Positions 1-64,000 of a stretch of DNA of 64,000 nt are shown one piece after another. Position 1 is the stretch's first letter; each line of letters starts with the position of its first letter. A program made the position numbers and the translations under genes. The notes under the pieces are model-generated. The model saw only the letters and a list, made by a program, of their open reading frames with translations, had not been told where the DNA came from and made no database searches. The stretch is from Senegalia massiliensis (GTDB lineage: Bacteria; Bacillota; Clostridia; Tissierellales; SIT17), in contig NZ_QXXA01000001.1 in assembly GCF_009911265.1 (NCBI RefSeq), positions 62,001 through 126,000 on the forward strand, read 5' to 3'.

Positions 1-1
1 T

Positions 2-721
2 ATAACAATGGGTGATGAATTTCATCAAAGAAATATAGCAGCATCTGCATTATTTATGAAAGATGTAATGCCATATATATTAAAAGTAGGATTAAATGAA
101 AAAGATCTAGAAGATGTTACAAAATTCTTAGCTGATACAGATCAATTCTTTTTAAATATTATGATGGCATATTCAAAATCTGTAATGGATTCAGCAAGAC
201 AAATAGAAGAAGGAACTATTGTAACAGCATTAACTAGAAATGGACATGAATTTGGAATAAGGGTTTCAGGTTTAGGAGACAGATGGTTTACAGCACCTGT
301 TAATACTCCAAAAGGATTATTCTTTAGTGGATATTCTCAAGATGATGCTAATGCTGATATAGGAGATAGTGCTATAACTGAAACATTTGGAGTAGGTGGT
401 ATGGCAATGGTTGCAGCTCCTGGTGTAACTAAATTTATTGGTTTAGATGGATTTGAAGAAGCACAAAAAATTAGTGATGAAGAAAGTGAAATTTGTGTAG
501 GACATAATCCTAATATGTCTATACCAAACTGGGACTTTAAGGGAATTTGCCTTGGAATTGATATAAGAAAAGTGGTTGAAACAGGAATTACTCCTTATAT
601 CAATACAGGTATTGCTCATAAAGAAGCAGGAATAGGTCAAATTGGTGCAGGAGTAGTTCATCCACCAATGGAATGTTTTAAAAAAGCATTAGAAGCATTA
701 GTTGAAAAATATTCTAAATAG
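2..721 (+). CDS. DUF1116 (AllG/YlbE-like) protein, 3' part
   Basis: The frame is open from the window edge, so this is the C-terminal 239 residues of a protein whose start lies outside. An early stretch reads TMGDEFHQRNIAASALFM, the typical conserved motif of DUF1116 proteins (E. coli YlbE/AllG, usually about 420 residues), followed by a glycine-rich core (ETFGVGGMAMVAAPG) and an IGQIGAGVVHPP segment near the end. AllG is reported, with AllF/FdrA and AllH, to form an oxamate carbamoyltransferase used in allantoin and purine breakdown. Whether fdrA and allH are upstream cannot be seen here. The family call is firm; the substrate is inferred. Confidence 0.8.
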   Translation: MTMGDEFHQRNIAASALFMKDVMPYILKVGLNEKDLEDVTKFLADTDQFFLNIMMAYSKSVMDSARQIEEGTIVTALTRNGHEFGIRVSGLGDRWFTAPVNTPKGLFFSGYSQDDANADIGDSAITETFGVGGMAMVAAPGVTKFIGLDGFEEAQKISDEESEICVGHNPNMSIPNWDFKGICLGIDIRKVVETGITPYINTGIAHKEAGIGQIGAGVVHPPMECFKKALEALVEKYSK

Positions 722-730
722 CATAAAAGA

Positions 731-763
731 AAAAAGTTGGGAAATTTACTTTCCAACTTTTTT
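731..763. terminator. Intrinsic terminator between convergent genes
   Basis: An A-rich arm ending in AAAAGTTGG pairs with CCAACTTTT after a short loop and is flanked by A and T runs. It can act on both strands: it ends the DUF1116 gene on the plus strand and mgtE, whose stop codon is at its right edge, on the minus strand. Confidence 0.8.
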
Positions 764-2100
764 CATATTTTCAATATTAAAGTTGCAATTCTAAAATAAA
801 CTATAAGAGAAAAGGTATCTACAATTGTGGTAACAAGAGGACTAGCCATAATAGCAGGATCTAATTTAGCTTTTTTAGCTATAAGAGGAAGTATTCCACC
901 CACTATTTTTGCTAACATAACTGTAAGCATCAAAGTCATTGTAACTATAAGTGAAATTTTTATTGAATATCCTTGAATAAAATATATCCTTAAAAAATTC
1001 AATATCGCAAGTATTATACCAACTATAGAACTCACACCCAATTCTTTTAAGATAACTTTAAATATATCTTTAAATTGTATTTCTTCTAAAGTAATACTTC
1101 TTATAATTAATGTAGAAGCTTGTGAACCAGCATTTCCACCAGTGTCCATTAACATTGGTATGAAAAATGTAAGTGCCACTACAGATTCAAGAGCTTCTTC
1201 ATACCTACTTAAAATAAGCCCTGTAAATGTAGCAGATATCATAAGAACTAGAAGCCAAATAATTCTTCTTTTAGCTAAAATAAATATGTTTTCATCTAAG
1301 TAATTAGTATGTGAAGGTTCTATTGCTGCCATTCTATGGATATCTTCAGTATTTTCAAGTTCTACAACATCCATTATATCATCTATAGTAATTATCCCTA
1401 CTAATCTTTTTTCGTTATCTACTACTGGAATAGATAATAAATCATATTTTTTAAAAATAGATGCTACATATTCTTGATCATCATGAGTATTAACATAAAT
1501 AACATTTTTGCTCATTATATTTTCTATTTTTTCATTACTATCTTCCAATACTAAATCTTTAAGTTCTATAATACCCTCTAATACTCTAGTATTTGTAATC
1601 ACATATGAGGTGTATATTGTTTCTTTATTATACCCTAATTTTTTTATTCTTTCTAAAGACATGGCAGCAGTTAATTCTTTTTTTAAATCAATAAATTCTA
1701 TAGTCATTAAAGACCCAGCTGAATCTTTAGGATATTTTAAAAATTGATTAATTAATTTTCTTTCTTTTTCATCTGAAGTTTTTAATATTTTTTTCACTAA
1801 ATTTGCTGGCATTTCTTCTACTAAATCAACTTTATCATCTAAAAATAATTCATCAGTTAACTTTTTTAATTCTTTTTCATTAACTAATAAAAGAAACTTT
1901 TTTTGGTTTGCTCTAGAAATATAAGAAAATACTCTTGCAGCAGTTATTTTATTTAAAAGTCTAAATATCAGTAAAGAATAAGTATTATCTAATTCTTCTA
2001 TAAGTTCAGCTACATCAGGTATATTCATATTATTAATATTGTTTTTTATTTGCTTAAAATCCTTATTTTCAATTAAAGTTTGTAATAATTTTTTATTCAT
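763..2100 (-). CDS. mgtE: Magnesium transporter MgtE
   Basis: This 445-residue protein has the MgtE order: an N-terminal helical MgtE_N domain (about 1-125), two CBS domains (about 130-255, including MSKNVIYVNTHDDQEYVAS and LVGIITIDDIMDVV), and a C-terminal five-helix transmembrane domain (about 280-445). The membrane part carries the family signature region PMLMDTGGNAGSQAST, which lines the Mg2+ pore. Cytoplasmic Mg2+ bound by the N and CBS domains closes the channel in characterised homologues. The length is normal. It is divergent from the downstream lipoprotein gene. I saw no recognisable M-box Mg2+ riboswitch in the roughly 150-base leader. Confidence 0.95.
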   Translation of the reverse strand: MNKKLLQTLIENKDFKQIKNNINNMNIPDVAELIEELDNTYSLLIFRLLNKITAARVFSYISRANQKKFLLLVNEKELKKLTDELFLDDKVDLVEEMPANLVKKILKTSDEKERKLINQFLKYPKDSAGSLMTIEFIDLKKELTAAMSLERIKKLGYNKETIYTSYVITNTRVLEGIIELKDLVLEDSNEKIENIMSKNVIYVNTHDDQEYVASIFKKYDLLSIPVVDNEKRLVGIITIDDIMDVVELENTEDIHRMAAIEPSHTNYLDENIFILAKRRIIWLLVLMISATFTGLILSRYEEALESVVALTFFIPMLMDTGGNAGSQASTLIIRSITLEEIQFKDIFKVILKELGVSSIVGIILAILNFLRIYFIQGYSIKISLIVTMTLMLTVMLAKIVGGILPLIAKKAKLDPAIMASPLVTTIVDTFSLIVYFRIATLILKI

Positions 2101-2190
2101 ATGTATTCTCCTTAAGATTAGATTGTACTATTAATACTAAGTATTTACAAGGTTATAAAATTAATATTAAAATATAGTAATCAATACGTT

Positions 2191-2219
2191 TTAAAATTAA
2201 TGTAATTGGGTAGTATAAT
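2191..2219 (+). promoter_or_regulatory. Possible promoter of the lipoprotein gene
   Basis: TATAAT at 2214-2219 lies 17 bases downstream of a weak -35 (TTAAAA, 2191-2196). It precedes a strong AAAGGAGGAG ribosome-binding site and the TTG start at 2255. Confidence 0.4.
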
Positions 2220-2254
2220 TAGTAAGTTTAAAATGACAAAGGAGGAGTTTTAAA

Positions 2255-2833
2255 TTGAAAATTAAAGCGTTATTAATATCATTAGTGTTGGCAGTTGCAC
2301 TTTTATCTGGTTGTGGAGATGATAATAATGATACAACAGATGATGTGCAAGATGAACAAACACCTGTAGAAGATGAAGGTGAAACAGATAAAGATACAGA
2401 TGCTACAACTACTCCATCTATAGTAAATGAAGAATCTGCTTTTAAAGAAGCTATTAGTGCTGATGGTACTTGGATAATAGCGACATTAAATGATTTAACT
2501 TTTGAAGAAGATTTAGTAGTAGAAGGAGAATTTTATGATAAGGGAGATTCTGAAAATGAATTATATCGTAAATTAGCTCCTTATACACAAGATGAAGATC
2601 GTAATATTATTGATAGATTTACAATAACAGCTCCAAAGTTAACAATCAAAAGTCCAAATACCAAGTTTCAAGGTGGAACTTTTGTAGGTGATGTATATGT
2701 TGAATCTAATGGATTTACATTATCAGATGCAAAGATAGATGGAAATTTATACTTTTCCAATGAAGAATATAAAAATTCTTTTACATTAGAAACAGAAAGT
2801 AAAGTTACAGGAGAAATAAAAGCACAAGAATAA
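2255..2833 (+). CDS. Hypothetical lipoprotein
   Basis: The 192-residue product starts with TTG, placed 6-8 bases after AAAGGAGGAG. It has a short basic N-terminus, a hydrophobic stretch and a lipobox LLSGC with Cys20, so it should be lipid-anchored outside the membrane. An Asp/Glu/Thr-rich linker (about 21-55) leads to a domain rich in short beta-like repeats (DLVVEGEFYDKG, FQGGTFVGDVYVESNGF, DAKIDGNLYFSN), reminiscent of stacked beta-solenoid (polymer-forming/bactofilin-like) folds. I do not recognise a named family and no enzyme motif is visible. It sits alone with its own terminator. Confidence 0.75.
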   Translation: MKIKALLISLVLAVALLSGCGDDNNDTTDDVQDEQTPVEDEGETDKDTDATTTPSIVNEESAFKEAISADGTWIIATLNDLTFEEDLVVEGEFYDKGDSENELYRKLAPYTQDEDRNIIDRFTITAPKLTIKSPNTKFQGGTFVGDVYVESNGFTLSDAKIDGNLYFSNEEYKNSFTLETESKVTGEIKAQE

Positions 2834-2836
2834 AAT

Positions 2837-2872
2837 AAGGCAATTGGACTTTTATATTCCAATTGCCTTTTC
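2837..2872 (+). terminator. Intrinsic terminator
   Basis: AAGGCAATTGGA and its exact complement TCCAATTGCCTT flank an 8-base loop, followed by a T-rich run just after the lipoprotein stop. Confidence 0.85.
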
Positions 2873-2946
2873 TATATATTAGTAAATGATTGTTTGTAAT
2901 TTGAATATAATATATTATATTTTAAAGATTAAAGGAATGTGATTTT

Positions 2947-4716
2947 ATGATTAGAATGTTTAAAAATAGTTTTAAAGATTTTAAAAAAGTTTATAAGAAA
3001 TATATTATATTTGAAATTATACATACTATAATAACTTCTTTTTTATTTGTACCTATTATTTCATATATAGTTGGAAGGTTATTAATTAAAATAGGTTCTA
3101 GATCATTAATTAATAGTGATGTATTTAAAACAGTTCTTTCATATGAAGGCATAATTGGATTAATATTTATTTCTATATTATTTATTATCTTTATATTTAT
3201 TGAATATGGAGTCTTGATTACAATATCACAAAAACAATATTTTGGTAAAGATATATCTATATTGAATTCATTTATAACTACTCTTATTAAAATACCTAGG
3301 ATGTTAAGCTTAGGTATTTTGCCTCTTGTTCTTTTATTACTTTTATTAACACCATTTATAGAACTACCTATTTCAAATGTTTTAGCTAAAGATTTAAATT
3401 TGCCATTGTATGTAAGAAGAAGTATTATAAATTCTAATCTTGATTTAGCTATATATATATTAATTTTAATTTCCGTATTATATATTTTTTTAAGACTAAT
3501 TTTTACTTTCCATACTATTATTATTGAAAATAAAACAATATTAAAATCAATAAAGTATAGTTGGAAATTAACTGATGATAGAGAAATAAAGATATTTTTA
3601 AAATTAATTTTATACAATGGGTTAGTTTTATCTACTGGTTTTTTAGTTGTATCTTTTATTACATTTATAGCTAATAAACTTGGAACAATAATAGATAGTA
3701 ATTATATAGATGAATTATTTATAACTTTTTCAAGTTATGTAACCTATATATTTTTATCTATGTTGGTACCTACAAATGTAATATTTTTAACTAGATTATA
3801 TTATTCACGTATACAAAGTTTTACATCAAATGTTAGTGATACTTTAAATGCATATAGAAACGAGAAATTTAAAAATATAGAAAAAAGATTTTATAAGGTT
3901 ATATATAATAAAAGATATATGTTAACTTTTATATTATTTATATCTATTGCTTTTACATTTAATATAAATTACTTTTTTAATAAAGAAACTATATACTTAG
4001 GTAGAGATATTATGATAGCTGCCCATAGGAGCAATACTGTAACTACCCCTGAGAATTCACTTAGTGCAATAAGAACAGCTTTAACTAAAGAGATTAATTA
4101 TATAGAAGTTGATGTACAACTTACAAAAGATAAAGAAGTAGTATTATATCATGATATAAGTCTTAGAAGACTTGCAGGCCTTAGTGAAAGTGTATCCCAA
4201 CTTAATTATAATGACTTATCTAAAGTTGATATAGGTTCTTCATATTCTAATGAATATGAAGGAGAAAAAATTCCTACATTAGATGAATCATTAAAAGAAG
4301 TAAAAGGTAAAATGAATATAATAGTTGAATTAAAATCATATGGTCCTAAAAAAGATCTGGTAAAAAAAACTATAGATATAATAGAAAAAAATAATATGGT
4401 AGATAGTGTATATATACAATCTTTTGACAATAGACTTCTTAAAATGGTAAGAGATTTAAATCCAAATATAAAGATAGGTCAAATAATGTATATTGCAGCA
4501 GGTGATTTATCTTATTTAGATGTAGATTTTTATACAATTGATCAAAACATGCTTTCAAATAAAATTGTAAGACACGCCAGAGATAATAATAGAAAAATAT
4601 GGGTATATACTGTTAATAGTGAAACAGATATTAAAGAAGTTTTAAAGTATGATATTGATGGTATAATAACTGATTATCCTTTTAAGGTGAAAGAAATTAT
4701 TGAGTTTAGTTTTTAA
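2947..4716 (+). CDS. Membrane-anchored glycerophosphodiester phosphodiesterase
   Basis: The 589-residue protein is a two-part fusion. The N-terminal ~340 residues hold about eight hydrophobic segments of the glycerophosphoryl diester phosphodiesterase membrane domain family. The C-terminal ~250 residues are a GDPD domain with catalytic and metal motifs AAHRSN, PENS, EVDVQLTKDKEVVLYHD and, near the end, IWVYTVNS and DGIITDYP. The His pair, Glu-x-Asp and the later ELKSYG glutamate are all present, so the enzyme looks active. It should cleave glycerophosphodiesters from phospholipid or teichoic-acid turnover to glycerol-3-phosphate and an alcohol, probably outside the membrane. It is monocistronic in appearance. 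Confidence 0.92.
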   Translation: MIRMFKNSFKDFKKVYKKYIIFEIIHTIITSFLFVPIISYIVGRLLIKIGSRSLINSDVFKTVLSYEGIIGLIFISILFIIFIFIEYGVLITISQKQYFGKDISILNSFITTLIKIPRMLSLGILPLVLLLLLLTPFIELPISNVLAKDLNLPLYVRRSIINSNLDLAIYILILISVLYIFLRLIFTFHTIIIENKTILKSIKYSWKLTDDREIKIFLKLILYNGLVLSTGFLVVSFITFIANKLGTIIDSNYIDELFITFSSYVTYIFLSMLVPTNVIFLTRLYYSRIQSFTSNVSDTLNAYRNEKFKNIEKRFYKVIYNKRYMLTFILFISIAFTFNINYFFNKETIYLGRDIMIAAHRSNTVTTPENSLSAIRTALTKEINYIEVDVQLTKDKEVVLYHDISLRRLAGLSESVSQLNYNDLSKVDIGSSYSNEYEGEKIPTLDESLKEVKGKMNIIVELKSYGPKKDLVKKTIDIIEKNNMVDSVYIQSFDNRLLKMVRDLNPNIKIGQIMYIAAGDLSYLDVDFYTIDQNMLSNKIVRHARDNNRKIWVYTVNSETDIKEVLKYDIDGIITDYPFKVKEIIEFSF

Positions 4717-4780
4717 ATATGTACAGAAATTAATTATATGCTATAATTAAACAATACAAATAAATGAAAGGAGTCCTGCT

Positions 4781-5626
4781 ATGAATAAAATTGCTTTAGT
4801 AACAGATTCCACTTGTGATTTACCAAAAAATATAATAGATAAGTATAGTATAAAGATAATGCCATTAAAAGTAATTTATTCTGATGGTGAATATAAAGAT
4901 AAAATTGATATAACACCAGAAGATATATATGAAAGATTTGATGAAGAAATTCCTAAAACTTCACTACCTTCATTAGGAGATTGTATTGAATTATTTGAAG
5001 AATTGAAAAATGAAAATTATACTCATATTATAGTTACAACTATTTCAGGTGGACTAAGTGGAACAATAAATATGATGAAAAATGCTAAGGATATAGTAGA
5101 AGGGTTAGAAATAGAAATAATTGATTCTAAATCTTTAAGTATGGGACTAGGTTATCCTGTATTAGAAGGAGCAAAAGAATTAGAGATAACTAATGATTAT
5201 TATAAAACTATTCAAAAGATAAGAGATGTAATAGCTAAAACTGATACATTTTATGTAGTAGAAACATTAGAATATCTAAAAAAAGGTGGAAGAATTGGCA
5301 GAGTTGAAGGGACTATAGGAGAGTTATTAAAAATAAAGCCAATTATCTCAATAAACAAAGAGGGAAGTTACTATACTTATAAGAAAGTAAGAGGAAGAAA
5401 CAGATCTATAAGATCGTTATATAATATTATAAAAGAAAAATCACAAAATAATAAAATTAATGTAGCTGTAGCTCATGGTAATGCTTATGATGAGGGAATG
5501 AAACTTCTTGATAATATTAAACAACTTAAAAATGTAGTTTCCACGACTTTCACTCAAATAAGTCCTGTTTTAGTAGTACATACGGGACCAGGATTAATTG
5601 GCATAATAATATCTGAAAGGTTATAG
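4781..5626 (+). CDS. DegV family fatty-acid-binding protein
   Basis: The 281 residues show the DegV/FakB pattern: N-terminal ALVTDSTCDLPKNI, a middle TTISGGLSGT that contacts the fatty-acid carboxylate, DSKSLSMGLG, and YLKKGGRIGR. FakB proteins hold a fatty acid for phosphorylation by the kinase FakA in Firmicutes; many genomes carry several DegV paralogues with different chain preferences. No fakA is in this window. The start follows GAAAGGAGTCC by a normal spacing. It appears co-transcribed with the small gene starting 5 bases after its stop. Confidence 0.93.
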   Translation: MNKIALVTDSTCDLPKNIIDKYSIKIMPLKVIYSDGEYKDKIDITPEDIYERFDEEIPKTSLPSLGDCIELFEELKNENYTHIIVTTISGGLSGTINMMKNAKDIVEGLEIEIIDSKSLSMGLGYPVLEGAKELEITNDYYKTIQKIRDVIAKTDTFYVVETLEYLKKGGRIGRVEGTIGELLKIKPIISINKEGSYYTYKKVRGRNRSIRSLYNIIKEKSQNNKINVAVAHGNAYDEGMKLLDNIKQLKNVVSTTFTQISPVLVVHTGPGLIGIIISERL

Positions 5627-5631
5627 AAGTT

Positions 5632-5937
5632 ATGACTAATATTATAAATTTTTTTGCTTTTATTGGATTATTAATAATAGTACTATTTATTGTAACGTTG
5701 ATTACTTTTTATTTTTTTAGAAAAAGAAAATTAGATAAAATAAAAATAATTGAGTATATTCATGAAGAAGAAAAAGCTTTTTCAACTTACAATATTAATG
5801 AAGCTATATTTAAAGGTAAAAAAATAAAATATACTATTAGCTTATTACAAGAATTAGAAAAAGAAAATCTAATTATTAATATAACAACAAATAATATAAA
5901 AGAAAATAGTATTTGGAAATATAAAAAATGTAGATAG
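5632..5937 (+). CDS. Small membrane protein with charged C-terminal domain
   Basis: The 101 residues comprise one N-terminal transmembrane helix (about 4-28) and a basic/acidic cytoplasmic part of about 70 residues. The soluble part (KIIEYIHEEEKAFSTYNINEAI, then SLLQELEKENLI) could form a small winged-helix fold, which is inference only. It follows degV closely and is probably translationally coupled to it. I do not recognise a family. Confidence 0.55.
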   Translation: MTNIINFFAFIGLLIIVLFIVTLITFYFFRKRKLDKIKIIEYIHEEEKAFSTYNINEAIFKGKKIKYTISLLQELEKENLIINITTNNIKENSIWKYKKCR

Positions 5938-5943
5938 AATTTA

Positions 5944-6042
5944 GATTATAAAAGGAAGAATAATTTTAAGAAATATGTAGCTTTGAATGAAGAAGAAAGA
6001 GTAAAACAAACTGGATATGATTATAATGTTTTAAGAGCTTAA
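5944..6042 (+). pseudogene. Possible gene remnant
   Basis: This short frame has no ATG/GTG start but reads as a hydrophilic, coding-like peptide (KKYVALNEEERVKQTGYDYN, then VLRA and a stop). A GGAAG sequence lies within it. It may be the 3' end of a decayed gene, or chance in AT-rich DNA. Confidence 0.2.
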
Positions 6043-6066
6043 GAATTAATAAAATTGATGAATAAT

Positions 6067-6106
6067 TAAAATAAACAGCTAGTAATATTACTAGCTGTTT
6101 ATTTTA
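6067..6106. terminator. Bidirectional terminator, 40-base perfect palindrome
   Basis: A perfect inverted repeat centred at 6086/6087 has GC-containing arms (AACAGCTAGTAATATTACTA core) flanked by A and T runs. It covers the last codons and stop of the minus-strand FrnE-like gene and closes the plus-strand degV unit. Confidence 0.85.
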
Positions 6107-6690
6107 TCAAATATTTTTCTGAAATAATCTAGAGGTTGTGTACCTATTACAACCTTCTCGTCATTTATTATAAAAGTAGGAATAGTATCAATATTTTTTT
6201 TAGCTGTTTCTTTTTTATACTCTTTAAGTTTTTCTTCATATTTTATACTATCTATTGCATTGTATACATCTTGTTTTTTTAATCCTACATCTTCTCCAAG
6301 TATTGCTAAAACTTCTTTATCATAAATATTTTCACCTTCTCTAAAATTACTTTCATATACCCTTTTATGAAAATTTTTAAATTTGTTAGAAATCTTAGCC
6401 CATTCAGAAACTTTAAATGCATTATGTGAGTTAGAAGTAAATTCTAAATCATAAATTTCTATATCTACTGTATTTGCCTTTCTTTCTATTTCTGTTTTCA
6501 TTTCTGCTAATTTTTCTTGACTAAATTTATTCTTAAGAGATTCTCCCTCTTTGGGAGTATCAGGATTTAATTCATAAGGTATCCATATATCATTGATTGG
6601 ATATTCTTCTTTTAATTTTTCGACTATACCTAAGCCTATATAACAAAATGGTCAAACATAATCATAATAAATCTTCAATTCTATATTCAC
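6091..6690 (-). CDS. DsbA/FrnE-family oxidoreductase, probable selenoprotein (UPFC)
   Basis: Reading through a TGA at 6654-6652 gives a 199-residue protein starting at GTG (6690-6688) after a GGAGAGG ribosome-binding site. The N-terminus reads IYYDYV-U-PFCYIG, so the TGA (codon 13) sits exactly at the first cysteine of the CPFC thioredoxin-fold active site. The rest matches the FrnE/2-hydroxychromene isomerase-like DsbA family: PYELNPDTPKEG, TSNSHNAFKVSEWA, YESNFREGENIYDKEVLAIL, and the cis-proline segment TIPTFIINDEKVVIGTQP. The organism clearly decodes UGA as selenocysteine (grdA and grdB below). A cytosolic thiol/selenol-disulfide oxidoreductase is inferred. A SECIS hairpin behind the TGA is weak by eye (UAUA stem with an 8-base loop). 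Without read-through only residues 64-199 would be called, lacking the active site. Confidence 0.85.
6652..6654 (-). other. Putative selenocysteine codon (UGA, residue 13)
   Basis: The in-frame TGA replaces the first Cys of the CPFC redox motif, the classic position for selenocysteine. The frame stays open and homologous on both sides. Confidence 0.8.
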
Positions 6691-6801
6691 GATATCCTCT
6701 CCTTTTATTCTTTAATAATATTTTACCCCTGTGAATATGTATATAATCAAATTAAAACTTAATTATATAAGGTATATAAATAAAGATAAAGAGTAATTTA
6801 T

Positions 6802-7548
6802 CTACTCTTTATCTTTTGAAAAATTATATACTTCTAATGGTGCATTTATTTCCCAAATTTTAGATTTTGAATATTTATGGATTAATTTATTATTCAATTG
6901 ATGAGTTATATCTATTTTATCCCCAAAATGCATAGGAATAAGTAGCTGAGGGCCTATAGTATCTATAAAGTATTCAGCACTTAAGTAATAATATTCTTCT
7001 AATCGAGGATCTACTGGAACAAATGATATATCGATAACTTTATCTCTTAATAAATCAATTTCTTTTTTATAATCTTCCTCTTCTTTAATTCTAGCTTTCC
7101 TTTCATCATTTTTCCAATGCCACCAATTTAAATCACCTGAATGATATATATTTAAACCATCTGTTTCAACAAAATAAGATAATCCTTTATCTGTTGTACC
7201 ATATGTTTCTATTAATATATTATCAAATTCTAACAAATTATATTGGGATATATAATATAAATTTTCTATTTTTTTATCAATAGATATATCATCACTAATT
7301 ATAAACTTTATATTTGAGTTTAATTCTTTCAATGAAAATATATCAGGATCAAAATGATCATCATGGGAGTGAGTTACAAAAACATATATTTTTTTTGTGG
7401 AATATGAGAGTTTATTATTTAGAGTATTTATATCTAAATTATTATTTTTAATATAATCAAATATCAAAATATGATTTTTAGTTTCTACCATAAAGCTACT
7501 ATGGAATATGTATGTAATATTTGCTTCTTTTAGTATCATAAGTAACAT
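6802..7548 (-). CDS. Metallo-beta-lactamase-fold hydrolase
   Basis: The 248 residues show an MBL fold of the UlaG/RNase-Z-like simple type: N-terminal IFHSSFMVE, the metal motif THSHDDHFDP (H-x-H-x-D-H), a later GLNIYHSGDLNWW with a metal-binding His and Asp, and a terminal PMHFGDK histidine. All metal ligands appear present. The substrate is unknown. It lies divergent to the rubredoxin gene and upstream of the FrnE-like gene on the same strand, which is compatible with a redox or detoxification role, but this is only context. Confidence 0.85.
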   Translation of the reverse strand: MLLMILKEANITYIFHSSFMVETKNHILIFDYIKNNNLDINTLNNKLSYSTKKIYVFVTHSHDDHFDPDIFSLKELNSNIKFIISDDISIDKKIENLYYISQYNLLEFDNILIETYGTTDKGLSYFVETDGLNIYHSGDLNWWHWKNDERKARIKEEEDYKKEIDLLRDKVIDISFVPVDPRLEEYYYLSAEYFIDTIGPQLLIPMHFGDKIDITHQLNNKLIHKYSKSKIWEINAPLEVYNFSKDKE

Positions 7549-7677
7549 TCCTTTCTTTTTATTTTATTATTATATACCCAAAAATTTCATTTATATAAAC
7601 AAATTTAATTAATTACTATGATTATATAACAGATATATGTTAATATTAAATAAATAAAGGATTGAAAGGAAGATTAT

Positions 7678-7839
7678 ATGAAAGATTATAAATGTACTGT
7701 ATGTTCGTATATATATAGACCAGAAAGAGGGGATAGGATTAACGATATACCAAAAGGTACAAGTTTTGATGAGTTACCTGAAAACTGGAAGTGCCCTAGA
7801 TGTAATCAACCTAAAATGGCATTTGTAGAAAAAGAGTAA
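7678..7839 (+). CDS. Rubredoxin
   Basis: This 53-residue gene has two CxxC knuckles, YKCTVCSYIY near residue 6 and WKCPRCNQPK near residue 40, which bind one iron. The spacing between them and the length are normal for rubredoxin, and RPERGDRINDIPKGTSFDELP is the usual middle. It is a cytosolic one-electron carrier, in anaerobes often used with superoxide or peroxide reductases. A GAAAGGAAG ribosome-binding site precedes the ATG. The cvfB gene follows 17 bases later, so the two are probably co-transcribed. Confidence 0.93.
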   Translation: MKDYKCTVCSYIYRPERGDRINDIPKGTSFDELPENWKCPRCNQPKMAFVEKE

Positions 7840-7856
7840 AATAAAAGGAGAATAGT

Positions 7857-8693
7857 ATGATAAAATTAGGAGAGATACAAGAGTTAATAGTAGATAGATT
7901 TGCAGCACAAGGAGTGTATTTAAAATCATCAAATGATGATGAAGATGTTGTTTTACTACCTATAAAGGAAGTAAGAGATGATATAGAAATTGGAGATAAA
8001 ATAGAAGTATTTGTTTATAGAGATTCAAAAGATAGATTAATATCTACAGTAAAAAATCCAAAAATAACTTTAGGAGACATAGGATTACTTGAAATAGTGG
8101 ATAACACAAGGATTGGATCTTTTTTAGATTGGGGATTAGAAAAAGATTTATTTTTGCCATTTACAGAACAGAGGGGTAAAATTAAAAAAGGAGAAAAATA
8201 TTTAGTAGGTGCTTATATTGATAAGTCAAATAGATTATGTGCTACTATGAATGTATATGATATGCTAAGAATAAATGCTCCTTATGAAGAAAATGATAAT
8301 GTTTCCGGAATGGTATATAATTTTAATCCAAATGTAGGATTGTTTATTGCTATAGATAATAAATATCATGGACTTATACCTAAACAAAAGCTATTTAAAA
8401 GATTTGAAATAGGTGAAGTTATAAATGCTAGAGTTGTTAAAGTAAGAGAAGATGGTAAGTTAGAATTATCTTTAAGAGAAAAGGCTTATAAACAAATAGA
8501 TATAGATGCAGAGAAAGTAATGAATAAATTAAATTTAAATGAAGGTTTTATAAATTTAAATGATAAAAGTTCTCCAGAAAAAATAAAAAAAGAATTAGAA
8601 ATTAGCAAGGCAGCATTTAAAAGAGCAGTAGGAAAATTGCTCAAGAAAGGGAAAATTGAATTTGCTGAAAATGGGATTATGTTAAAAAAATAG
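7857..8693 (+). CDS. cvfB: S1-domain RNA-binding protein, CvfB family
   Basis: The 278-residue length and order fit CvfB/YitL: three tandem S1-like beta-barrels (about 1-65, 68-140 and 145-212, with LGDIGLLEIVDNTRIGSFLDWG and ARVVKVREDGKLELSLREK) and a C-terminal winged helix (about 222-278, SPEKIKKELEISKAAFKRAV). CvfB binds RNA and affects virulence gene expression in staphylococci. The upstream AAAAGGAG and ATG spacing are standard. No clear terminator follows. Confidence 0.9.
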   Translation: MIKLGEIQELIVDRFAAQGVYLKSSNDDEDVVLLPIKEVRDDIEIGDKIEVFVYRDSKDRLISTVKNPKITLGDIGLLEIVDNTRIGSFLDWGLEKDLFLPFTEQRGKIKKGEKYLVGAYIDKSNRLCATMNVYDMLRINAPYEENDNVSGMVYNFNPNVGLFIAIDNKYHGLIPKQKLFKRFEIGEVINARVVKVREDGKLELSLREKAYKQIDIDAEKVMNKLNLNEGFINLNDKSSPEKIKKELEISKAAFKRAVGKLLKKGKIEFAENGIMLKK

Positions 8694-8895
8694 ATGAAAC
8701 TAGATAAAATAGCTGTAAAAAAATTCATAAAGAGCCTATTTTTATCCATAGTATAAATGGTTTCAAATAATAATTTAACTGGATTATTCCATGCTAATAG
8801 GCATATGAAAATTTTAAATTATATTCTTAATTGAAGAATATATAATAGATTATTATTAGTATTAAATAAGATTAAAATACATTAGTTTATTTTTC
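8694..8895. other. Non-coding spacer
   Basis: No gene is supported here. The only structure seen is a weak AT-only hairpin at 8821-8841 (ATATTCTT / AAGAATAT) without a T run. The helicase promoter and leader follow from 8896. Confidence 0.5.
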
Positions 8896-8924
8896 TTGTT
8901 ATATAAAGCTTTATAGTATATAAT
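8896..8924 (+). promoter_or_regulatory. Sigma-A-type promoter of the helicase gene
   Basis: TTGTTA (8896-8901), a 17-base spacer and TATAAT (8919-8924) give a near-consensus vegetative promoter. The start would be near 8931, leaving a leader of about 155 bases. Confidence 0.7.
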
Positions 8925-8953
8925 AATATTATTGTGGAAAACTGCTATAAAAA

Positions 8954-8994
8954 GGCTTCAGATGAAGAGTCTTCATTTGTAGTCTTTTATTTTG
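8954..8994 (+). promoter_or_regulatory. Leader hairpin with T-rich tail (attenuator-like)
   Basis: GGCTTCAGATGAAG and CTTCATTTGTAGTC form a long hairpin around a 3-base loop (with one mismatch and G-U pairs), followed by TTTTATTTTG. It has the form of an intrinsic terminator but lies between the promoter and the helicase ORF. An attenuation or cold-shock leader role is inferred. Confidence 0.6.
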
Positions 8995-9084
8995 TTAAAA
9001 ATGTTATTAAAATATATATTTTGCAAATACTATAGTAATAATCGAATTAATCATAAAATAAATAGAATATGAAAGGAAAGTTAA

Positions 9085-10668
9085 ATGAAAACAATTAGAT
9101 TTAATGAGTTACAAATTAGTAAAGAAATAGAACGTGCAATAAGTGATATGGGGTTTGAAGAAGCTACGCCAATTCAGACAAAAGCTATACCAAAAATTAA
9201 AACAGGAGTAGATGTAATAGGTCAAGCACAAACAGGAACAGGAAAAACTGTTGCATTTGGAATTCCTGTATTGGAAAAAATTGACTTGAAAGATAAATCG
9301 GTTCAAACGCTTATATTATGTCCTACAAGAGAACTAGCAATACAAGTTTCTGAGGAAATAAAAAGGCTAGCAAAATATATGCCAGGTATAAAAACACTTC
9401 CTATATATGGTGGTCAACCTATACAAAGACAAATTGGTGCGCTTAAAAAAGGTGTTCAAATTGTAATAGGAACTCCAGGTAGAGTTATGGACCATATGAG
9501 AAGAGGAACATTAAAATTACAAAATTTAAAAGTTATGGTATTAGACGAAGCAGATGAAATGCTAAATATGGGATTTAGAGAAGACATTGAAACAATATTA
9601 GATGAGACTCCAGAAAATAGACAGACATTATTATTTTCAGCTACGATTCCTAAGGCAATACTTAATATAACAAAAAAATACCAAAAAAATGCTAAGACTA
9701 TAAAAGTTGTTCATAAAGAACTTACAGTTCCGAGTATAGAACAATATTATATTGAACTTAAGAGAAAAAATAAATTAGAAATATTAACTAGATTAATTGA
9801 TATATATAATCCAAAGCTTAGTTTAGTATTTTGTAATACCAAAAGAATGGTAGATGATTTAGTAGTAGAATTACAAGGTAGAGGATATTTTGCTGATGGA
9901 TTACATGGAGATTTAAAACAAAATCAAAGAGATAGGGTTATGAATAGTTTTCGTAATGGAAATGTTGATATATTAGTAGCTACAGATGTGGCAGCTAGAG
10001 GACTAGATGTTGATGATGTTGAGATGGTATTTAATTATGATGTACCTCAAGATGAAGAGTATTATGTTCATAGAATAGGTAGAACAGGAAGAGCAGGAAG
10101 AACAGGAATGGCTATCTCATTTGCTGTAGGAAAAGAAATATATAAATTAAAACATATACAAAAATATACAAAAACAAATATTAAGAGACTTCAAGCACCT
10201 TCAGTAAATGAAGTTGAAGAAGCAAAGGCTGATAAAATATTAAATGAGATAAAAGATATAATTGAAAATGAAAAGCTAACTAAAGAAATAAATTATATTG
10301 ATAAATTATTAGATGATGAATATACATCAATTGATATTGCTGCAGCATTACTTAATATGTCAATGGGTAGAATTGAAGAAAAAGAAGATTCTTCTGATTT
10401 AGACTTTGGAAATACTGGTGCTGAGCCTGGCATGGTAAGGTTATTTATAAACATTGGTAAAAAACATAAAATTAGAGTAAAAGATATATTAGGAGCAATA
10501 GCTGGAGAAACTGGATTACCAGGAGAAGTAGTTGGTAAAATTGATATTTATGATAAATTTACTTTTGTAGAAGTACCTAAAGAAAATGGTAAAAAAGTTT
10601 TAGATATAATGAAAAATAACAAGATTAAAGGTAAAAAAATAAATATAGAACCAGCAAATAGTAAGTAA
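9085..10668 (+). CDS. DEAD-box RNA helicase with DbpA-type C-terminal domain
   Basis: The 527 residues contain all DEAD-box motifs: Q motif (ATPIQTKAIP), AQTGTGKT, PTRELAIQ, TPGR, DEADEM, SAT, ARGLDV and HRIGRTGRAG. A C-terminal RRM-like DbpA domain (about 445-525, MVRLFINIGKKHKIRVKDIL) resembles the module that targets DbpA/YxiN to 23S rRNA hairpin 92. It is therefore probably an ATP-dependent helicase in large-subunit assembly or cold adaptation (CshA-like roles are also possible). It is expressed from its own promoter and structured leader and ends in a shared palindromic terminator. Confidence 0.95.
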   Translation: MKTIRFNELQISKEIERAISDMGFEEATPIQTKAIPKIKTGVDVIGQAQTGTGKTVAFGIPVLEKIDLKDKSVQTLILCPTRELAIQVSEEIKRLAKYMPGIKTLPIYGGQPIQRQIGALKKGVQIVIGTPGRVMDHMRRGTLKLQNLKVMVLDEADEMLNMGFREDIETILDETPENRQTLLFSATIPKAILNITKKYQKNAKTIKVVHKELTVPSIEQYYIELKRKNKLEILTRLIDIYNPKLSLVFCNTKRMVDDLVVELQGRGYFADGLHGDLKQNQRDRVMNSFRNGNVDILVATDVAARGLDVDDVEMVFNYDVPQDEEYYVHRIGRTGRAGRTGMAISFAVGKEIYKLKHIQKYTKTNIKRLQAPSVNEVEEAKADKILNEIKDIIENEKLTKEINYIDKLLDDEYTSIDIAAALLNMSMGRIEEKEDSSDLDFGNTGAEPGMVRLFINIGKKHKIRVKDILGAIAGETGLPGEVVGKIDIYDKFTFVEVPKENGKKVLDIMKNNKIKGKKINIEPANSK

Positions 10669-10671
10669 ATA

Positions 10672-10705
10672 AAAACTTTTATTCCTCTAGAGGAATAAAA
10701 GTTTT
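10672..10705. terminator. Bidirectional terminator
   Basis: A perfect 34-base palindrome centred on CCTCTAGAGG with A and T rich outer arms lies between the convergent helicase and chemoreceptor genes. Confidence 0.85.
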
Positions 10706-10712
10706 ATTTATA

Positions 10713-12257
10713 TTATGAAATTTTAAAGTCTGCCATTAATACACCCTTTATATTTCCAGATTGGTCCTTTACAGGAGTAGTCATTGCTATACAATAATTA
10801 AAACTATCAGTTGAAATATAAGGTTTAGACAAATAAGTTTCTCCTTTAACAGCTTTTTTAAAATAATCTCTATGGGCAAAATTGTCATATAAATCTTCAT
10901 GATTTCCTAAGTCTAAATCTTTTCTATAACTTATAGATGTAGTATTACCTTCTAAGTCTAACAATGTTAAAATTTCGAAGCTATCATTTTTATCTATTAC
11001 TTGTTGCATATAATCTTCTGAAGTAATCCTATCAAAACTTCTAATAGAATCTTTTTCAGTCATAGTATATAATTTATCTATACCTTTATTAATCAACTCT
11101 TGAGTATTACTATCTATATCAAAAGATTTTACAAATAAATCTATTACTTTTTTTATATCAGATGTTTTATTTCCTAATTCCTTAAGAGAGTTAAACATAT
11201 CATTTATCATATTAGCTTGTTGTTCTATTGTAACTGATGCTTCTTGTGTAGCGCTAGTATTCTGTTCAGAAGTAGCAGCAACACCTTCCATAAAGCTTTT
11301 TATATTATTTATAACAACTTGCTCTTCTTTTGCAAGATTATTTATTAATTCTATAACATCCATTGTTTCCTCAGTAGATTTTAATATGTTATTAAAATGA
11401 TTTTTAGCTTCATCAGCAATTGATATATCATTTTTCATATTATCTGAATCTGAACGCATTTCGTTTGCTATAGCTGAAATTTCATTTTTAATTGTCTCTA
11501 TAATCTCTCTTATATGATTTGAAGCCTTAGACGATTCATTTGCTAGTGATTTGACTTCATTAGCTACTACAGCAAAACCTTTTCCTGCTTCTCCTGCACG
11601 AGCAGCTTCTATAGAAGCATTTAATGCTAGTAAATTTGTATTTTCTGATATATCGTTTACTGATTTCGTTATTGTATTTATTTCATTAGCTTTTTGTTCA
11701 AGTTTATTAATTTTTTCTACTAAATCCACACTATTATTAGTATTTTTTTTAATTGAATTTAGTAATGAATTAAATATCTTATTATTTTTATGTACAATAT
11801 TTTTAGTGGAGATAGTTTTGTTTTTTGCATCTTCTGTTTTAGAGGTGATAATATTAAAATCTTTTATTATTTTTTCAGTATAATCATGAGCTTGTATAAT
11901 AGATGATGCTTGATTTTCTGTACTAGATGCTATTTCAGATATTACTTTTGCACTATGACTAGCACCTTCATTTAAATTTTGAGCATTATTAGTCATATTT
12001 GTTATGAATTCTTCAACATGGTCTGTTGAGAAGTTTACATTAGCTATAAACTTTCTGAAATTCATTAGTAAAGTATTTATTATTATTCCTAATTTTTTAA
12101 AATGTCCCATTTTCATTATATTAAATGATTTAGTAAAATCACCTGTAGAAATAAGATTCATTTTATTTTCTAGCCTTTTTAGTCTTAGTAGTGACCTTAA
12201 ATATAATGTTACAAAAATAATTAATAAAATTGATAGGATTATAATTATATAAATCAT
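10713..12257 (-). CDS. Methyl-accepting chemotaxis protein with C-terminal sensor domain
   Basis: The 514-residue protein has one N-terminal transmembrane helix (about 1-20) and no extracellular domain. A coiled-coil signalling domain spans about 75-380, with the hallmark tip NTNLLALNASIEAARAGEAG and continuing GKGFAVVANEVKSLA near residues 205-245. After it comes a ~130-residue domain (about 385-514; FEILTLLDLEGN, NFAHRDYFKKAVKGETYLSK, PVKDQSGNIKGVLMADF) that resembles a PDC/Cache-type ligand sensor. Cache domains are normally extracellular and N-terminal to the signalling part; here the sensor would be cytoplasmic. It should report an internal signal to CheA/CheW. No che genes are nearby. 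Confidence 0.88.
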   Translation of the reverse strand: MIYIIIILSILLIIFVTLYLRSLLRLKRLENKMNLISTGDFTKSFNIMKMGHFKKLGIIINTLLMNFRKFIANVNFSTDHVEEFITNMTNNAQNLNEGASHSAKVISEIASSTENQASSIIQAHDYTEKIIKDFNIITSKTEDAKNKTISTKNIVHKNNKIFNSLLNSIKKNTNNSVDLVEKINKLEQKANEINTITKSVNDISENTNLLALNASIEAARAGEAGKGFAVVANEVKSLANESSKASNHIREIIETIKNEISAIANEMRSDSDNMKNDISIADEAKNHFNNILKSTEETMDVIELINNLAKEEQVVINNIKSFMEGVAATSEQNTSATQEASVTIEQQANMINDMFNSLKELGNKTSDIKKVIDLFVKSFDIDSNTQELINKGIDKLYTMTEKDSIRSFDRITSEDYMQQVIDKNDSFEILTLLDLEGNTTSISYRKDLDLGNHEDLYDNFAHRDYFKKAVKGETYLSKPYISTDSFNYCIAMTTPVKDQSGNIKGVLMADFKIS

Positions 12258-12382
12258 ATTAAAACCTCCTTAAAATATTTTGTGATAATAGTATATAGAT
12301 ATTATTCTATAAAAAAACATAAAAACCTTTTTTTAATATAATAAAAATTCAATTCTATGAAAAACTAATATTGGGTGATAAA

Positions 12383-12508
12383 ATGCATAAAAAAATTCAG
12401 AATAAAATAATTAATAAAAAAACAAATAATAAACTTAATACTAAAGCACTTAGAAATATTTTAGATGCTAGTATAGAAGGAATTATAACAAATAAAAAAG
12501 AAGACTAA
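12383..12508 (+). CDS. Small hypothetical lysine/asparagine-rich protein
   Basis: A 41-residue frame starts at ATG shortly after a weak GGGTGAT ribosome-binding site. The peptide is basic (HKKIQNKIINKKTNNKL) and then has a short amphipathic part (TKALRNILDASIEGIITN). Its final codons and stop lie inside a 50-base palindrome, as seen for other genuine genes here. It is divergent from the chemoreceptor gene. Coding status is uncertain; no family is recognised. Confidence 0.35.
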   Translation: MHKKIQNKIINKKTNNKLNTKALRNILDASIEGIITNKKED

Positions 12509-12534
12509 TATTAGTCTTCTTTTTTATTTGTTAT
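12485..12534. terminator. 50-base perfect palindrome, bidirectional terminator
   Basis: The two arms are exact complements around AATATT (centre 12509/12510), with core GAAGACTAATATTAGTCTTC and A/T runs outside. It ends the CAP-domain gene, whose stop is at 12531-12533 on the minus strand, and the small plus-strand ORF. Confidence 0.85.
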
Positions 12535-13469
12535 CCTATAAACATTTGTGTCCAAAAAGGATATCCATTATTATCTTTTATATATCCAATACCTATTTTA
12601 GTAAAATTCTTATTTAATATATTCTTTTTATGACTAGGAGAATTTATCCAAGAGTTTACTACTGACTCAGGTGTACGTTGACCTGCTGCTAAATTTTCTC
12701 CAGCGTGTTTATATGTAATTCCAAATTTTTTTAACATGTTAAATGGAGAACCATATGTAGGAGATTGATGAGAAAAATAATTATAAGTAATCATATCTTT
12801 AGATTTATATCTTGCAACATTAGTTAATGATTTACTTTCAATTAGATTAACTAATCCTATTTTTTGACGTTCAACATTTACAAGCTTAATAACTTCTAGT
12901 TCAAATTGTCTAGAACTTGATATAGGAACTGAAGGTTTAGGCTTTGGAGTTGTATTTGTATTTGTTTCAACTTTAGTGGTGGATTCATTTTTATTTTTAG
13001 GTTTAGTCTCGGTTTTAGGATTTGTTTTAGTTTCAAAATTTGTTTTTTCTTTAGTATTAGTTTTTATCTCAGTTTTTGTATTTTCTTTAACTTTAATCTC
13101 TTCTGTAGGTTTATCTTTATTAACAGAATTAGACTTAATTTTATTTTTTGACTCAACACTAACTTTTTTATCAGAGTTTGCTTTTTTATTAGCTTGTCCA
13201 TTATTTTTATTTATACTTTTCAATTCATAAAATTTATTAATATTATTTCTTTTAGAAGAAGTATTAATATCTTCAATATCTAATTGGGTTTTATCATTAT
13301 TTTCGGTATTACTTTTATTTAAAACTTTTGCTGTAAAAATTTCAATTTTTTTTACTACAGTATCATACATAGTTTTATCGAATGACTCTAAACTTTGTGC
13401 TGAACTAATAGTTATTAAAAAAATTAAAAAAATAAATATAATAAAAAAACTAAATGTTTTTTTAAACAC
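12531..13469 (-). CDS. Secreted CAP/SCP-domain protein
   Basis: The 312-residue product has an N-terminal hydrophobic signal segment (about 4-26), a long low-complexity linker (about 60-185) of Lys, Asn, Thr and Glu with repeated TKTEIKTNTKEKTNFETKT-like units, then a C-terminal CAP domain (about 190-312). CAP motifs are visible: ELEVIKLVNVERQKIGL, YNYFSHQSP, HAGENLAAGQRTPESVVNSW and SPSHKKNILNKNFTKIGIGY. Many clostridial homologues are annotated YkwD-like or spore-coat associated. Cell-wall association through the basic linker is inferred. The function of bacterial CAP domains is not settled. Confidence 0.9.
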   Translation of the reverse strand: MFKKTFSFFIIFIFLIFLITISSAQSLESFDKTMYDTVVKKIEIFTAKVLNKSNTENNDKTQLDIEDINTSSKRNNINKFYELKSINKNNGQANKKANSDKKVSVESKNKIKSNSVNKDKPTEEIKVKENTKTEIKTNTKEKTNFETKTNPKTETKPKNKNESTTKVETNTNTTPKPKPSVPISSSRQFELEVIKLVNVERQKIGLVNLIESKSLTNVARYKSKDMITYNYFSHQSPTYGSPFNMLKKFGITYKHAGENLAAGQRTPESVVNSWINSPSHKKNILNKNFTKIGIGYIKDNNGYPFWTQMFIG

Positions 13470-13765
13470 ATGATCACTCCTTTTACAATAATTATAATTA
13501 ATAGTATAGCTTAAATAAAGTATAAATTTTTTTGTTAAAATAAATTATAAAAATAATTAACAAGTTACTTTTAATTATATATTTTATAACATAGTGATTT
13601 ACAGGTTTCCCGGGAAATATTAATTATAATTATAAAATTAGAGTAAATCGATATAAAAAAATAGTGCTTAAGTCCTATGGGTTTTTTCTAAATATTAAAA
13701 ATATTTTAACCAATTCTCTTTTATATTTTAGTTGTTTAGGGTATAATTAAATTTATAAACATTAC
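13470..13765. other. Non-coding spacer between divergent CAP and codY genes
   Basis: No ORF is supported in the first ~300 bases upstream of the codY promoter. It holds a GC-rich palindrome at 13606-13617 and, on the minus strand, a TATAAT-like hexamer at 13496-13491 that could serve the CAP gene. Confidence 0.5.
13606..13617. repeat. 12-base perfect palindrome TTTCCCGGGAAA
   Basis: A GC-rich perfect palindrome stands out in an otherwise nearly AT-only spacer. It could be an operator for the CAP gene or the codY unit. No known regulator is assigned. Confidence 0.35.
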
Positions 13766-13794
13766 TTGCAAAATAAGTCGAAATAATATAGAAT
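13766..13794 (+). promoter_or_regulatory. Likely codY promoter
   Basis: TTGCAA (13766-13771), 17 bases, then TAGAAT (13789-13794). A second possible -10, TATAAT at 13742-13747, lies just upstream with a poorer -35. Confidence 0.5.
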
Positions 13795-13892
13795 CTTTAA
13801 TGTTGTATTGTTGTAAAAGAGTTTATATTTTAAAGATTTAAATAAATCAATATATTATTTTAATGTAATTGTTAATAAGGAGGAAGAATTGT

Positions 13893-14669
13893 ATGTCAAC
13901 ATTATTAGAAAGAGCTAGAAAGCTTAATAAAATTTTACAAGAAGCAGGAAATGCACCTGTAAATTTTACTAAGCTTAGTAATAGTTTAAAAGAGGTATTA
14001 GATTCAAATACGTATGTTATAAGTTCAAAGGGAAAAGTAATAGGTCTTAGTTTGAGAGAAGATGCTGAAAACCCTATCATCGTAGACCCTGAAACAGGAA
14101 ATAAGAATTTTCCTATAGAATATAACAATAAACTGTTAAGAATTGATTCTGTAATTCACAATATAACAGGTGATAATTTGTTAGAGATATTTACTGAAGA
14201 CAGAGAAAGTTATGATAAATTTGCAACGATAGTTCCATTAAAAGGAAATGGAGAAAGGTTAGGAACATTAGTATTAGCAAGACCTGAAAATGAATTTACA
14301 GATAATGATTTAGTTTTAGTTGAATATAGTGCAACAATTGTATCTATGGAAATGTTACGCTCTAAAAGTGAAGAAACAAGAGAAAAAACTCGTAAAAAAG
14401 CAGTTGTTCAAATGGGTATTAAAACATTATCTTATTCTGAGCTTGAAGCTTTAAACCATATATTTGAAGAATTAGATAGTGATGAAGGGTTATTAGTAGC
14501 TAGTAAAGTTGCAGATAGAGTAGGTATAACTCGTTCTGTAATTGTTAATGCATTAAGGAAACTAGAAAGTGCTGGTATTATAGAATCAAGATCTTTAGGA
14601 ATGAAAGGAACATATATAAAGATATTAAATGATAATTTACTAGAAGAGTTAGATAAATTAAAAAGATAA
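13893..14669 (+). CDS. codY: Global regulator CodY
   Basis: The start at ATG 13893 follows AAGGAGGAAG and gives [16 protein letters not shown] and 258 residues, close to the family length (about 259). The N-terminal GAF domain (about 1-155) senses branched-chain amino acids, and the C-terminal winged helix (about 185-258) contains [20 protein letters not shown], the conserved CodY recognition helix region. CodY with GTP and isoleucine represses amino-acid uptake and catabolism in low-GC Firmicutes, which suits a peptide-fermenting anaerobe. Here it is followed by queT under its own riboswitch rather than lying in the clpQY-codY operon. Confidence 0.96.
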
Positions 14670-14682
14670 TTTAAGAATTATA

Positions 14683-14722
14683 TAGTGTTTCCTTGGTCCC
14701 ACTAATTAAAAAACAAGGAGGG
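14683..14722 (+). ncRNA. preQ1-I riboswitch
   Basis: TAGTG (14683-14687) pairs with CACTA (14700-14704). The loop contains CCTTG, which is the exact complement of CAAGG (14714-14718) in the A-rich tail (TTAAAAAACAAGG), giving the H-type pseudoknot of preQ1-I riboswitches. The pseudoknot covers the AAGGAGGG ribosome-binding site of the next gene, so ligand binding should block translation. The layout closely resembles the Thermoanaerobacter tengcongensis aptamer. The downstream QueT gene is the expected target. Confidence 0.87.
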
Positions 14723-14728
14723 AAAGTT

Positions 14729-15190
14729 TTGGGCAAAATTAACACAAAAAAATTGACAAAAATAAGTATTGTAGCATCAATATATGTTATTTTAACAGTT
14801 GCATTACCATTTCTTAGTTATGGACAAATTCAATTTAGGATTTCTGAAATGTTAACACTTTTAGCCTTTTATAATCCTATGTATATATGGTCTTTGACTA
14901 TAGGAACATTTATTTCAAATATGTGGAGTACCATAGGCATATTGGATATGTTAATAGGTACTATTGCTACATTATTAGCAGTTTATCCTATGAGTAAAAT
15001 AAATAACATATGGATTGCTTCATTTTTTCCTGCTATATCAAATGGGTTAATAATAGGATTTCAATTAAATATATTAATTGGATTGCCTTTAATACCAAGC
15101 ATATTTTATGTAGCACTTGGAGAATTTGTAGTAGTAACTATATTGGGAGTTCCAACTATGAGTCTATTAAAAAAATATATAAAATTTTAA
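14729..15190 (+). CDS. queT: Queuosine precursor transporter QueT
   Basis: The likely start is TTG at 14729, just after AAGGAGGGAAAGTT, giving 153 residues. Five to six hydrophobic segments and the QueT pattern (FRISEMLTLLAFYNP, TIGTFISNMWSTIGILDML, GTIATLLAVY) are present. QueT is the substrate-binding S component of an ECF transporter for preQ1 or related deazapurines. The preQ1 riboswitch that overlaps the ribosome-binding site supports the assignment independently. The shared ECF A/A'/T module is not in this window. Confidence 0.92.
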   Translation: MGKINTKKLTKISIVASIYVILTVALPFLSYGQIQFRISEMLTLLAFYNPMYIWSLTIGTFISNMWSTIGILDMLIGTIATLLAVYPMSKINNIWIASFFPAISNGLIIGFQLNILIGLPLIPSIFYVALGEFVVVTILGVPTMSLLKKYIKF

Positions 15191-15221
15191 AATATATTTA
15201 TATAGGCATTATACTTTTTTC

Positions 15222-15257
15222 AAAAAGAAATTATGATTTCATAATTTCTTTTTTTAT
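15222..15257 (+). terminator. Intrinsic terminator
   Basis: AAGAAATTATGA and TCATAATTTCTT flank a 2-base loop and are followed by a run of T. It closes the codY-queT region. Confidence 0.85.
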
Positions 15258-15316
15258 TTTTAGGAAAAATTTATTAGTAATGATATAATTGTATTAAATA
15301 GTTTTATAATTGTGAG

Positions 15317-16585
15317 GTGATTTTAATTATTAAAATAAAAAAAATATTAATTATGTTAATTGTCATGATTTTAGCTTCACAAATTTATATAGATATATTT
15401 TTTTCTAACTTTAGATTTTCTTTTGGGGCTATAATATTACCTGTAATTATATATAAGTATAGAGATATGAGAGTTTATTATATTGGATTTATAAGTGGTA
15501 TAGCTTTATACATACAAAGAATTATAGTCTACTCATTTGGTAAAAGTAGTTTTTTAGAAAACGTTTTTTTATTTTGGCCTGAAGTTATTTTTTATACTAT
15601 ATATGGATTATGTTTTGTTTACGTAGTTAATAAAAATAAAAATATGAAAATACATAATTTATTTTTATCTCTAATTTTGATAGATTTTTTGTCAAATATA
15701 ACTGAAATATTTATACTTACAAGTATAAGTGAAAATATTAATTATATTGAAGTAATAAAGTTATTAATTATAGTTGCTATAGTAAGGTCAAGTATTTCAG
15801 CTGTTTTCATAACAGGTTTAAAATACTATAACATGTTATTAATGAGAGAGGAACATGAGAAAAGATATAGAGATTTAGTTTGGATGTCATCTAAGTTAAA
15901 AACACAAGTTTATTGGATGGAAAAAAATATGATTTATATAGAAAATGTTATGGAAGATGCATATAATTTATTTGAAAATATAAAAGAAAGAAAAAATAGA
16001 GAGTTTTGGCAAAATAATTCACTTGATATAGCAAAAAATGTACATGAAATAAAAAAAGAATATGCACTAGTATTAGAAGGAATTGAAGATGTGGTAAAAG
16101 TTAATGTTTCAAAAATTGGAATGAGTTTTAAAGAAATTATATTAATACTTGAAGATAGTTTATATAGAATGATTAAAAATAGGAATAAGGTCATCGATCT
16201 AAATTTCTCTGAATACGAAAACTTTTATACACATAAGCACTATGAATTAATTTCTATATTTAGAAATATATTAACAAATAGTATTGAATCTATGGATAAA
16301 GGTAGAATAGAATTAATGCATAGTAAAAATGAAAATAGTCATATATTTATAATTAAGGATAATGGAAATGGTATAAAACAAGAATATATTAAGAATATTT
16401 TTAAAGCAGGCTTTTCTACAAAAATTAATTATGAAACTGGAAATATCTCAAGAGGTTTAGGGTTAAATTTAGTTAAAAAATTAGTAGAACAAGATTTTAA
16501 TGGTAAAATATCTGTATTTTCAATAGAAAATCTAGGTACTAATTTTACTATTTCAATACCAATAAATTATTTAGAGGGGGAATAA
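15317..16585 (+). CDS. GlnK-like sensor histidine kinase
   Basis: The product (up to 422 residues) has an N-terminal membrane domain of about five helices (to ~165), a helical dimerisation part with a likely phospho-acceptor His in IAKNVHEIKKEY, and a C-terminal HATPase domain with N box (NILTNSIESM), G1 (DNGNGI) and G2 (SRGLGLNL). Gene order kinase, YcbB-domain regulator, Na+/amino-acid symporter matches Bacillus glnK-glnL-glnT, which controls glutamine use. The start is unclear: the GTG at 15317 lies inside the GAGGTGA ribosome-binding site, so translation may begin at an unusual ATT (15326 or 15329) or at ATG 15353. Confidence 0.82.
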   Translation: MILIIKIKKILIMLIVMILASQIYIDIFFSNFRFSFGAIILPVIIYKYRDMRVYYIGFISGIALYIQRIIVYSFGKSSFLENVFLFWPEVIFYTIYGLCFVYVVNKNKNMKIHNLFLSLILIDFLSNITEIFILTSISENINYIEVIKLLIIVAIVRSSISAVFITGLKYYNMLLMREEHEKRYRDLVWMSSKLKTQVYWMEKNMIYIENVMEDAYNLFENIKERKNREFWQNNSLDIAKNVHEIKKEYALVLEGIEDVVKVNVSKIGMSFKEIILILEDSLYRMIKNRNKVIDLNFSEYENFYTHKHYELISIFRNILTNSIESMDKGRIELMHSKNENSHIFIIKDNGNGIKQEYIKNIFKAGFSTKINYETGNISRGLGLNLVKKLVEQDFNGKISVFSIENLGTNFTISIPINYLEGE

Positions 16586-16587
16586 TT

Positions 16588-17439
16588 GTGAATATATTTA
16601 TTGTAGAAGATGATATTAGCATTGTGGAAGTATTAAAGAAGATTATTTCTGATAGAAGTTTAGGAAATGTAATTGAATACTCTTTAAATGGTAAAGATGC
16701 TATAGAAAAAATAAAAGAATTTTTACCAGATATAGTACTTATAGATCTTTTTTTACCTTGACTTGATGGAATTTCTTTAGTTAAAGAAATAAAAGAGATA
16801 TATCCTGATATTCAATTTATTATGATATCTCAAGTAAACTCTAAAGATATGATAGCAAAAGCTTATAAAAATGGTATAGAATACTATGTTACTAAACCTA
16901 TAAATGCAATAGAAATTGAAACTATAATAAATAAAGTGAATACTAATATTGAACGAGAAAAAAAACTAGATAATATTAGACAATTAATAGGTGGGGCTAA
17001 TATAAAATCAAATAGAAAAGAAGATTATGAAATTTGCTTAAAAAAAGTATTATATAGATTGGGAATAATAGGTGAAGCAGGTTCAACTGACTTAATAATA
17101 ATTGTAGATAATATAATAAAAAATGGATTGAAAAATAAAAACTTTTCATTAAAGCAAATATGTAAGAAATATACTGATAATCCAAAAACCATGGAGCAAA
17201 GAATGAGAAGAGCTGCAAATGTTGCAATAGAGAATATTGCAAGTATTGGACTAGAAGATTTTATGAATGAAATATTTATGGACTATTCAAATAGTTTATT
17301 TAATTTTGAACAAATAAGAATTGAAATGAATTATTTAAAAGGGGTAACTTCCAAAAGAGGAAAAATAGATTTGAAAAAATTTTTATATGGGTTAGCATAT
17401 CATTGTGAAAAAATAAACACTGAATATTCTGAAAATTAA
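16588..17439 (+). CDS. GlnL-like (YcbB-domain) response regulator with in-frame UGA
   Basis: From GTG 16588 (after AGAGGGGGAA) through a TGA at 16759-16761 the frame gives 283 residues. The receiver domain (1-120) has acidic pocket E7-D8-D9, phospho-acceptor D53 in IVLIDLFLP, and SQVNSKDM and VTKPINA motifs. The C-terminal ~150 residues are a YcbB-type DNA-binding domain (KQICKKYTDNPKTMEQRMRR). The TGA is codon 58, where relatives commonly have Gly (D-x-x-x-P-G). Read-through as selenocysteine, a nonsense mutation (GGA to TGA) or a sequencing error are all possible. Sequence on both sides is undecayed, and kinase and symporter are intact. Initiation at ATG 16822 would give only a C-terminal fragment lacking D53. 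Confidence 0.75.
16759..16790 (+). promoter_or_regulatory. UGA codon with candidate SECIS hairpin
   Basis: Nine bases after the TGA, ATTTCTTT (16771-16778) pairs perfectly with AAAGAAAT (16783-16790) around loop AGTT. The loop G is preceded by 18 bases after the UGA, the same spacing as the loop G of the hairpin behind the grdB UGA. Only one G-C pair stabilises it, so chance in AT-rich coding DNA is a real alternative. Confidence 0.35.
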
Positions 17440-17450
17440 CCGTTACTATT

Positions 17451-17467
17451 TGAAACTTCATGAAACT
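17451..17467 (+). promoter_or_regulatory. Direct repeat TGAAACT-N3-TGAAACT, candidate GlnL-type operator
   Basis: Two exact TGAAACT heptamers start 10 bases apart in the gap between the regulator and the symporter it should control. The B. subtilis GlnL site is also a 10-base-period direct repeat (TTTTGT with a 4-base gap). Sequence differs, so binding is inferred from position and periodicity only. Confidence 0.45.
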
Positions 17468-17540
17468 CAAACAATATACTTTTATTAAGAAATTGTAAAG
17501 AGTAAAAAAATTACTTTTTCTTACTAAAAGGAGGGTATAT

Positions 17541-18944
17541 ATGGAGAGTATTAATGAATTTTTAAGTCGAATTTCTGATTATGTCTGGGGACCGGTAACT
17601 ATTGTATTATTAGTAGGAACAGGACTATTTCTTAGTTTATTAACTAAATTTATTCAGTTTAGAAAACTATCTTTATCGTTGAAATTATTATTTTCTAAGG
17701 AGCATTCTGATGATGGTGATATAACACCATTTCAAGCTTTAATGACATCTCTTGCAGCTACTATAGGAACTGGTAATATTGCTGGAGTTGCTTCTGCAAT
17801 AGTAGCAGGAGGTCCTGGTGCTGTATTTTGGATGTGGGTAAGTGCGGCTTTTGGTGGAGCATCAAAATATGGTGAAGCATTGCTTTCTATAAAATATAGA
17901 ATCACAAATGAAGAAGGAGAGAAATCTGGTGGTCCTATGTTTTATATTGAAAGAGGTATGAAAGAACAATATGGAAGAAATTTCAAATGGCTTGGGTTAG
18001 CGTTTGCATTATTTGGTTTTCTTGCCTCCTTTGGAATTGGAAATATGGTTCAAGCAAATTCTGTTTCTAGAGCAATAAATGAATCTTTTGGTGTTAATGT
18101 ATGGATTACTGGAATAGTAATGGCTTTATTAGTTGGAGCTGTTATAATAGGTGGAATTAAAAATATTGGTAAAGTAACAGATAAAGTGGTTCCTATTATG
18201 GCAATAAGCTATATAGTTGGAGCATTAATTGTACTATTTATGAATATGAGTTCTATTCCAACAGCTTTTAGTATGATATTTTCTAATGCTTTTACTGGTA
18301 AGGCAGTAGGTGGAGGAGTTTTAGGGACAGTTGTTAGATTTGGAGTAGCAAGAGGAGTATTTTCAAATGAAGCAGGACTTGGAAGTGCAGCGATTGCTCA
18401 TGCAGCCTCTACTAATGATAAACCTGTAATTCAAGGGCTTATAGGGTCTTTAGGTTCAGTTATAGATACCCTTATAATATGCACTATGACAGCTTTAGTT
18501 ATATTAGTATCAGGTATAGTTAATATAGGAACTGATGGAGTTATGTTTATAGAGGAAAGCTATAGGGGTGCTGCTCTTACTACTTATGCATTTGATATTG
18601 GATTACCTGTTATAGGAGGATATATTGTTTCTTTGGGGTTAATATTCTTTTCATTTTCAACAATACTAGGATGGTATTATTACGGCTCTAAATGCTTAGA
18701 GTATATATTTGGAGTAAAGGCAATTTCTTATTATAAAATAATATGGGTAATATTATGTCTTTCAGGTGCTGTATTTCCAATTCAAATAGTATGGACATTC
18801 TCTGATATATTTAATGGATTGATGGCAATACCGAATTTGATAGCTCTAGTTGCATTGAGTCCAATAATATTTAAAATGACAAAAGAATTCAATATGGAAC
18901 GATTAAAAAACAAATTAAAAAATGATGAAGTAAAATCAGCATAA
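17541..18944 (+). CDS. Sodium:amino-acid symporter, AGCS family
   Basis: The 467 residues match AGCS (AlsT/GlnT/AgcS) transporters: about 11 transmembrane segments, the signature TSLAATIGTGNIAGVASAI near residue 70, GGPGAVFWMWVSAAFGGASK, and RGVFSNEAGLGSAAIAHAAS near residue 275. These import alanine, glycine or glutamine with Na+. The upstream GlnK/GlnL-like pair suggests glutamine (GlnT), and a glutaminase is encoded 17 kb downstream. Substrate cannot be fixed from sequence alone. A GGAGGG ribosome-binding site precedes the ATG. Confidence 0.94.
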   Translation: MESINEFLSRISDYVWGPVTIVLLVGTGLFLSLLTKFIQFRKLSLSLKLLFSKEHSDDGDITPFQALMTSLAATIGTGNIAGVASAIVAGGPGAVFWMWVSAAFGGASKYGEALLSIKYRITNEEGEKSGGPMFYIERGMKEQYGRNFKWLGLAFALFGFLASFGIGNMVQANSVSRAINESFGVNVWITGIVMALLVGAVIIGGIKNIGKVTDKVVPIMAISYIVGALIVLFMNMSSIPTAFSMIFSNAFTGKAVGGGVLGTVVRFGVARGVFSNEAGLGSAAIAHAASTNDKPVIQGLIGSLGSVIDTLIICTMTALVILVSGIVNIGTDGVMFIEESYRGAALTTYAFDIGLPVIGGYIVSLGLIFFSFSTILGWYYYGSKCLEYIFGVKAISYYKIIWVILCLSGAVFPIQIVWTFSDIFNGLMAIPNLIALVALSPIIFKMTKEFNMERLKNKLKNDEVKSA

Positions 18945-18970
18945 AGACATCCTAGCGGATGTCTTACTTT
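18944..18970 (+). terminator. Intrinsic terminator
   Basis: AAGACATCC and GGATGTCTT flank loop TAGC right at the symporter stop, followed by a short T-rich tail. Confidence 0.75.
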
Positions 18971-19042
18971 ATGTTATAATATAGAAAAGTATAATTTATA
19001 GATTTAAAAATATATTTTAGGTAAAGATAATATTAAATATAG

Positions 19043-20167
<1,125 letters not shown>

Positions 20168-20242
20168 TAAATCTTTATAGTTTTGTATCTTTAAATCATG
20201 GTATATAATATATATGTCAAGTATAAAAGAAAGGATGTTTAT

Positions 20243-21700
20243 ATGAGTGGAGTACTAAGAGATTTAAAACCAAGTGATGTCTTTTATTATTTTGAAGAAA
20301 TTACTAAGATTCCTCATTGTTCTGGTGAAGAACGGAATATAAGTAATTATCTTGTTTCATTTGCAAGAAGTCATAATTTAGAAGTGATTCAAGATGAGGC
20401 TCTAAATGTTATAATTAAAAAGAAGGCAACTAAAGGATATGAAAATTCTCCAACTGTAATACTTCAAGGACATATGGATATGGTTTGTGAAAAGAATAAG
20501 GATACCGAACATGATTTTAGTAAAGATCCTTTAGATTTAAAAATCGAAGGAGATTTAATAAAAGCAAATGGTACTACCTTAGGAGCAGATAATGGTATAG
20601 CAGTTGCATATACACTTGCTTTATTAGCTTCAAGTGATATAGATCATCCAGAGTTAGAAGTAATTATAACAACTGAAGAAGAGACAGGTTTAGTTGGGGC
20701 TAGTAAAGCTAAAAAAGAAAATCTTAGTGGTAAAATACTTATAAATATTGATTCTGAAGAAGAAGGAATATTTCTAGTTAGCTGTGCAGGAGGCCTTAGA
20801 ACTAAAATTGAATTGCCAATAGCATGGGAAACATGTAGTAGAAACACTGAATCTTATCTTTTATCTGTTAGAGGATTAAAAGGTGGACATTCAGGAATGG
20901 AAATAGATAAAAATAGAGGAAATGCAAATATAATATTAGGTAGAATACTTGATGATTTAAATAAGGAAATAGATTTAAGATTATATGAGGTAAATGGTGG
21001 AGCTAAAATGAATGCAATACCTAGAGAGGCAGACGCTAAACTTGTATTATCTATTGAAGAATTTAAAGATTTAGAAATAAAAATAAAAAAGTGGAATAAA
21101 ATTCTTACAAATGAATTAAAAACAAAGGATCCTGGCATAAATATTAATATTGATAGAATAAAAGGTGATGCTAATAGAGTTTTTTCTTCAAAGACGTTAG
21201 ATAAATTATTGTTATTATATAGACTTATACCAAACGGAATTCAAACTATGAGTATGGATATAGAAGGATTAGTAGAAAGTTCTACTAACCTAGGTGTAGT
21301 TACAACTTTTGATAGAAAGATTGTATTTGAATCAGCTATTAGAAGTTCAGTAGGAACATTAAAACAAGAAATATTAGATAGAAAGAAAGTGTTATCGAAT
21401 TTTATTGGAGGAAATCTGATTCAAGAAGCAGAATACCCAGAATGGCAGTATGAAAAAGATTCATATATAAGAGAAGTTTTTATAAAATCATATAAAGAAA
21501 AATTTAAAGAAAATCCAAAAATAGAAGCAATTCATGCTGGATTAGAATGTGGTATATTCAAGGAAAAATTAGGAGATATAGATATGATATCTTTTGGTCC
21601 TAACATGTATGATGTTCACACTCCTGATGAAGCATTAAGTATTAGTTCAACTAAAAATATGTGGGAATTTTTAAAGTTAGTATTATCAAAAATAAAATAA
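20243..21700 (+). CDS. pepD: Aminoacyl-histidine dipeptidase PepD (M20 family)
   Basis: The ATG at 20243 follows AAAGGATG and gives 485 residues beginning MSGVLRDLKPSDVFYYFEEI. Zinc-site motifs of M20C peptidases are visible: LQGHMDMVCEKN, TLGADNGIAVAYTLA, ITTEEETGLVGA, and EAIHAGLECGIF near the C-terminus. PepD cleaves dipeptides such as Xaa-His in the cytosol after peptide uptake. An upstream in-frame ATG at 20198 is less likely because it lacks a ribosome-binding site. Confidence 0.95.
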   Translation: MSGVLRDLKPSDVFYYFEEITKIPHCSGEERNISNYLVSFARSHNLEVIQDEALNVIIKKKATKGYENSPTVILQGHMDMVCEKNKDTEHDFSKDPLDLKIEGDLIKANGTTLGADNGIAVAYTLALLASSDIDHPELEVIITTEEETGLVGASKAKKENLSGKILINIDSEEEGIFLVSCAGGLRTKIELPIAWETCSRNTESYLLSVRGLKGGHSGMEIDKNRGNANIILGRILDDLNKEIDLRLYEVNGGAKMNAIPREADAKLVLSIEEFKDLEIKIKKWNKILTNELKTKDPGININIDRIKGDANRVFSSKTLDKLLLLYRLIPNGIQTMSMDIEGLVESSTNLGVVTTFDRKIVFESAIRSSVGTLKQEILDRKKVLSNFIGGNLIQEAEYPEWQYEKDSYIREVFIKSYKEKFKENPKIEAIHAGLECGIFKEKLGDIDMISFGPNMYDVHTPDEALSISSTKNMWEFLKLVLSKIK

Positions 21701-21719
21701 AATTAAAGGAGTTTTTATA

Positions 21720-22100
21720 ATGAGTAAACAAGAAAAAGAGTGTTGTAAAAAAGGAAGCCATGAACATAACCATGAATGCGGATGTAATAGTCACCATGAT
21801 CATGAAGATAACCATGAATGTGGATGTCATGATCATGATCATCACGATCATAATCATGAAGAATTAGAAATGTTAGAATTGACATTAGATGACGATACGA
21901 CATTAAAAACTTATGTATTAGGAATATTTGAAGTGGAAGATAAAGAGTATATTGCATTACTTCCTGAAGACGATGAAAGAGTATTATTATATAGTTATGT
22001 AGAAACTGATGGAGAAGTACAACTTAATACTATAGAAGATGATGAAGAATTTGAAATAGTATCAGAAGCGTATTATGAATTATTTTCAGAAGATGAATAA
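21720..22100 (+). CDS. DUF1292 protein with His/Cys-rich N-terminus
   Basis: The 126 residues have two parts. Residues 8-50 are dominated by His, Asp, Glu and Cys, with two HECGC motifs and a run of His-Asp repeats (HDHDHHDHNHEE), a clear metal-binding composition (Zn or Ni inferred). Residues 52-126 are a small acidic DUF1292 beta domain (LTLDDDTTLKTYVLGIFEVE, KEYIALLPEDDERVLLYSY). DUF1292 function is unknown. It lies 19 bases after pepD and 20 bases before a metallo-aminopeptidase, so a metal-storage or delivery role for these two metallopeptidases is a possible inference. Confidence 0.85.
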   Translation: MSKQEKECCKKGSHEHNHECGCNSHHDHEDNHECGCHDHDHHDHNHEELEMLELTLDDDTTLKTYVLGIFEVEDKEYIALLPEDDERVLLYSYVETDGEVQLNTIEDDEEFEIVSEAYYELFSEDE

Positions 22101-22120
22101 GAAATAAAGGGGGATTAAAA

Positions 22121-23422
22121 ATGTCTGAACAATTAGATTTAGCAAAAGACTTGATTGAATTTATATATGAAAGTCCAACTCAATTCCATGCTGTTGAAAA
22201 TATAAAAAATATACTTATAAAAAATGGATTTAAAGAACTAAAATCAACATCAAAATGGAATATTGAAAAAGAAGGAAAGTACTTTACTACTAAAAATGAT
22301 TCAGCATTAATAGCATTTGTGCTAGGAAAAGGAGAAATAGAACAAAATGGATTTAAGATAATAGGTGCTCATACTGATACTCCTACATTTAGAGTTAAAC
22401 CAAATCCAGAAATATTAGAGTCGGGAACATACTTAAAACTAAATACTGAGGTATATGGTGGCCCTATATTAAACACTTGGTTAGATAGACCTTTAAGTAT
22501 AGCCGGTAGAGTTAGCTTAAAAAGCGATAATATGTTAAAACCTGATATCAAACTAATAAACATAAATAAACCTATTTTAATAATTCCTAACATTGCAATT
22601 CATATGAATAATAAAGTAAATGAAGGTATTGAATTAAACAAACAAAAGCATACTCTACCATTAGTATCTTTAATAAATGAAAATTTTGAAAAGGAAAATT
22701 ATTTACTAAAACAAATTGCAAATAACTTAAATGTAAATATAGAAGATATAATAGATTTTGACTTATTTTTATATGAATATAATAAAGGTAATATTATAGG
22801 ATTAAATGAAGAGTTTATATCTACAGGTAAATTAGATGATTTAGCAATGGTTCATGCAGGCTTAAATGCTATTATTAATTCAAAATCTACATATGCTACA
22901 AACGTATTGGCATGTTTTGATAATGAAGAAATAGGTAGTAGAACAAAACAAGGAGCAGCTTCACCTATGCTCAAAAATATATTAGAAAGAATTTCAATTG
23001 CACAGAATAAAAATAGAGAAGAGTTTATGATGGCTTTAAATAATTCATTTATAATTTCAGCAGATATGGCTCATGCTGTACATCCAAATTATACTGAAAA
23101 ACATGATCCAACAAATAAACCTGTATTAAAAGGTGGTCCAGTTATAAAAATAAATGCAAATCAATCATATACTACTGATAGTGATACTTCGGCAGTGTAT
23201 GAAATGATATGTAAGAATGCAGATATTCCATATCAAAAATTTGTAAATAGATCAGATGTTAGAGGGGGATCCACTATTGGCCCAATATCTTCAACACAAT
23301 TAGATATTAGATCAATTGATATAGGCGGACCAATGCTCTCTATGCATTCCATAAGAGAACTTACAACTGTAGATGATCATTATTATACAAAAAAATCATT
23401 TGATGAATTTTATAAAATATAG
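22121..23422 (+). CDS. M18 family aminopeptidase
   Basis: The 433 residues match M18 (aspartyl aminopeptidase/ApeB-like) enzymes: ligands in IGAHTDTPTFRVKPNP, LDDLAMVHAGL, CFDNEEIGSRTKQGA, ADMAHAVHPN, and the terminal GPMLSMHSIRE. Two zinc ions and a dodecameric tetrahedral assembly are typical of the family. It removes N-terminal residues from cytosolic peptides. It forms a peptide-breakdown operon with pepD and the DUF1292 protein. The AAAGGGGG site and ATG are well placed. Confidence 0.95.
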   Translation: MSEQLDLAKDLIEFIYESPTQFHAVENIKNILIKNGFKELKSTSKWNIEKEGKYFTTKNDSALIAFVLGKGEIEQNGFKIIGAHTDTPTFRVKPNPEILESGTYLKLNTEVYGGPILNTWLDRPLSIAGRVSLKSDNMLKPDIKLININKPILIIPNIAIHMNNKVNEGIELNKQKHTLPLVSLINENFEKENYLLKQIANNLNVNIEDIIDFDLFLYEYNKGNIIGLNEEFISTGKLDDLAMVHAGLNAIINSKSTYATNVLACFDNEEIGSRTKQGAASPMLKNILERISIAQNKNREEFMMALNNSFIISADMAHAVHPNYTEKHDPTNKPVLKGGPVIKINANQSYTTDSDTSAVYEMICKNADIPYQKFVNRSDVRGGSTIGPISSTQLDIRSIDIGGPMLSMHSIRELTTVDDHYYTKKSFDEFYKI

Positions 23423-23444
23423 GATAGCTTAAGCTATCCTATAT
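23417..23444 (+). terminator. Palindromic terminator
   Basis: A 28-base perfect palindrome centred on AGCTTAAGCT overlaps the aminopeptidase stop. The T tail is short, so termination may be partial. Confidence 0.65.
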
Positions 23445-23468
23445 TTACTATAATAAGAGGTGATATAA

Positions 23469-24305
23469 GTGAATTATAAATTAGTAGCTATTGATTTAGA
23501 TGGTACACTTTTAGATGACAATAAAATATTAACTGTTGAAAATAGAGATATACTAAAGAAATTAATAGATAAAGGTGTTGAAATAGTAATAGCTACAGGT
23601 AGAAGATATTGGGCTGCAAAGAATTTCATGAAAGATTTAAATGAAAATATAGTTATTATATCAAATAATGGTAATGTAATAAGAAATATAAAGGATGATA
23701 AAATCATTTTAGAAAAATATATAAATAGAAAAGATTTTATTTATATTTTGGAACAAGGAAAGAAAAATAATTTATATCCAATAGTTCATATAAACGGGTA
23801 TGAAAAAGGGTATGACTTTTTAATAGAAAAAAATCAAGATTATAAAGGATATAATAATTATCTAGACAATAAAGAAGATAGATGTAAAAAGATAAATAAC
23901 TTTTTAGAATATAAAGAAAATAATATTATGGTATTATGTTATTTTGGTGATTATGAAAAATTAAATAGATTTATTAATATAATTTCTCAAGATGACAAAA
24001 GATTTTCATATCATATAATGACTAATTTAAAAAAGGTGGGTCCAATGCTCGAAATAATGAATCCTTTGGGATCAAAATGGAAGAGTATATTAGAATATTC
24101 TAAAGGTAAAGGGATTTCTAGAGAAGAGATAATAACACTAGGCGATGATAATAATGATATGGAAATGATTAAAAATTCCGGTTGTGGAATAGCTATGAAA
24201 AATGCTAATAAACAAGTAAAAGAAGTTTCCGATATAATTTCTAGTGAAGATAACAATAATTCTGGTGTAGCTATAGAATTAAAAAAAGTATTTAATATAA
24301 AGTAA
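23469..24305 (+). CDS. Cof-type HAD phosphatase
   Basis: The 278-residue protein starts at GTG after AGAGGTGAT. It has HAD motif I (AIDLDGTLLDD), motif II (VIATGRR), a class IIB cap (about 85-195) and motif IV (TLGDDNNDMEMI), with the Gly-Asp-Asp pair for Mg2+. Substrates are usually sugar phosphates, FMN or similar small phosphates and cannot be predicted here. A paralogue occurs at 46719. Confidence 0.93.
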   Translation: MNYKLVAIDLDGTLLDDNKILTVENRDILKKLIDKGVEIVIATGRRYWAAKNFMKDLNENIVIISNNGNVIRNIKDDKIILEKYINRKDFIYILEQGKKNNLYPIVHINGYEKGYDFLIEKNQDYKGYNNYLDNKEDRCKKINNFLEYKENNIMVLCYFGDYEKLNRFINIISQDDKRFSYHIMTNLKKVGPMLEIMNPLGSKWKSILEYSKGKGISREEIITLGDDNNDMEMIKNSGCGIAMKNANKQVKEVSDIISSEDNNNSGVAIELKKVFNIK

Positions 24306-24362
24306 TATTTTTCTTCTTATTCAAATATAAATTAATAATAGTTGAATTGAGGAGGAGTAAAC

Positions 24363-24548
24363 ATGAAAATAATAAATCTTTTATCAGTTTTATTAATTTT
24401 AATAGGTGCATTAAATTGGGGTCTTGTTGGAATAATTAAACTTAATATAGTTGAAGCTTTGTTTAAGAAGGATAGCATTATATCAAGAATAATATATAGT
24501 TTAATAGGAATTGCAGGATTATATACAATTTTATATCTTATACTTTAA
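24363..24548 (+). CDS. DUF378 small membrane protein
   Basis: The 61 residues form two transmembrane helices with the DUF378 signature LLILIGALNWGLVGI and a second segment RIIYSLIGIAGLYTILYL. GAGGAGTAAAC precedes the ATG. Function of the family is unknown. Confidence 0.88.
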   Translation: MKIINLLSVLLILIGALNWGLVGIIKLNIVEALFKKDSIISRIIYSLIGIAGLYTILYLIL

Positions 24549-24572
24549 GAAGCATTTAGCTTCTTTTTTTTT
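24547..24572 (+). terminator. Intrinsic terminator
   Basis: AAGAAGC and GCTTCTT flank loop ATTTA at the DUF378 stop and are followed by nine T. Confidence 0.88.
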
Positions 24573-24582
24573 GTCAAATTAG

Positions 24583-24602
24583 ACAGATATAATTATATCT
24601 GT
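24583..24602. promoter_or_regulatory. 20-base perfect palindrome upstream of the PpiC gene
   Basis: ACAGATATAA and its exact complement meet without a gap and include a TATAAT. A TTGTCA hexamer (24571-24576) lies 17 bases before TATATC (24594-24599), so the palindrome would cover the -10 region and might be an operator. Confidence 0.4.
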
Positions 24603-24640
24603 TATTATAATAATGAAACTATTATAAAGGAGAGTATTAG

Positions 24641-25384
24641 ATGGACAATAAAGTATTAGCAACAGTAGAGGGAAGAGAAATAACAGAACAAGACATTCAG
24701 CAATTACTTCAAAGCTTAGGCCCGCAACAAGCTATGCAGTTTAATTCAGAAGAAGGTAAAAAAAGATTATTAGAAGAATTAATTAATCAAGAATTATTTT
24801 ACCTTGATGCAAAAGATAAAAATATGGACGAAGAAGCTGAATTTAAATTTGAAATGGAAAGAGCAAAATCAAGTTTATTAAAGCAATATGCTATGAGAAG
24901 CTTATTGAGTGGTGCAGATGCATCTGAAGAAGAAGTAACTGAGTATTATAATGAAAATAAAGAATCATTTAAAGAGGGACAACAAGCTAAAGCTAAACAT
25001 ATTTTAGTTGAGAGTAAAGAAGAAGCTGAAAAAGTACAATCAGAAATCAATGAAGGATTAAGCTTTGAGGAAGCAGCTACAAAATACTCTACTTGTCCAT
25101 CAAAAGAAAAAGGTGGAGATTTAGGATATTTTACTAGAGGAAGAATGGTACCAGAATTTGAAGAAAAAGCATTTAATATGGAAGTAGGAGAAATAAGTGA
25201 ACCTGTAAAAACTCAATTTGGTTATCATATAATAAAATTAGAAGATAAAAAAGAAGAAAAGCAGTTATTATTATATGAAGTAAGAGATCAAATTAAACAA
25301 CAACTTATTGGAATGAAGCAAAATAAAATTTATATCGATAAAACAAATGAACTTAAAAATAAATATAGTGTAGATAAAAAATAA
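24641..25384 (+). CDS. Cytosolic PpiC-type peptidyl-prolyl isomerase
   Basis: The 247 residues comprise an N-terminal SurA/PrsA-like helical chaperone part (about 1-110, VEGREITEQDIQQLLQSLGP) and one parvulin domain (about 115-210, AKAKHILVESKEEAEKV, CPSKEKGGDLGYFTRGRMVP, VKTQFGYHIIKLEDKK). There is no signal peptide or lipobox, unlike PrsA, so it should act in the cytosol as a foldase or chaperone. The length is typical of the clostridial cytosolic form. Confidence 0.93.
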   Translation: MDNKVLATVEGREITEQDIQQLLQSLGPQQAMQFNSEEGKKRLLEELINQELFYLDAKDKNMDEEAEFKFEMERAKSSLLKQYAMRSLLSGADASEEEVTEYYNENKESFKEGQQAKAKHILVESKEEAEKVQSEINEGLSFEEAATKYSTCPSKEKGGDLGYFTRGRMVPEFEEKAFNMEVGEISEPVKTQFGYHIIKLEDKKEEKQLLLYEVRDQIKQQLIGMKQNKIYIDKTNELKNKYSVDKK

Positions 25385-25416
25385 GTGAAATGGCTCAAGC
25401 CATTTCACTTATTTTT
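25381..25416. terminator. Bidirectional terminator
   Basis: AAGTGAAATGGCT and AGCCATTTCACTT are exact complements around a 2-base loop, followed by ATTTTT. It ends the PpiC gene and the convergent small gene. Confidence 0.88.
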
Positions 25417-25591
25417 ATAGGTTGTCATTTTTGTGCTGAAAATAATCTATACTACCTAAAACTATATGTGCAAGACCGAAACCTACTACTCCCCATGCTA
25501 AACTTTTTTTAGCTTTTTGTCTTGAAATTAATCCAGCTGTAGTAACTACAGCTCCAAGCGCAGTTGGAATAGAACCTTCTTTTATATTCAT
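25415..25591 (-). CDS. Small hypothetical membrane-associated protein
   Basis: The 58-residue frame starts at ATG (25591-25589) after a strong GGAAAGGAGGAAC site. It has two hydrophobic, Gly/Ala-rich segments (TALGAVVTTAGLIS and AWGVVGFGLAHIVLGSI) separated by a basic RQKAKKS loop, consistent with a small two-helix membrane protein. No family is recognised. Good ribosome-binding site and terminator support expression. Confidence 0.65.
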   Translation of the reverse strand: MNIKEGSIPTALGAVVTTAGLISRQKAKKSLAWGVVGFGLAHIVLGSIDYFQHKNDNL

Positions 25592-25693
25592 AAATGTTCC
25601 TCCTTTCCAATATGTAGTTTATTATTTCCCAAAACTCCAAAAAAATGATAGGATAAATTAGGATAAAATTTTCAAATTGAAAAGAGGATAAAA

Positions 25694-27388
25694 ATGGTTT
25701 TTTATATTTTAGGAAGTTTGATTAATAGCATAAGTATAATAGCAATACTTTCATTTATACTATCTAAGGTTTCAGTAGTAAGACAACTTATTTCTAAGAA
25801 AGAGTCAAACTATATAGATAAATTTATTTTTTCTATATTTTTTGGGATATTAGGTATAGTTGGAACATATTCAGGTATTCCTGTTGATGGTGCATTAGCT
25901 AATTCTAGAATAATCGGAGTTTTTGTAGGAGGACTTTTTGGAGGTCCATTTGTAGGAATGATGTCAGGACTTATTGCTGGAATACATAGATGGAGTATAG
26001 ATATAGGAGGATTTACTGCTCTTGCATGTGCAATATCAACTACAGTAGAAGGTATAATGGCGGGAATGCTTAGTAAAAAGTTTTTTAGCTCTAATAATAA
26101 ATGGTTATTTTCTCTATTCTTTGGTGCTATTGCAGAGGTAATTCAAATGATTATAATAATAACTGTAGCTACTCCCTTAAGTGAAGCAATAAATCTTGTT
26201 AGTATAATAGGAATACCTATGATAATAGCAAATGGAATAGGAATATCTATTACTATTGCTATAGTTAATAGTGTATTAAAAGATAAAGAAAGAGAAGGTG
26301 CATTTCAAGCAGAAAGAGCACTTAAAATTGCAAATGAAACTTTACCTTATTTTAGGCAAGGTTTTAATATTGAAACTTCTAAAAAAATAGCAGACATAAT
26401 ATATGATATGACTTCATTTAAAGCAGTTTCATTAACTAATAGAGATATTATACTTGCTCATAAGGGAGAAGGTGAAGATCATCATTGTGCAGAGAATAAA
26501 ATAAAGACAGACTTAACAAAACAAGTTATATATTCAGGCAAATATAAAATAGCTAATAATTCAATAGAAATTTTATGCAAAAAAAATAAATGTAAATTAA
26601 GATCAGCTATAATTGTACCATTAAAAGAAGGAGAAAAAATAGTTGGAACTTTAAAGTTATATAAAACAAGAGAAAATTCTATTTCACCAGTTGATGTGAA
26701 ACTTGCACTTGGACTAGGATCTTTATTTTCTACCCAAATCGAGTTAAGACGAATTGAAGAATATAAAGAGCTAGCGACTAAATCTGAATTAACTGCACTT
26801 CAAGCACAAATAAATCCGCACTTTTTATTTAATGCTATAAATACAATTGTTTCTTTAATAAGAACAAAACCTGATAGAGCAAGAGAACTATTATTACATT
26901 TAGGATTTTATTTTAGAAAAAACTTATATAAAACTGAAGAATTAGTAACTTTATCCACAGAGTTAGAACATGTAAAATCATATTTAGAGATAGAACAAGC
27001 AAGGTTTGGAGATAAATTAGATATTAAGTTCAATATAGAAAAAAACTTAGAAGTTAAAATTCCACCACTTTTAATTCAACCTATAGTTGAAAATTCTATA
27101 AAACATGGAATAATGAATAAGCTAGAAGGAGGAGAAATTATCATAAGTGCATTTAGTAAAGATGAGATGACTCAGATTACTGTTGAAGACAATGGAGAAG
27201 GTATAGAAGATAAAAAGGTTAAAGATATATTATCAGGAAATATAAATAACGAATCTATAGGGTTATTAAATGTACATAAAAGAATACAACTAATATATGG
27301 AAGTGATTATGGCTTAAATATTAAAAGTGATAAGGGTATGGGTACCGAAGTAACTATATTATTACCAAAAGAGGAAGTGATATTATGA
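25694..27388 (+). CDS. LytS-family sensor histidine kinase
   Basis: The 564 residues contain a 5TM-LYT membrane sensor (about 1-195; IPVDGALANSRIIGVFVGGL, GGPFVGMMSGLIAGIHRW), a GAF-like domain (about 210-345), the LytS-type phospho-acceptor region LQAQINPHFLFNAINTIVSL, and an HATPase domain (ENSIKHGIM, VEDNGEGIE). Its stop overlaps the start of the LytTR regulator by four bases. Position before a CstA-family transporter parallels E. coli BtsS/BtsR controlling the pyruvate symporter BtsT, so extracellular pyruvate is a plausible signal. LytS-type murein hydrolase control is the alternative, but no lrgAB is adjacent. Confidence 0.93.
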   Translation: MVFYILGSLINSISIIAILSFILSKVSVVRQLISKKESNYIDKFIFSIFFGILGIVGTYSGIPVDGALANSRIIGVFVGGLFGGPFVGMMSGLIAGIHRWSIDIGGFTALACAISTTVEGIMAGMLSKKFFSSNNKWLFSLFFGAIAEVIQMIIIITVATPLSEAINLVSIIGIPMIIANGIGISITIAIVNSVLKDKEREGAFQAERALKIANETLPYFRQGFNIETSKKIADIIYDMTSFKAVSLTNRDIILAHKGEGEDHHCAENKIKTDLTKQVIYSGKYKIANNSIEILCKKNKCKLRSAIIVPLKEGEKIVGTLKLYKTRENSISPVDVKLALGLGSLFSTQIELRRIEEYKELATKSELTALQAQINPHFLFNAINTIVSLIRTKPDRARELLLHLGFYFRKNLYKTEELVTLSTELEHVKSYLEIEQARFGDKLDIKFNIEKNLEVKIPPLLIQPIVENSIKHGIMNKLEGGEIIISAFSKDEMTQITVEDNGEGIEDKKVKDILSGNINNESIGLLNVHKRIQLIYGSDYGLNIKSDKGMGTEVTILLPKEEVIL

Positions 27389-28161
27389 AATTAAAAGTTT
27401 TAGTTGTAGATGATGAGCTTCCAGCAAGGGAAGAAATAAAATACTTATTAGAAAAATATGATGATATAGAAATAATCTATGAAGCAAATAATGGAATTAT
27501 AGCATTTGATTTAATACAAAAATTTGAACCAGATATTATATTTTTAGATATTAACATGCCAAAAATTTCTGGTATAGAATTAGCAGATAAAATTATAAAT
27601 ACGAATAATATTAAGACTCCTTTAATAGTTTTTATTACTGCATATGATGAATATGCAATTAAAGCATTTGAATTAAATGCAATAGACTATTTATTAAAAC
27701 CTATTGGAGAAAATAGGCTAGAAAAAACGCTAAAGAAAATAAAGAAAAATTTAAAATTAAATGATAAAAAAATGCAACAAAATATTGATACGATTGTAAA
27801 TCAATTACAAAATAAAAAACAATCAGATAGTATTAAATTAACATTATATAAAGATGGAGCTTTTTATCCTATATCAACTAAGAATATTATATTTTCTACT
27901 GTTGAGGATAAAAATACAGTTATTATAACAACAAAAGGTAAGTTTATATATCATGATTCACTTTCACATTTAGAAAGAAATATAAATAAGAATAATTTTT
28001 TTAGATCTCATAGATCTTTTGTTATAAATGTTGATTATATCGAAAAAATAGAACCTTGGTTCAATAATACTTATAATGTTAAGTTAAAAGGATATAATGA
28101 AAACATACCAGTTAGTAGAGGTCAAGTGAAACAATTTAAATCGATAATGAATCTCATTTAA
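27385..28161 (+). CDS. LytTR-family response regulator
   Basis: The 258 residues have a receiver domain (1-125) with E14/D10-type acidic residues (VVDDELPAREEI), phospho-acceptor Asp in DIIFLDINMPKISG, and K in YLLKPIGE. A C-terminal LytTR DNA-binding domain (about 155-258) shows TVEDKNTVIITTKG and FFRSHRSFVINVDYIEKIE. It is translated from ATG overlapping the kinase stop. The likely target is the downstream cstA-like gene. Confidence 0.94.
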   Translation: MKLKVLVVDDELPAREEIKYLLEKYDDIEIIYEANNGIIAFDLIQKFEPDIIFLDINMPKISGIELADKIINTNNIKTPLIVFITAYDEYAIKAFELNAIDYLLKPIGENRLEKTLKKIKKNLKLNDKKMQQNIDTIVNQLQNKKQSDSIKLTLYKDGAFYPISTKNIIFSTVEDKNTVIITTKGKFIYHDSLSHLERNINKNNFFRSHRSFVINVDYIEKIEPWFNNTYNVKLKGYNENIPVSRGQVKQFKSIMNLI

Positions 28162-28280
28162 ATTCACTTTAACTTCCTATATTGCAGTTCATATATTAAT
28201 TAATACATTTAAGCTAAAAATAGTTTAATATATTCATATTAATTATATAATGAATCTATAAATTTTATAGGAGGGATTAT

Positions 28281-29711
28281 ATGGTATCATTTTTAAGTTC
28301 AATAGTAATTTTAATTTTAGGATATTTTGCTTATGGAGTCTTTGTGGAAAAGGTTTTCGGAGCAGATGAGAATAGAAAAACACCTGCTATTACTATGGAA
28401 GATGGAGTAGACTTTATGCCTTTAAGCTGGCCTAGAATATTTCTTATTCAATTTCTAAATATAGCAGGATTAGGACCAATTTTTGGGGCTATTATGGGAG
28501 CTTTATTTGGTCCAGCAGCATTTATATGGATTGTTTTAGGTAGTATTTTTGCTGGAGGAGTTCATGACTATTTTTCAGGTATGCTATCTGTAAGACATGA
28601 AGGTAAAAGTATTTCAGAAATAGTAGGTATTTATCTTGGAGAAAATGCTAGAAAAATTATGAGAGTATTTTCAGTTGTGTTACTTGTATTAGTTGGTACT
28701 GTTTTTATGACAGGACCTGCACAACTATTAGCTAATTTAAAATTTGCTGGACTTGGTAGCTTGAATATTTGGTTAGCGATTATTATAGTATACTACTTTT
28801 TAGCTACTATATTGCCAGTAGATAAAATTATAGCTAAGGTATATCCTTTATTTGGAGCTGCTCTTCTTATAATGGCTATAGGAATTGGATCTATGTTATT
28901 TATAAAAGGATATAATATACCTGAAGTTACTCTAAATAATTTTCATCCTTCTGGATTATCATTATGGCCTATGCTTTTTGTAACAATAGCATGTGGAGCA
29001 ATAAGTGGATTTCATGCAACTCAATCACCAATGATGGCTAGATGTTTGCCAAATGAAAAATATGGAAGAAAAGTTTTTTATGGTTCTATGATAGCAGAAG
29101 GAATAATAGCCCTTATATGGGCAGCGGCTGCAATGACATTCTTTGATGGTGGTGTAGTTGGTTTAAATGATGCTTTAGTTAATGGAGGAGGAACTGCAGG
29201 TGTTGTAAATACAATATCTACTTCACTTTTAGGTAAAGTAGGAGGTATACTTGCTATGCTTGGAGTAATAGCAGCCCCTATTACATCAGGAGATACTGCT
29301 TTTAGAAGTGCAAGACTTGTAATAGCTGATGCAATAGATTATAAACAATCTAAAACAAAATCTAGGTTATTAGTAGCTATTCCTTTATTTATTGTAGGAT
29401 TTTTGCTTACAAGAATAGATTTCACTATAATTTGGAGATACTTTGCTTGGTCAAATCAAACACTTGCAATGATAGTGTTATGGGCTACAGCAGCTTATTT
29501 AATAGTGAGTGATAAGAATCATTGGATTGCTACAATTCCAGGAACTTTTATGACGGCAGTAAGTGTTACTTATATATTACAAGCTCCAGAAGGATTTAAA
29601 TTACCACAGACAATTTCATGTCCTGTAGGAATTATTGCAGCAATAATAGTCCTTGCTGGATTTTTATATAAATTCAAATGGTCAGTAAAAACTAGTATAA
29701 ATAGAATATAA
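28281..29711 (+). CDS. cstA: CstA-family pyruvate/peptide transporter
   Basis: The 476-residue membrane protein has CstA motifs: GPIFGAIMGALFGPAAFIWI, GGVHDYFSGMLSVRHEGKS, SGFHATQSPMMARCLPNEKYG, and IAAPITSGDTAFRSARL. About 14 transmembrane helices are visible. It belongs to the shorter CstA form common in Clostridia. E. coli members BtsT and CstA import pyruvate. The adjacent LytS/LytTR pair strengthens a BtsT-like role. A TATAAT lies at 28246-28251 upstream. Confidence 0.93.
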   Translation: MVSFLSSIVILILGYFAYGVFVEKVFGADENRKTPAITMEDGVDFMPLSWPRIFLIQFLNIAGLGPIFGAIMGALFGPAAFIWIVLGSIFAGGVHDYFSGMLSVRHEGKSISEIVGIYLGENARKIMRVFSVVLLVLVGTVFMTGPAQLLANLKFAGLGSLNIWLAIIIVYYFLATILPVDKIIAKVYPLFGAALLIMAIGIGSMLFIKGYNIPEVTLNNFHPSGLSLWPMLFVTIACGAISGFHATQSPMMARCLPNEKYGRKVFYGSMIAEGIIALIWAAAAMTFFDGGVVGLNDALVNGGGTAGVVNTISTSLLGKVGGILAMLGVIAAPITSGDTAFRSARLVIADAIDYKQSKTKSRLLVAIPLFIVGFLLTRIDFTIIWRYFAWSNQTLAMIVLWATAAYLIVSDKNHWIATIPGTFMTAVSVTYILQAPEGFKLPQTISCPVGIIAAIIVLAGFLYKFKWSVKTSINRI

Positions 29712-29749
29712 CAAAAAATAAATAGCTAAATAGCTATTTATTTTTTGTT
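29710..29749 (+). terminator. Intrinsic terminator
   Basis: Nineteen-base exact complementary arms around a 2-base loop (core AATAGCTA/TAGCTATT) end in TTTTTTG. Confidence 0.85.
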
Positions 29750-29810
29750 AATTGATAATTAGGGTAATTTAAGTTAAAATGGTAATATTCAAGAGAAAAA
29801 GGTGATTTAA

Positions 29811-30764
29811 ATGGATGAAAATAAATATTATAGAGTATACTCTCAATTTTTAAGAAATAAGTATGGAGAAAAAGTATATAAACTTCCTATAAATATAGAA
29901 ACAACTTGTCCTAATAGAGATGGCTGTGTTGGAACAGGCGGATGTATTTTTTGTGGAGAAGTTGGAACTGGATTTGAGTCATTATCTAATTCTATTTCTG
30001 TAAAACAACAATTAGAAAAGAATAAAGAATATATATCAAAAAGATATAAAGCTAAGAAATTTATAGCGTATTTTCAAAATTTCACCAATACCTATATGGA
30101 GTTTGAAAAGTTTAAGTATCTAGTAGAACAATCTGCTATAGAAGATGTAGTAGAAGTTTCAATATCTACAAGACCAGATTCTATATCAGATAAGTATTTA
30201 GAATTCTTAAAAGAATTTAGTGAAAGAAAAGGTATAAATATAACAATAGAATTAGGGCTTCAAACAGTAAATTATCATACTTTAAAGAAGATAAATAGAG
30301 GACACACCTTGGCAGAACTTATTGATAGTGTAATTAGAATAAAAAAATATGGTTTTAGAATATGTGTACATTTTATATTAAATCTTCCTTGGGATGATAA
30401 TGTTGATGTAATTGAAAATGCTAAAATTATATCATCACTTGAAATAGATCAAGTAAAAATACATTCGCTTTATATTGTTGAAAATACTGTATTAGGAGAT
30501 ATGTATAAACAAAATAAAATAAACATTATATCTAAAGATGAATATATAAATCGTGTAATATTATTTTTAAAATATTTAAAAGAGGATATTGTAGTAGAAA
30601 GATTAATAGGAAGAGCGCCAAAGGAAGATACTCTTTTTGTAAATTGGGGTACCAGCTGGTGGAAGATAAAAGAAGAAATATTACAAAAAATGATAGATAA
30701 TGAAATAACACAAGGAGAAAAATGTGATTATTTAAATGGGAAAGCTTTAAATAAATTTAGATAA
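29811..30764 (+). CDS. Radical SAM protein, TIGR01212/YtqA family
   Basis: The 317 residues match the TIGR01212 radical-SAM family: near residue 31 TCPNRDGCVGTGGCIFCGEV supplies the Fe-S cysteines, followed by AYFQNFTNTY, STRPDSISDKYLEFL, IELGLQTVNYHTLKKINRGH and CVHFILNLPWD. The family is widespread in Firmicutes; the precise reaction is not certain to me. It appears monocistronic. Confidence 0.9.
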   Translation: MDENKYYRVYSQFLRNKYGEKVYKLPINIETTCPNRDGCVGTGGCIFCGEVGTGFESLSNSISVKQQLEKNKEYISKRYKAKKFIAYFQNFTNTYMEFEKFKYLVEQSAIEDVVEVSISTRPDSISDKYLEFLKEFSERKGINITIELGLQTVNYHTLKKINRGHTLAELIDSVIRIKKYGFRICVHFILNLPWDDNVDVIENAKIISSLEIDQVKIHSLYIVENTVLGDMYKQNKINIISKDEYINRVILFLKYLKEDIVVERLIGRAPKEDTLFVNWGTSWWKIKEEILQKMIDNEITQGEKCDYLNGKALNKFR

Positions 30765-30780
30765 AGGGCAATTGCCCCTT
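30764..30780. terminator. Short palindromic terminator
   Basis: GGGCAATTGCCC right after the radical-SAM stop is followed by CCTTATCTATTTTTT. It may serve both that gene and the convergent DUF1540 gene. Confidence 0.6.
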
Positions 30781-30782
30781 AT

Positions 30783-30950
30783 CTATTTTTTTTCAAAAGT
30801 GCCACAATCAGTTTCTTGTACACTTTGAGCATTCATTGGTTTTATTTGTATTTTTTCAGCATTACAATAGTTACCTTCAGCATGATAATAACATGTGTTA
30901 ACACTACATTTTACTCCAGGAAGATGTGAATTTGTTTTTTCAACAGACAT
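30783..30950 (-). CDS. DUF1540 protein
   Basis: The 55-residue protein has the DUF1540 cysteine pattern VKCSVNTCYYHAEGNYCNA and a terminal TDCGTF, four cysteines that could bind a metal or form disulfides. AAAGGAGGTAAG precedes the ATG (30950-30948). The function is unknown. These proteins are frequent in spore-forming Clostridia. Confidence 0.88.
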   Translation of the reverse strand: MSVEKTNSHLPGVKCSVNTCYYHAEGNYCNAEKIQIKPMNAQSVQETDCGTFEKK

Positions 30951-31039
30951 AAACTTACCTCCTTTTATTTTGGAATAATTTTAGTATGTGTTAAAATATA
31001 AAATGTATTCTAAATAAAAAATATATGGGAGAGATTAAG

Positions 31040-31759
31040 TTGTCTAAAAAGGAAAGAATAGATAAAATCTTAGCTAATCTAGGATATGGTTCCAGAAAAG
31101 ATATAAAGAAAAACATTAAATCTGGAATGGTAAAGGTAAATAATGAAGTTATAAAAAATAATTCTATCAAAATAGACCCTTATAAAGAAAATATAAAATT
31201 TAAAAACAAAAAAATTAATTATAGAAAATTTATATATTTAATGTTAAATAAACCATCAGGTGTTATATCAGCTACAGAAGATAATCATAGTAAAACTGTA
31301 ATAGATTTAATAGATGATGAATATAAAGCTTTTAATCCATTTCCGGTGGGAAGGTTAGATAAAGATACAGAAGGTTTATTAATACTTACAAATGATGGTG
31401 ATCTTGCTCATAAATTATTATCTCCTAAAAAACATGTAGACAAGAAATACTATGTTAAGGTAGAAGGATATCTTGATGAAAATGATAAAACAGCTTTTAA
31501 AGAAGGATTAGATATTGGAGAAAAAAATATTACATTGCCTGCTGAACTAGACATAAAAAAATCTAATGAAATATCTGAATGCTATGTTATAATAAGAGAG
31601 GGTAAGTTTCATCAAATAAAAAGAATGTTTATTTCTTTAGGTAAAAAAGTTATATATTTGAAAAGGATATCAATGGGAAATGTGGAGTTAGATTCAAATT
31701 TAAAATTAGGCGAATATAGAGAATTAACTAGTAAAGAGATAGATATTTTAAATAGATAG
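31040..31759 (+). CDS. RsuA/RluB-type pseudouridine synthase
   Basis: A TTG at 31040, six bases after GGGAGAG, gives 239 residues; an ATG 15 bases upstream lies before that site and is less likely. An N-terminal S4 RNA-binding domain (about 5-60, RIDKILANLGYGSRKDIKKN) precedes the catalytic domain with LMLNKPSGVISA and the catalytic Asp in GRLDKDTEGLLILTNDG. It probably modifies 16S rRNA U516 (RsuA-like) since the C-terminal REGKFHQIKRM is present. Confidence 0.92.
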   Translation: MSKKERIDKILANLGYGSRKDIKKNIKSGMVKVNNEVIKNNSIKIDPYKENIKFKNKKINYRKFIYLMLNKPSGVISATEDNHSKTVIDLIDDEYKAFNPFPVGRLDKDTEGLLILTNDGDLAHKLLSPKKHVDKKYYVKVEGYLDENDKTAFKEGLDIGEKNITLPAELDIKKSNEISECYVIIREGKFHQIKRMFISLGKKVIYLKRISMGNVELDSNLKLGEYRELTSKEIDILNR

Positions 31760-31768
31760 GGTGTAAAA

Positions 31769-32320
31769 ATGATTTGTGATAAACAAGAAAGTAAATTTGA
31801 GAAATTTTTTAAACATAGAGATTCTTTAATAATGCAGTTTAAAATAGGAGATATTTCTAAAAGGGAATATATAATGGCCAATGTGAATTTTATAGAAAAA
31901 TTAAATATAAAACCATTTAAAAAAATTGATAGTTTTGAAAAAGGAATGTATAATTATCAATATTATAATATGTTGGCAAAATATTACTATATGGAAGCAA
32001 AAAATTTAAAAGATAAAGGTGAACCATTAAAATATTATCAATCTTTTTTAGATGAAGGTTATTTTTATTATGGTGAAAAAGATAAATCAACTTTAAAGTT
32101 ACTTAAATTTTTAAAATTTGAAAATATGGAAGCATATTATATAAAAGTTAATTCAGATAGTCTTCAAGGAAGATTATATGAAATTCATTTAAAAAATTAT
32201 AATAAAGCTATACTTCACTCTAAAAGTTTTAAAATATTAGATATATTAAAAAAGGAAAAAGTATTTATAGCTAATAGTAGGAAATCATTAATAGATGAAT
32301 ATGTAAATGTAAAATATTAA
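31769..32320 (+). CDS. Hypothetical protein
   Basis: The 183-residue product starts 10 bases after the pseudouridine synthase and is probably in its operon. It is soluble, rich in Lys, Tyr and Glu, with predicted helices and a tyrosine-rich middle (YYMEAKNLKDKGEPLKYYQS). An opening EKFFKHRDSLIMQFKIGDISKREYI resembles helix-turn segments but is not a motif I can name. I do not recognise the family and see no catalytic signature. Confidence 0.7.
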   Translation: MICDKQESKFEKFFKHRDSLIMQFKIGDISKREYIMANVNFIEKLNIKPFKKIDSFEKGMYNYQYYNMLAKYYYMEAKNLKDKGEPLKYYQSFLDEGYFYYGEKDKSTLKLLKFLKFENMEAYYIKVNSDSLQGRLYEIHLKNYNKAILHSKSFKILDILKKEKVFIANSRKSLIDEYVNVKY

Positions 32321-32343
32321 GAAGGTGGCTTAGCCACCTTCTT
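32319..32343. terminator. Bidirectional terminator
   Basis: AAGAAGGTGGC and GCCACCTTCTT flank TTA between two convergent genes; arms are exact and GC-rich for this genome. Confidence 0.8.
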
Positions 32344-32848
32344 AAATTTGATTTGCAAGAGTTTTAATTATAGTATCTATATTATCATTTTGCTTTAATA
32401 CAAAAGTTCCAGGTCTTAATTTAGTTTCTAGGCCAAGATCTGATAAACGAAGTAAAAACTCTTCTTTATCATCAATTATATTGTTATCTAATAATGTATC
32501 AGCAATACTTTCTGATGATGATCCAGTTTCTATATTGATTTCTACATCATTAGAAGATACTTCTTCTTCATCTGTTGAGTCCTCTTCACTTTCATCTTTT
32601 TGGTTTTCTTCATTTTCATCACTATTGTTTTTCTCATCTTCTTTTTCATCATTAGGATTACTTTCTTCTTTAGGTTCTTCTATATTGGTATCATTTTCAT
32701 TACTAGGGTTATCTACTTCAGTATCTGTAAATAATATATCTAATCTCCAAAAAATAATAGCTCCTATTAATATTATAACTAAAATAACTGTTATAAAATC
32801 TATGTAGTCATATATAAAGTCTTTTAGTTTTTCAAAAAAGTTTTTCAT
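32342..32848 (-). CDS. Membrane-anchored protein with MltG/YceG-like domain fragment
   Basis: The 168 residues have one transmembrane helix (about 15-38), an extremely acidic linker (about 40-100, mostly Glu, Asp, Ser and Asn), and a 65-residue C-terminal domain (VEINIETGSSSESIADTLL, IIDDKEEFLLRLSDLGLETK, LRPGTFVLKQ) that resembles the LysM-like N-terminal subdomain of endolytic transglycosylase MltG. The catalytic MltG domain is absent, so enzyme activity is not expected. A cell-wall binding or regulatory role is inferred. Confidence 0.75.
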   Translation of the reverse strand: MKNFFEKLKDFIYDYIDFITVILVIILIGAIIFWRLDILFTDTEVDNPSNENDTNIEEPKEESNPNDEKEDEKNNSDENEENQKDESEEDSTDEEEVSSNDVEINIETGSSSESIADTLLDNNIIDDKEEFLLRLSDLGLETKLRPGTFVLKQNDNIDTIIKTLANQI

Positions 32849-33016
32849 GATGTTCTCCTTTCTAACTTATAGGTTTAAATATTTAAAATACATATATAAT
32901 CATATCATAATTAAGCTATAATAATCAATTCTAGTTAATATGCAAAATATTCCTTGTATTAATGAGTAAATTAGTATTATTATAGTTATATACTATATAA
33001 TAAGGGTTGGTATAAT

Positions 33017-33967
33017 ATGATAAAAATAAAAATTTCAGAAAATGAATCTGGACAAAGAATAGATAGGTTTTTAATTAAATATATGGATAAAGCACCAAAG
33101 GGATTTATTCAAAAAATGATAAGAAAAAAAAGAATTAAGCTAAATTCTAAAAGAGCATATCCGGATGATATTATAAATATAAATGATGAACTAAAATTAT
33201 ACATGTCTATGGAAACAATTAATAAATTTAGAAGTGATTATGAAGAAATAAAATCAAACATAAAATTAAATGTAATATATGAAGATGACAATATAATATT
33301 AATATATAAAAAGAAAGGTGACATTTCTCATTCACATTTAGATGATAAAGAAAGTATATCAAATGCATTAATTAAATATCTTATTGATAAAAAAGAATAT
33401 AATCCTGAACTAGAAAAAACTTTCACTCCGGCAATATCAAATAGATTAGATAGAAATACATCAGGAATAATAATTGGAACTAAAAATTATAATGCACTTA
33501 AAAATATTAATAAAGCTATTAGAAATAGAAATATTGATAAATATTATAAAGCTTTAGTGTATGGTAAGGTAGAAAAAGAAATGTTATTAGAAAATTATAT
33601 TATAAAGAATAGTAGAAATAATATGGTTGAAATAACTGATAAAAATGCTTCTAATGCTAAAAGGATTGAAACTAGAATAAAACCATTAGTGTTTAATGAT
33701 GAATATACTCTATTAGAAGTTGAATTAATTACAGGAAGAACTCATCAAATACGAGCACATTTAAATTTTATTAATCATCCTATAGTAGGAGATAAAAAAT
33801 ATACAAATAAAAATATAAATAAAAATATAAAATTAAATTCACAATTTTTAGTATCATATAAAATTAAATTTAATAATTTAGATAGTGGGTTAGAATATTT
33901 AAATGGTAAATCTTTTGAGATACCATTAGAATATAAATATGATGAGATACTAAAAAACATTTTTTAG
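33017..33967 (+). CDS. RluA-family pseudouridine synthase
   Basis: The 316 residues have an N-terminal S4-like domain (QRIDRFLIKYM, RKKRIKLNSKRAYPDD) and the RluA catalytic domain with the active Asp in ISNRLDRNTSGIIIGTKN and TGRTHQIRAHL near residue 240. It isomerises uridines in 23S rRNA (RluC/RluD-like, site uncertain). The ribosome-binding site is weak (AGGGTTGG). There is little operon context. Confidence 0.92.
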   Translation: MIKIKISENESGQRIDRFLIKYMDKAPKGFIQKMIRKKRIKLNSKRAYPDDIININDELKLYMSMETINKFRSDYEEIKSNIKLNVIYEDDNIILIYKKKGDISHSHLDDKESISNALIKYLIDKKEYNPELEKTFTPAISNRLDRNTSGIIIGTKNYNALKNINKAIRNRNIDKYYKALVYGKVEKEMLLENYIIKNSRNNMVEITDKNASNAKRIETRIKPLVFNDEYTLLEVELITGRTHQIRAHLNFINHPIVGDKKYTNKNINKNIKLNSQFLVSYKIKFNNLDSGLEYLNGKSFEIPLEYKYDEILKNIF

Positions 33968-34032
33968 TGAAATTATTATTTTAAAAATATATTAGTATAT
34001 ATGTTAATTAATATAATTAAAGGAGTGATTAA

Positions 34033-35694
34033 ATGGCTATAAATATTAGTATAGATGGAAATCAAAGCTTGAAATTTGAAAAAGGAATCTCAATAAAAGA
34101 TGTTATTAAACAAGTTAATTATAAAATCCATAAAAATTATTTAAGCGTTCGTGTTAATAATGAAATTATGCACTTAGACTATAAACTGAATAAAGATACT
34201 GAAATTGAATTATTAGATATAAAGGATAAGGATGGCTTTAGAGTATATGTTAGAACTTTAACATTTGTATTTATAAAAGCTATAAAAGATATATTTAAAG
34301 ATGCAAAGACAAGTGTAGAACATTCTCTAAGTAAAGGCTTATATATAGAAATACATAAAAAGGTAAGTATAACTCCAGAAGATTTAAATTTGATAAAGAA
34401 TCAAATGAATAAAATCATAAAAAGTGATTTACCAATAGAAAGATTAGTTATGAAAACAAGTGAAGCAAACAAAATATTTAAAGAACAGGGAATGAAAGAT
34501 AAATTACAGCTTGCAAAGTATAGAGAAAAAGACAATATTCATGTTTATAAATTAGATGGATATTATGATAAATTTTATGGTTATTTAGCTCCATCCACTG
34601 GTTATATAAAATCATTTGATTTAAAATACTATCATCCTGGGATAGTTTTACAGTACCCTAGAAAAGAATTTAATTATCAAATACCTGAATTTGAAGAACA
34701 AAATAAATTAGCTCAAATATTTAAAGAGTCAGAAAAGTGGGTAAAGATTTTAGAACTTGAAAATGTAGCTTCTTTAAATGAAAAAATTATGAATAAAGAA
34801 ATTCCTGAGATAGTAAGAATATCTGAAGCATTTCATGAAAAAAAGATTGCAAATATAGCAGATAAAATATGTGATGATAAAAAGATAAAAATAATACTTA
34901 TTGCTGGCCCTTCCTCTTCGGGGAAAACTACATTTGCTCAAAAGTTATACACGCAATTAAGAATTAATGGGAAAAGACCAATATCACTTTCTATTGATGA
35001 TTATTTTGTTAATAGAGAAGATACTCCATTAGATGAAGAAGGAAATTATGATTTTGAGTCTATAGAAGCAGTTGATATAAAAAAATTTAATAATGATCTA
35101 ATAAATTTATTAGATGGGAAAAAAGTTGATATACCCAAATTTGACTTTATAGAAGGTAAGCGTGAAATAAAGATAAAAGATTTTAGTATAGAAAAGGACC
35201 AACTAATAATTATAGAAGGTATACATGGATTAAATGAAAAGCTTACAAATAAGATTCCACATATGTATAAGTATAAAATATATATAAGCGCATTAACTCA
35301 ATTAAATATTGATAATCATAATAGAATTCATACTACTGATAATAGACTCATTAGAAGAATAGTAAGAGATAGTATGTATAGAGGAAGAACTGCTGAAGGG
35401 ACCTTAGAGTTATGGAAATCAGTAAGAAGAGGAGAAGAAAGAAATATATTTCCATACCAAGAAGAGGCTGATATAATGTTTAATTCTGCACTTGTTTATG
35501 AACTTGCAATATTAAGGAAATATGCAGAACCACTTCTACAAAAAATTGATAGATCAAGTATATATTTTGCAGAAGCAAAAAGGTTATTAAAATTTTTAAT
35601 GTACTTTAAAATTATAAGGAATGATGATATAATTCCTTCTACATCAATATTAAAAGAGTTCATAGGTGGAAGTGCTTATAGGGAGGAAGAATAG
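34033..35694 (+). CDS. Nucleoside kinase with TGS and ThrRS-like N-terminal domains
   Basis: The 553 residues have a TGS-like domain (about 1-65), a threonyl-tRNA-synthetase second-domain-like part (about 70-250), and a uridine-kinase P-loop domain (about 285-480) with LIAGPSSSGKTTFAQKL, SIDDYFVNREDTPLDEEG, and IIEGIHGLNE. This three-part architecture is a conserved Firmicutes nucleoside kinase family. The likely role is uridine/cytidine phosphorylation, and the nucleoside ABC importer at the window end makes pyrimidine salvage plausible. Glutaminase follows 9 bases later. Confidence 0.92.
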   Translation: MAINISIDGNQSLKFEKGISIKDVIKQVNYKIHKNYLSVRVNNEIMHLDYKLNKDTEIELLDIKDKDGFRVYVRTLTFVFIKAIKDIFKDAKTSVEHSLSKGLYIEIHKKVSITPEDLNLIKNQMNKIIKSDLPIERLVMKTSEANKIFKEQGMKDKLQLAKYREKDNIHVYKLDGYYDKFYGYLAPSTGYIKSFDLKYYHPGIVLQYPRKEFNYQIPEFEEQNKLAQIFKESEKWVKILELENVASLNEKIMNKEIPEIVRISEAFHEKKIANIADKICDDKKIKIILIAGPSSSGKTTFAQKLYTQLRINGKRPISLSIDDYFVNREDTPLDEEGNYDFESIEAVDIKKFNNDLINLLDGKKVDIPKFDFIEGKREIKIKDFSIEKDQLIIIEGIHGLNEKLTNKIPHMYKYKIYISALTQLNIDNHNRIHTTDNRLIRRIVRDSMYRGRTAEGTLELWKSVRRGEERNIFPYQEEADIMFNSALVYELAILRKYAEPLLQKIDRSSIYFAEAKRLLKFLMYFKIIRNDDIIPSTSILKEFIGGSAYREEE

Positions 35695-35703
35695 GAAGGT
35701 ATT

Positions 35704-36621
35704 ATGGAGAATAAATTAAATAACATAATAAATAAAAGCAGATATATAACTAAAGAAGGTGAGGTTGCTACTTATATACCATCACTTGGAAAAGCAAATT
35801 CTACAGATTTAGGAATTTGTATAGCAGATATGGAAGGTAATATTTATAAATCAGGCAATTATAATAAAAAATTTACCATACAGAGTATTTCAAAAACTAT
35901 TTCATTAATGTTGGCTTTAATGGATAATGGAAAAGAAGTTGTATTTGATAAAGTAGGGATGGAACCTACTGGAGATGCATTTAATTCTATTATAAAACTT
36001 GAAACTATAATGCCATCCAGACCCTTAAACCCTATGATAAATGCTGGGGCAATAGTTGTATCTTCTTTATTAAAAGGCAAAGACAAAGATGAAAAGTTTT
36101 CTAGATTACTAAATTTTATGAGAAAAATATCAGGAAATGACAAATTAGATATAGATGAAGATGTATATCTCTCTGAAAAAAGTACTGGAGATAGAAATAG
36201 AGCAATGGCTTATTTTATGAAAGATGTTGGGATAATAGAAGGAGATATTGAAGATATATTAGAGGTATACTTTAAACAATGTTCTATAAAAGTTGATTGT
36301 ATAGACTTAGCAAAAATCGGACTATTTTTAGCAAATAAAGGAATCATTCCAGGAACTGGAGAACAAATTGTATCAGAACATATAACTAGAATTGTTAAAA
36401 CTTTTATGGTAACTTGCGGAATGTATAATGGATCAGGAGAGTTTGCTATTCGTGTAGGTATTCCTGCAAAGAGTGGCGTAGGTGGAGGAATTATGGCAGC
36501 TGTTCCACATCGTATGGGTATAGGAACATATGGACCTTCTTTAGATGATAAAGGTAATTCTATTGGTGGGTACAAGCTATTATATGAATTATCAAGAGAG
36601 CTTAATTTAAGTATTTTTTAA
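35704..36621 (+). CDS. glsA: Glutaminase GlsA
   Basis: The 305 residues match serine-dependent glutaminase: the catalytic S-x-x-K in FTIQSISKTISLML near residue 62, RPLNPMINAGAIV, YFKQCSIKVDCIDLAKIGLFLANKG and the C-terminal GVGGGIMAAVPHRMGIG. It converts glutamine to glutamate and ammonia in the cytosol. With a GlnKL/GlnT-like uptake system at 15-19 kb it suggests glutamine use as a substrate. Closely linked to the nucleoside kinase. Confidence 0.96.
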   Translation: MENKLNNIINKSRYITKEGEVATYIPSLGKANSTDLGICIADMEGNIYKSGNYNKKFTIQSISKTISLMLALMDNGKEVVFDKVGMEPTGDAFNSIIKLETIMPSRPLNPMINAGAIVVSSLLKGKDKDEKFSRLLNFMRKISGNDKLDIDEDVYLSEKSTGDRNRAMAYFMKDVGIIEGDIEDILEVYFKQCSIKVDCIDLAKIGLFLANKGIIPGTGEQIVSEHITRIVKTFMVTCGMYNGSGEFAIRVGIPAKSGVGGGIMAAVPHRMGIGTYGPSLDDKGNSIGGYKLLYELSRELNLSIF

Positions 36622-36686
36622 ATAATTATGTCAAAGTGCTATGGTCTTAAGTATTATATAATAAAAGATTATAGTATGGTGATGTT

Positions 36687-37160
36687 ATGAAAAATAAAGT
36701 ATATGGTAAAAATATTAATTTTCCAGAATTGGAATTTAACTTTGATAAAAATATTGATTTTTTAAAATATGAAAATTCAGTTATAGTACCTATATTTGAA
36801 GAAAAGCTAGTAATGTATTTTGATTCTATAAATCAAAGTTGGAAATTTCCTAAATCAAAGAGTAATGAGAATGAAAATATAATACAATCTTCAATAAGAG
36901 AAATATTTGAGGAATGTGGAGCTATAGCAGAATATATAAAACCAATTGGTTATTATAAATCAGTAGAACAGAATAATAGAAAAAAAATCTTGATATTTAT
37001 TGCAAAAATAGCTATTTTTGAACCTAGACCTAGATGGAGTACCGATGATTTAGTAAAATTATTTGAGAAGTTACCAGATAAATTATCAGATCAAAATAAT
37101 ATATTGTATAGAACAATAATAAAAAATATTAAAGCAAAATGTGTACACATTTTGCTTTAA
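36687..37160 (+). CDS. NUDIX hydrolase
   Basis: The 157 residues contain a Nudix box ending in SSIREIFEECGA with the REUxEExGU core intact. The usual first Gly of the box appears to be Ser (FPKSKSNENE), a common minor deviation. Substrate is unknown (diphosphate-containing nucleotides). The final codons lie in a 42-base palindrome shared with the convergent rodA. Confidence 0.88.
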   Translation: MKNKVYGKNINFPELEFNFDKNIDFLKYENSVIVPIFEEKLVMYFDSINQSWKFPKSKSNENENIIQSSIREIFEECGAIAEYIKPIGYYKSVEQNNRKKILIFIAKIAIFEPRPRWSTDDLVKLFEKLPDKLSDQNNILYRTIIKNIKAKCVHILL

Positions 37161-37165
37161 TATTT
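37124..37165. terminator. 42-base perfect palindrome, bidirectional terminator
   Basis: Exact arms around GTGTACAC (core AAGCAAAATGTGTACACATT) cover the last ~12 codons of the NUDIX gene and reach the rodA stop at 37164-37166. A/T-rich outer arms supply T tails on both strands. Confidence 0.85.
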
Positions 37166-38300
37166 AAAAGTTTATTTGGCTTTTTCTCATTGCTATACTA
37201 AATACAATACCCATTGCAACCATATTTGTGAGTAGAAAAGTACCTCCATAGCTAATAAAAGGTAGGGGGATTCCAGTTATAGGCATAAGACCTAGAGTCA
37301 TCCCTATATTTTCTATGATATGAAAAGTAATCATAGCCGATATACCAATTACAGTAAGAGAACCAAAAGAATTTTTTGCTTTTTTTGCTATTAATATTAG
37401 TCTATATAATAATAATAGGAATAAAAAGATTAACAATAGTCCACCAACTAGTCCAAAAGCCTCTCCTATAACAGCAAAAATAAAATCTGTATGTTTTTCA
37501 GGTAACCAGCTTAGTCCTGAAAAACCACTCTTTTGAATCCATTCAAACTTTTCATTTAAATTACCATCAGAAGTTATAAATCTACCAATAAGTTTACCAG
37601 AGCCTATTGCAGTTTTAGATTGAGTAATTTGATATGCAGCTCCCATTGGATCTAGGGAAGGATCAAAAAATACTAATACCCTATTTTTTTGAAAATCATC
37701 TAAAAATCCAAACCATAATATAGGTAAACTAATAATTCCTGCTATAGCAGCATATATAATATATCTATAATTTAAACCTGCTACAAATAACATTACAGCT
37801 GTAAAGAACATAAATACAAGTCCTGTACCAAAATCATTTTCTACTACTAATAAAATTGGTATAAAAGCAAAAGTTAAAACTTTTATAAGTGTAAATATAT
37901 TATTTATATCTTTTTCATTTTTTTCAATGAACTTTGCAAGAGATATGATTACTCCTAACTTTACAATTTCAGAAGGTTGGAAACTAAAACCTCCAATAAC
38001 TAGCCAGCTATCTGCACCCCACTCCTCTGCTCCTGTACCAAATAGTACTACAGCTAAAAGTAAAGCATTAGATAATACATATATAGGGATATAAAGTTTA
38101 CCAAATATATCATAATCAATGAGAGATAATATTATAATAGCAATTATTCCTATTATAAATGCAGCTATTTGACTTTTTAATGCTAGAATAGTTCCAGTTG
38201 CAATATATATAGAAAAAAATCCATATATTGTAAGTGTTAATATAATAAAAAGTAAAAAATAATCAAATCTTTTTAAAGGATTTCTATCAACCTTCATCAT
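37164..38300 (-). CDS. rodA: SEDS peptidoglycan glycosyltransferase RodA/FtsW
   Basis: The 378-residue protein has about ten transmembrane helices and SEDS motifs: GGFSFQPSEIVKLGVIISLA, VENDFGTGLVFMF with the catalytic Asp, QITQSKTAIGSGKLIGRF, LPEKHTDFIFAVIGEAFG, and GIPLPFISYGGTFLLTNM. It polymerises lipid II during cell elongation with a class B PBP. No mreB or PBP gene is adjacent. Confidence 0.95.
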   Translation of the reverse strand: MMKVDRNPLKRFDYFLLFIILTLTIYGFFSIYIATGTILALKSQIAAFIIGIIAIIILSLIDYDIFGKLYIPIYVLSNALLLAVVLFGTGAEEWGADSWLVIGGFSFQPSEIVKLGVIISLAKFIEKNEKDINNIFTLIKVLTFAFIPILLVVENDFGTGLVFMFFTAVMLFVAGLNYRYIIYAAIAGIISLPILWFGFLDDFQKNRVLVFFDPSLDPMGAAYQITQSKTAIGSGKLIGRFITSDGNLNEKFEWIQKSGFSGLSWLPEKHTDFIFAVIGEAFGLVGGLLLIFLFLLLLYRLILIAKKAKNSFGSLTVIGISAMITFHIIENIGMTLGLMPITGIPLPFISYGGTFLLTNMVAMGIVFSIAMRKSQINF

Positions 38301-38468
38301 TTTAATAACTCTCCATTCTAAATATTGATAATAAAATTATATCATAAAATAAAAAATTATAAATAAGTATATAATATTTATAATATAGATTTAATATTTA
38401 AATTTATTTATAATATAAATTATGGGTATATTTATATAAGTAAGTAATATCTTTTAAGGAGGTTATAT

Positions 38469-38951
38469 ATGGATATAGTTCTAATAATTATATCAATGGT
38501 ATTGATGTTTATTGGACTTATGGGAACATTTCTTCCTGCAATACCTGGAACTGGACTCATATTTTTTGTTGCATTAATATATGGAATAATAACTAGTTTT
38601 GAAAATTTATCTGTAATTAGTGTTATAATACTTTTAACACTTGCTATAATTACAATCATTCTTGATAATATAACTTCTTTAATAACAACAAAAAAAGTTG
38701 GGGGATCAAGATATGGTATAATAGGTGCTATAGTAGGTGGAATAATAGGGTTTTTATCCCTTAATTTTATAGGGTTAATAATAGGTCAATTTATTGGAAC
38801 GATGATCGGAGAATTATTTGTTAGAAAGAGTATAAATGCTTCATTTAGAATAGGTTTTGCAGGATTTATTGGTTATCTTTTAGGAGTAGTACTTAATAGT
38901 ACTATAGCAGTAATTATGATAGTTATATTTATTTTTGATGTTATTATATAG
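38469..38951 (+). CDS. DUF456 membrane protein
   Basis: The 160 residues form four to five hydrophobic helices with the glycine-rich DUF456 pattern: MVLMFIGLMGTFLPAIPGTG, then KVGGSRYGIIGAIVGGIIG and GTMIGELFV. Function is unknown. AAGGAGG precedes the ATG. The nfo gene follows 15 bases after the stop. Confidence 0.88.
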   Translation: MDIVLIIISMVLMFIGLMGTFLPAIPGTGLIFFVALIYGIITSFENLSVISVIILLTLAIITIILDNITSLITTKKVGGSRYGIIGAIVGGIIGFLSLNFIGLIIGQFIGTMIGELFVRKSINASFRIGFAGFIGYLLGVVLNSTIAVIMIVIFIFDVII

Positions 38952-38966
38952 TAAGGAGATGATAAT

Positions 38967-39794
38967 TTGATAATAGGAAGTCATTTATCAATTGCAAAAG
39001 GATTTAGCAATGCAGCTAAAGAAGCAGTTGAAATAAATGCTAATACATTTCAATTTTTCACAAGAAATCCACGAGGTGGAAAAGCCAAAGATTTAGATTT
39101 AGATGATATTAAAAATCTGAATACTATTAGAGAAGAGAATAACTTTGGAGTACTCTTAGCGCATGCTCCATATACAATGAATCCAGCTTCATATAAGGAT
39201 AAAATATGGAATTTTGCAAAGTATGCAATGGAAGATGATCTTAAAAGATTAGATGTTATAGGCAATTGCTTATATAACTTTCATCCTGGAAGTCATACTG
39301 GAAAGGGCTCAGAATATGGAATAGATAGAATAGCAAAGCTATTAAATGAGGTTTTAAATGGAGATGAAAAAACTACTATATTATTAGAGGCGATGAGTGG
39401 TAAAGGAACTGAAATCGGTAGGAACTTTGAGGAGTTAAAATCTATAATTGATAAAGTGAAATACTCTGATAAAATAGGGGTATGTATTGATACTTGTCAT
39501 ATTTTTAGTGGTGGTTATGATATTGTTAATGACCTTAATGGAGTATTAGAAGAATTTGATGATATAATTGGATTAGAAAAATTAAAAGCAATTCATTTAA
39601 ATGATAGTAAAATGGAATTTGGAAGCAATAAAGATAGACATGAAAAAATTGGTGAAGGAACTATAGGTTTAGATGCAATAATAAATTTTATAAATCATCC
39701 TAAATTAAAAGATTTACCGTTCTTTTTAGAGACTCCAAATGAATTACAAGGATATAAGAAAGAAATAGATATTTTAAAAACTAGGCGAAAATGA
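38967..39794 (+). CDS. nfo: Endonuclease IV
   Basis: Translation from TTG (38967) after AAGGAGATG gives [13 protein letters not shown] and 275 residues. Zinc ligands are in [57 protein letters not shown] and the terminal FLETPNE. It cleaves DNA 5' of abasic sites in base-excision repair, and the nth glycosylase gene lies 1.6 kb downstream. Confidence 0.95.
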
Positions 39795-39884
39795 TTATTT
39801 TTATAAGAAAATTTAATATTTTATATAGAGGAATTAGAAAATATTTATTGAATATATTTATATATAAATTAAGGAGGAATGTAA

Positions 39885-41063
39885 ATGTCTAACACAGGAT
39901 TTTTAGAAAAGAAAATCGAAGGGTTAAAAGATGAAGGAGTTTATAGAAAATTACCAATATTAGAAGGTGCTAATGAGGCAGAAGTAGTATTAAATGGACA
40001 AAAAGTTATAAATTTATCTTCAAATAATTATTTAGGGTTTGCAAATCATCCAAGACTTAAAAAAGCTGCAATAGAGGCAGTTGAAAAATATGGTGTTGGA
40101 GCTGGAGCTGTTAGAACAATCATAGGAAATATGGATATACATGAAGAATTAGAAGAAATATTAGCTGAATTTAAAAAAGAAGAAGCAGTTATGGTATTTC
40201 AATCAGGATTTAATTGTAATGCAGGTACAATACAAGCAGTTACAGAAAAGGGAGACCTTATAATATCTGATGAATTAAATCATGCTAGTATAATAGATGG
40301 TGTTAAATTAAGTAAAGCTGATAAAGCAATATTTAAACATTCAGATATGGAAGATTTAGAAAGAGTTTTAAAAGAAAAAAGAGAGAATTATAATAATGTA
40401 CTTATAATTACTGATGGAGTATTTAGTATGGATGGTGATATAGCTAAATTACCAGAAATAGTTGAATTAGCTGAAAAATATAATGCGATGACTTATGTAG
40501 ATGATGCACATGGTTCAGGAGTATTAGGTAAAAGTGGAAGAGGTACTGTAGATCACTTTAATCTTCATGGGAGAGTTGACTTTACAATAGGTACACTTTC
40601 AAAAGCTATAGGTGTAATAGGTGGATATGTTGCTACAAGCAAATCTGCTCAAGAATGGTTAAACCATAGAGGCAGACCAATTCTATTTTCAACATCACTT
40701 CCTCCAGCAGCTGTAGGAGCAATAATAGAAGCAGTTAAAATATTAATGGAAACAGAAGAATATACAGATAAGTTATGGGATAATGCAAAATACTTTAAAG
40801 AGAAGTTAGGGAAATTAGGGTTTAATACAGGAAAAAGTGAAACTCCTATAACTCCTGTTATAATAGGAAATGAAGCTGAGTCAATGGAATTTAGTAAAAA
40901 GCTTAAAGAAGAAGGCGTATTTGTTTCAGCAATTGTATTCCCTACTGTACCAAAAGGAACAGGAAGAGTAAGATGCATGGTTACTGCTGGACATACTAAA
41001 GAACAATTAGATAGAGCAGTTAATGCTTTTGAAAAAGTAGGAAAAGAGATGGGTATTATATAA
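39885..41063 (+). CDS. kbl: Glycine C-acetyltransferase (2-amino-3-ketobutyrate CoA ligase)
   Basis: The 392 residues are an alpha-oxoamine synthase PLP enzyme: [51 protein letters not shown] and the PLP lysine in [15 protein letters not shown]. Kbl and the family members KAS/BioF are close; the Firmicutes sequence is best matched to Kbl, which splits 2-amino-3-ketobutyrate from threonine into glycine and acetyl-CoA. This would feed the glycine reductase downstream. No threonine dehydrogenase is adjacent. BioF is the main alternative. Confidence 0.88.
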
Positions 41064-41067
41064 ATAT

Positions 41068-41091
41068 AAAGGGCACTTTAAGTGCTCTTTT
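41068..41091 (+). terminator. Intrinsic terminator
   Basis: AAAGGGCACTT pairs with AAGTGCTCTTT (one G-U pair), followed by TTGT, right after kbl. Confidence 0.75.
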
Positions 41092-41144
41092 GTATTATCT
41101 AAGAAATTTATATAATAAGCTAAGTTTTAATTGAGGTGGCATAT

Positions 41145-41426
41145 ATGATAATAGGGGTATGTAGTGTAGATTTACTTATATATAGTACTAATTCTCTTAA
41201 AGAAAAAAGACATGTAATAAAAAGTATAATTGGTAGAATTAAATCAAGATTCAATGTGTCTATTTCAGAAGTGGATAATAATGATAAATGGCAAGTATCT
41301 ACAATTGGATTTTCCATTGTAACAAATGATGTAAGTCATGCAAATAGTACTATATCAAATGTATTAAATTTTATAGAACGAGATAGTAGAATAGAAATAA
41401 CTAATCATTTTATAGAAATACTTTAA
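41145..41426 (+). CDS. DUF503 (YlxP-like) protein
   Basis: The ATG at 41145 is preceded by GAGGTGG at proper spacing and gives 93 residues. Sequence IIGVCSVDLLIYSTNSLKEK and RHVIKSIIGRIKSRFNVSIS is the DUF503/YlxP pattern, with the closing ISNVLNFIERDSRIEI. YlxP proteins are linked to ribosome/translation genes; function is unsettled. The nth start follows 12 bases later. Confidence 0.88.
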   Translation: MIIGVCSVDLLIYSTNSLKEKRHVIKSIIGRIKSRFNVSISEVDNNDKWQVSTIGFSIVTNDVSHANSTISNVLNFIERDSRIEITNHFIEIL

Positions 41427-41438
41427 GTGGAGGCAAAC

Positions 41439-42095
41439 ATGAGAAAAAAGTTAAATAAATTAGAAACAAAGGAAGTATTAGAAATACTTAAAAATTTATA
41501 TCCTGATGCGAAATCAGAACTTAATTTTACTAATCCATTTGAGCTTTTAATAGCTACTATTTTATCCGCTCAGTCTACAGATAAAAGAGTTAACTCAATA
41601 ACAAAAGATTTATTTAAAGAATACAAAACTCCTAAAGATTTTTTATCTTTAACTACAGAAGAACTTGGAGAAAAAATAAGAAGTATAGGCTTTTTCAGAA
41701 ATAAGAGTAAAAATATATTAAGCACTTGTAAGATTCTTTTAGAAGATTATGATGGAGAAGTTCCTAAGACTAGAGAGGAACTTATAAAGCTACCAGGAGT
41801 AGGTAGAAAAACAGCTAATGTAGTAATAAGTAATGCTTTTGGTAAAGATGCCATAGCTGTAGACACTCATGTTTTTAGAGTATCTAATAGAATAGGAATA
41901 GTTAAGGCTAAAAATGTTGATGAAACTGAAAATCAGCTTATGAAAAATATAGATAAAGATTTATGGTCAGATGCACATCATTGGCTAATTTTCCATGGAA
42001 GAAGAATTTGCAAAGCAAGAAGTCCAAAATGCAGTGAGTGTCCTTTGACTAATCACTGTTTATATTATAAGAATGTAATTCAAAAAGAAGGATAA
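41439..42095 (+). CDS. nth: Endonuclease III
   Basis: ATG 41439 after GTGGAGG gives 218 residues. The helix-hairpin-helix with catalytic Lys (LPGVGRKTANVVISNAFG), the catalytic Asp in AVDTHVFRVSNRIG, and a C-x6-C-x2-C-x5-C [4Fe-4S] cluster (CKARSPKCSECPLTNHC) are all present. It removes oxidised pyrimidines and nicks the site. It belongs to the repair theme with nfo. Confidence 0.96.
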   Translation: MRKKLNKLETKEVLEILKNLYPDAKSELNFTNPFELLIATILSAQSTDKRVNSITKDLFKEYKTPKDFLSLTTEELGEKIRSIGFFRNKSKNILSTCKILLEDYDGEVPKTREELIKLPGVGRKTANVVISNAFGKDAIAVDTHVFRVSNRIGIVKAKNVDETENQLMKNIDKDLWSDAHHWLIFHGRRICKARSPKCSECPLTNHCLYYKNVIQKEG

Positions 42096-42155
42096 TTTCA
42101 TAAATATATTTATCTTGGAATAGTATTTAATATTATACTATTTTAGGAGGTATTT

Positions 42156-42251
42156 ATGAAAAGGAATAAAATATGGAGAAAAAAACAAAATTTAATAAGT
42201 TTTATGATAGTAGTAATATTTATAGTTGTTATCATAAAACTTATAATATAA
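42156..42251 (+). CDS. Tiny single-helix membrane protein
   Basis: A 31-residue frame starts at ATG after a strong TAGGAGG site. It has a basic N-terminus (KRNKIWRKKQN) and one transmembrane helix (LISFMIVVIFIVVIIKLII), and is followed directly by an intrinsic terminator. No family is recognised, but the ribosome-binding site and terminator make expression likely. Confidence 0.6.
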   Translation: MKRNKIWRKKQNLISFMIVVIFIVVIIKLII

Positions 42252-42263
42252 TAATGTAAAATT

Positions 42264-42291
42264 AAAAACTCTTGATTAATCAAGAGTTTTT
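42264..42291 (+). terminator. Intrinsic terminator
   Basis: AAAAACTCTTGATT and its exact complement form a 28-base palindrome ending in TTTTT. Confidence 0.88.
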
Positions 42292-42356
42292 AATTTTTTA
42301 AACTAATGATATAATAATTATAATATTATGACAAATAATTAAAAAAGAGGGGTAAT

Positions 42357-43277
42357 ATGAATAAGCACATAGAGAAACTGATAGAGAATATAGATAAAGT
42401 TATTTTTGGAAAACGAGAAGAAATAATGTATATAATAACTTGTTTGATCTCAAATGGACATGTACTTTTAGAAGATGTGCCTGGTGTAGGTAAAACTAAT
42501 TTAGTACATGGTCTTGCAAAATCATTAAATAGTAGCTTTGGTAGAATACAGTTTACACCTGATTTATTACCTTCTGATATTACTGGAGTATCTATTTTTA
42601 ACCCTAAGACTACAGAATTTGAATTTAAAAAAGGACCTGTATTTTCAAATATATTATTAGCAGATGAAATAAATAGAACTTCACCTAAGACTCAATCAAG
42701 TTTGCTTGAAGCTATGCAAGAAAGACAAGTTACCATAGAAGGTAAGACTTATTTGTTAGAATATCCATTTATGGTGCTTGCAACTGAAAATCCTATTGAA
42801 TATGAAGGTACTTTTCCTCTTCCAGAAGCTCAATTAGATAGGTTTATGATGAAAATGAGTTTAGGATACCCTGATAGTGAGAGTGAGAAAAGAATACTTA
42901 GAAATTATACTAATATAACTCCTTTAGAAAATCTATCACCTGTATTAACACTTGATGATATAGCAAGAATGCAAAGAGAAGTAACAGATGTATTTGTATC
43001 TGAAGAAATAGAAGATATGATTATAGAATTAGTAAATAATACTAGAAATCATAAAGAAATAAAACTTGGAATAAGTCCAAGAGGCTCTTTATTAATATAT
43101 AAAGCAGCTAAGGCCTTTGCATATATAAATGGTAGAGATTTTGTTTTGCCAGATGATATTAAAAAGCTATATTTACCTGTGTTTTCTCATAGAATAATTT
43201 TAAAACCAGAATCTAGATTTAATAATATAAGTACAGAGTCAGTTTTAAATAGTATATTTTATAAATTAAATATATAA
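42357..43277 (+). CDS. MoxR-type AAA+ ATPase
   Basis: The 306 residues show Walker A (EDVPGVGKTNLVHGLA), Walker B (LLADEINRTSPKTQSSLLEA), sensor 1 (VLATENPIEYEG) and the MoxR AAA lid (SPRGSLLIYKAAKAFA). It starts the three-gene MoxR-DUF58-transglutaminase operon, a common module thought to act in chaperone-like assembly or envelope functions. The ribosome-binding site is AGAGGGG. Confidence 0.94.
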   Translation: MNKHIEKLIENIDKVIFGKREEIMYIITCLISNGHVLLEDVPGVGKTNLVHGLAKSLNSSFGRIQFTPDLLPSDITGVSIFNPKTTEFEFKKGPVFSNILLADEINRTSPKTQSSLLEAMQERQVTIEGKTYLLEYPFMVLATENPIEYEGTFPLPEAQLDRFMMKMSLGYPDSESEKRILRNYTNITPLENLSPVLTLDDIARMQREVTDVFVSEEIEDMIIELVNNTRNHKEIKLGISPRGSLLIYKAAKAFAYINGRDFVLPDDIKKLYLPVFSHRIILKPESRFNNISTESVLNSIFYKLNI

Positions 43278-43287
43278 AGAGGTTAAA

Positions 43288-44466
43288 ATGAGAAGAAAAA
43301 TATTGATTTATATATTATTATTAATTCTTTTTATATTTGCTATATTTGTAGGTGGTAAATTTCCTTACTTACTTTTATTTATTGTTATAATCATATTAAT
43401 ATATTCCCATTTTTCTATTTATAAAAACAAGAAAAACTTAGAAGGAGTTTTTTGGACAAATAAAGATAAATTTATAAGAGGGGAAACTATAGAAATAGAA
43501 TATAAAATATATAATGGGGGATTATTTCCAATTCCATATGCTGAATTAGAGCAAAATTTACATGAAAATTTAATTGAACAAAAAGATAATACAAGAGTTT
43601 ATTTCATAAAGTCTTTTGATTATATTAAATTTAAAAAGAAATTTAAAGCAAATCATAGAGGGGTATATGATTTAGGAATCTTAAATATTATTTTAGAAGA
43701 TATATTTGAAATATCAAAAGTTAATATAACAATTAAAGATCCATTAAAAATAACAGTGTTTCCAAAGGTTTATAATATAAAAAATATAAATTTATTAGGT
43801 AAGGAATTTTTTGGGTCTGATAAGACAAATGAAAAACATAACGAAGATTATTCTAATATTAAAAATTTAAGAAAATATAACTCAGGAGATAGTATAAAGA
43901 GAATTCATTGGAAAACTAGTGCAAGAAAGGGAGAATTTTTTGTTAAAAATTATAATACCTCATCTAACCTAAATATTAAGTTATTTTTAGATTTTCAAAT
44001 AGATAAATTCTCTAATGATGATAAATTTTTAGAAGAGAGATTAGTAGAACTTACATCAAGTATTATATATTTTACATTAACAAAAGGAATTGAAACTGAA
44101 TTTATAACATATTCAAATGAAAAAATAAATTTAAAATTAAATAATGTATCTGTTTTTAATCATTATTTAAATTCTATAATAAGTATATTTCCTAAAAGTA
44201 ATAGAAGAATTTCAAATATTATTTCTGAAGAAATAAATACTACATCTATTGGAACAACTGTTATAATAGTTACTATAGATATAGATGAAAATATGATTAA
44301 AACAATTTTTAATATAAGAAAGAGAGGTATAAATGTTACATTATTTATAATTAAAGATAGTTATTCAAAAATTGATGAAGAAAAAATTTCTAATTTGAGA
44401 ACACTAAAAGTAATAGTATATAAACTTTTTAATGGTGAAAATATAGAAAAGATTTTAGGTGAATAA
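43288..44466 (+). CDS. DUF58 membrane protein
   Basis: The 392-residue protein has two N-terminal transmembrane segments (about 5-45), a beta-rich extracellular or cytosolic part, and the DUF58 core with RKYNSGDSIKRIHWKTSARKG-type sequence near residue 200. A vWA-like fold follows. DUF58 proteins partner MoxR ATPases. It starts 11 bases after moxR and overlaps the transglutaminase start. Confidence 0.93.
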   Translation: MRRKILIYILLLILFIFAIFVGGKFPYLLLFIVIIILIYSHFSIYKNKKNLEGVFWTNKDKFIRGETIEIEYKIYNGGLFPIPYAELEQNLHENLIEQKDNTRVYFIKSFDYIKFKKKFKANHRGVYDLGILNIILEDIFEISKVNITIKDPLKITVFPKVYNIKNINLLGKEFFGSDKTNEKHNEDYSNIKNLRKYNSGDSIKRIHWKTSARKGEFFVKNYNTSSNLNIKLFLDFQIDKFSNDDKFLEERLVELTSSIIYFTLTKGIETEFITYSNEKINLKLNNVSVFNHYLNSIISIFPKSNRRISNIISEEINTTSIGTTVIIVTIDIDENMIKTIFNIRKRGINVTLFIIKDSYSKIDEEKISNLRTLKVIVYKLFNGENIEKILGE

Positions 44467-44467
44467 T

Positions 44468-46729
44468 TTGGATAAAAAATTAAATTATTTGTATAAATTA
44501 ATTTTTACTTTCATAATTAATTTAACTATAATAAAAGTAACGTTAGAGGCTTTAGAAGGTGAAATGGATTTAAATGCAGTTTTAATTGTATTTATAACTA
44601 CAATAATAACTCTAATAGCAGGTTTGATTTTTGACAAAAAACCTATAATATTAGCTATATTATTAGGAGGAATTATTTCATTTTCAATTATATTAAAAAT
44701 ATATTATAATCCTATTTTCAATTCATTAATTGAGAATATTAGCAATTTCTTTATATGGACAAGTAGATATATAAGAAATGATAATGAATTTATTAAATCT
44801 TATTTTAATATTTTTATTATGTCTTTAAGCTTAATAGTAACTTCATTAATATATATTACAGTTTTTAAATTTAAGAGAATGTATCCTATTATAATAATGG
44901 CAACTATTTTCTTTTTATATAGGTGGTTTTGGTATCAAGATAGTGCTTTCAATACTTATTATATATTTATTATTACAATTTTAGCATATTACATCATTAA
45001 TAGGTTTAAAATTAAAAATGGAATATGGGAAAGGGAAAACAAGGATATTAGTAATTATAGAAAAAAGTATCTTTTTTTATATTCCTGTTTTATTTCTGTT
45101 ATAATAGTTTTAATTGCATTTATACTTCCAAAAGATTATTCTCCAATAAAATGGAGGTGGATGGATAATAAAATTCAATCAAGTTTTCCAGAAGTAACAG
45201 AGTGGAGAAATGACTTGAAAAAATCTGAAGGTTATGGAGAAAGTTTAGAATTTGATTTAACTTTTACACCTTATCAAAATCAGGAAAAAAGACTTGGAGG
45301 AGATATTGAAATTGATAATACTTTAGTTATGGAAGTAGAATCAGATAGACCTTTATATTTAAAGGGGATAGTAAAAGATGAATACACAGGTTTTTATTGG
45401 AGAAGTTCAGAAGATTTTACTGAAAAGTATACTAAAGGAGAAAATATAGAATTAAATGATGTAAATTTAGATAATAGTTCTTTTTTAGAATATAAAGTTA
45501 ATTATGTAAATCTTACAACATCAACTATTTTTACCAGCTATATACCTAAACAGATAAATTATGAAGAAGAGTTTTATGTAAGTAATGAATATGAAGCATA
45601 CACAAATAAAGTTATATTAAACGAAAAAGGGTACAGTGTAGAATCAAGAATACCTTTTTTTGATAAGTCCATGATAAATGAAACTTACAATAAAGATTAT
45701 AAATATTTAAAGCTTCCTAATACAGTAACAAATAGAACAAAAGATTTAGCTTTAGAGATAACGAAAGATAAATTTAATGATTATGAAAGAATGTTATCTT
45801 TACAAGGTTATCTTAGAGAAAATTATGGGTATTCACTCACCCCAGGAAATGATAAGTATGAAGATTTTGTAGATAATTTTATTTTTGAAAAAACAGAAGG
45901 ATATTGTACTTATTTTGCATCAACTTTAGCTGTAATGGGAAGAACATTAGATATTCCCACTAGGTATGTGGAAGGGTTTATAACTGGAGATAAAAATGAA
46001 GAAGGTATATATGAAGTCTATAGTAAAAATGCTCATGCATGGGTAGAAGCATATATAAGTGGATATGGATGGATGATATTTGAAGCAACACCAGCATATG
46101 AAGCTCCGAATTCAGAAGAAAGAATTGAAAATGAAAGAATAGACCAAGAAGCAGATAATGAAACTAACCCAAATTCGATAAATAGAGATGATAAATTACA
46201 AGAGATACTTGAAGAAGAAAGATTAAATGAAGATAGTGGAAATATAAACTTAACTAATAATGATAATTCTAAAAATTTAGTGTTAAAATCTATATTATGG
46301 ATAGTTTTCATTATTATTATATTTGTAATAGCTATAATTTCACATCTTATGATTCGTAAAAAAATTCATATTCAAAAAATGAAAAATTATAATTCTGTTC
46401 AAAAGATGAAATTTTATTATAAAGAGATATTAAATACTTTAGATTATTTAGGGTATTCTAAAGTAAGTGGTGAAACTGAAAAAGAATTTAGTAGTAGAAT
46501 AAATATAAATGAAAGGGTAAATGAAAAATTAAATTACTTTATTAACATTTATATTTTTACTGTATATGGTAATAAAGAATTATCAAATGAAAAAGAAGAT
46601 AAAATTAAACAAATTATTAAATATTTAGAAAAAGAAATTAAGATAGAAAAAGGAACATTTAAATATATTATGTTCTTTTTAAGAAAAAGAATTTTATATA
46701 ATAAAGGAGTAGAAGAATTTGAAATATAA
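44468..46729 (+). CDS. Membrane transglutaminase-like protein (TgpA family)
   Basis: The TTG at 44468 follows AGGTGA; an alternative GTG at 44459 lies inside that site. The ~753-residue protein has about six to seven N-terminal transmembrane helices (to ~220), an extracellular transglutaminase-like domain with catalytic Cys in EGYCTYFASTLAVMGRTLDI near residue 480, His in NAHAWVEAYI, then a further transmembrane helix (about 605-625) and a cytosolic DUF4129-like tail. The expected Asp is replaced by Glu in MIFEATP, as in many TgpA proteins. TgpA homologues are protease-like or transglutaminase enzymes of unclear substrate. Confidence 0.92.
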   Translation: MDKKLNYLYKLIFTFIINLTIIKVTLEALEGEMDLNAVLIVFITTIITLIAGLIFDKKPIILAILLGGIISFSIILKIYYNPIFNSLIENISNFFIWTSRYIRNDNEFIKSYFNIFIMSLSLIVTSLIYITVFKFKRMYPIIIMATIFFLYRWFWYQDSAFNTYYIFIITILAYYIINRFKIKNGIWERENKDISNYRKKYLFLYSCFISVIIVLIAFILPKDYSPIKWRWMDNKIQSSFPEVTEWRNDLKKSEGYGESLEFDLTFTPYQNQEKRLGGDIEIDNTLVMEVESDRPLYLKGIVKDEYTGFYWRSSEDFTEKYTKGENIELNDVNLDNSSFLEYKVNYVNLTTSTIFTSYIPKQINYEEEFYVSNEYEAYTNKVILNEKGYSVESRIPFFDKSMINETYNKDYKYLKLPNTVTNRTKDLALEITKDKFNDYERMLSLQGYLRENYGYSLTPGNDKYEDFVDNFIFEKTEGYCTYFASTLAVMGRTLDIPTRYVEGFITGDKNEEGIYEVYSKNAHAWVEAYISGYGWMIFEATPAYEAPNSEERIENERIDQEADNETNPNSINRDDKLQEILEEERLNEDSGNINLTNNDNSKNLVLKSILWIVFIIIIFVIAIISHLMIRKKIHIQKMKNYNSVQKMKFYYKEILNTLDYLGYSKVSGETEKEFSSRININERVNEKLNYFINIYIFTVYGNKELSNEKEDKIKQIIKYLEKEIKIEKGTFKYIMFFLRKRILYNKGVEEFEI

Positions 46730-47540
46730 ATTAATAGCAATTGATATGGATGGAACATTATTGAATAATGAAGAAAAAGTTTCTGAAAGAAATAAAGAAG
46801 CTATAATGGAGGCAACAAAAAAAGGTGTACAAGTGGTAGTATCAACAGGCAGAATATTTTCTTCAGCTACTTACTTTGCAAAACTAATAAAAGTAGTTAC
46901 ACCAATAATAGCTTGTAATGGTGCATATGTAAGTGAATATCACAGAGATAATATAATACTTGAAAATCCTATAAAAAATAATGATCTTAAAAATATTATA
47001 GATACTTTAGAAAAAAATAATCTTTATTATCACTTTTATGATAATGAGAATTTTTATACTAAAGATTTAGAATATAATTCTTTGAAATATTATGAGTGGA
47101 ATAAAAAACAAGATGAAGAAAATAAAATTAATATACAAATAGTAGAAGACCCTTTAAGTTTTGTAGAAAAAGAAAATATTAAAGTATATAAAATTGTTGT
47201 TATGGATAATGATATGGAAAGGATACAAAATTCAAGAATAGAATTATCAAAAAACAAGGAAATAGAAGTAGTTAGCTCATGGCATGGGAGTTTGGATATA
47301 ATGTATAAGGGCGTATCAAAAGGTAAAGCTTTAAAACAACTTTGTAATTTATATGATATATCAAGAGAAGAAGTTATTGCAATTGGAGATAATGAAAATG
47401 ACTTATCTATGTTAGAATATGCGGGAACATCTGTTGCAATGGGAAATGGAATAGATATTGTAAAAGAATATGCAACATATGTAACAGATACCAATGACAA
47501 TGATGGAGTAGCAAAAATAATAGAAAAATTAGTATTATAA
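46719..47540 (+). CDS. Cof-type HAD phosphatase
   Basis: Translation from TTG (46719), overlapping the preceding gene by 11 bases and preceded by AAAGGAGTAG, gives 273 residues. Motifs: AIDMDGTLLNNEE, VVVSTGRIFSS, KGKALKQL, and AIGDNENDLSMLEYAG. It is a paralogue of the protein at 23469. Substrate is unknown. Overlap suggests co-translation with the transglutaminase gene. Confidence 0.93.
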   Translation: MKYKLIAIDMDGTLLNNEEKVSERNKEAIMEATKKGVQVVVSTGRIFSSATYFAKLIKVVTPIIACNGAYVSEYHRDNIILENPIKNNDLKNIIDTLEKNNLYYHFYDNENFYTKDLEYNSLKYYEWNKKQDEENKINIQIVEDPLSFVEKENIKVYKIVVMDNDMERIQNSRIELSKNKEIEVVSSWHGSLDIMYKGVSKGKALKQLCNLYDISREEVIAIGDNENDLSMLEYAGTSVAMGNGIDIVKEYATYVTDTNDNDGVAKIIEKLVL

Positions 47541-47557
47541 AATAAAGGAGATAAGTT

Positions 47558-48028
47558 ATGAGTATTAATATAGTTTTATTAGAACCAGAAATACCACAGA
47601 ATACAGGGAATATAGCAAGAACATGTGCAGCTACAGGTTCGAAATTACATTTAATAAGGCCACTTGGATTTTCTTTAGAAAATAAATACCTTAAAAGAGC
47701 AGGTCTTGATTATTGGAATTTATTAGATATATATTATTATGATAGCTTTGAAGAATTTAAGCAAAAAAATGATTCAAATAAGTTCTTTTATGCTACAACT
47801 AAATCTAGTAATTCCTATACTGACATGAGTTTTAGTAATGGGTGCTATATTATTTTTGGTAAGGAAACTAAAGGTATTCCTGAAGAAATATTAAATGAAA
47901 ATAAGGAAAAGGCTATGAGAATTCCTATGATTAAAAATGAAAATGCAAGATCACTTAATTTATCTAATTCAGTAAATATAATCGCATATGAGGCATTAAG
48001 ACAAATAAATTTTCCGAATATGATTTAA
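47558..48028 (+). CDS. trmL: tRNA (cytidine(34)-2'-O)-methyltransferase TrmL
   Basis: The 156 residues are a minimal SPOUT methyltransferase: VLLEPEIPQNTGNIARTCAA at the start, IIFGKETKGIPEEIL and MRIPMIKNENARSLNLSNSV forming the trefoil-knot SAM site. The length and lack of extra domains fit TrmL, which methylates the wobble base of leucine tRNAs. AAAGGAG precedes ATG 47558. Confidence 0.95.
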   Translation: MSINIVLLEPEIPQNTGNIARTCAATGSKLHLIRPLGFSLENKYLKRAGLDYWNLLDIYYYDSFEEFKQKNDSNKFFYATTKSSNSYTDMSFSNGCYIIFGKETKGIPEEILNENKEKAMRIPMIKNENARSLNLSNSVNIIAYEALRQINFPNMI

Positions 48029-48129
48029 ATTTCACATTTAGATTTAACATAGATTTAACATAACTCAATATATTTTATTGTATTATAGTACTTGTGCGTA
48101 AAATATTTAATTGATTAGGAGGATTGCGA

Positions 48130-49746
48130 ATGAAGATTCTTATCGGTGTATTAGGAGGACTCGCCTTATTTCTATATGGTATGAATATGATGGGAATGGG
48201 ACTTCAAAAAGTTGCCGGAGATAAAATGAAAAGTCTTATAAGTATACTTACTAAAAATCGTTTTATTGGCGTTTTTGTAGGAGCTTTAGTGACAATACTT
48301 ATACAAAGCAGTAGTGCAACAACAGTAATGGTTGTAGGATTTGTAAATGCAGGAATCATGAATTTAAGTCAAGCAATAGGAATTATAATGGGTGCAAATA
48401 TTGGTACAACATTTACTGCACAACTTATAGCATTTAAACTTACAGATTTAGCTCCTCTTGTAATAACAATTGGGGTAGCAATATGGTTGTTTACATCTAC
48501 AAAAAAATATAAGGAAATTGCAGAGGTTTTAATAGGATTTTCTATACTTTTCATGGGTATGGATTTTATGAAGGAAGCATTATCTCCACTTCAAGAGTCT
48601 CAAGTTTTTGTAGACATATTAAGCAATTTAGAAAATCCTGTATTAGGATTATTAGCAGGGTTTGGATTAACAGTAGCAGTACAAAGCAGTAGTGCTTCTA
48701 TGGGACTTTTACTTGCACTTGCAAGTCAAGATTTGATAACTTTAGAAATGGCGTTACCAATACTTTATGGTGAAAATATAGGAACATGTACAACAGCTTT
48801 ATTATCAAGTATAGGAGCTAGCAAAACAGCTAAAAGAGCAGCAATTATGCATTTATTATTTAATATAATAGGGACATTATTATTTATGATTATACTTCAT
48901 ATACCAATTGAATATATAGTAACAAATATTTCAGATGATCCACAAAGAAGAATAGCTAATGCTCATACAATATTTAATATTACAAATGTTTTAATTCAAT
49001 TACCATTTGCAGGATTTATTGTAATGGCAGCTAAAAAATTAGTTCGTGGTGAAGACGCAGAAGTAGCTGGATTAAAATATTTAGACTCTAGAATAATAGA
49101 AACACCTTCAATTGCTGTAGGAATGGCATCTAGAGAAGTTTTAAGAATGGGTAAAATAGTAAAAGAGAACTTAAATACTGCAAAAAAAGCATTCTATAAT
49201 AATGATGAAAAATTAACTATAAAAGTTTTTGAAGAAGAGAAAAGAATAAATCAATTAGAAAGAGATATAACGGAATATTTAGCTGAACTTACTAGAGCAT
49301 CATTAACATATGAACAACATGGAACATTAACTACACTTTTAAACACTGTAAATGACTTAGAGAGAGTTGGTGATCATGCAGATAATATGGCAGAGCTTGC
49401 TCAATATCGAATAGATAATAAAGTTAAATTGTCCGACAGTGCATTAGACGAGCTTCATAAGATGTTTGAAAATGTAGAAGACGCATTCGCATTATCCTTA
49501 ACAGCATTTAAAACTGCTGATGAAAAAATGGCAAGAAGAGTTATAGAATATGAATCTGTAATTGATAAAATGGAACAAAACTACAGAGCAAATCATATTA
49601 AGAGATTAAATGATTTTACTTGTAATCCTACATCAGGAATTGTATTTCTAGATACAATAAGTAATTTAGAAAGAATTTCAGATCATTCTTCTAATATAGC
49701 TTTATCAATAATTGATGCAATAGAAAATAAAGAAGTAAAACAATGA
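48130..49746 (+). CDS. Na+/phosphate cotransporter with PhoU-like domain
   Basis: ATG 48130, seven bases after AGGAGG, gives 538 residues. The membrane part (1-310) has two inverted NaPi-II repeats, each with the QSSSATT/QSSSASM motif (VTILIQSSSATTVMVVGFVN and VAVQSSSASMGLLLALASQ). The C-terminal ~200 residues are two PhoU-like helical bundles (LERVGDHADNMAELA, LERISDHSSNIALSI). It imports phosphate with Na+; the PhoU-like tail may regulate it. It has its own terminator. Confidence 0.94.
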   Translation: MKILIGVLGGLALFLYGMNMMGMGLQKVAGDKMKSLISILTKNRFIGVFVGALVTILIQSSSATTVMVVGFVNAGIMNLSQAIGIIMGANIGTTFTAQLIAFKLTDLAPLVITIGVAIWLFTSTKKYKEIAEVLIGFSILFMGMDFMKEALSPLQESQVFVDILSNLENPVLGLLAGFGLTVAVQSSSASMGLLLALASQDLITLEMALPILYGENIGTCTTALLSSIGASKTAKRAAIMHLLFNIIGTLLFMIILHIPIEYIVTNISDDPQRRIANAHTIFNITNVLIQLPFAGFIVMAAKKLVRGEDAEVAGLKYLDSRIIETPSIAVGMASREVLRMGKIVKENLNTAKKAFYNNDEKLTIKVFEEEKRINQLERDITEYLAELTRASLTYEQHGTLTTLLNTVNDLERVGDHADNMAELAQYRIDNKVKLSDSALDELHKMFENVEDAFALSLTAFKTADEKMARRVIEYESVIDKMEQNYRANHIKRLNDFTCNPTSGIVFLDTISNLERISDHSSNIALSIIDAIENKEVKQ

Positions 49747-49748
49747 TA

Positions 49749-49776
49749 AAAGAACCTAGTATAGGTTCTTTTTTTA
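49749..49776 (+). terminator. Intrinsic terminator
   Basis: AAAGAACCTA and TAGGTTCTTT flank loop GTA and are followed by T-rich sequence just after the phosphate transporter gene. Confidence 0.88.
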
Positions 49777-49826
49777 TAATATAATAGAATCGAAGAATTA
49801 ATAAATGTTTAATGGGGGTTAGATTT

Positions 49827-50933
49827 ATGAAAAGTAAAGTTTACTTTATTGATTTCAAGGCAGACAAAGAGCAAGATAATATTCATAATAAGTTAAAGAG
49901 ATTATTTGATAAAGCAGGAATAAAAAAAATATTAAGCAAACAAGATATTACAGCAATTAAAGTTCATTTTGGAGAAAAAGGAAGACATGCTTATTTACAT
50001 CCAACATTTGCAAGACAAATTGTAGATAAAGTAAAAGAATATGGAGCAAGTCCATTTTTAACTGATACCAATACTCTCTATACTGGTAGTAGAACAAATA
50101 GTGTCATACATATAAAAACTGCAATTGAAAATGGATTTGCATATCCAGTAGTAAATGCACCAATTATAATAGCTGATGGATTGTATAGTAAAAATTCTAT
50201 TGATGTAGAAATAAAACAGAAAAATTGTAAGACAGCAAAAATTGCAGGTGATATTTATAATGCAAATTCTATGGTTGTATTAAGTCATGTAAAAGGACAT
50301 GGGATGGCAGGATTTGGAGGAACTATAAAGAATTTAGCCATGGGATGTGCTTCTGCAAGTGGTAAACAAATTCAACATTCAGATGCAAAGCCATCTGTAT
50401 CTAAAGATAAATGTATATCTTGCGGGATATGTTCTAGAAATTGTCCAGTAGATGCTATAGATGTAGAGGACAAGGCAAACATAGAACATGATATTTGTAT
50501 TGGGTGTGGAGAGTGTACTACAGTTTGTCCTACAAGAGCTATAGAAGTTAAGTGGGAGACTGACTCTAATGTTTTCTTAGAAAAAATGGCTGAATATGCA
50601 TACGGTGCTGTAAAAAATAAAAAAGAAAAAGTAGCTTATTTTAATTTTATTATGAATGTAACCCCATTATGTGATTGTGTACCATGGAATGATGTACCTA
50701 TAGTAAATGATATAGGAGTACTTGCATCATTTGATCCAGTTGCAATTGATAAAGCAAGTATTGATCTTATAGATAAAGCTGTAGGAAATAAAGATAGTAA
50801 GCTTTCTCATAATCATACTAATGGTGATGATAAATTTAAATCAATACATAATATAGATGGCAAAAAAATATTAAATTATTGTCAACAAATAGGACTAGGT
50901 AGCTTAAATTACGAACTAATAAAAGTTAAGTAG
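49827..50933 (+). CDS. DUF362 protein with two [4Fe-4S] clusters
   Basis: ATG 49827 after TGGGGGT gives 368 residues. The N-terminal DUF362 domain (KVHFGEKGRHAYLHPTFARQ, SHVKGHGMAGFGGTIKNLAM) is followed by two ferredoxin-type motifs near residues 200-240 (CISCGICSRNCPVDAI and CIGCGECTTVCPTRAI) and a further domain with PVAIDKASIDLI. Such proteins are common in anaerobes; the electron-transfer role is clear but the partner is not known. It lies just upstream of the glycine reductase unit but in a separate transcript. Confidence 0.92.
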   Translation: MKSKVYFIDFKADKEQDNIHNKLKRLFDKAGIKKILSKQDITAIKVHFGEKGRHAYLHPTFARQIVDKVKEYGASPFLTDTNTLYTGSRTNSVIHIKTAIENGFAYPVVNAPIIIADGLYSKNSIDVEIKQKNCKTAKIAGDIYNANSMVVLSHVKGHGMAGFGGTIKNLAMGCASASGKQIQHSDAKPSVSKDKCISCGICSRNCPVDAIDVEDKANIEHDICIGCGECTTVCPTRAIEVKWETDSNVFLEKMAEYAYGAVKNKKEKVAYFNFIMNVTPLCDCVPWNDVPIVNDIGVLASFDPVAIDKASIDLIDKAVGNKDSKLSHNHTNGDDKFKSIHNIDGKKILNYCQQIGLGSLNYELIKVK

Positions 50934-50974
50934 ATAATTTTTTAACAAAAACACAAAAAAACTTATAAAAAGTA

Positions 50975-51003
50975 TTGTATTATCTATAACAATATATTAT
51001 AAT
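50975..51003 (+). promoter_or_regulatory. Promoter of the glycine reductase operon
   Basis: TTGTAT (50975-50980), 17 bases, and TATAAT (50998-51003). Transcription would start near 51010, just before the glycine riboswitch. Confidence 0.7.
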
Positions 51004-51044
51004 GTAATTGAATTAGAGAATTGAATATTTGCCAAATGAAAATT

Positions 51045-51206
51045 GCGGAAGAGATCATATATTGGCGCCGAAGGGGTAAGCTATAGAAAGCCAAACTATA
51101 GTGAAACTTTCAGGCAAAAGGACCGTTTTTGGATGGCACTCTGAAAAGCGAAAGCACCGAAGGAGCAACTCCTTATATGGAAGAATCTCTCAGGTCAAGA
51201 ACAGAG
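51045..51206 (+). ncRNA. Tandem glycine riboswitch
   Basis: Two type-specific aptamers are visible. The first has GCGCCGAAGGGGTAA (51065 on) and CTTTCAGGCAAAAGGACCG; the second has GCACCGAAGGAGCAA (51155 on) and AATCTCTCAGGTCAAGAACAG. These are the hallmark conserved segments of glycine aptamers, joined by a short linker. The element is directly upstream of grdX and the grd operon, whose product degrades glycine, so an ON switch that permits read-through of the next terminator is expected. Confidence 0.95.
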
Positions 51207-51238
51207 CATAGGTACCTTGGGTGCTTATGTTCTTTTTT
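51199..51238 (+). terminator. Riboswitch expression-platform terminator
   Basis: GAACAGAGCA pairs with TGCTTATGTTC (one bulge and one G-U pair) around a ~13-base loop and is followed by TTTTTT. Its left arm overlaps the second aptamer's closing stem, which is the usual arrangement for glycine-controlled antitermination. Confidence 0.85.
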
Positions 51239-51283
51239 AATACATTTTAAAAAAACCTTTTCCTAAGGTTGAGGAGTGAAAAA

Positions 51284-51655
51284 ATGACAGAGTATATAAT
51301 AACTAATAATCCATTAGTACATAAAAAATATAATGAAAAGTTCAAAGTAGATTATTTGGAAATATCATATATGAAAGTCTTAAAATATGTACGAGACAAA
51401 ATACATGTAGGACATAAGTTATTAACACATCCTTTATCGGGTAGCATCAAGCCTAATGAGACACCATATAAATCAATTATAATATCTAAAGAAACTAATA
51501 CATTAGATATAGAGTCATTAATGGTGATAGAAGATTCCATAGTTACAGCAGATAAATTTATAAATAAAATTGGAAATAGAAAATATGATGAAAATTCTTT
51601 AGAAGATTTTAAAATTGTAGATTTATCATTAATAGATAATTGTGTTAAGAAATAA
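51284..51655 (+). CDS. grdX: GrdX family protein
   Basis: ATG 51284 after GAGGAGTG gives 123 residues starting MTEYIITNNPLVHKKYNEKF, with GHKLLTHPLSGSIKPNETPY, the typical GrdX pattern. GrdX is regularly the first gene of glycine, sarcosine and betaine reductase operons; its function is unknown. It is the first gene after the glycine riboswitch. Confidence 0.9.
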   Translation: MTEYIITNNPLVHKKYNEKFKVDYLEISYMKVLKYVRDKIHVGHKLLTHPLSGSIKPNETPYKSIIISKETNTLDIESLMVIEDSIVTADKFINKIGNRKYDENSLEDFKIVDLSLIDNCVKK

Positions 51656-51730
51656 TAAAAATTGTTTAAAGATCTTTGTGTTAAGGTATAATTTACAATA
51701 AGGACTATATTATAAAAAGGAGTTGTAACA

Positions 51731-52678
51731 ATGAATAAAATTTACGATGTAATTATAATTGGTGCAGGACCAGCTGGTCTTTCTGCAGGATTATATGCAG
51801 GAAGAGCAAAACTTGATACTTTAATATTAGAAAAAGAAAAGGCTGGAGGACAAATTGTAACTACTGAAGAGTTAGAAAATTATCCAGGTTCTATTGAAGA
51901 TCCTACAGGACCTAAGTTAATAGCTAGAATGGTAGAACAAGTAGATAGCTTTGATGTAGAAAGAAAAATTGATGAAATTACAGAAATAGATTTAGAAAAA
52001 GAAATAAAAGTAGTTAAAGGAAGTAAAGGTGAATATCAAGCTAGATCTGTAATAATAGCAGCTGGAGCTAAACCTAGACTTTTAGGATCACCAGGAGAGA
52101 AAGAACTTACTGGTAAAGGAGTTTCATATTGCGCTACATGTGATGCAGCATTTTTTGAAGATTTTGACGTATATGTAATTGGTGGAGGAGACACAGCAGT
52201 TGAAGAATCACTATTTATATCTAAATTTGCTAGAAAAGTAACTATAGTTCATAGAAGAGATGAACTTAGAGCTGCAAAATCTATTCAAGAGAAAGCATTT
52301 AAAAATGATAAAATAGAATTTATTTGGGATACTGAAGTAAAAGAGATAAAAGGTGATGGTATCGTTGAATCAATGGTACTTAGAAATAAAAAAACAGGTG
52401 AAGAAACTGAAATAGTTGCAAATGAAGATGATGGTACATTTGGAATATTTGTATTAGTAGGATATCTTCCTCAAAGTGATTTATTCAAAAATGTAATTGA
52501 TATGGATGACAGAGGTTACCTATTAGGTGATGAAAATATGCATACAAATATTGATGGAGTTTTTGTTGCGGGAGATATAAGACAAAAATCTCTTAGACAA
52601 GTAGTAACTGCTACATCAGATGGTGCAATTGCAGCAATTCAAGCTGAAAAGTATATTGGAGAAAATTTTGAGGAATAA
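51731..52678 (+). CDS. trxB: Thioredoxin reductase
   Basis: The 315 residues have FAD GxGxxG (IIIGAGPAGLSAGLYAG), the redox-active CATC in VSYCATCDAAFFEDF near residue 138, the NADPH GGGDTAVEESLF site, and the C-terminal GVFVAGDIRQK. It supplies electrons from NAD(P)H to thioredoxin, which reduces the glycine reductase selenoprotein A. AAAGGAG precedes ATG. It is part of the grd operon as in Gottschalkia/Clostridium relatives. Confidence 0.95.
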   Translation: MNKIYDVIIIGAGPAGLSAGLYAGRAKLDTLILEKEKAGGQIVTTEELENYPGSIEDPTGPKLIARMVEQVDSFDVERKIDEITEIDLEKEIKVVKGSKGEYQARSVIIAAGAKPRLLGSPGEKELTGKGVSYCATCDAAFFEDFDVYVIGGGDTAVEESLFISKFARKVTIVHRRDELRAAKSIQEKAFKNDKIEFIWDTEVKEIKGDGIVESMVLRNKKTGEETEIVANEDDGTFGIFVLVGYLPQSDLFKNVIDMDDRGYLLGDENMHTNIDGVFVAGDIRQKSLRQVVTATSDGAIAAIQAEKYIGENFEE

Positions 52679-52725
52679 TATTTCTCATTATTTAATAAAG
52701 AACTATTTAAAAGGAGGGTATAAAA

Positions 52726-53043
52726 ATGTTAGAGGTAGATAAAAAAACATTTGAAGAAGAGGTTTTAGAAGCAGAGGGTTATGTATTAGTAGACTTTTGG
52801 GGTAAAAGTTGTGAACCTTGTAAAGCACTTATGCCACATATTGAAGAATTAGAGGAAAAATATGCTGATAAAATCAAGTTTGTAAAACTTGATACGTCTT
52901 CAGCTAGAAGACTTGCTATAAAACAAAAAGTATTAGGTCTTCCTACAATTACTATCTATAAAGATGGAGAAAAGCAAGATGAGCTTACCAAGGAAGATGC
53001 TAAGCCAGGAAAAATTGAAGAAATGATAAAAAAATATATATAA
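52726..53043 (+). CDS. trxA: Thioredoxin with CEPC active site
   Basis: The 105 residues are thioredoxin-fold, but the active site is WGKSCEPCKAL rather than the standard WCGPC. Such atypical C-x-x-C motifs are known among thioredoxins linked to glycine reductase. It would be reduced by the upstream TrxB and pass electrons to GrdA. AAGGAGGG precedes ATG. Confidence 0.93.
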   Translation: MLEVDKKTFEEEVLEAEGYVLVDFWGKSCEPCKALMPHIEELEEKYADKIKFVKLDTSSARRLAIKQKVLGLPTITIYKDGEKQDELTKEDAKPGKIEEMIKKYI

Positions 53044-53097
53044 ATTTTCTAAGACTATTAAATAGTCTTAGCCAAACAAAAAGAGGAGGTGAAATGT

Positions 53098-54384
53098 ATG
53101 CGCCTGGAATTAGGTAATATCCATATTAAGGATGTTCAATTTGGAGAAGAAACAAAGGTTGATAATGGCGTACTTTATGTAAATGAGAATGAGCTTAAGA
53201 ATCTATTATTAGAGGATGAGAACATTACTAATATTAGCATAGAGATGGCTAGACCAGGTGAAAGCATTAGAATTACACCTGTAAAGGATGTAATTGAACC
53301 TAGAGTTAAGGTAGAAGGTTCTGGAGGAATTTATCCAGGAGTATTATCAAAGGTAGGTACAGTGGGTTCAGGAAGAACTCATGTCTTAAAGGGAGCAGCA
53401 GTCGTAACAACTGGTAAAATAGTTGCTTTTCAAGAAGGAATTATAGACATGAAAGGACCTGGAGCTGACTATACACCTTTTTCTAAGCTAAATAATGTTG
53501 TTATTTCTATTGATGTTAAAGAAGATCTAAAACAACATGAGCATGAAAAAGCACTTAGAATGGCAGGACTTAAAGCTTCTAAATATTTAGGAGAAGCTGG
53601 TAAAGATATTGAACCAGATGAGGTTAATGAGTATGAAACTTTACCACTTTTAAAAAGTGTAGAAAAGTATCCTGACCTTCCAAAAGTTGCATATGTACAA
53701 ATGCTTCAAAGTCAAGGTTTAATGCATGATACATATGTATATGGTGTAGATGCAAAGCAAACTCTTTCTACAATGATTTATCCAACAGAAATAATGGATG
53801 GAGCAATAATTAGTGGAAATTGTGTTTCTGCTTGTGACAAAAATACAACTTATCACCACTTAAATAATCCAGTAATTCATGATTTATTTGAAAAACATGG
53901 AAAAGAAATAAATTTTGTTGGTATGATCATAACAAATGAGAATGTTTATCTTGCAGATAAGGAAAGATCATCTGATTGGTCAGCTAAATTAGCAGAATAT
54001 CTAGGATTAGATGGAGTAATCATTTCTCAAGAAGGTTTTGGTAATCCAGATACTGATTTAATCATGAACTGTAAGAAGATTGAAGATAAAAATATTGACA
54101 CTGTAATAATAACAGATGAGTATGCGGGTCGTGACGGAGCAAGTCAATCTCTTGCTGATGCAGATCCTAAAGCTGATGCTGTTGTAACAGGTGGAAATGC
54201 TAATGAAACTATTGAATTACCACCAATGGATAAAATTATAGGTCATGTTAATGTAGTAGATACTATTGCTGGTGGATTTGATGGAAGTCTTAAAGAAGAT
54301 GGTAGTATATTTGTAGAAATACAAGCAATAACTGGTGCTACCAATGAATTAGGATTTAACAAGTTAACTAGTAAAGGATATTAA
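53098..54384 (+). CDS. grdE: Glycine reductase component B proprotein GrdE
   Basis: ATG 53098 after AGGAGGTG gives 428 residues (MRLELGNIHIKDVQFG). GrdE is made as a proprotein and cut at Asn-Cys to make a pyruvoyl (carbonyl) group that forms a Schiff base with glycine. Here the site is ISGNCVSACDKNTTYHH with the Cys at residue 242, exactly the position reported for the C. sticklandii protein. It forms protein B with GrdB. Confidence 0.96.
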   Translation: MRLELGNIHIKDVQFGEETKVDNGVLYVNENELKNLLLEDENITNISIEMARPGESIRITPVKDVIEPRVKVEGSGGIYPGVLSKVGTVGSGRTHVLKGAAVVTTGKIVAFQEGIIDMKGPGADYTPFSKLNNVVISIDVKEDLKQHEHEKALRMAGLKASKYLGEAGKDIEPDEVNEYETLPLLKSVEKYPDLPKVAYVQMLQSQGLMHDTYVYGVDAKQTLSTMIYPTEIMDGAIISGNCVSACDKNTTYHHLNNPVIHDLFEKHGKEINFVGMIITNENVYLADKERSSDWSAKLAEYLGLDGVIISQEGFGNPDTDLIMNCKKIEDKNIDTVIITDEYAGRDGASQSLADADPKADAVVTGGNANETIELPPMDKIIGHVNVVDTIAGGFDGSLKEDGSIFVEIQAITGATNELGFNKLTSKGY

Positions 54385-54422
54385 TATAAAAAATATAATT
54401 CACAATAGAAAGGATGTTAAAG

Positions 54423-54899
54423 ATGAGCTTATATGATGGCAAAAAAGTTGTTATTATAGGGGACAGAGATGGAATTCCTGGTCCTGCTATGGAAGAATGC
54501 CTAAAATCAACAGAAGCGGAAGTTGTGTTCTCATCAACTGAGTGTTTTGTCTGAACTGCCGCAGGAGCAATGGACTTAGAAAATCAAAAGAGGGTTAAAG
54601 ATATTACTGAAAAACACGGTGCAGAAAATGTAATCGTAGTTTTAGGTGCTGCTGAAGCAGAAGCTGCAGGATTAGCTGCAGAAACTGTAACAGCTGGAGA
54701 CCCTACATTTGCTGGTCCATTAGCAGGAGTCCAGTTAGGACTTAGAGTATATCATGCTGTAGAACCACAATTCAAAAATGAAGTAGATGAAGAAGCATAT
54801 GAAGACCAAATTGGTATGATGGAAATGGTTCTTGAAGTAGATGAAATAATTGAAGAAATGAAAGATATAAGAGAAGAATTTTGTAAATTTGATGACTAA
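54423..54899 (+). CDS. grdA: Glycine reductase selenoprotein A, GrdA
   Basis: Reading through TGA at 54552-54554 gives 158 residues with Sec at position 44 in STECFVUTAAGAM, identical in position and context to known GrdA. GrdA carries the carboxymethyl group from protein B on its selenol and hands a selenocysteine-bound ketene equivalent to protein C, which releases acetyl phosphate; the selenenyl-sulfide is then reduced by thioredoxin. The start after AGAAAGGATG is clear. Automatic calling would find only the part after the UGA. Confidence 0.97.
54552..54554 (+). other. Selenocysteine codon in grdA (residue 44)
   Basis: In-frame TGA in the invariant GrdA motif CFVUTAAGAM. Sec44 is the carboxymethyl-accepting residue in characterised proteins. 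Confidence 0.97.
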
Positions 54900-54934
54900 T
54901 AAATACACCCGAAAAATTCGAGAGGGGGGAAATA

Positions 54935-56242
54935 ATGAGTAAATTAAAAGTAGTTCATTACATTAACCAGTTTTTTGCTGGTATTGGTGGTGAAGAAAAA
55001 GCAGATTATAAACCAGAAGTAAGAGAAGAAGTAGTAGGTCCTGGTATGGAACTTGCTAAAAGATTAGGTGATGAAGCTGAAATAGTAGCTACTATAATAT
55101 GTGGTGACTCATATTTCAATGAAAATTTAGAGGAAGCAAAGTCTGAAGTTTTAGATATGGTAAAGAAGTATGATCCAGATTTATTCGTTGCAGGCCCTGC
55201 TTTTAATGCAGGTAGATATGGAGTAGCATGTGGTACTATAACTGCTGCTGTGAAAGAAAACTTAAATATTCCTGTATTAACTGGAATGTATGAAGAAAAC
55301 CCTGGTGCAGATATGTTTAAAAAGGATGTATATATAGTAAAAACTAAAAATAGTGCAGCAGGTATGAGAAAAGCAATCAAGACAATGGTGCCTTTAGCTT
55401 TAAAACTTGCTAAAGGAGAAGAAATAGGTTCTCCAAAAGAAGAAGGCTATATGCCAAGAGGTATTAGGAGAAATTATTTTGCTGATGAAAGAGGATCAAA
55501 GAGAGCTGTAGATATGCTCATCAAGAAGTTAAATAATAAAGAATTTGAAACAGAATATCCTATGCCTAGTTTTGATAGAGTAGATCCAAACCCAGCAGTT
55601 AAGGATATAACTAAGGCTAAAATAGCATTAGTTACTTCTGGAGGTATAGTACCAAAAGGAAATCCTGATCATATAGAATCATCAAGTGCATCAAAGTACG
55701 GTAAATATGATATAGATGGTGTACAAGACTTAACATCTGAAACATATGAAACTGCACATGGTGGGTATGATCCTGTTTATGCTAACGAAGATTCAGATAG
55801 AGTACTTCCAGTAGATGTATTGAGAGATTTAGAAAAAGAAGGAAAAATCGGAGAACTTCATAGATATTTCTATACAACTACAGGTAACGGTACAGCGGTT
55901 GCAAGCGCTAAAGCCTTTGCAGAAGAATTTTCAAAAGAACTTTTAGCTGATGGTGTAGATGCTGTTATATTAACTTCTACCTGAGGCACCTGTACACGTT
56001 GCGGTGCAACAATGGTAAAAGAAATTGAAAGAGCAGGACTACCAGTGGTTCATATATGTACAGTAGTTCCTATTTCATTAACAGTTGGAGCAAATAGAAT
56101 TGTTCCTGCAGTTGCAATACCTCATCCACTTGGAAATCCAAGTTTAGAAAGCAATGATGAGAAAGCAATTAGAAGAGATTTAGTTGAAAGATCATTAAAA
56201 GCTTTAGAAACTGAAGTAGATGGACAAAAAGTATTTGAATAA
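54935..56242 (+). CDS. grdB: Glycine reductase component B selenoprotein GrdB
   Basis: Through TGA at 55982-55984 the product is 435 residues with Sec at position 350 in TSTUGTCTRCGAT. It is the substrate-binding selenoprotein of protein B (with GrdE), where the Sec removes the carboxymethyl from the Schiff base. Features include TSGGIVPKGNPDH and the terminal VGANRIVPAVAIPHPLGNP. The start is preceded by GAGGGGGG. Without Sec decoding the gene would look split in two. Confidence 0.97.
55982..56010 (+). other. Selenocysteine codon of grdB (residue 350) and following hairpin
   Basis: TGA at 55982-55984. A hairpin GTTGC-GGT-GCAAC (55998-56010) lies downstream, with 18 bases between the UGA and the first loop G, and a GU in the loop as bacterial SECIS elements require. 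Hairpin role is inferred. Confidence 0.7.
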
Positions 56243-56307
56243 AATTTAGGGTGATAGAAATATCACCCTTTTTAAAAACCAATAAAATTTATGGAGGTGA
56301 ATATAAT

Positions 56308-57843
56308 ATGTCATTTTCAGTAATAAAAGGTACAGGATATGTATTAGTTCATACACCAGACATGATAATGCATAATGGTACTACTCAAACTACAGAAAGA
56401 CATGTTAATCCAGATTCAGATTATTTAAAAAAGGTTCCAGGTCACTTAAGAAGTTATGATGAAGTTGTAAGTTATCCAGCAAATCAGACTTATATAGGTA
56501 ATATTACTCCAGAAGAATTAAGAGGTTATAAATTACCTTGGTTTGACAAAAAAGTTGAGAATGCAGATAGATATGGAAAATTTGGAGAAATAATGCCGCA
56601 AGATGAATTTTTAGGTCTAATGAAAATAGTTGACGTATTTGATCTTGTTTTACTCGAAAACTCTTTTACAGATGATGTAAGGGAAAAGTTAGTTAAGCAT
56701 CCTCTTATAACAGATGAATTAATTAATAAATTAAAAGCTGGTGAAGAAATAGCTACAATAGAAAAAGAAATAAATGAAAATCATGCTGAAGCTTTATATA
56801 ACAATGGTGAGATTATAGGTTGTGTTAAAAGAGCTCATGATATAGATACGAATTTAAATGCACATGTAATACTTGAGAATTTGGTAGTAAAGGCATCAGG
56901 TGTACTATCAATGTTAAATTTATTAAATAAAAATGAAATCAATCCTGAAGATATAGATTATGTTGTAGAGTGTTCTGAAGAAGCATGTGGTGACATGAAT
57001 CAAAGAGGTGGAGGAAACTTTGCAAAAGCAATTGCAGAAGTAGCAGGATGTGTAAATGCTACGGGTTCAGATACAAGAGGATTCTGTGCAGCACCAACAC
57101 ATGCTTTAATAGAGGCTGCAGCACTTGTTCAATCGGGTGTATATGATAATGTTGTAATTGTAGCAGGCGGAGCTACTGCAAAGCTTGGTATGAATGGTAA
57201 AGATCATGTTAAGAAGGATATGCCTATATTAGAAGATGTATTAGGTGGATTTGCAATACTTATAAGTAAAAATGATGGAGTTAACCCTATTATTAGAACA
57301 GATCTAGTAGGAAGACATACAGTAGGAACAGGTTCTTCCCCACAAGCAGTTATAACTTCATTAATTACTAATCCTTTAGACAAAGGTGATTTAAAAATTA
57401 CAGACATAGATAAATATTCTGTAGAAATGCAAAATCCTGATATTACAAAACCAGCAGGTGCAGGAGATGTACCAACTTCAAATTACAAAATGATAGCGGC
57501 ATTAGGCGTTAAGAGAAAAGAATTAGAAAAGAAAGAACTAATGAATTTTGTAAATGATCATGGTATACCAGGTTGGGCTCCAACTCAAGGGCATATTCCA
57601 TCAGGAGTACCTTATGTTGGATTTGCAAGAGATGAAATGCTAGATGGAAATATGAATAAAGCTATGATAGTAGGAAAAGGAAGTTTATTCTTAGGTAGAA
57701 TGACAAATCTTTTTGATGGTGTATCTGTTGTAATTGAAAAAAATAGTGGTACAGTTGATGAAGAATCTTCAGTATCTGAAGAAAAAATAAGAGGCATGGT
57801 AGCAGAAGCTATGAAAGATTTTGCAGCACACCTATTAAAATAG
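56308..57843 (+). CDS. grdC: Glycine reductase protein C, large subunit GrdC
   Basis: ATG 56308 after ATGGAGGTG gives 511 residues, starting MSFSVIKGTGYVLVHTPDM. GrdC is related to FabH-type enzymes (CSEEACGDMNQRGGGNFAKA, VAGCVNATGSDTRGFCAAPT). With GrdD it accepts the acetyl group from GrdA and releases acetyl phosphate. An upstream in-frame ATG is not needed and lacks a ribosome-binding site. Confidence 0.96.
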   Translation: MSFSVIKGTGYVLVHTPDMIMHNGTTQTTERHVNPDSDYLKKVPGHLRSYDEVVSYPANQTYIGNITPEELRGYKLPWFDKKVENADRYGKFGEIMPQDEFLGLMKIVDVFDLVLLENSFTDDVREKLVKHPLITDELINKLKAGEEIATIEKEINENHAEALYNNGEIIGCVKRAHDIDTNLNAHVILENLVVKASGVLSMLNLLNKNEINPEDIDYVVECSEEACGDMNQRGGGNFAKAIAEVAGCVNATGSDTRGFCAAPTHALIEAAALVQSGVYDNVVIVAGGATAKLGMNGKDHVKKDMPILEDVLGGFAILISKNDGVNPIIRTDLVGRHTVGTGSSPQAVITSLITNPLDKGDLKITDIDKYSVEMQNPDITKPAGAGDVPTSNYKMIAALGVKRKELEKKELMNFVNDHGIPGWAPTQGHIPSGVPYVGFARDEMLDGNMNKAMIVGKGSLFLGRMTNLFDGVSVVIEKNSGTVDEESSVSEEKIRGMVAEAMKDFAAHLLK

Positions 57844-57857
57844 TAGGGGGTGAAAAA

Positions 57858-59036
57858 ATGAGTGAAGAAAATGTAAAGAAAATGATAGGTAAAGTATTTG
57901 GTGATATTGCAAATGCAATTGAAACAGGTGACTTTTCTGATAAAGTTAGTATAGGAATAACTTTAATGGGAAGTGAGCATGGTATAGAAAATATCTTAAA
58001 AGGTGCAGAACTTGCATCTGAAAATTCTTCTTTTGAAGTTATATTAATAGGACCTGAAGTAGATACTAACTTAAAAGTAGTAAAGGCTGAAACTGAAGAA
58101 GAACAACATAAAGAAATGGAAAGATTATTGGATGAAGAAATTATACAAGGTGCTGTAACTATGCATTATAATTTCCCTATTGGAGTGTCTACAGTAGGTA
58201 GAGTAATAACTCCAGGTATGGGTAAAGAAATGTATATAGCTACCACAACAGGTACTTCTTCACCTCATAGAGTAGAAGCTATGGTTAAAAATGGTCTAAA
58301 TGGTATTATAACTGCCAAATCTATGGGAGTAGAAAGCCCTACTATTGGAATATTAAATGTCGATGGAGCAAGACAAGTAGAAAGGGCATTAAAAGAATTA
58401 AATTCTAATGGATACGATATTAATTTTGCAGAAAGTATGAGATCAGATGGTGGGGCAGTAATGAGAGGAAATGACTTACTTACTGGTACTCCAGATGTTA
58501 TGATAGCAGATAGCTTAACTGGTAATCTTCTTATGAAGATATTCTCTTCTTTTAACACAGGAGGAAGTTATGAAGCTTTAGGTTATGGATATGGACCTGG
58601 AATAGGAGAAGGATATAAGAGAAATATTCTTATACTTTCAAGAGCTTCAGGAGTACCAGTTGTATCCAATGCTATTAAATATGCAGCACAACTTGCAAAA
58701 GGAAATGTATTAGATGTATCTCAAAAAGAATATAAAAATGCAAAAAAAGCTAAATTTGAAGATGTATTGAAGAGCTTAACTAAAGAAAAGAAAAAAAGTG
58801 ATGATTCAGAACAAATAATTCAACCTGAAAAAGAAGTAGTTACAGGCTCAATTTCAGGTATAGATATTATGGAACTTGAAGATGCTGTACAAGAGTTATG
58901 GAAGAATAGTATTTATGCAGAAAGTGGAATGGGTTGTACTGGACCTATTGTAATGGTAAGTGAATCTAAACTTTCTAAAGCTATAGAGATTCTCAAAAAG
59001 GCAGGTTATGCTACAGAAGGGTCAGATCCTTGTTAA
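57858..59036 (+). CDS. grdD: Glycine reductase protein C, small subunit GrdD
   Basis: The 392 residues resemble PlsX-like acyl phosphate-forming proteins (GITLMGSEHGIENILKGAEL, GAVTMHYNFPIGVSTVGR). The catalytic Cys known from GrdD is Cys360 here, in GMGCTGPIVMVSES, one residue from the position (359) reported in a characterised protein. It forms the acetyl-phosphate-releasing site with GrdC and ends the operon. Confidence 0.96.
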   Translation: MSEENVKKMIGKVFGDIANAIETGDFSDKVSIGITLMGSEHGIENILKGAELASENSSFEVILIGPEVDTNLKVVKAETEEEQHKEMERLLDEEIIQGAVTMHYNFPIGVSTVGRVITPGMGKEMYIATTTGTSSPHRVEAMVKNGLNGIITAKSMGVESPTIGILNVDGARQVERALKELNSNGYDINFAESMRSDGGAVMRGNDLLTGTPDVMIADSLTGNLLMKIFSSFNTGGSYEALGYGYGPGIGEGYKRNILILSRASGVPVVSNAIKYAAQLAKGNVLDVSQKEYKNAKKAKFEDVLKSLTKEKKKSDDSEQIIQPEKEVVTGSISGIDIMELEDAVQELWKNSIYAESGMGCTGPIVMVSESKLSKAIEILKKAGYATEGSDPC

Positions 59037-59064
59037 ACCCCAAATTTTTCTTGGGGTTTTTTTT
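59035..59064 (+). terminator. Intrinsic terminator of the grd operon
   Basis: AAACCCCAA and TTGGGGTTT flank a 7-base loop and are followed by eight T, a strong terminator for this genome. Confidence 0.92.
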
Positions 59065-59132
59065 ATATTATGCTATAATTAAATAGGAAAAGCATTTCAA
59101 AAATTTGTTAAATTCTCTTAATAAAAGAGGGA

Positions 59133-59180
59133 ATATAGAACTTGTGTCGAAGTTATAAATTTGAGACTAAAGTTCTATAT
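59133..59180 (+). promoter_or_regulatory. Structured leader of the nucleoside-uptake operon
   Basis: ATATAGAACTT (59133-59143) and its exact complement (59170-59180) enclose a 26-base region that includes GTC/GAC pairing. It has no T tail, so it is not a simple terminator. No known riboswitch motif was recognised. Confidence 0.4.
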
Positions 59181-59211
59181 AAAAACAACAAGCAAAATGA
59201 GGAGGGTATTT

Positions 59212-60273
59212 ATGTTAAAGAAAATTTTATCTTTAATGCTAGTATTTACATTAGTCTTTACAGTAGTAGTTGGTTGTAGTACACCAGGTACTGATGAAGA
59301 CAATAACGAAGGAACTGATAGTGGTTCAGAAGGAGCAGAAAGTGATCTTAAAATGGCAATGGTAACTGATGTAGGAGGTATTAGTGATGCATCATTTAAC
59401 CAATCTGCTTGGGAAGGTCACCAAAAAGTAGAAGAAGACATGGGTATCAAAGTGTCATATAAAGAATCAAGTAAAGATTCTGATTATGGTCCAAACCTTG
59501 AAACGCTTCTAGATGAAGGGAATGACCTTATTTGGGGTATAGGATATAAAATGGCAGATGCAATATCAGAAGCAGCTGGAAAAAATCCTGATCAAAAATA
59601 TGCAATAGTTGACTTTGCATATGAAGAAACCCCAGAAAATGTTGTTGGAGTATTATTCCAAGATGAGCAAAGTTCATTTTTAGTTGGTTATATAGCAGGG
59701 AAAATGACTGAATCTAACAAAGTAGGTTTTGTTGGAGGTATAGAAGGTGCTGTTATATCTAGATTTGAAAATGGGTTCAAAGCTGGTGTAGAATATGCTA
59801 ATCCAGAGGCAGAAGTATTAGTTCAATATGCGGAGTCATTTACTGATGCAGCTAAAGGAAAAGCCATAGCTAATTCAATGTATCAAGATGATGCTGATAT
59901 AGTATTCCATGCATCAGGTGGAGTAGGTGATGGAGTTATAGAAGCAGCTAAAGAACAAGATAAATGGGCGATAGGTGTAGATAGAGACCAGAATGATTTA
60001 GCACCAGACAATGTTCTTACTTCAGCTATGAAGCGTATAGATCAAGCTGTGGTTAATATAGCAGAAGCTCTTGAAAATGATAATTTCCCTAGCGGAGAAA
60101 CTATCAGATATAGCTTAGAAGATGGTGGAGTTGGAATTGCGCCTACATCAGATAAGAATGTTCCTGAAGATATATTAAATGAAGTTGAAGATGTTAAACA
60201 AAAAATCATTGATGGAGAAATTGAAGTACCATATGATGATGACACATATGAAGAATGGGAATCAAATAAATAA
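59212..60273 (+). CDS. BMP-family nucleoside-binding lipoprotein
   Basis: ATG 59212 after GAGGAGGG gives 353 residues. Signal peptide and lipobox VVGC with Cys20 anchor it outside the membrane. BMP (Med/PnrA) motifs: MVTDVGGISDASFNQSAWEG, YAIVDFAYEETPENVVGVLF, KVGFVGGIEGAVISRFENGF, HASGGVGDGVIEAAKE and GVDRDQNDLAPDNVLTSAMK. It delivers nucleosides (probably guanosine-type purines) to the following ABC transporter. The linker after the lipobox is acidic and Gly/Ser-rich. Confidence 0.94.
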   Translation: MLKKILSLMLVFTLVFTVVVGCSTPGTDEDNNEGTDSGSEGAESDLKMAMVTDVGGISDASFNQSAWEGHQKVEEDMGIKVSYKESSKDSDYGPNLETLLDEGNDLIWGIGYKMADAISEAAGKNPDQKYAIVDFAYEETPENVVGVLFQDEQSSFLVGYIAGKMTESNKVGFVGGIEGAVISRFENGFKAGVEYANPEAEVLVQYAESFTDAAKGKAIANSMYQDDADIVFHASGGVGDGVIEAAKEQDKWAIGVDRDQNDLAPDNVLTSAMKRIDQAVVNIAEALENDNFPSGETIRYSLEDGGVGIAPTSDKNVPEDILNEVEDVKQKIIDGEIEVPYDDDTYEEWESNK

Positions 60274-60304
60274 ACAAATAAATTCTAAACAAATAAATAC
60301 TATT

Positions 60305-60330
60305 AGCTCGGGCAAGCGCCTGAGCTTTTA
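60305..60330 (+). terminator. Intercistronic hairpin between binding protein and ATPase
   Basis: AGCTCGGGC and GCCTGAGCT (one mismatch) around AAGC, followed by a short TTTTA. As in many binding-protein operons it may cause partial termination or protect the upstream mRNA, raising binding-protein levels over the transporter. Confidence 0.55.
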
Positions 60331-60356
60331 GGTATTTTAGAATAGGAGGAAAAATA

Positions 60357-61892
60357 TTGAGCAACATTGATTTTAATCATAAAGTTGTAGAGATGAAAAA
60401 TATAACTAAGAAGTTTGGAAATTTCACAGCGAATGATAATATAAATCTTACTGTTCATAAAGGCGAAGTTCATGCTCTACTTGGAGAAAATGGTGCAGGA
60501 AAAACTACTCTTATGAATATATTATATGGGCTTTATAAGCAAACTTCAGGTGATATATATATAAGAGAAGAAAAAATAGATATATCCGACCCTAATGTTG
60601 CAATTGGAAAAGGTATAGGTATGGTTCATCAACATTTTATGCTTGTTCAACCATTTACAGTTACTGAAAATATCATTTTAGGAATGGAGACTGTAAAAGG
60701 AATCAGCTTAGATATGGAAAAAGCTAGAAAAGATGTAAAGGAATTATCAGATAAATATGGACTTTATGTAGATCCAGATGCTAAAATAGAAGATATATCT
60801 GTAGGAATGCAACAAAGAGTTGAGATATTAAAGGCTTTATATAGAGGAGCAGAGATACTTATATTAGATGAACCAACAGCAGTATTAACACCTCAAGAAA
60901 TTGTTGATTTAATGGAAATAATGAGAGGATTAACAGAACAAGGAAAAACTATAATCATAATTACACATAAATTAAAAGAAATAAAAATGATAGCAGATTA
61001 TTGTACTATAATAAGAAGAGGAAAACATATTGATACTGTAGAAGTATCTAAAACATCTCAAGATGATCTAGCATCTAAAATGGTAGGTAGAGAAGTTAAT
61101 TTTAATGTGGACAAAGAAGATAGAGAGCCGGGAGATGTGACTTTAAAAATAGAAGACTTAGTAGTAAAAGATAATAGAGATATAAATGCTGTAGATGGAT
61201 TATCACTTGAATTGCGTACAGGAGAAATTCTAGGACTTGCAGGAATAGATGGAAATGGACAATCTGAATTAATTGAAGCTTTAAATGGTCTTAGAAAAGT
61301 AGAGTCAGGAAAGATATTTATAAATGGAAAAGATGTAACAAACAAATCTCCTAAGGAGATATTTGATAATAAAATTGCAATAATACCAGAAGATAGGCAA
61401 AAAAGAGGATTAGTATTAGATTTTACTATGGCAGAAAATATGGTTTTAGAAAATTATAACAAGAAACCATTTTCAAAAAATGGAGTTCTTAGTTATGAAA
61501 ATATAGAAAAATTTGCAAAAGATTTAATTAAGAAATTTGATGTAAGACCTGAAAATGAGAAAATAAAAGCAAAATCTTTATCAGGGGGAAATCAACAAAA
61601 AGTAATTATCGCAAGAGAAGTTACTAATAATCCTGATGTACTAATAGCAGCACAACCTACAAGAGGTCTGGATGTAGGAGCTATAGAGTATGTTCATAAA
61701 TCATTAGTAAATCAAAGAGATAATGGAAAAGCAGTATTATTGGTTTCATTAGAGTTAGATGAAGTATTAAATGTATCAGATAGAATAGCAGTGATATACG
61801 AAGGTAAGATAGTTGGAGTAATTAATGCCAAAGATGCAGATGAAAATAAATTAGGTCTTATGATGGCAGGAGGTGGAACAGATGGCAGATAA
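60357..61892 (+). CDS. Nucleoside ABC transporter ATP-binding protein (NupO-like)
   Basis: A TTG start after AGGAGGAAAA gives 511 residues with two ABC domains in tandem: the first has LLGENGAGKTTLMNI, the signature EDISVGMQQRVEI and LILDEPTAVLTP; the second has GLAGIDGNGQSELIEAL, SLSGGNQQKVIIARE and LIAAQPTRGLDV. Degenerate second-half motifs are typical of this family. It energises BMP-dependent nucleoside import. The next gene overlaps its last 11 bases. Confidence 0.94.
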   Translation: MSNIDFNHKVVEMKNITKKFGNFTANDNINLTVHKGEVHALLGENGAGKTTLMNILYGLYKQTSGDIYIREEKIDISDPNVAIGKGIGMVHQHFMLVQPFTVTENIILGMETVKGISLDMEKARKDVKELSDKYGLYVDPDAKIEDISVGMQQRVEILKALYRGAEILILDEPTAVLTPQEIVDLMEIMRGLTEQGKTIIIITHKLKEIKMIADYCTIIRRGKHIDTVEVSKTSQDDLASKMVGREVNFNVDKEDREPGDVTLKIEDLVVKDNRDINAVDGLSLELRTGEILGLAGIDGNGQSELIEALNGLRKVESGKIFINGKDVTNKSPKEIFDNKIAIIPEDRQKRGLVLDFTMAENMVLENYNKKPFSKNGVLSYENIEKFAKDLIKKFDVRPENEKIKAKSLSGGNQQKVIIAREVTNNPDVLIAAQPTRGLDVGAIEYVHKSLVNQRDNGKAVLLVSLELDEVLNVSDRIAVIYEGKIVGVINAKDADENKLGLMMAGGGTDGR

Positions 61893-63039
61893 AAACATGA
61901 AAAAAGATAATAAATATTCTGTGAAAGAAAGATTATTTTCAAGTGGATTAACATTTACGCTTTTATCTATTTTAGTAGGATTTTTAATAGGAGCAGTAGT
62001 ACTTTTAATTGCTGGGTTTAATCCATTAGATGCTTATAGAATAATAATAGAAGGTATATTTAGTAGAACAAAATATATTTCTTATGCCATTATATATTCC
62101 ACACCTCTAATAATTACAGGGCTTTCTGTAACATTTGCATTTAGAACAGGATTGTTTAATATAGGAGCAGAAGGACAATTTATAATAGGTTCACTTGTAG
62201 CAGCATTAATAGGACATTTTTTAGAATTACCTTTAGTTTTACATGTAATTGCGATTCTGATAGGAGCAGCATTAGCCGCTGGATTATGGGGTGGTATTGC
62301 AGGATTTTTAAAGGCGAAATTTGGAGTACATGAGGTTATAGCAACAATAATGCTTAACTGGACTGCACTATATTTAAATAATTATATTATAATGAAACCT
62401 TTCTTTAGAAGACCAGAAAGTGAGACATCAAAAGATATATTAGATAGTGCAAGTATTACATTTGTTGAAAAATGGAAATATAGTGATGCAGGAAGAGAAT
62501 GGTTAAGTGGACATCCTTATTTAAAAGATTTCTTAGCGGCTCCTGCAAATGCTGGAATTATTTTCGCTATAATTTTAGCAATAATGATATGGTATATTTT
62601 AAACAAGACTACATTAGGATATGAACTTCGTGCTGTAGGATATAATAAATTTGCAGCAGAATATGGCGGAATTAAAGTCAAAAAAAGTATTATTACATCA
62701 ATGGTAATTGCTGGAGCTATTGCAGGACTAGCTGGAGCTATACAAGTAATGGGTGTAACTAAAAATGTAATAGTGTTACCACTTATGGAAGGTTATGGAT
62801 TTGATGGAATAGCTGTGTCTCTTATAGCAGGAAATATGGCAATAGGAAATATTTTTTCAGGGTTATTATTTGGAGCACTTAAATATGGTGGACCTAAAAT
62901 ACAACCACCATTAGGGGCGCCATCTGAAGTAATTGACATAATGATAGGAACTATAGTGTTCTTTATAGCTATACCAAGAATATTTAAGATGGTACTAGAA
63001 ATAAAGAACAAGAAACGAGGTGAAAAAAGTGCTAGGTGA
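61882..63039 (+). CDS. Nucleoside ABC transporter permease (NupP-like)
   Basis: ATG 61882, which follows CAGGAGGTGG, gives about 385 residues with about nine to ten transmembrane helices. The permease motif TGLFNIGAEGQFIIGSLVAA near residue 95 is diagnostic, with LRAVGYNKFAAEYGGI and DGIAVSLIAGNMAIG. It pairs with the next gene as a heterodimer. Overlap with the ATPase gene indicates translational coupling. Confidence 0.93.
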   Translation: MADKNMKKDNKYSVKERLFSSGLTFTLLSILVGFLIGAVVLLIAGFNPLDAYRIIIEGIFSRTKYISYAIIYSTPLIITGLSVTFAFRTGLFNIGAEGQFIIGSLVAALIGHFLELPLVLHVIAILIGAALAAGLWGGIAGFLKAKFGVHEVIATIMLNWTALYLNNYIIMKPFFRRPESETSKDILDSASITFVEKWKYSDAGREWLSGHPYLKDFLAAPANAGIIFAIILAIMIWYILNKTTLGYELRAVGYNKFAAEYGGIKVKKSIITSMVIAGAIAGLAGAIQVMGVTKNVIVLPLMEGYGFDGIAVSLIAGNMAIGNIFSGLLFGALKYGGPKIQPPLGAPSEVIDIMIGTIVFFIAIPRIFKMVLEIKNKKRGEKSAR

Positions 63040-63964
63040 TTTAGGATTTATAATAGGAACTTCACTTATGTATGCAGCACCACTTTTATTTACAGCTTTA
63101 GGTGGAGTTATGTCAGAAAACTCTGGTGTAGTTAATATAGGTCTTGAAGGAATGATGTCAGTAGGTGCATTTACGGGAGCAGCAGTAGGATATTTCTCGG
63201 GAAATCCATGGCTTGCTTTTATTCTTGCAGGACTTGCTGCTGGAGTGTTTGGTTTACTTCATGCTATAGCTTCTGTTACATTTCATGCAGAGCAGGTAGT
63301 ATCAGGTATTGCAATTAACTTTTTAGGTCCTGGTATTGCATTATTTATGAGTAGATTGTTATTTAATAACTCTACAATGACTAAATCAATAGATTTTTCT
63401 GCTAAAATGCCAAGACCATTAAATGGAGTGTTTGAGTCAAATTCTTTTTTAGACTTAGTGTTTAATCAATATGCTACTGTTTATATGGCTTTTATATTAG
63501 TTTTTATAGTTTGGTTTACATTATATAAGACAAAGTTAGGATTAAGAATAAGAGCTGTTGGAGAACATCCAGCAGCAGCAGATACATTGGGAGTTAGTGT
63601 AACTAAGATAAGATACTTATCTGTGATATTATCAGGTGTATTTGCAGGGTTTGGAGGAGCTGCTATGAGTATTGCAGTTGTTTCTAACTTTAGACCTACA
63701 TTAATATCTGGTCAAGGATTTATAGCACTTGCTGCAGTAATATTTGGTAAGTGGAAGCCACAAGGTGCTATGTGGGCATGCTTATTGTTTGGAGCAGCTC
63801 AAGGACTGACTGTTTATTTAGGAGGTTCATCTATAATAAATATTTCATCACAATTATTAGCAATGCTTCCTTATTTATTAACATTAATAATTCTTACAGG
63901 ATTTGTAGGTAGGGCAACAGCTCCAACTGCAAATGGTGAACCTTATCAAAAAGGTGAAAGATAA
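63029..63964 (+). CDS. Nucleoside ABC transporter permease (NupQ-like)
   Basis: The likely start is GTG 63029, following GAGGTGAAA, which gives about 311 residues; an in-frame GTG at 63020 lies inside that site. About nine transmembrane helices, SGVVNIGLEGMMSVGAFTGA (the second-permease version of the motif), RAVGEHPAAADTLGVSV and SGQGFIALAAVIFGKWKP. It completes the BMP-NupOPQ importer and ends with the C-terminal NGEPYQKGER. Confidence 0.93.
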   Translation: MLGDLGFIIGTSLMYAAPLLFTALGGVMSENSGVVNIGLEGMMSVGAFTGAAVGYFSGNPWLAFILAGLAAGVFGLLHAIASVTFHAEQVVSGIAINFLGPGIALFMSRLLFNNSTMTKSIDFSAKMPRPLNGVFESNSFLDLVFNQYATVYMAFILVFIVWFTLYKTKLGLRIRAVGEHPAAADTLGVSVTKIRYLSVILSGVFAGFGGAAMSIAVVSNFRPTLISGQGFIALAAVIFGKWKPQGAMWACLLFGAAQGLTVYLGGSSIINISSQLLAMLPYLLTLIILTGFVGRATAPTANGEPYQKGER

Positions 63965-63988
63965 AAGCGATCATATGATCGCTTTTTT
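63963..63988 (+). terminator. Intrinsic terminator
   Basis: AAAGCGATCAT and ATGATCGCTTT form a perfect hairpin at the operon end, followed by a run of T. Confidence 0.88.
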
Positions 63989-64000
63989 ATTAATCTTTAT

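Follow-up and report, generated by a model that had tools for sequence, protein, structure and literature searches.

An in-frame UGA conserved beside the phosphorylation site of a GlnL/YcbB-type response regulator: a candidate selenocysteine codon in Senegalia massiliensis

A response regulator gene of the glycine-fermenting bacterium Senegalia massiliensis contains a TGA codon close to its phosphorylation site, and the question is whether the gene encodes a selenoprotein or is a nonsense allele. The gene lies in a stretch of 64,000 nucleotides, called the window here. The question came from a sequence-only reading of this DNA, which described a GTG-started frame with receiver and YcbB domains, interrupted only by TGA at codon 58, five codons past D53. 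That description holds. The sole interruption of the frame at 16588-17439 is the TGA at bases 16759-16761, and once the UGA is read through the product matches the Pfam domains Response_reg (E 7.2e-22, residues 3-114) and then YcbB (E 1.9e-32, residues 152-269), both above the curated cut-off. A frameshift at the run of seven T bases just 5' of the UGA was rejected by reasoning, since the frame is identical on both sides and a single shift would lose the downstream half.

The features of the locus, in window coordinates, are as follows.

15317-16585, plus strand: sensor-kinase-like ORF with a HATPase_c domain, ending 2 bp before the GTG of the regulator; dN/dS 0.125
16588-17439, plus strand: GlnL/YcbB-type response regulator with one in-frame UGA, a GTG start, a TAA end, both domains and selection on both sides
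16744-16746, plus strand: codon 53, the phospho-acceptor Asp of the receiver, from its place in the receiver match and its alignment with the D-x-x-x-P motif of relatives
16759-16761, plus strand: in-frame UGA, codon 58 (D53+5), proposed selenocysteine (Sec) codon; the same codon is UGA in the congener G001
16771-16790, plus strand: candidate SECIS element, a hairpin of 8 bp with the loop AGUU, identical in G001
17451-17467, plus strand: direct repeat TGAAACT-N3-TGAAACT upstream of the symporter gene, candidate regulator-binding box
17541-18944, plus strand: AGCS-type Na+:amino-acid symporter (Pfam Na_Ala_symp, NCBIfam TIGR00835 agcS), presumed target

The genus and family are represented in the collection by four genomes only, this one (G000) and its congeners G001, which is the nearest, G002 and G003. 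The neighbours of the regulator had been named as an intact GlnK-like kinase and an intact AGCS symporter; the symporter is indeed intact, and the ORF upstream has the HATPase_c domain. The order kinase-regulator-symporter is kept in G001 and G002 and is not present in the 20 kb of G003 examined. The direct repeat is kept at its 10-bp spacing in G001 and G002 as near copies with some changes, and its second copy lies 14 bp from TATACT in G000, G001 and G002. The repeat also overlaps the promoter region of the AGCS gene.

Alignment of homologues at codon 58 had been proposed as the way to tell Sec from mutation. In a search of 60 genomes the best match outside G000 is from G001, with 94% identity and UGA at the same codon, which speaks for Sec. 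The G002 regulator (63% identity) has Glu at codon 58, which is neutral. The best match in G003 has 45% identity and is without such a symporter in the 20 kb examined; it may not be an orthologue. Other homologues from this search show TAA or TAG inside the matched span. Across 30 aligned loci UGA is found at two, those of G000 and G001, and the remaining 28 have Gly (14), Glu (4), Asn (3), Thr (2), Lys (2), Asp (2) or Ala (1). Gly, expected to be common in relatives, is the commonest residue, and Cys is found in none of the 28.

The organism possesses tRNA-Sec, SelB and SelD. In all four genomes tRNA-Sec and SelB score above the cut-off and SelD is UGA-bearing. UGA is the rarest stop on contig C1 of G000, where it ends 17 of 192 long ORFs, compared with 124 for TAA and 51 for TAG.

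The hairpin had also been noticed from the sequence, as an exact 8-bp stem with loop AGTT nine bases past the UGA and at the same distance as in grdB. This is correct. The sequence ATTTCTTT-AGTT-AAAGAAAT forms a perfect 8-bp stem, the loop begins 17 nt past the UGA, and its G is reached after 18 nt, as in the grdB hairpin of the window. The limits for SECIS elements given in PMC13188914 are a loop of 3-9, a stem of 4-16, a G in the first two loop positions, a distance of 16-37 nt and an MFE <= -7.5; the geometry of the hairpin is within them in G000 and G001. The energy reaches -7.5 only when 72-74 nt are folded, with further structure included. Folded alone, the hairpin has -3.4 kcal/mol, and when 42-45 nt of the G000 sequence are folded another structure is preferred. 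The published limits are also passed by 203 of 2000 sense codons (10%), 42 of them with a stem of at least 7 bp, and by two of 17 terminal TGA stops. An equally strong hairpin is found within 16-37 nt of 274 of 4302 codons and in 2400 of 20,000 synonymous recodings. The published criteria alone were therefore rejected as proof, being too permissive in DNA of 27% GC; by them the hairpin is unremarkable.

A stricter geometry was taken from the hairpins of GPx, SelD and GrdB of the same genome, consisting of a distance of 16-18 nt, a loop of 3-4 nt with a G, and a perfect stem of at least 5 bp with -3.2 kcal/mol or lower. The regulator passes, as do 199 of 66,051 sense codons (0.3%); since these limits were chosen with the elements already in view, the ratio overstates how much the result weighs. 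Half of the eight selenoprotein-type genes of the genome have this geometry. GrdA, the DsbA-like protein, the HMA ATPase and the HesB-like protein fail it; in the ATPase and HesB-like genes a strong hairpin lies at 24-25 nt instead.

The search for other in-frame UGAs covered 1.02 Mb, a third of the G000 genome (C1, C4, the first 280 kb of C5 and the first 120 kb of C10). With open frames required on both sides, 75 TGAs were retained, and 43 of these align to TGA in G001 (1.08 Mb compared). All 75 were sorted manually by eye, which is not an annotation; most are gene ends before a gene in the same frame, leader sequence or non-coding. The UGAs recognised as lying within one gene and common to G000 and G001 are that of the regulator and those of eight selenoprotein-type genes, namely GrdA, two GrdB, SelD, GPx, a DsbA-like protein, a HesB-like protein and an HMA-domain copper ATPase. 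Scans against protein families agree for GPx, the DsbA-like protein, the HesB-like protein and the ATPase. The HMA domain of the ATPase has a match to NF041115, metal-binding (seleno)protein; the HesB-like protein is above the Pfam cut-offs and below those of NCBIfam except TIGR00049.

The DsbA-like gene (Pfam PF01323; window 6094-6705, minus strand) is selenoprotein-type, with a U-P-F-C active site and a UGA at 6654 that is shared with G001. In the window the UGA of grdA is at 54552 and that of grdB (54935-56242) at 55982, and a second grdB has its UGA at G000:C4:358981. The copper-type P-ATPase (L210:7633-10041 of G000:C5, minus strand) has Sec in its first HMA motif (GMTUASC), a UGA shared with G001 and a strong hairpin 24 nt past it. 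The HesB/IscA-like gene (L210:11970-12275 of G000:C5, minus strand) has a U-G-G-P motif, is shared with G001 and has its hairpin 25 nt past the UGA. The glutathione peroxidase gene with a UGA is at L131:4058-4546 (G000:C1, minus strand); in the comparison of G000 with G001, a G-U pair in the stem of its hairpin becomes A-U and is still paired.

An Xre-type regulator (L129:9999-10730, plus strand) has a TGA at codon 38 (G000:C1:10110), a position at which Trp is usual in the family. Nothing in the three congeners matches it at E 1e-20, its best relative (65%) being from another family, and it has no such hairpin and fails the strict geometry. As it is absent from the congeners and has no hairpin, it was rejected as a second recoded regulator and is taken as ordinary decay; it looks like a decaying acquired gene.

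The main rival of Sec, and a real one, is leaky termination, in which near-cognate tRNA-Trp would decode UGA-C with an efficiency of a few per cent; a low dose would suffice and the stop would persist. A UGA followed by C is a leaky context. In-frame stops with dN/dS < 1 are reported to be widespread in bacteria (PMC7918605), and the same paper cites 6% UGA readthrough in wild-type Bacillus subtilis. Leakiness of the ordinary kind does not predict the hairpin, however, and a single base change would give a better sense codon, yet the UGA is kept in both species. PMC13092985 gives a 4-bp anticodon stem and A9C or G24A as features of UGA-reading tRNA-Trp; these are absent in G000 and G001, which have the same ordinary tRNA-Trp with a 5-bp anticodon stem, A9 and G24. 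A search for other tRNAs with a UCA anticodon, by pattern and by ARAGORN on selected loci (the pattern would miss unusual tRNA shapes), found none in the four genomes, nine of the ten pattern matches being without a tRNA and one being tRNA-Met. The other shared one-gene UGAs that were recognised are all of selenoprotein type. We consider Trp insertion a possible explanation of the conserved UGA, although a rather unlikely one.

The regulators of G000 and G001 differ at 46 of 849 bases, giving 31 synonymous and 15 non-synonymous codon differences with no indels or further stops. The dN/dS is 0.102 for the whole gene, 0.115 for codons 1-57 and 0.099 for codons 59-283. The values for the neighbours are 0.053 for codY, 0.122 for the ORF at 14693, 0.125 for the kinase (taken from codon 15 on), 0.072 for the symporter and 0.077 for mnmA, the names codY and mnmA having been assigned by eye and not from Pfam matches; this span of 0.053-0.125 brackets both halves of the regulator. 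Its dS of 0.218 is near those of the kinase, symporter and mnmA (0.203-0.238) and exceeds those of codY (0.151) and the ORF at 14693 (0.108). Codons 59-78 alone have one synonymous and one non-synonymous change, too few to judge, and the identical run of 17 codons round the UGA is not significant as a sign of an RNA element (p 0.20). Judged from these sequences, the UGA is not a private nonsense allele and purifying selection is acting on both sides of it; a conserved UGA with selected coding sequence downstream is found in one other species, G001. Provided that selection reflects use, the UGA is being read through.

It is very improbable that selection instead maintains two products, a 57-residue piece and an internally started downstream piece, acting together or alone. 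An in-frame ATG at 16822 would give the latter 205 aa, but by eye it has no obvious ribosome-binding site before it, the break would lie within the receiver fold, and codons 1-57 are under as much constraint as the remainder. A nonsense allele, in a gene that was already inactive or decaying in the common ancestor of the two species, is very improbable. The genome does carry such alleles, for example the lone UGA-interrupted Xre-type regulator. The substitution pattern of the GlnL-type gene, its neighbour-like dN/dS on both sides and the conserved repeats upstream of the target gene all speak against this, and a dead gene does not explain the differences between the two species, since these arose after the species split, when by parsimony the UGA was already present. 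Signs of a pseudogene (relaxed selection, more stops, indels) are absent between G000 and G001. A sequencing or assembly error is extremely improbable, as the same TGA is present in two assemblies that differ at 46 of the 849 bases of the gene.

UGA-bearing receivers were also sought elsewhere with the motif D-x-x-x-P-UGA-x-D-G plus hydrophobic constraints, to which a UGA elsewhere in a receiver is invisible. In the order, two of 249 genomes match, G000 and G001. A scan of 84,980 species, which may leave out records very near this genome, gave 70 stretches, 16 of them receiver-like by an HMM of 30 GlnL receivers. Fourteen of the 16 are in records with further in-frame TGAs (Gracilibacteria 8, SR1 1, Patescibacteria 1, other bacteria 4) and one is in a Calothrix MAG with a single TGA. 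The match in a Eubacterium MAG was rejected, its upstream part not being a receiver. Leaving aside the records with many in-frame UGAs, the motif scan turned up no further convincing case.

We conclude that the UGA at codon 58 is probably read through, most likely as Sec, giving a full-length working GlnL-type regulator with Sec at D53+5. Of the two readings first put forward, a dead nonsense allele is largely excluded by the shared UGA and the selection on both halves, and the selenoprotein is the best supported, yet unproven. The kinase and regulator, 2 bp apart, are probably on one mRNA. SelB and Sec-tRNA would bind the hairpin 17 nt past the UGA and Sec would be inserted. The regulator, phosphorylated at D53, would then bind the repeats upstream of the AGCS symporter gene and control the symporter; a conserved repeat at this putative site is what a still-active regulator would be expected to leave.

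Sec at this position does not have to be catalytic, given that Gly, Glu, Asn, Asp, Thr, Lys and Ala all occur there in relatives. A catalytic role appears doubtful from the alignment, as position 58 is tolerant and a partner Cys is lacking; the regulator has three Cys, all of which are also present in the Glu-bearing G002, and none that is Sec-specific. The sequence-only reading had suggested redox control of glutamine uptake. This found no direct support, given the absence of Cys at codon 58 in the 28 relatives and the three Cys shared with G002.

A selenium or dose gate is a more interesting idea than a catalytic Sec, and is offered as an idea only. Tentatively, the regulator might be completed only when Sec-tRNA is plentiful, so that the symporter would be on only when the selenium-dependent glycine reductase can be built; Sec beside the phosphorylation site might also be redox-tuned. 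We think it unlikely that all of this applies. The genes grdA and grdB are about 38 kb from the regulator. Glycine reduction itself does not depend on such a gate, since grdB, found in all four genomes, is also present in the Glu-bearing G002.

If real, the regulator would represent a new selenoprotein family and might place an amino-acid transporter behind a selenium gate. A Sec-containing receiver would extend the selenoproteome into two-component signalling; the usual search for Cys/Sec pairs would miss it, as its relatives are without Cys at the site. If the gate is true, a stop codon would couple substrate uptake to trace-element supply, and selenium would be sensed by whether translation of the regulator is completed. 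The terms 'response regulator' and 'two-component' are absent from the main text of three selenoprotein reviews and surveys (PMC9312934, PMC12013277, PMC13188914), and no Sec-containing response regulator is named in the selenoprotein literature searched.

The system is comparable to GlnK-GlnL (YcbA-YcbB) of B. subtilis, which induces glnT on glutamine (PMC2743287). It is alike in its receiver and YcbB domain and its kinase partner, and here an AGCS-type transporter adjoins. It differs in the in-frame UGA at D+5.

GPx, SelD and GrdB of this genome share with the regulator a UGA common to both species, a hairpin 16-18 nt downstream with a G in a loop of 3-4 nt, and the Sec machinery. These are redox or selenium enzymes, whereas in the regulator Sec would be part of a signalling receiver, at a position where none of 28 relatives has Cys. 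Cys homologues aligned with Sec are usual for selenoproteins and are not universal; Gly-containing homologues are reported for one selenoprotein, FmdB (PMC4807772).

The receivers of Gracilibacteria and SR1 resemble that of the regulator in that their UGA occupies the same codon of the motif. In these bacteria UGA is reassigned to Gly (PMC13092985) and recurs within the gene. In the regulator described here, by contrast, UGA occurs once, and it still ends 17 of 192 ORFs of the contig.
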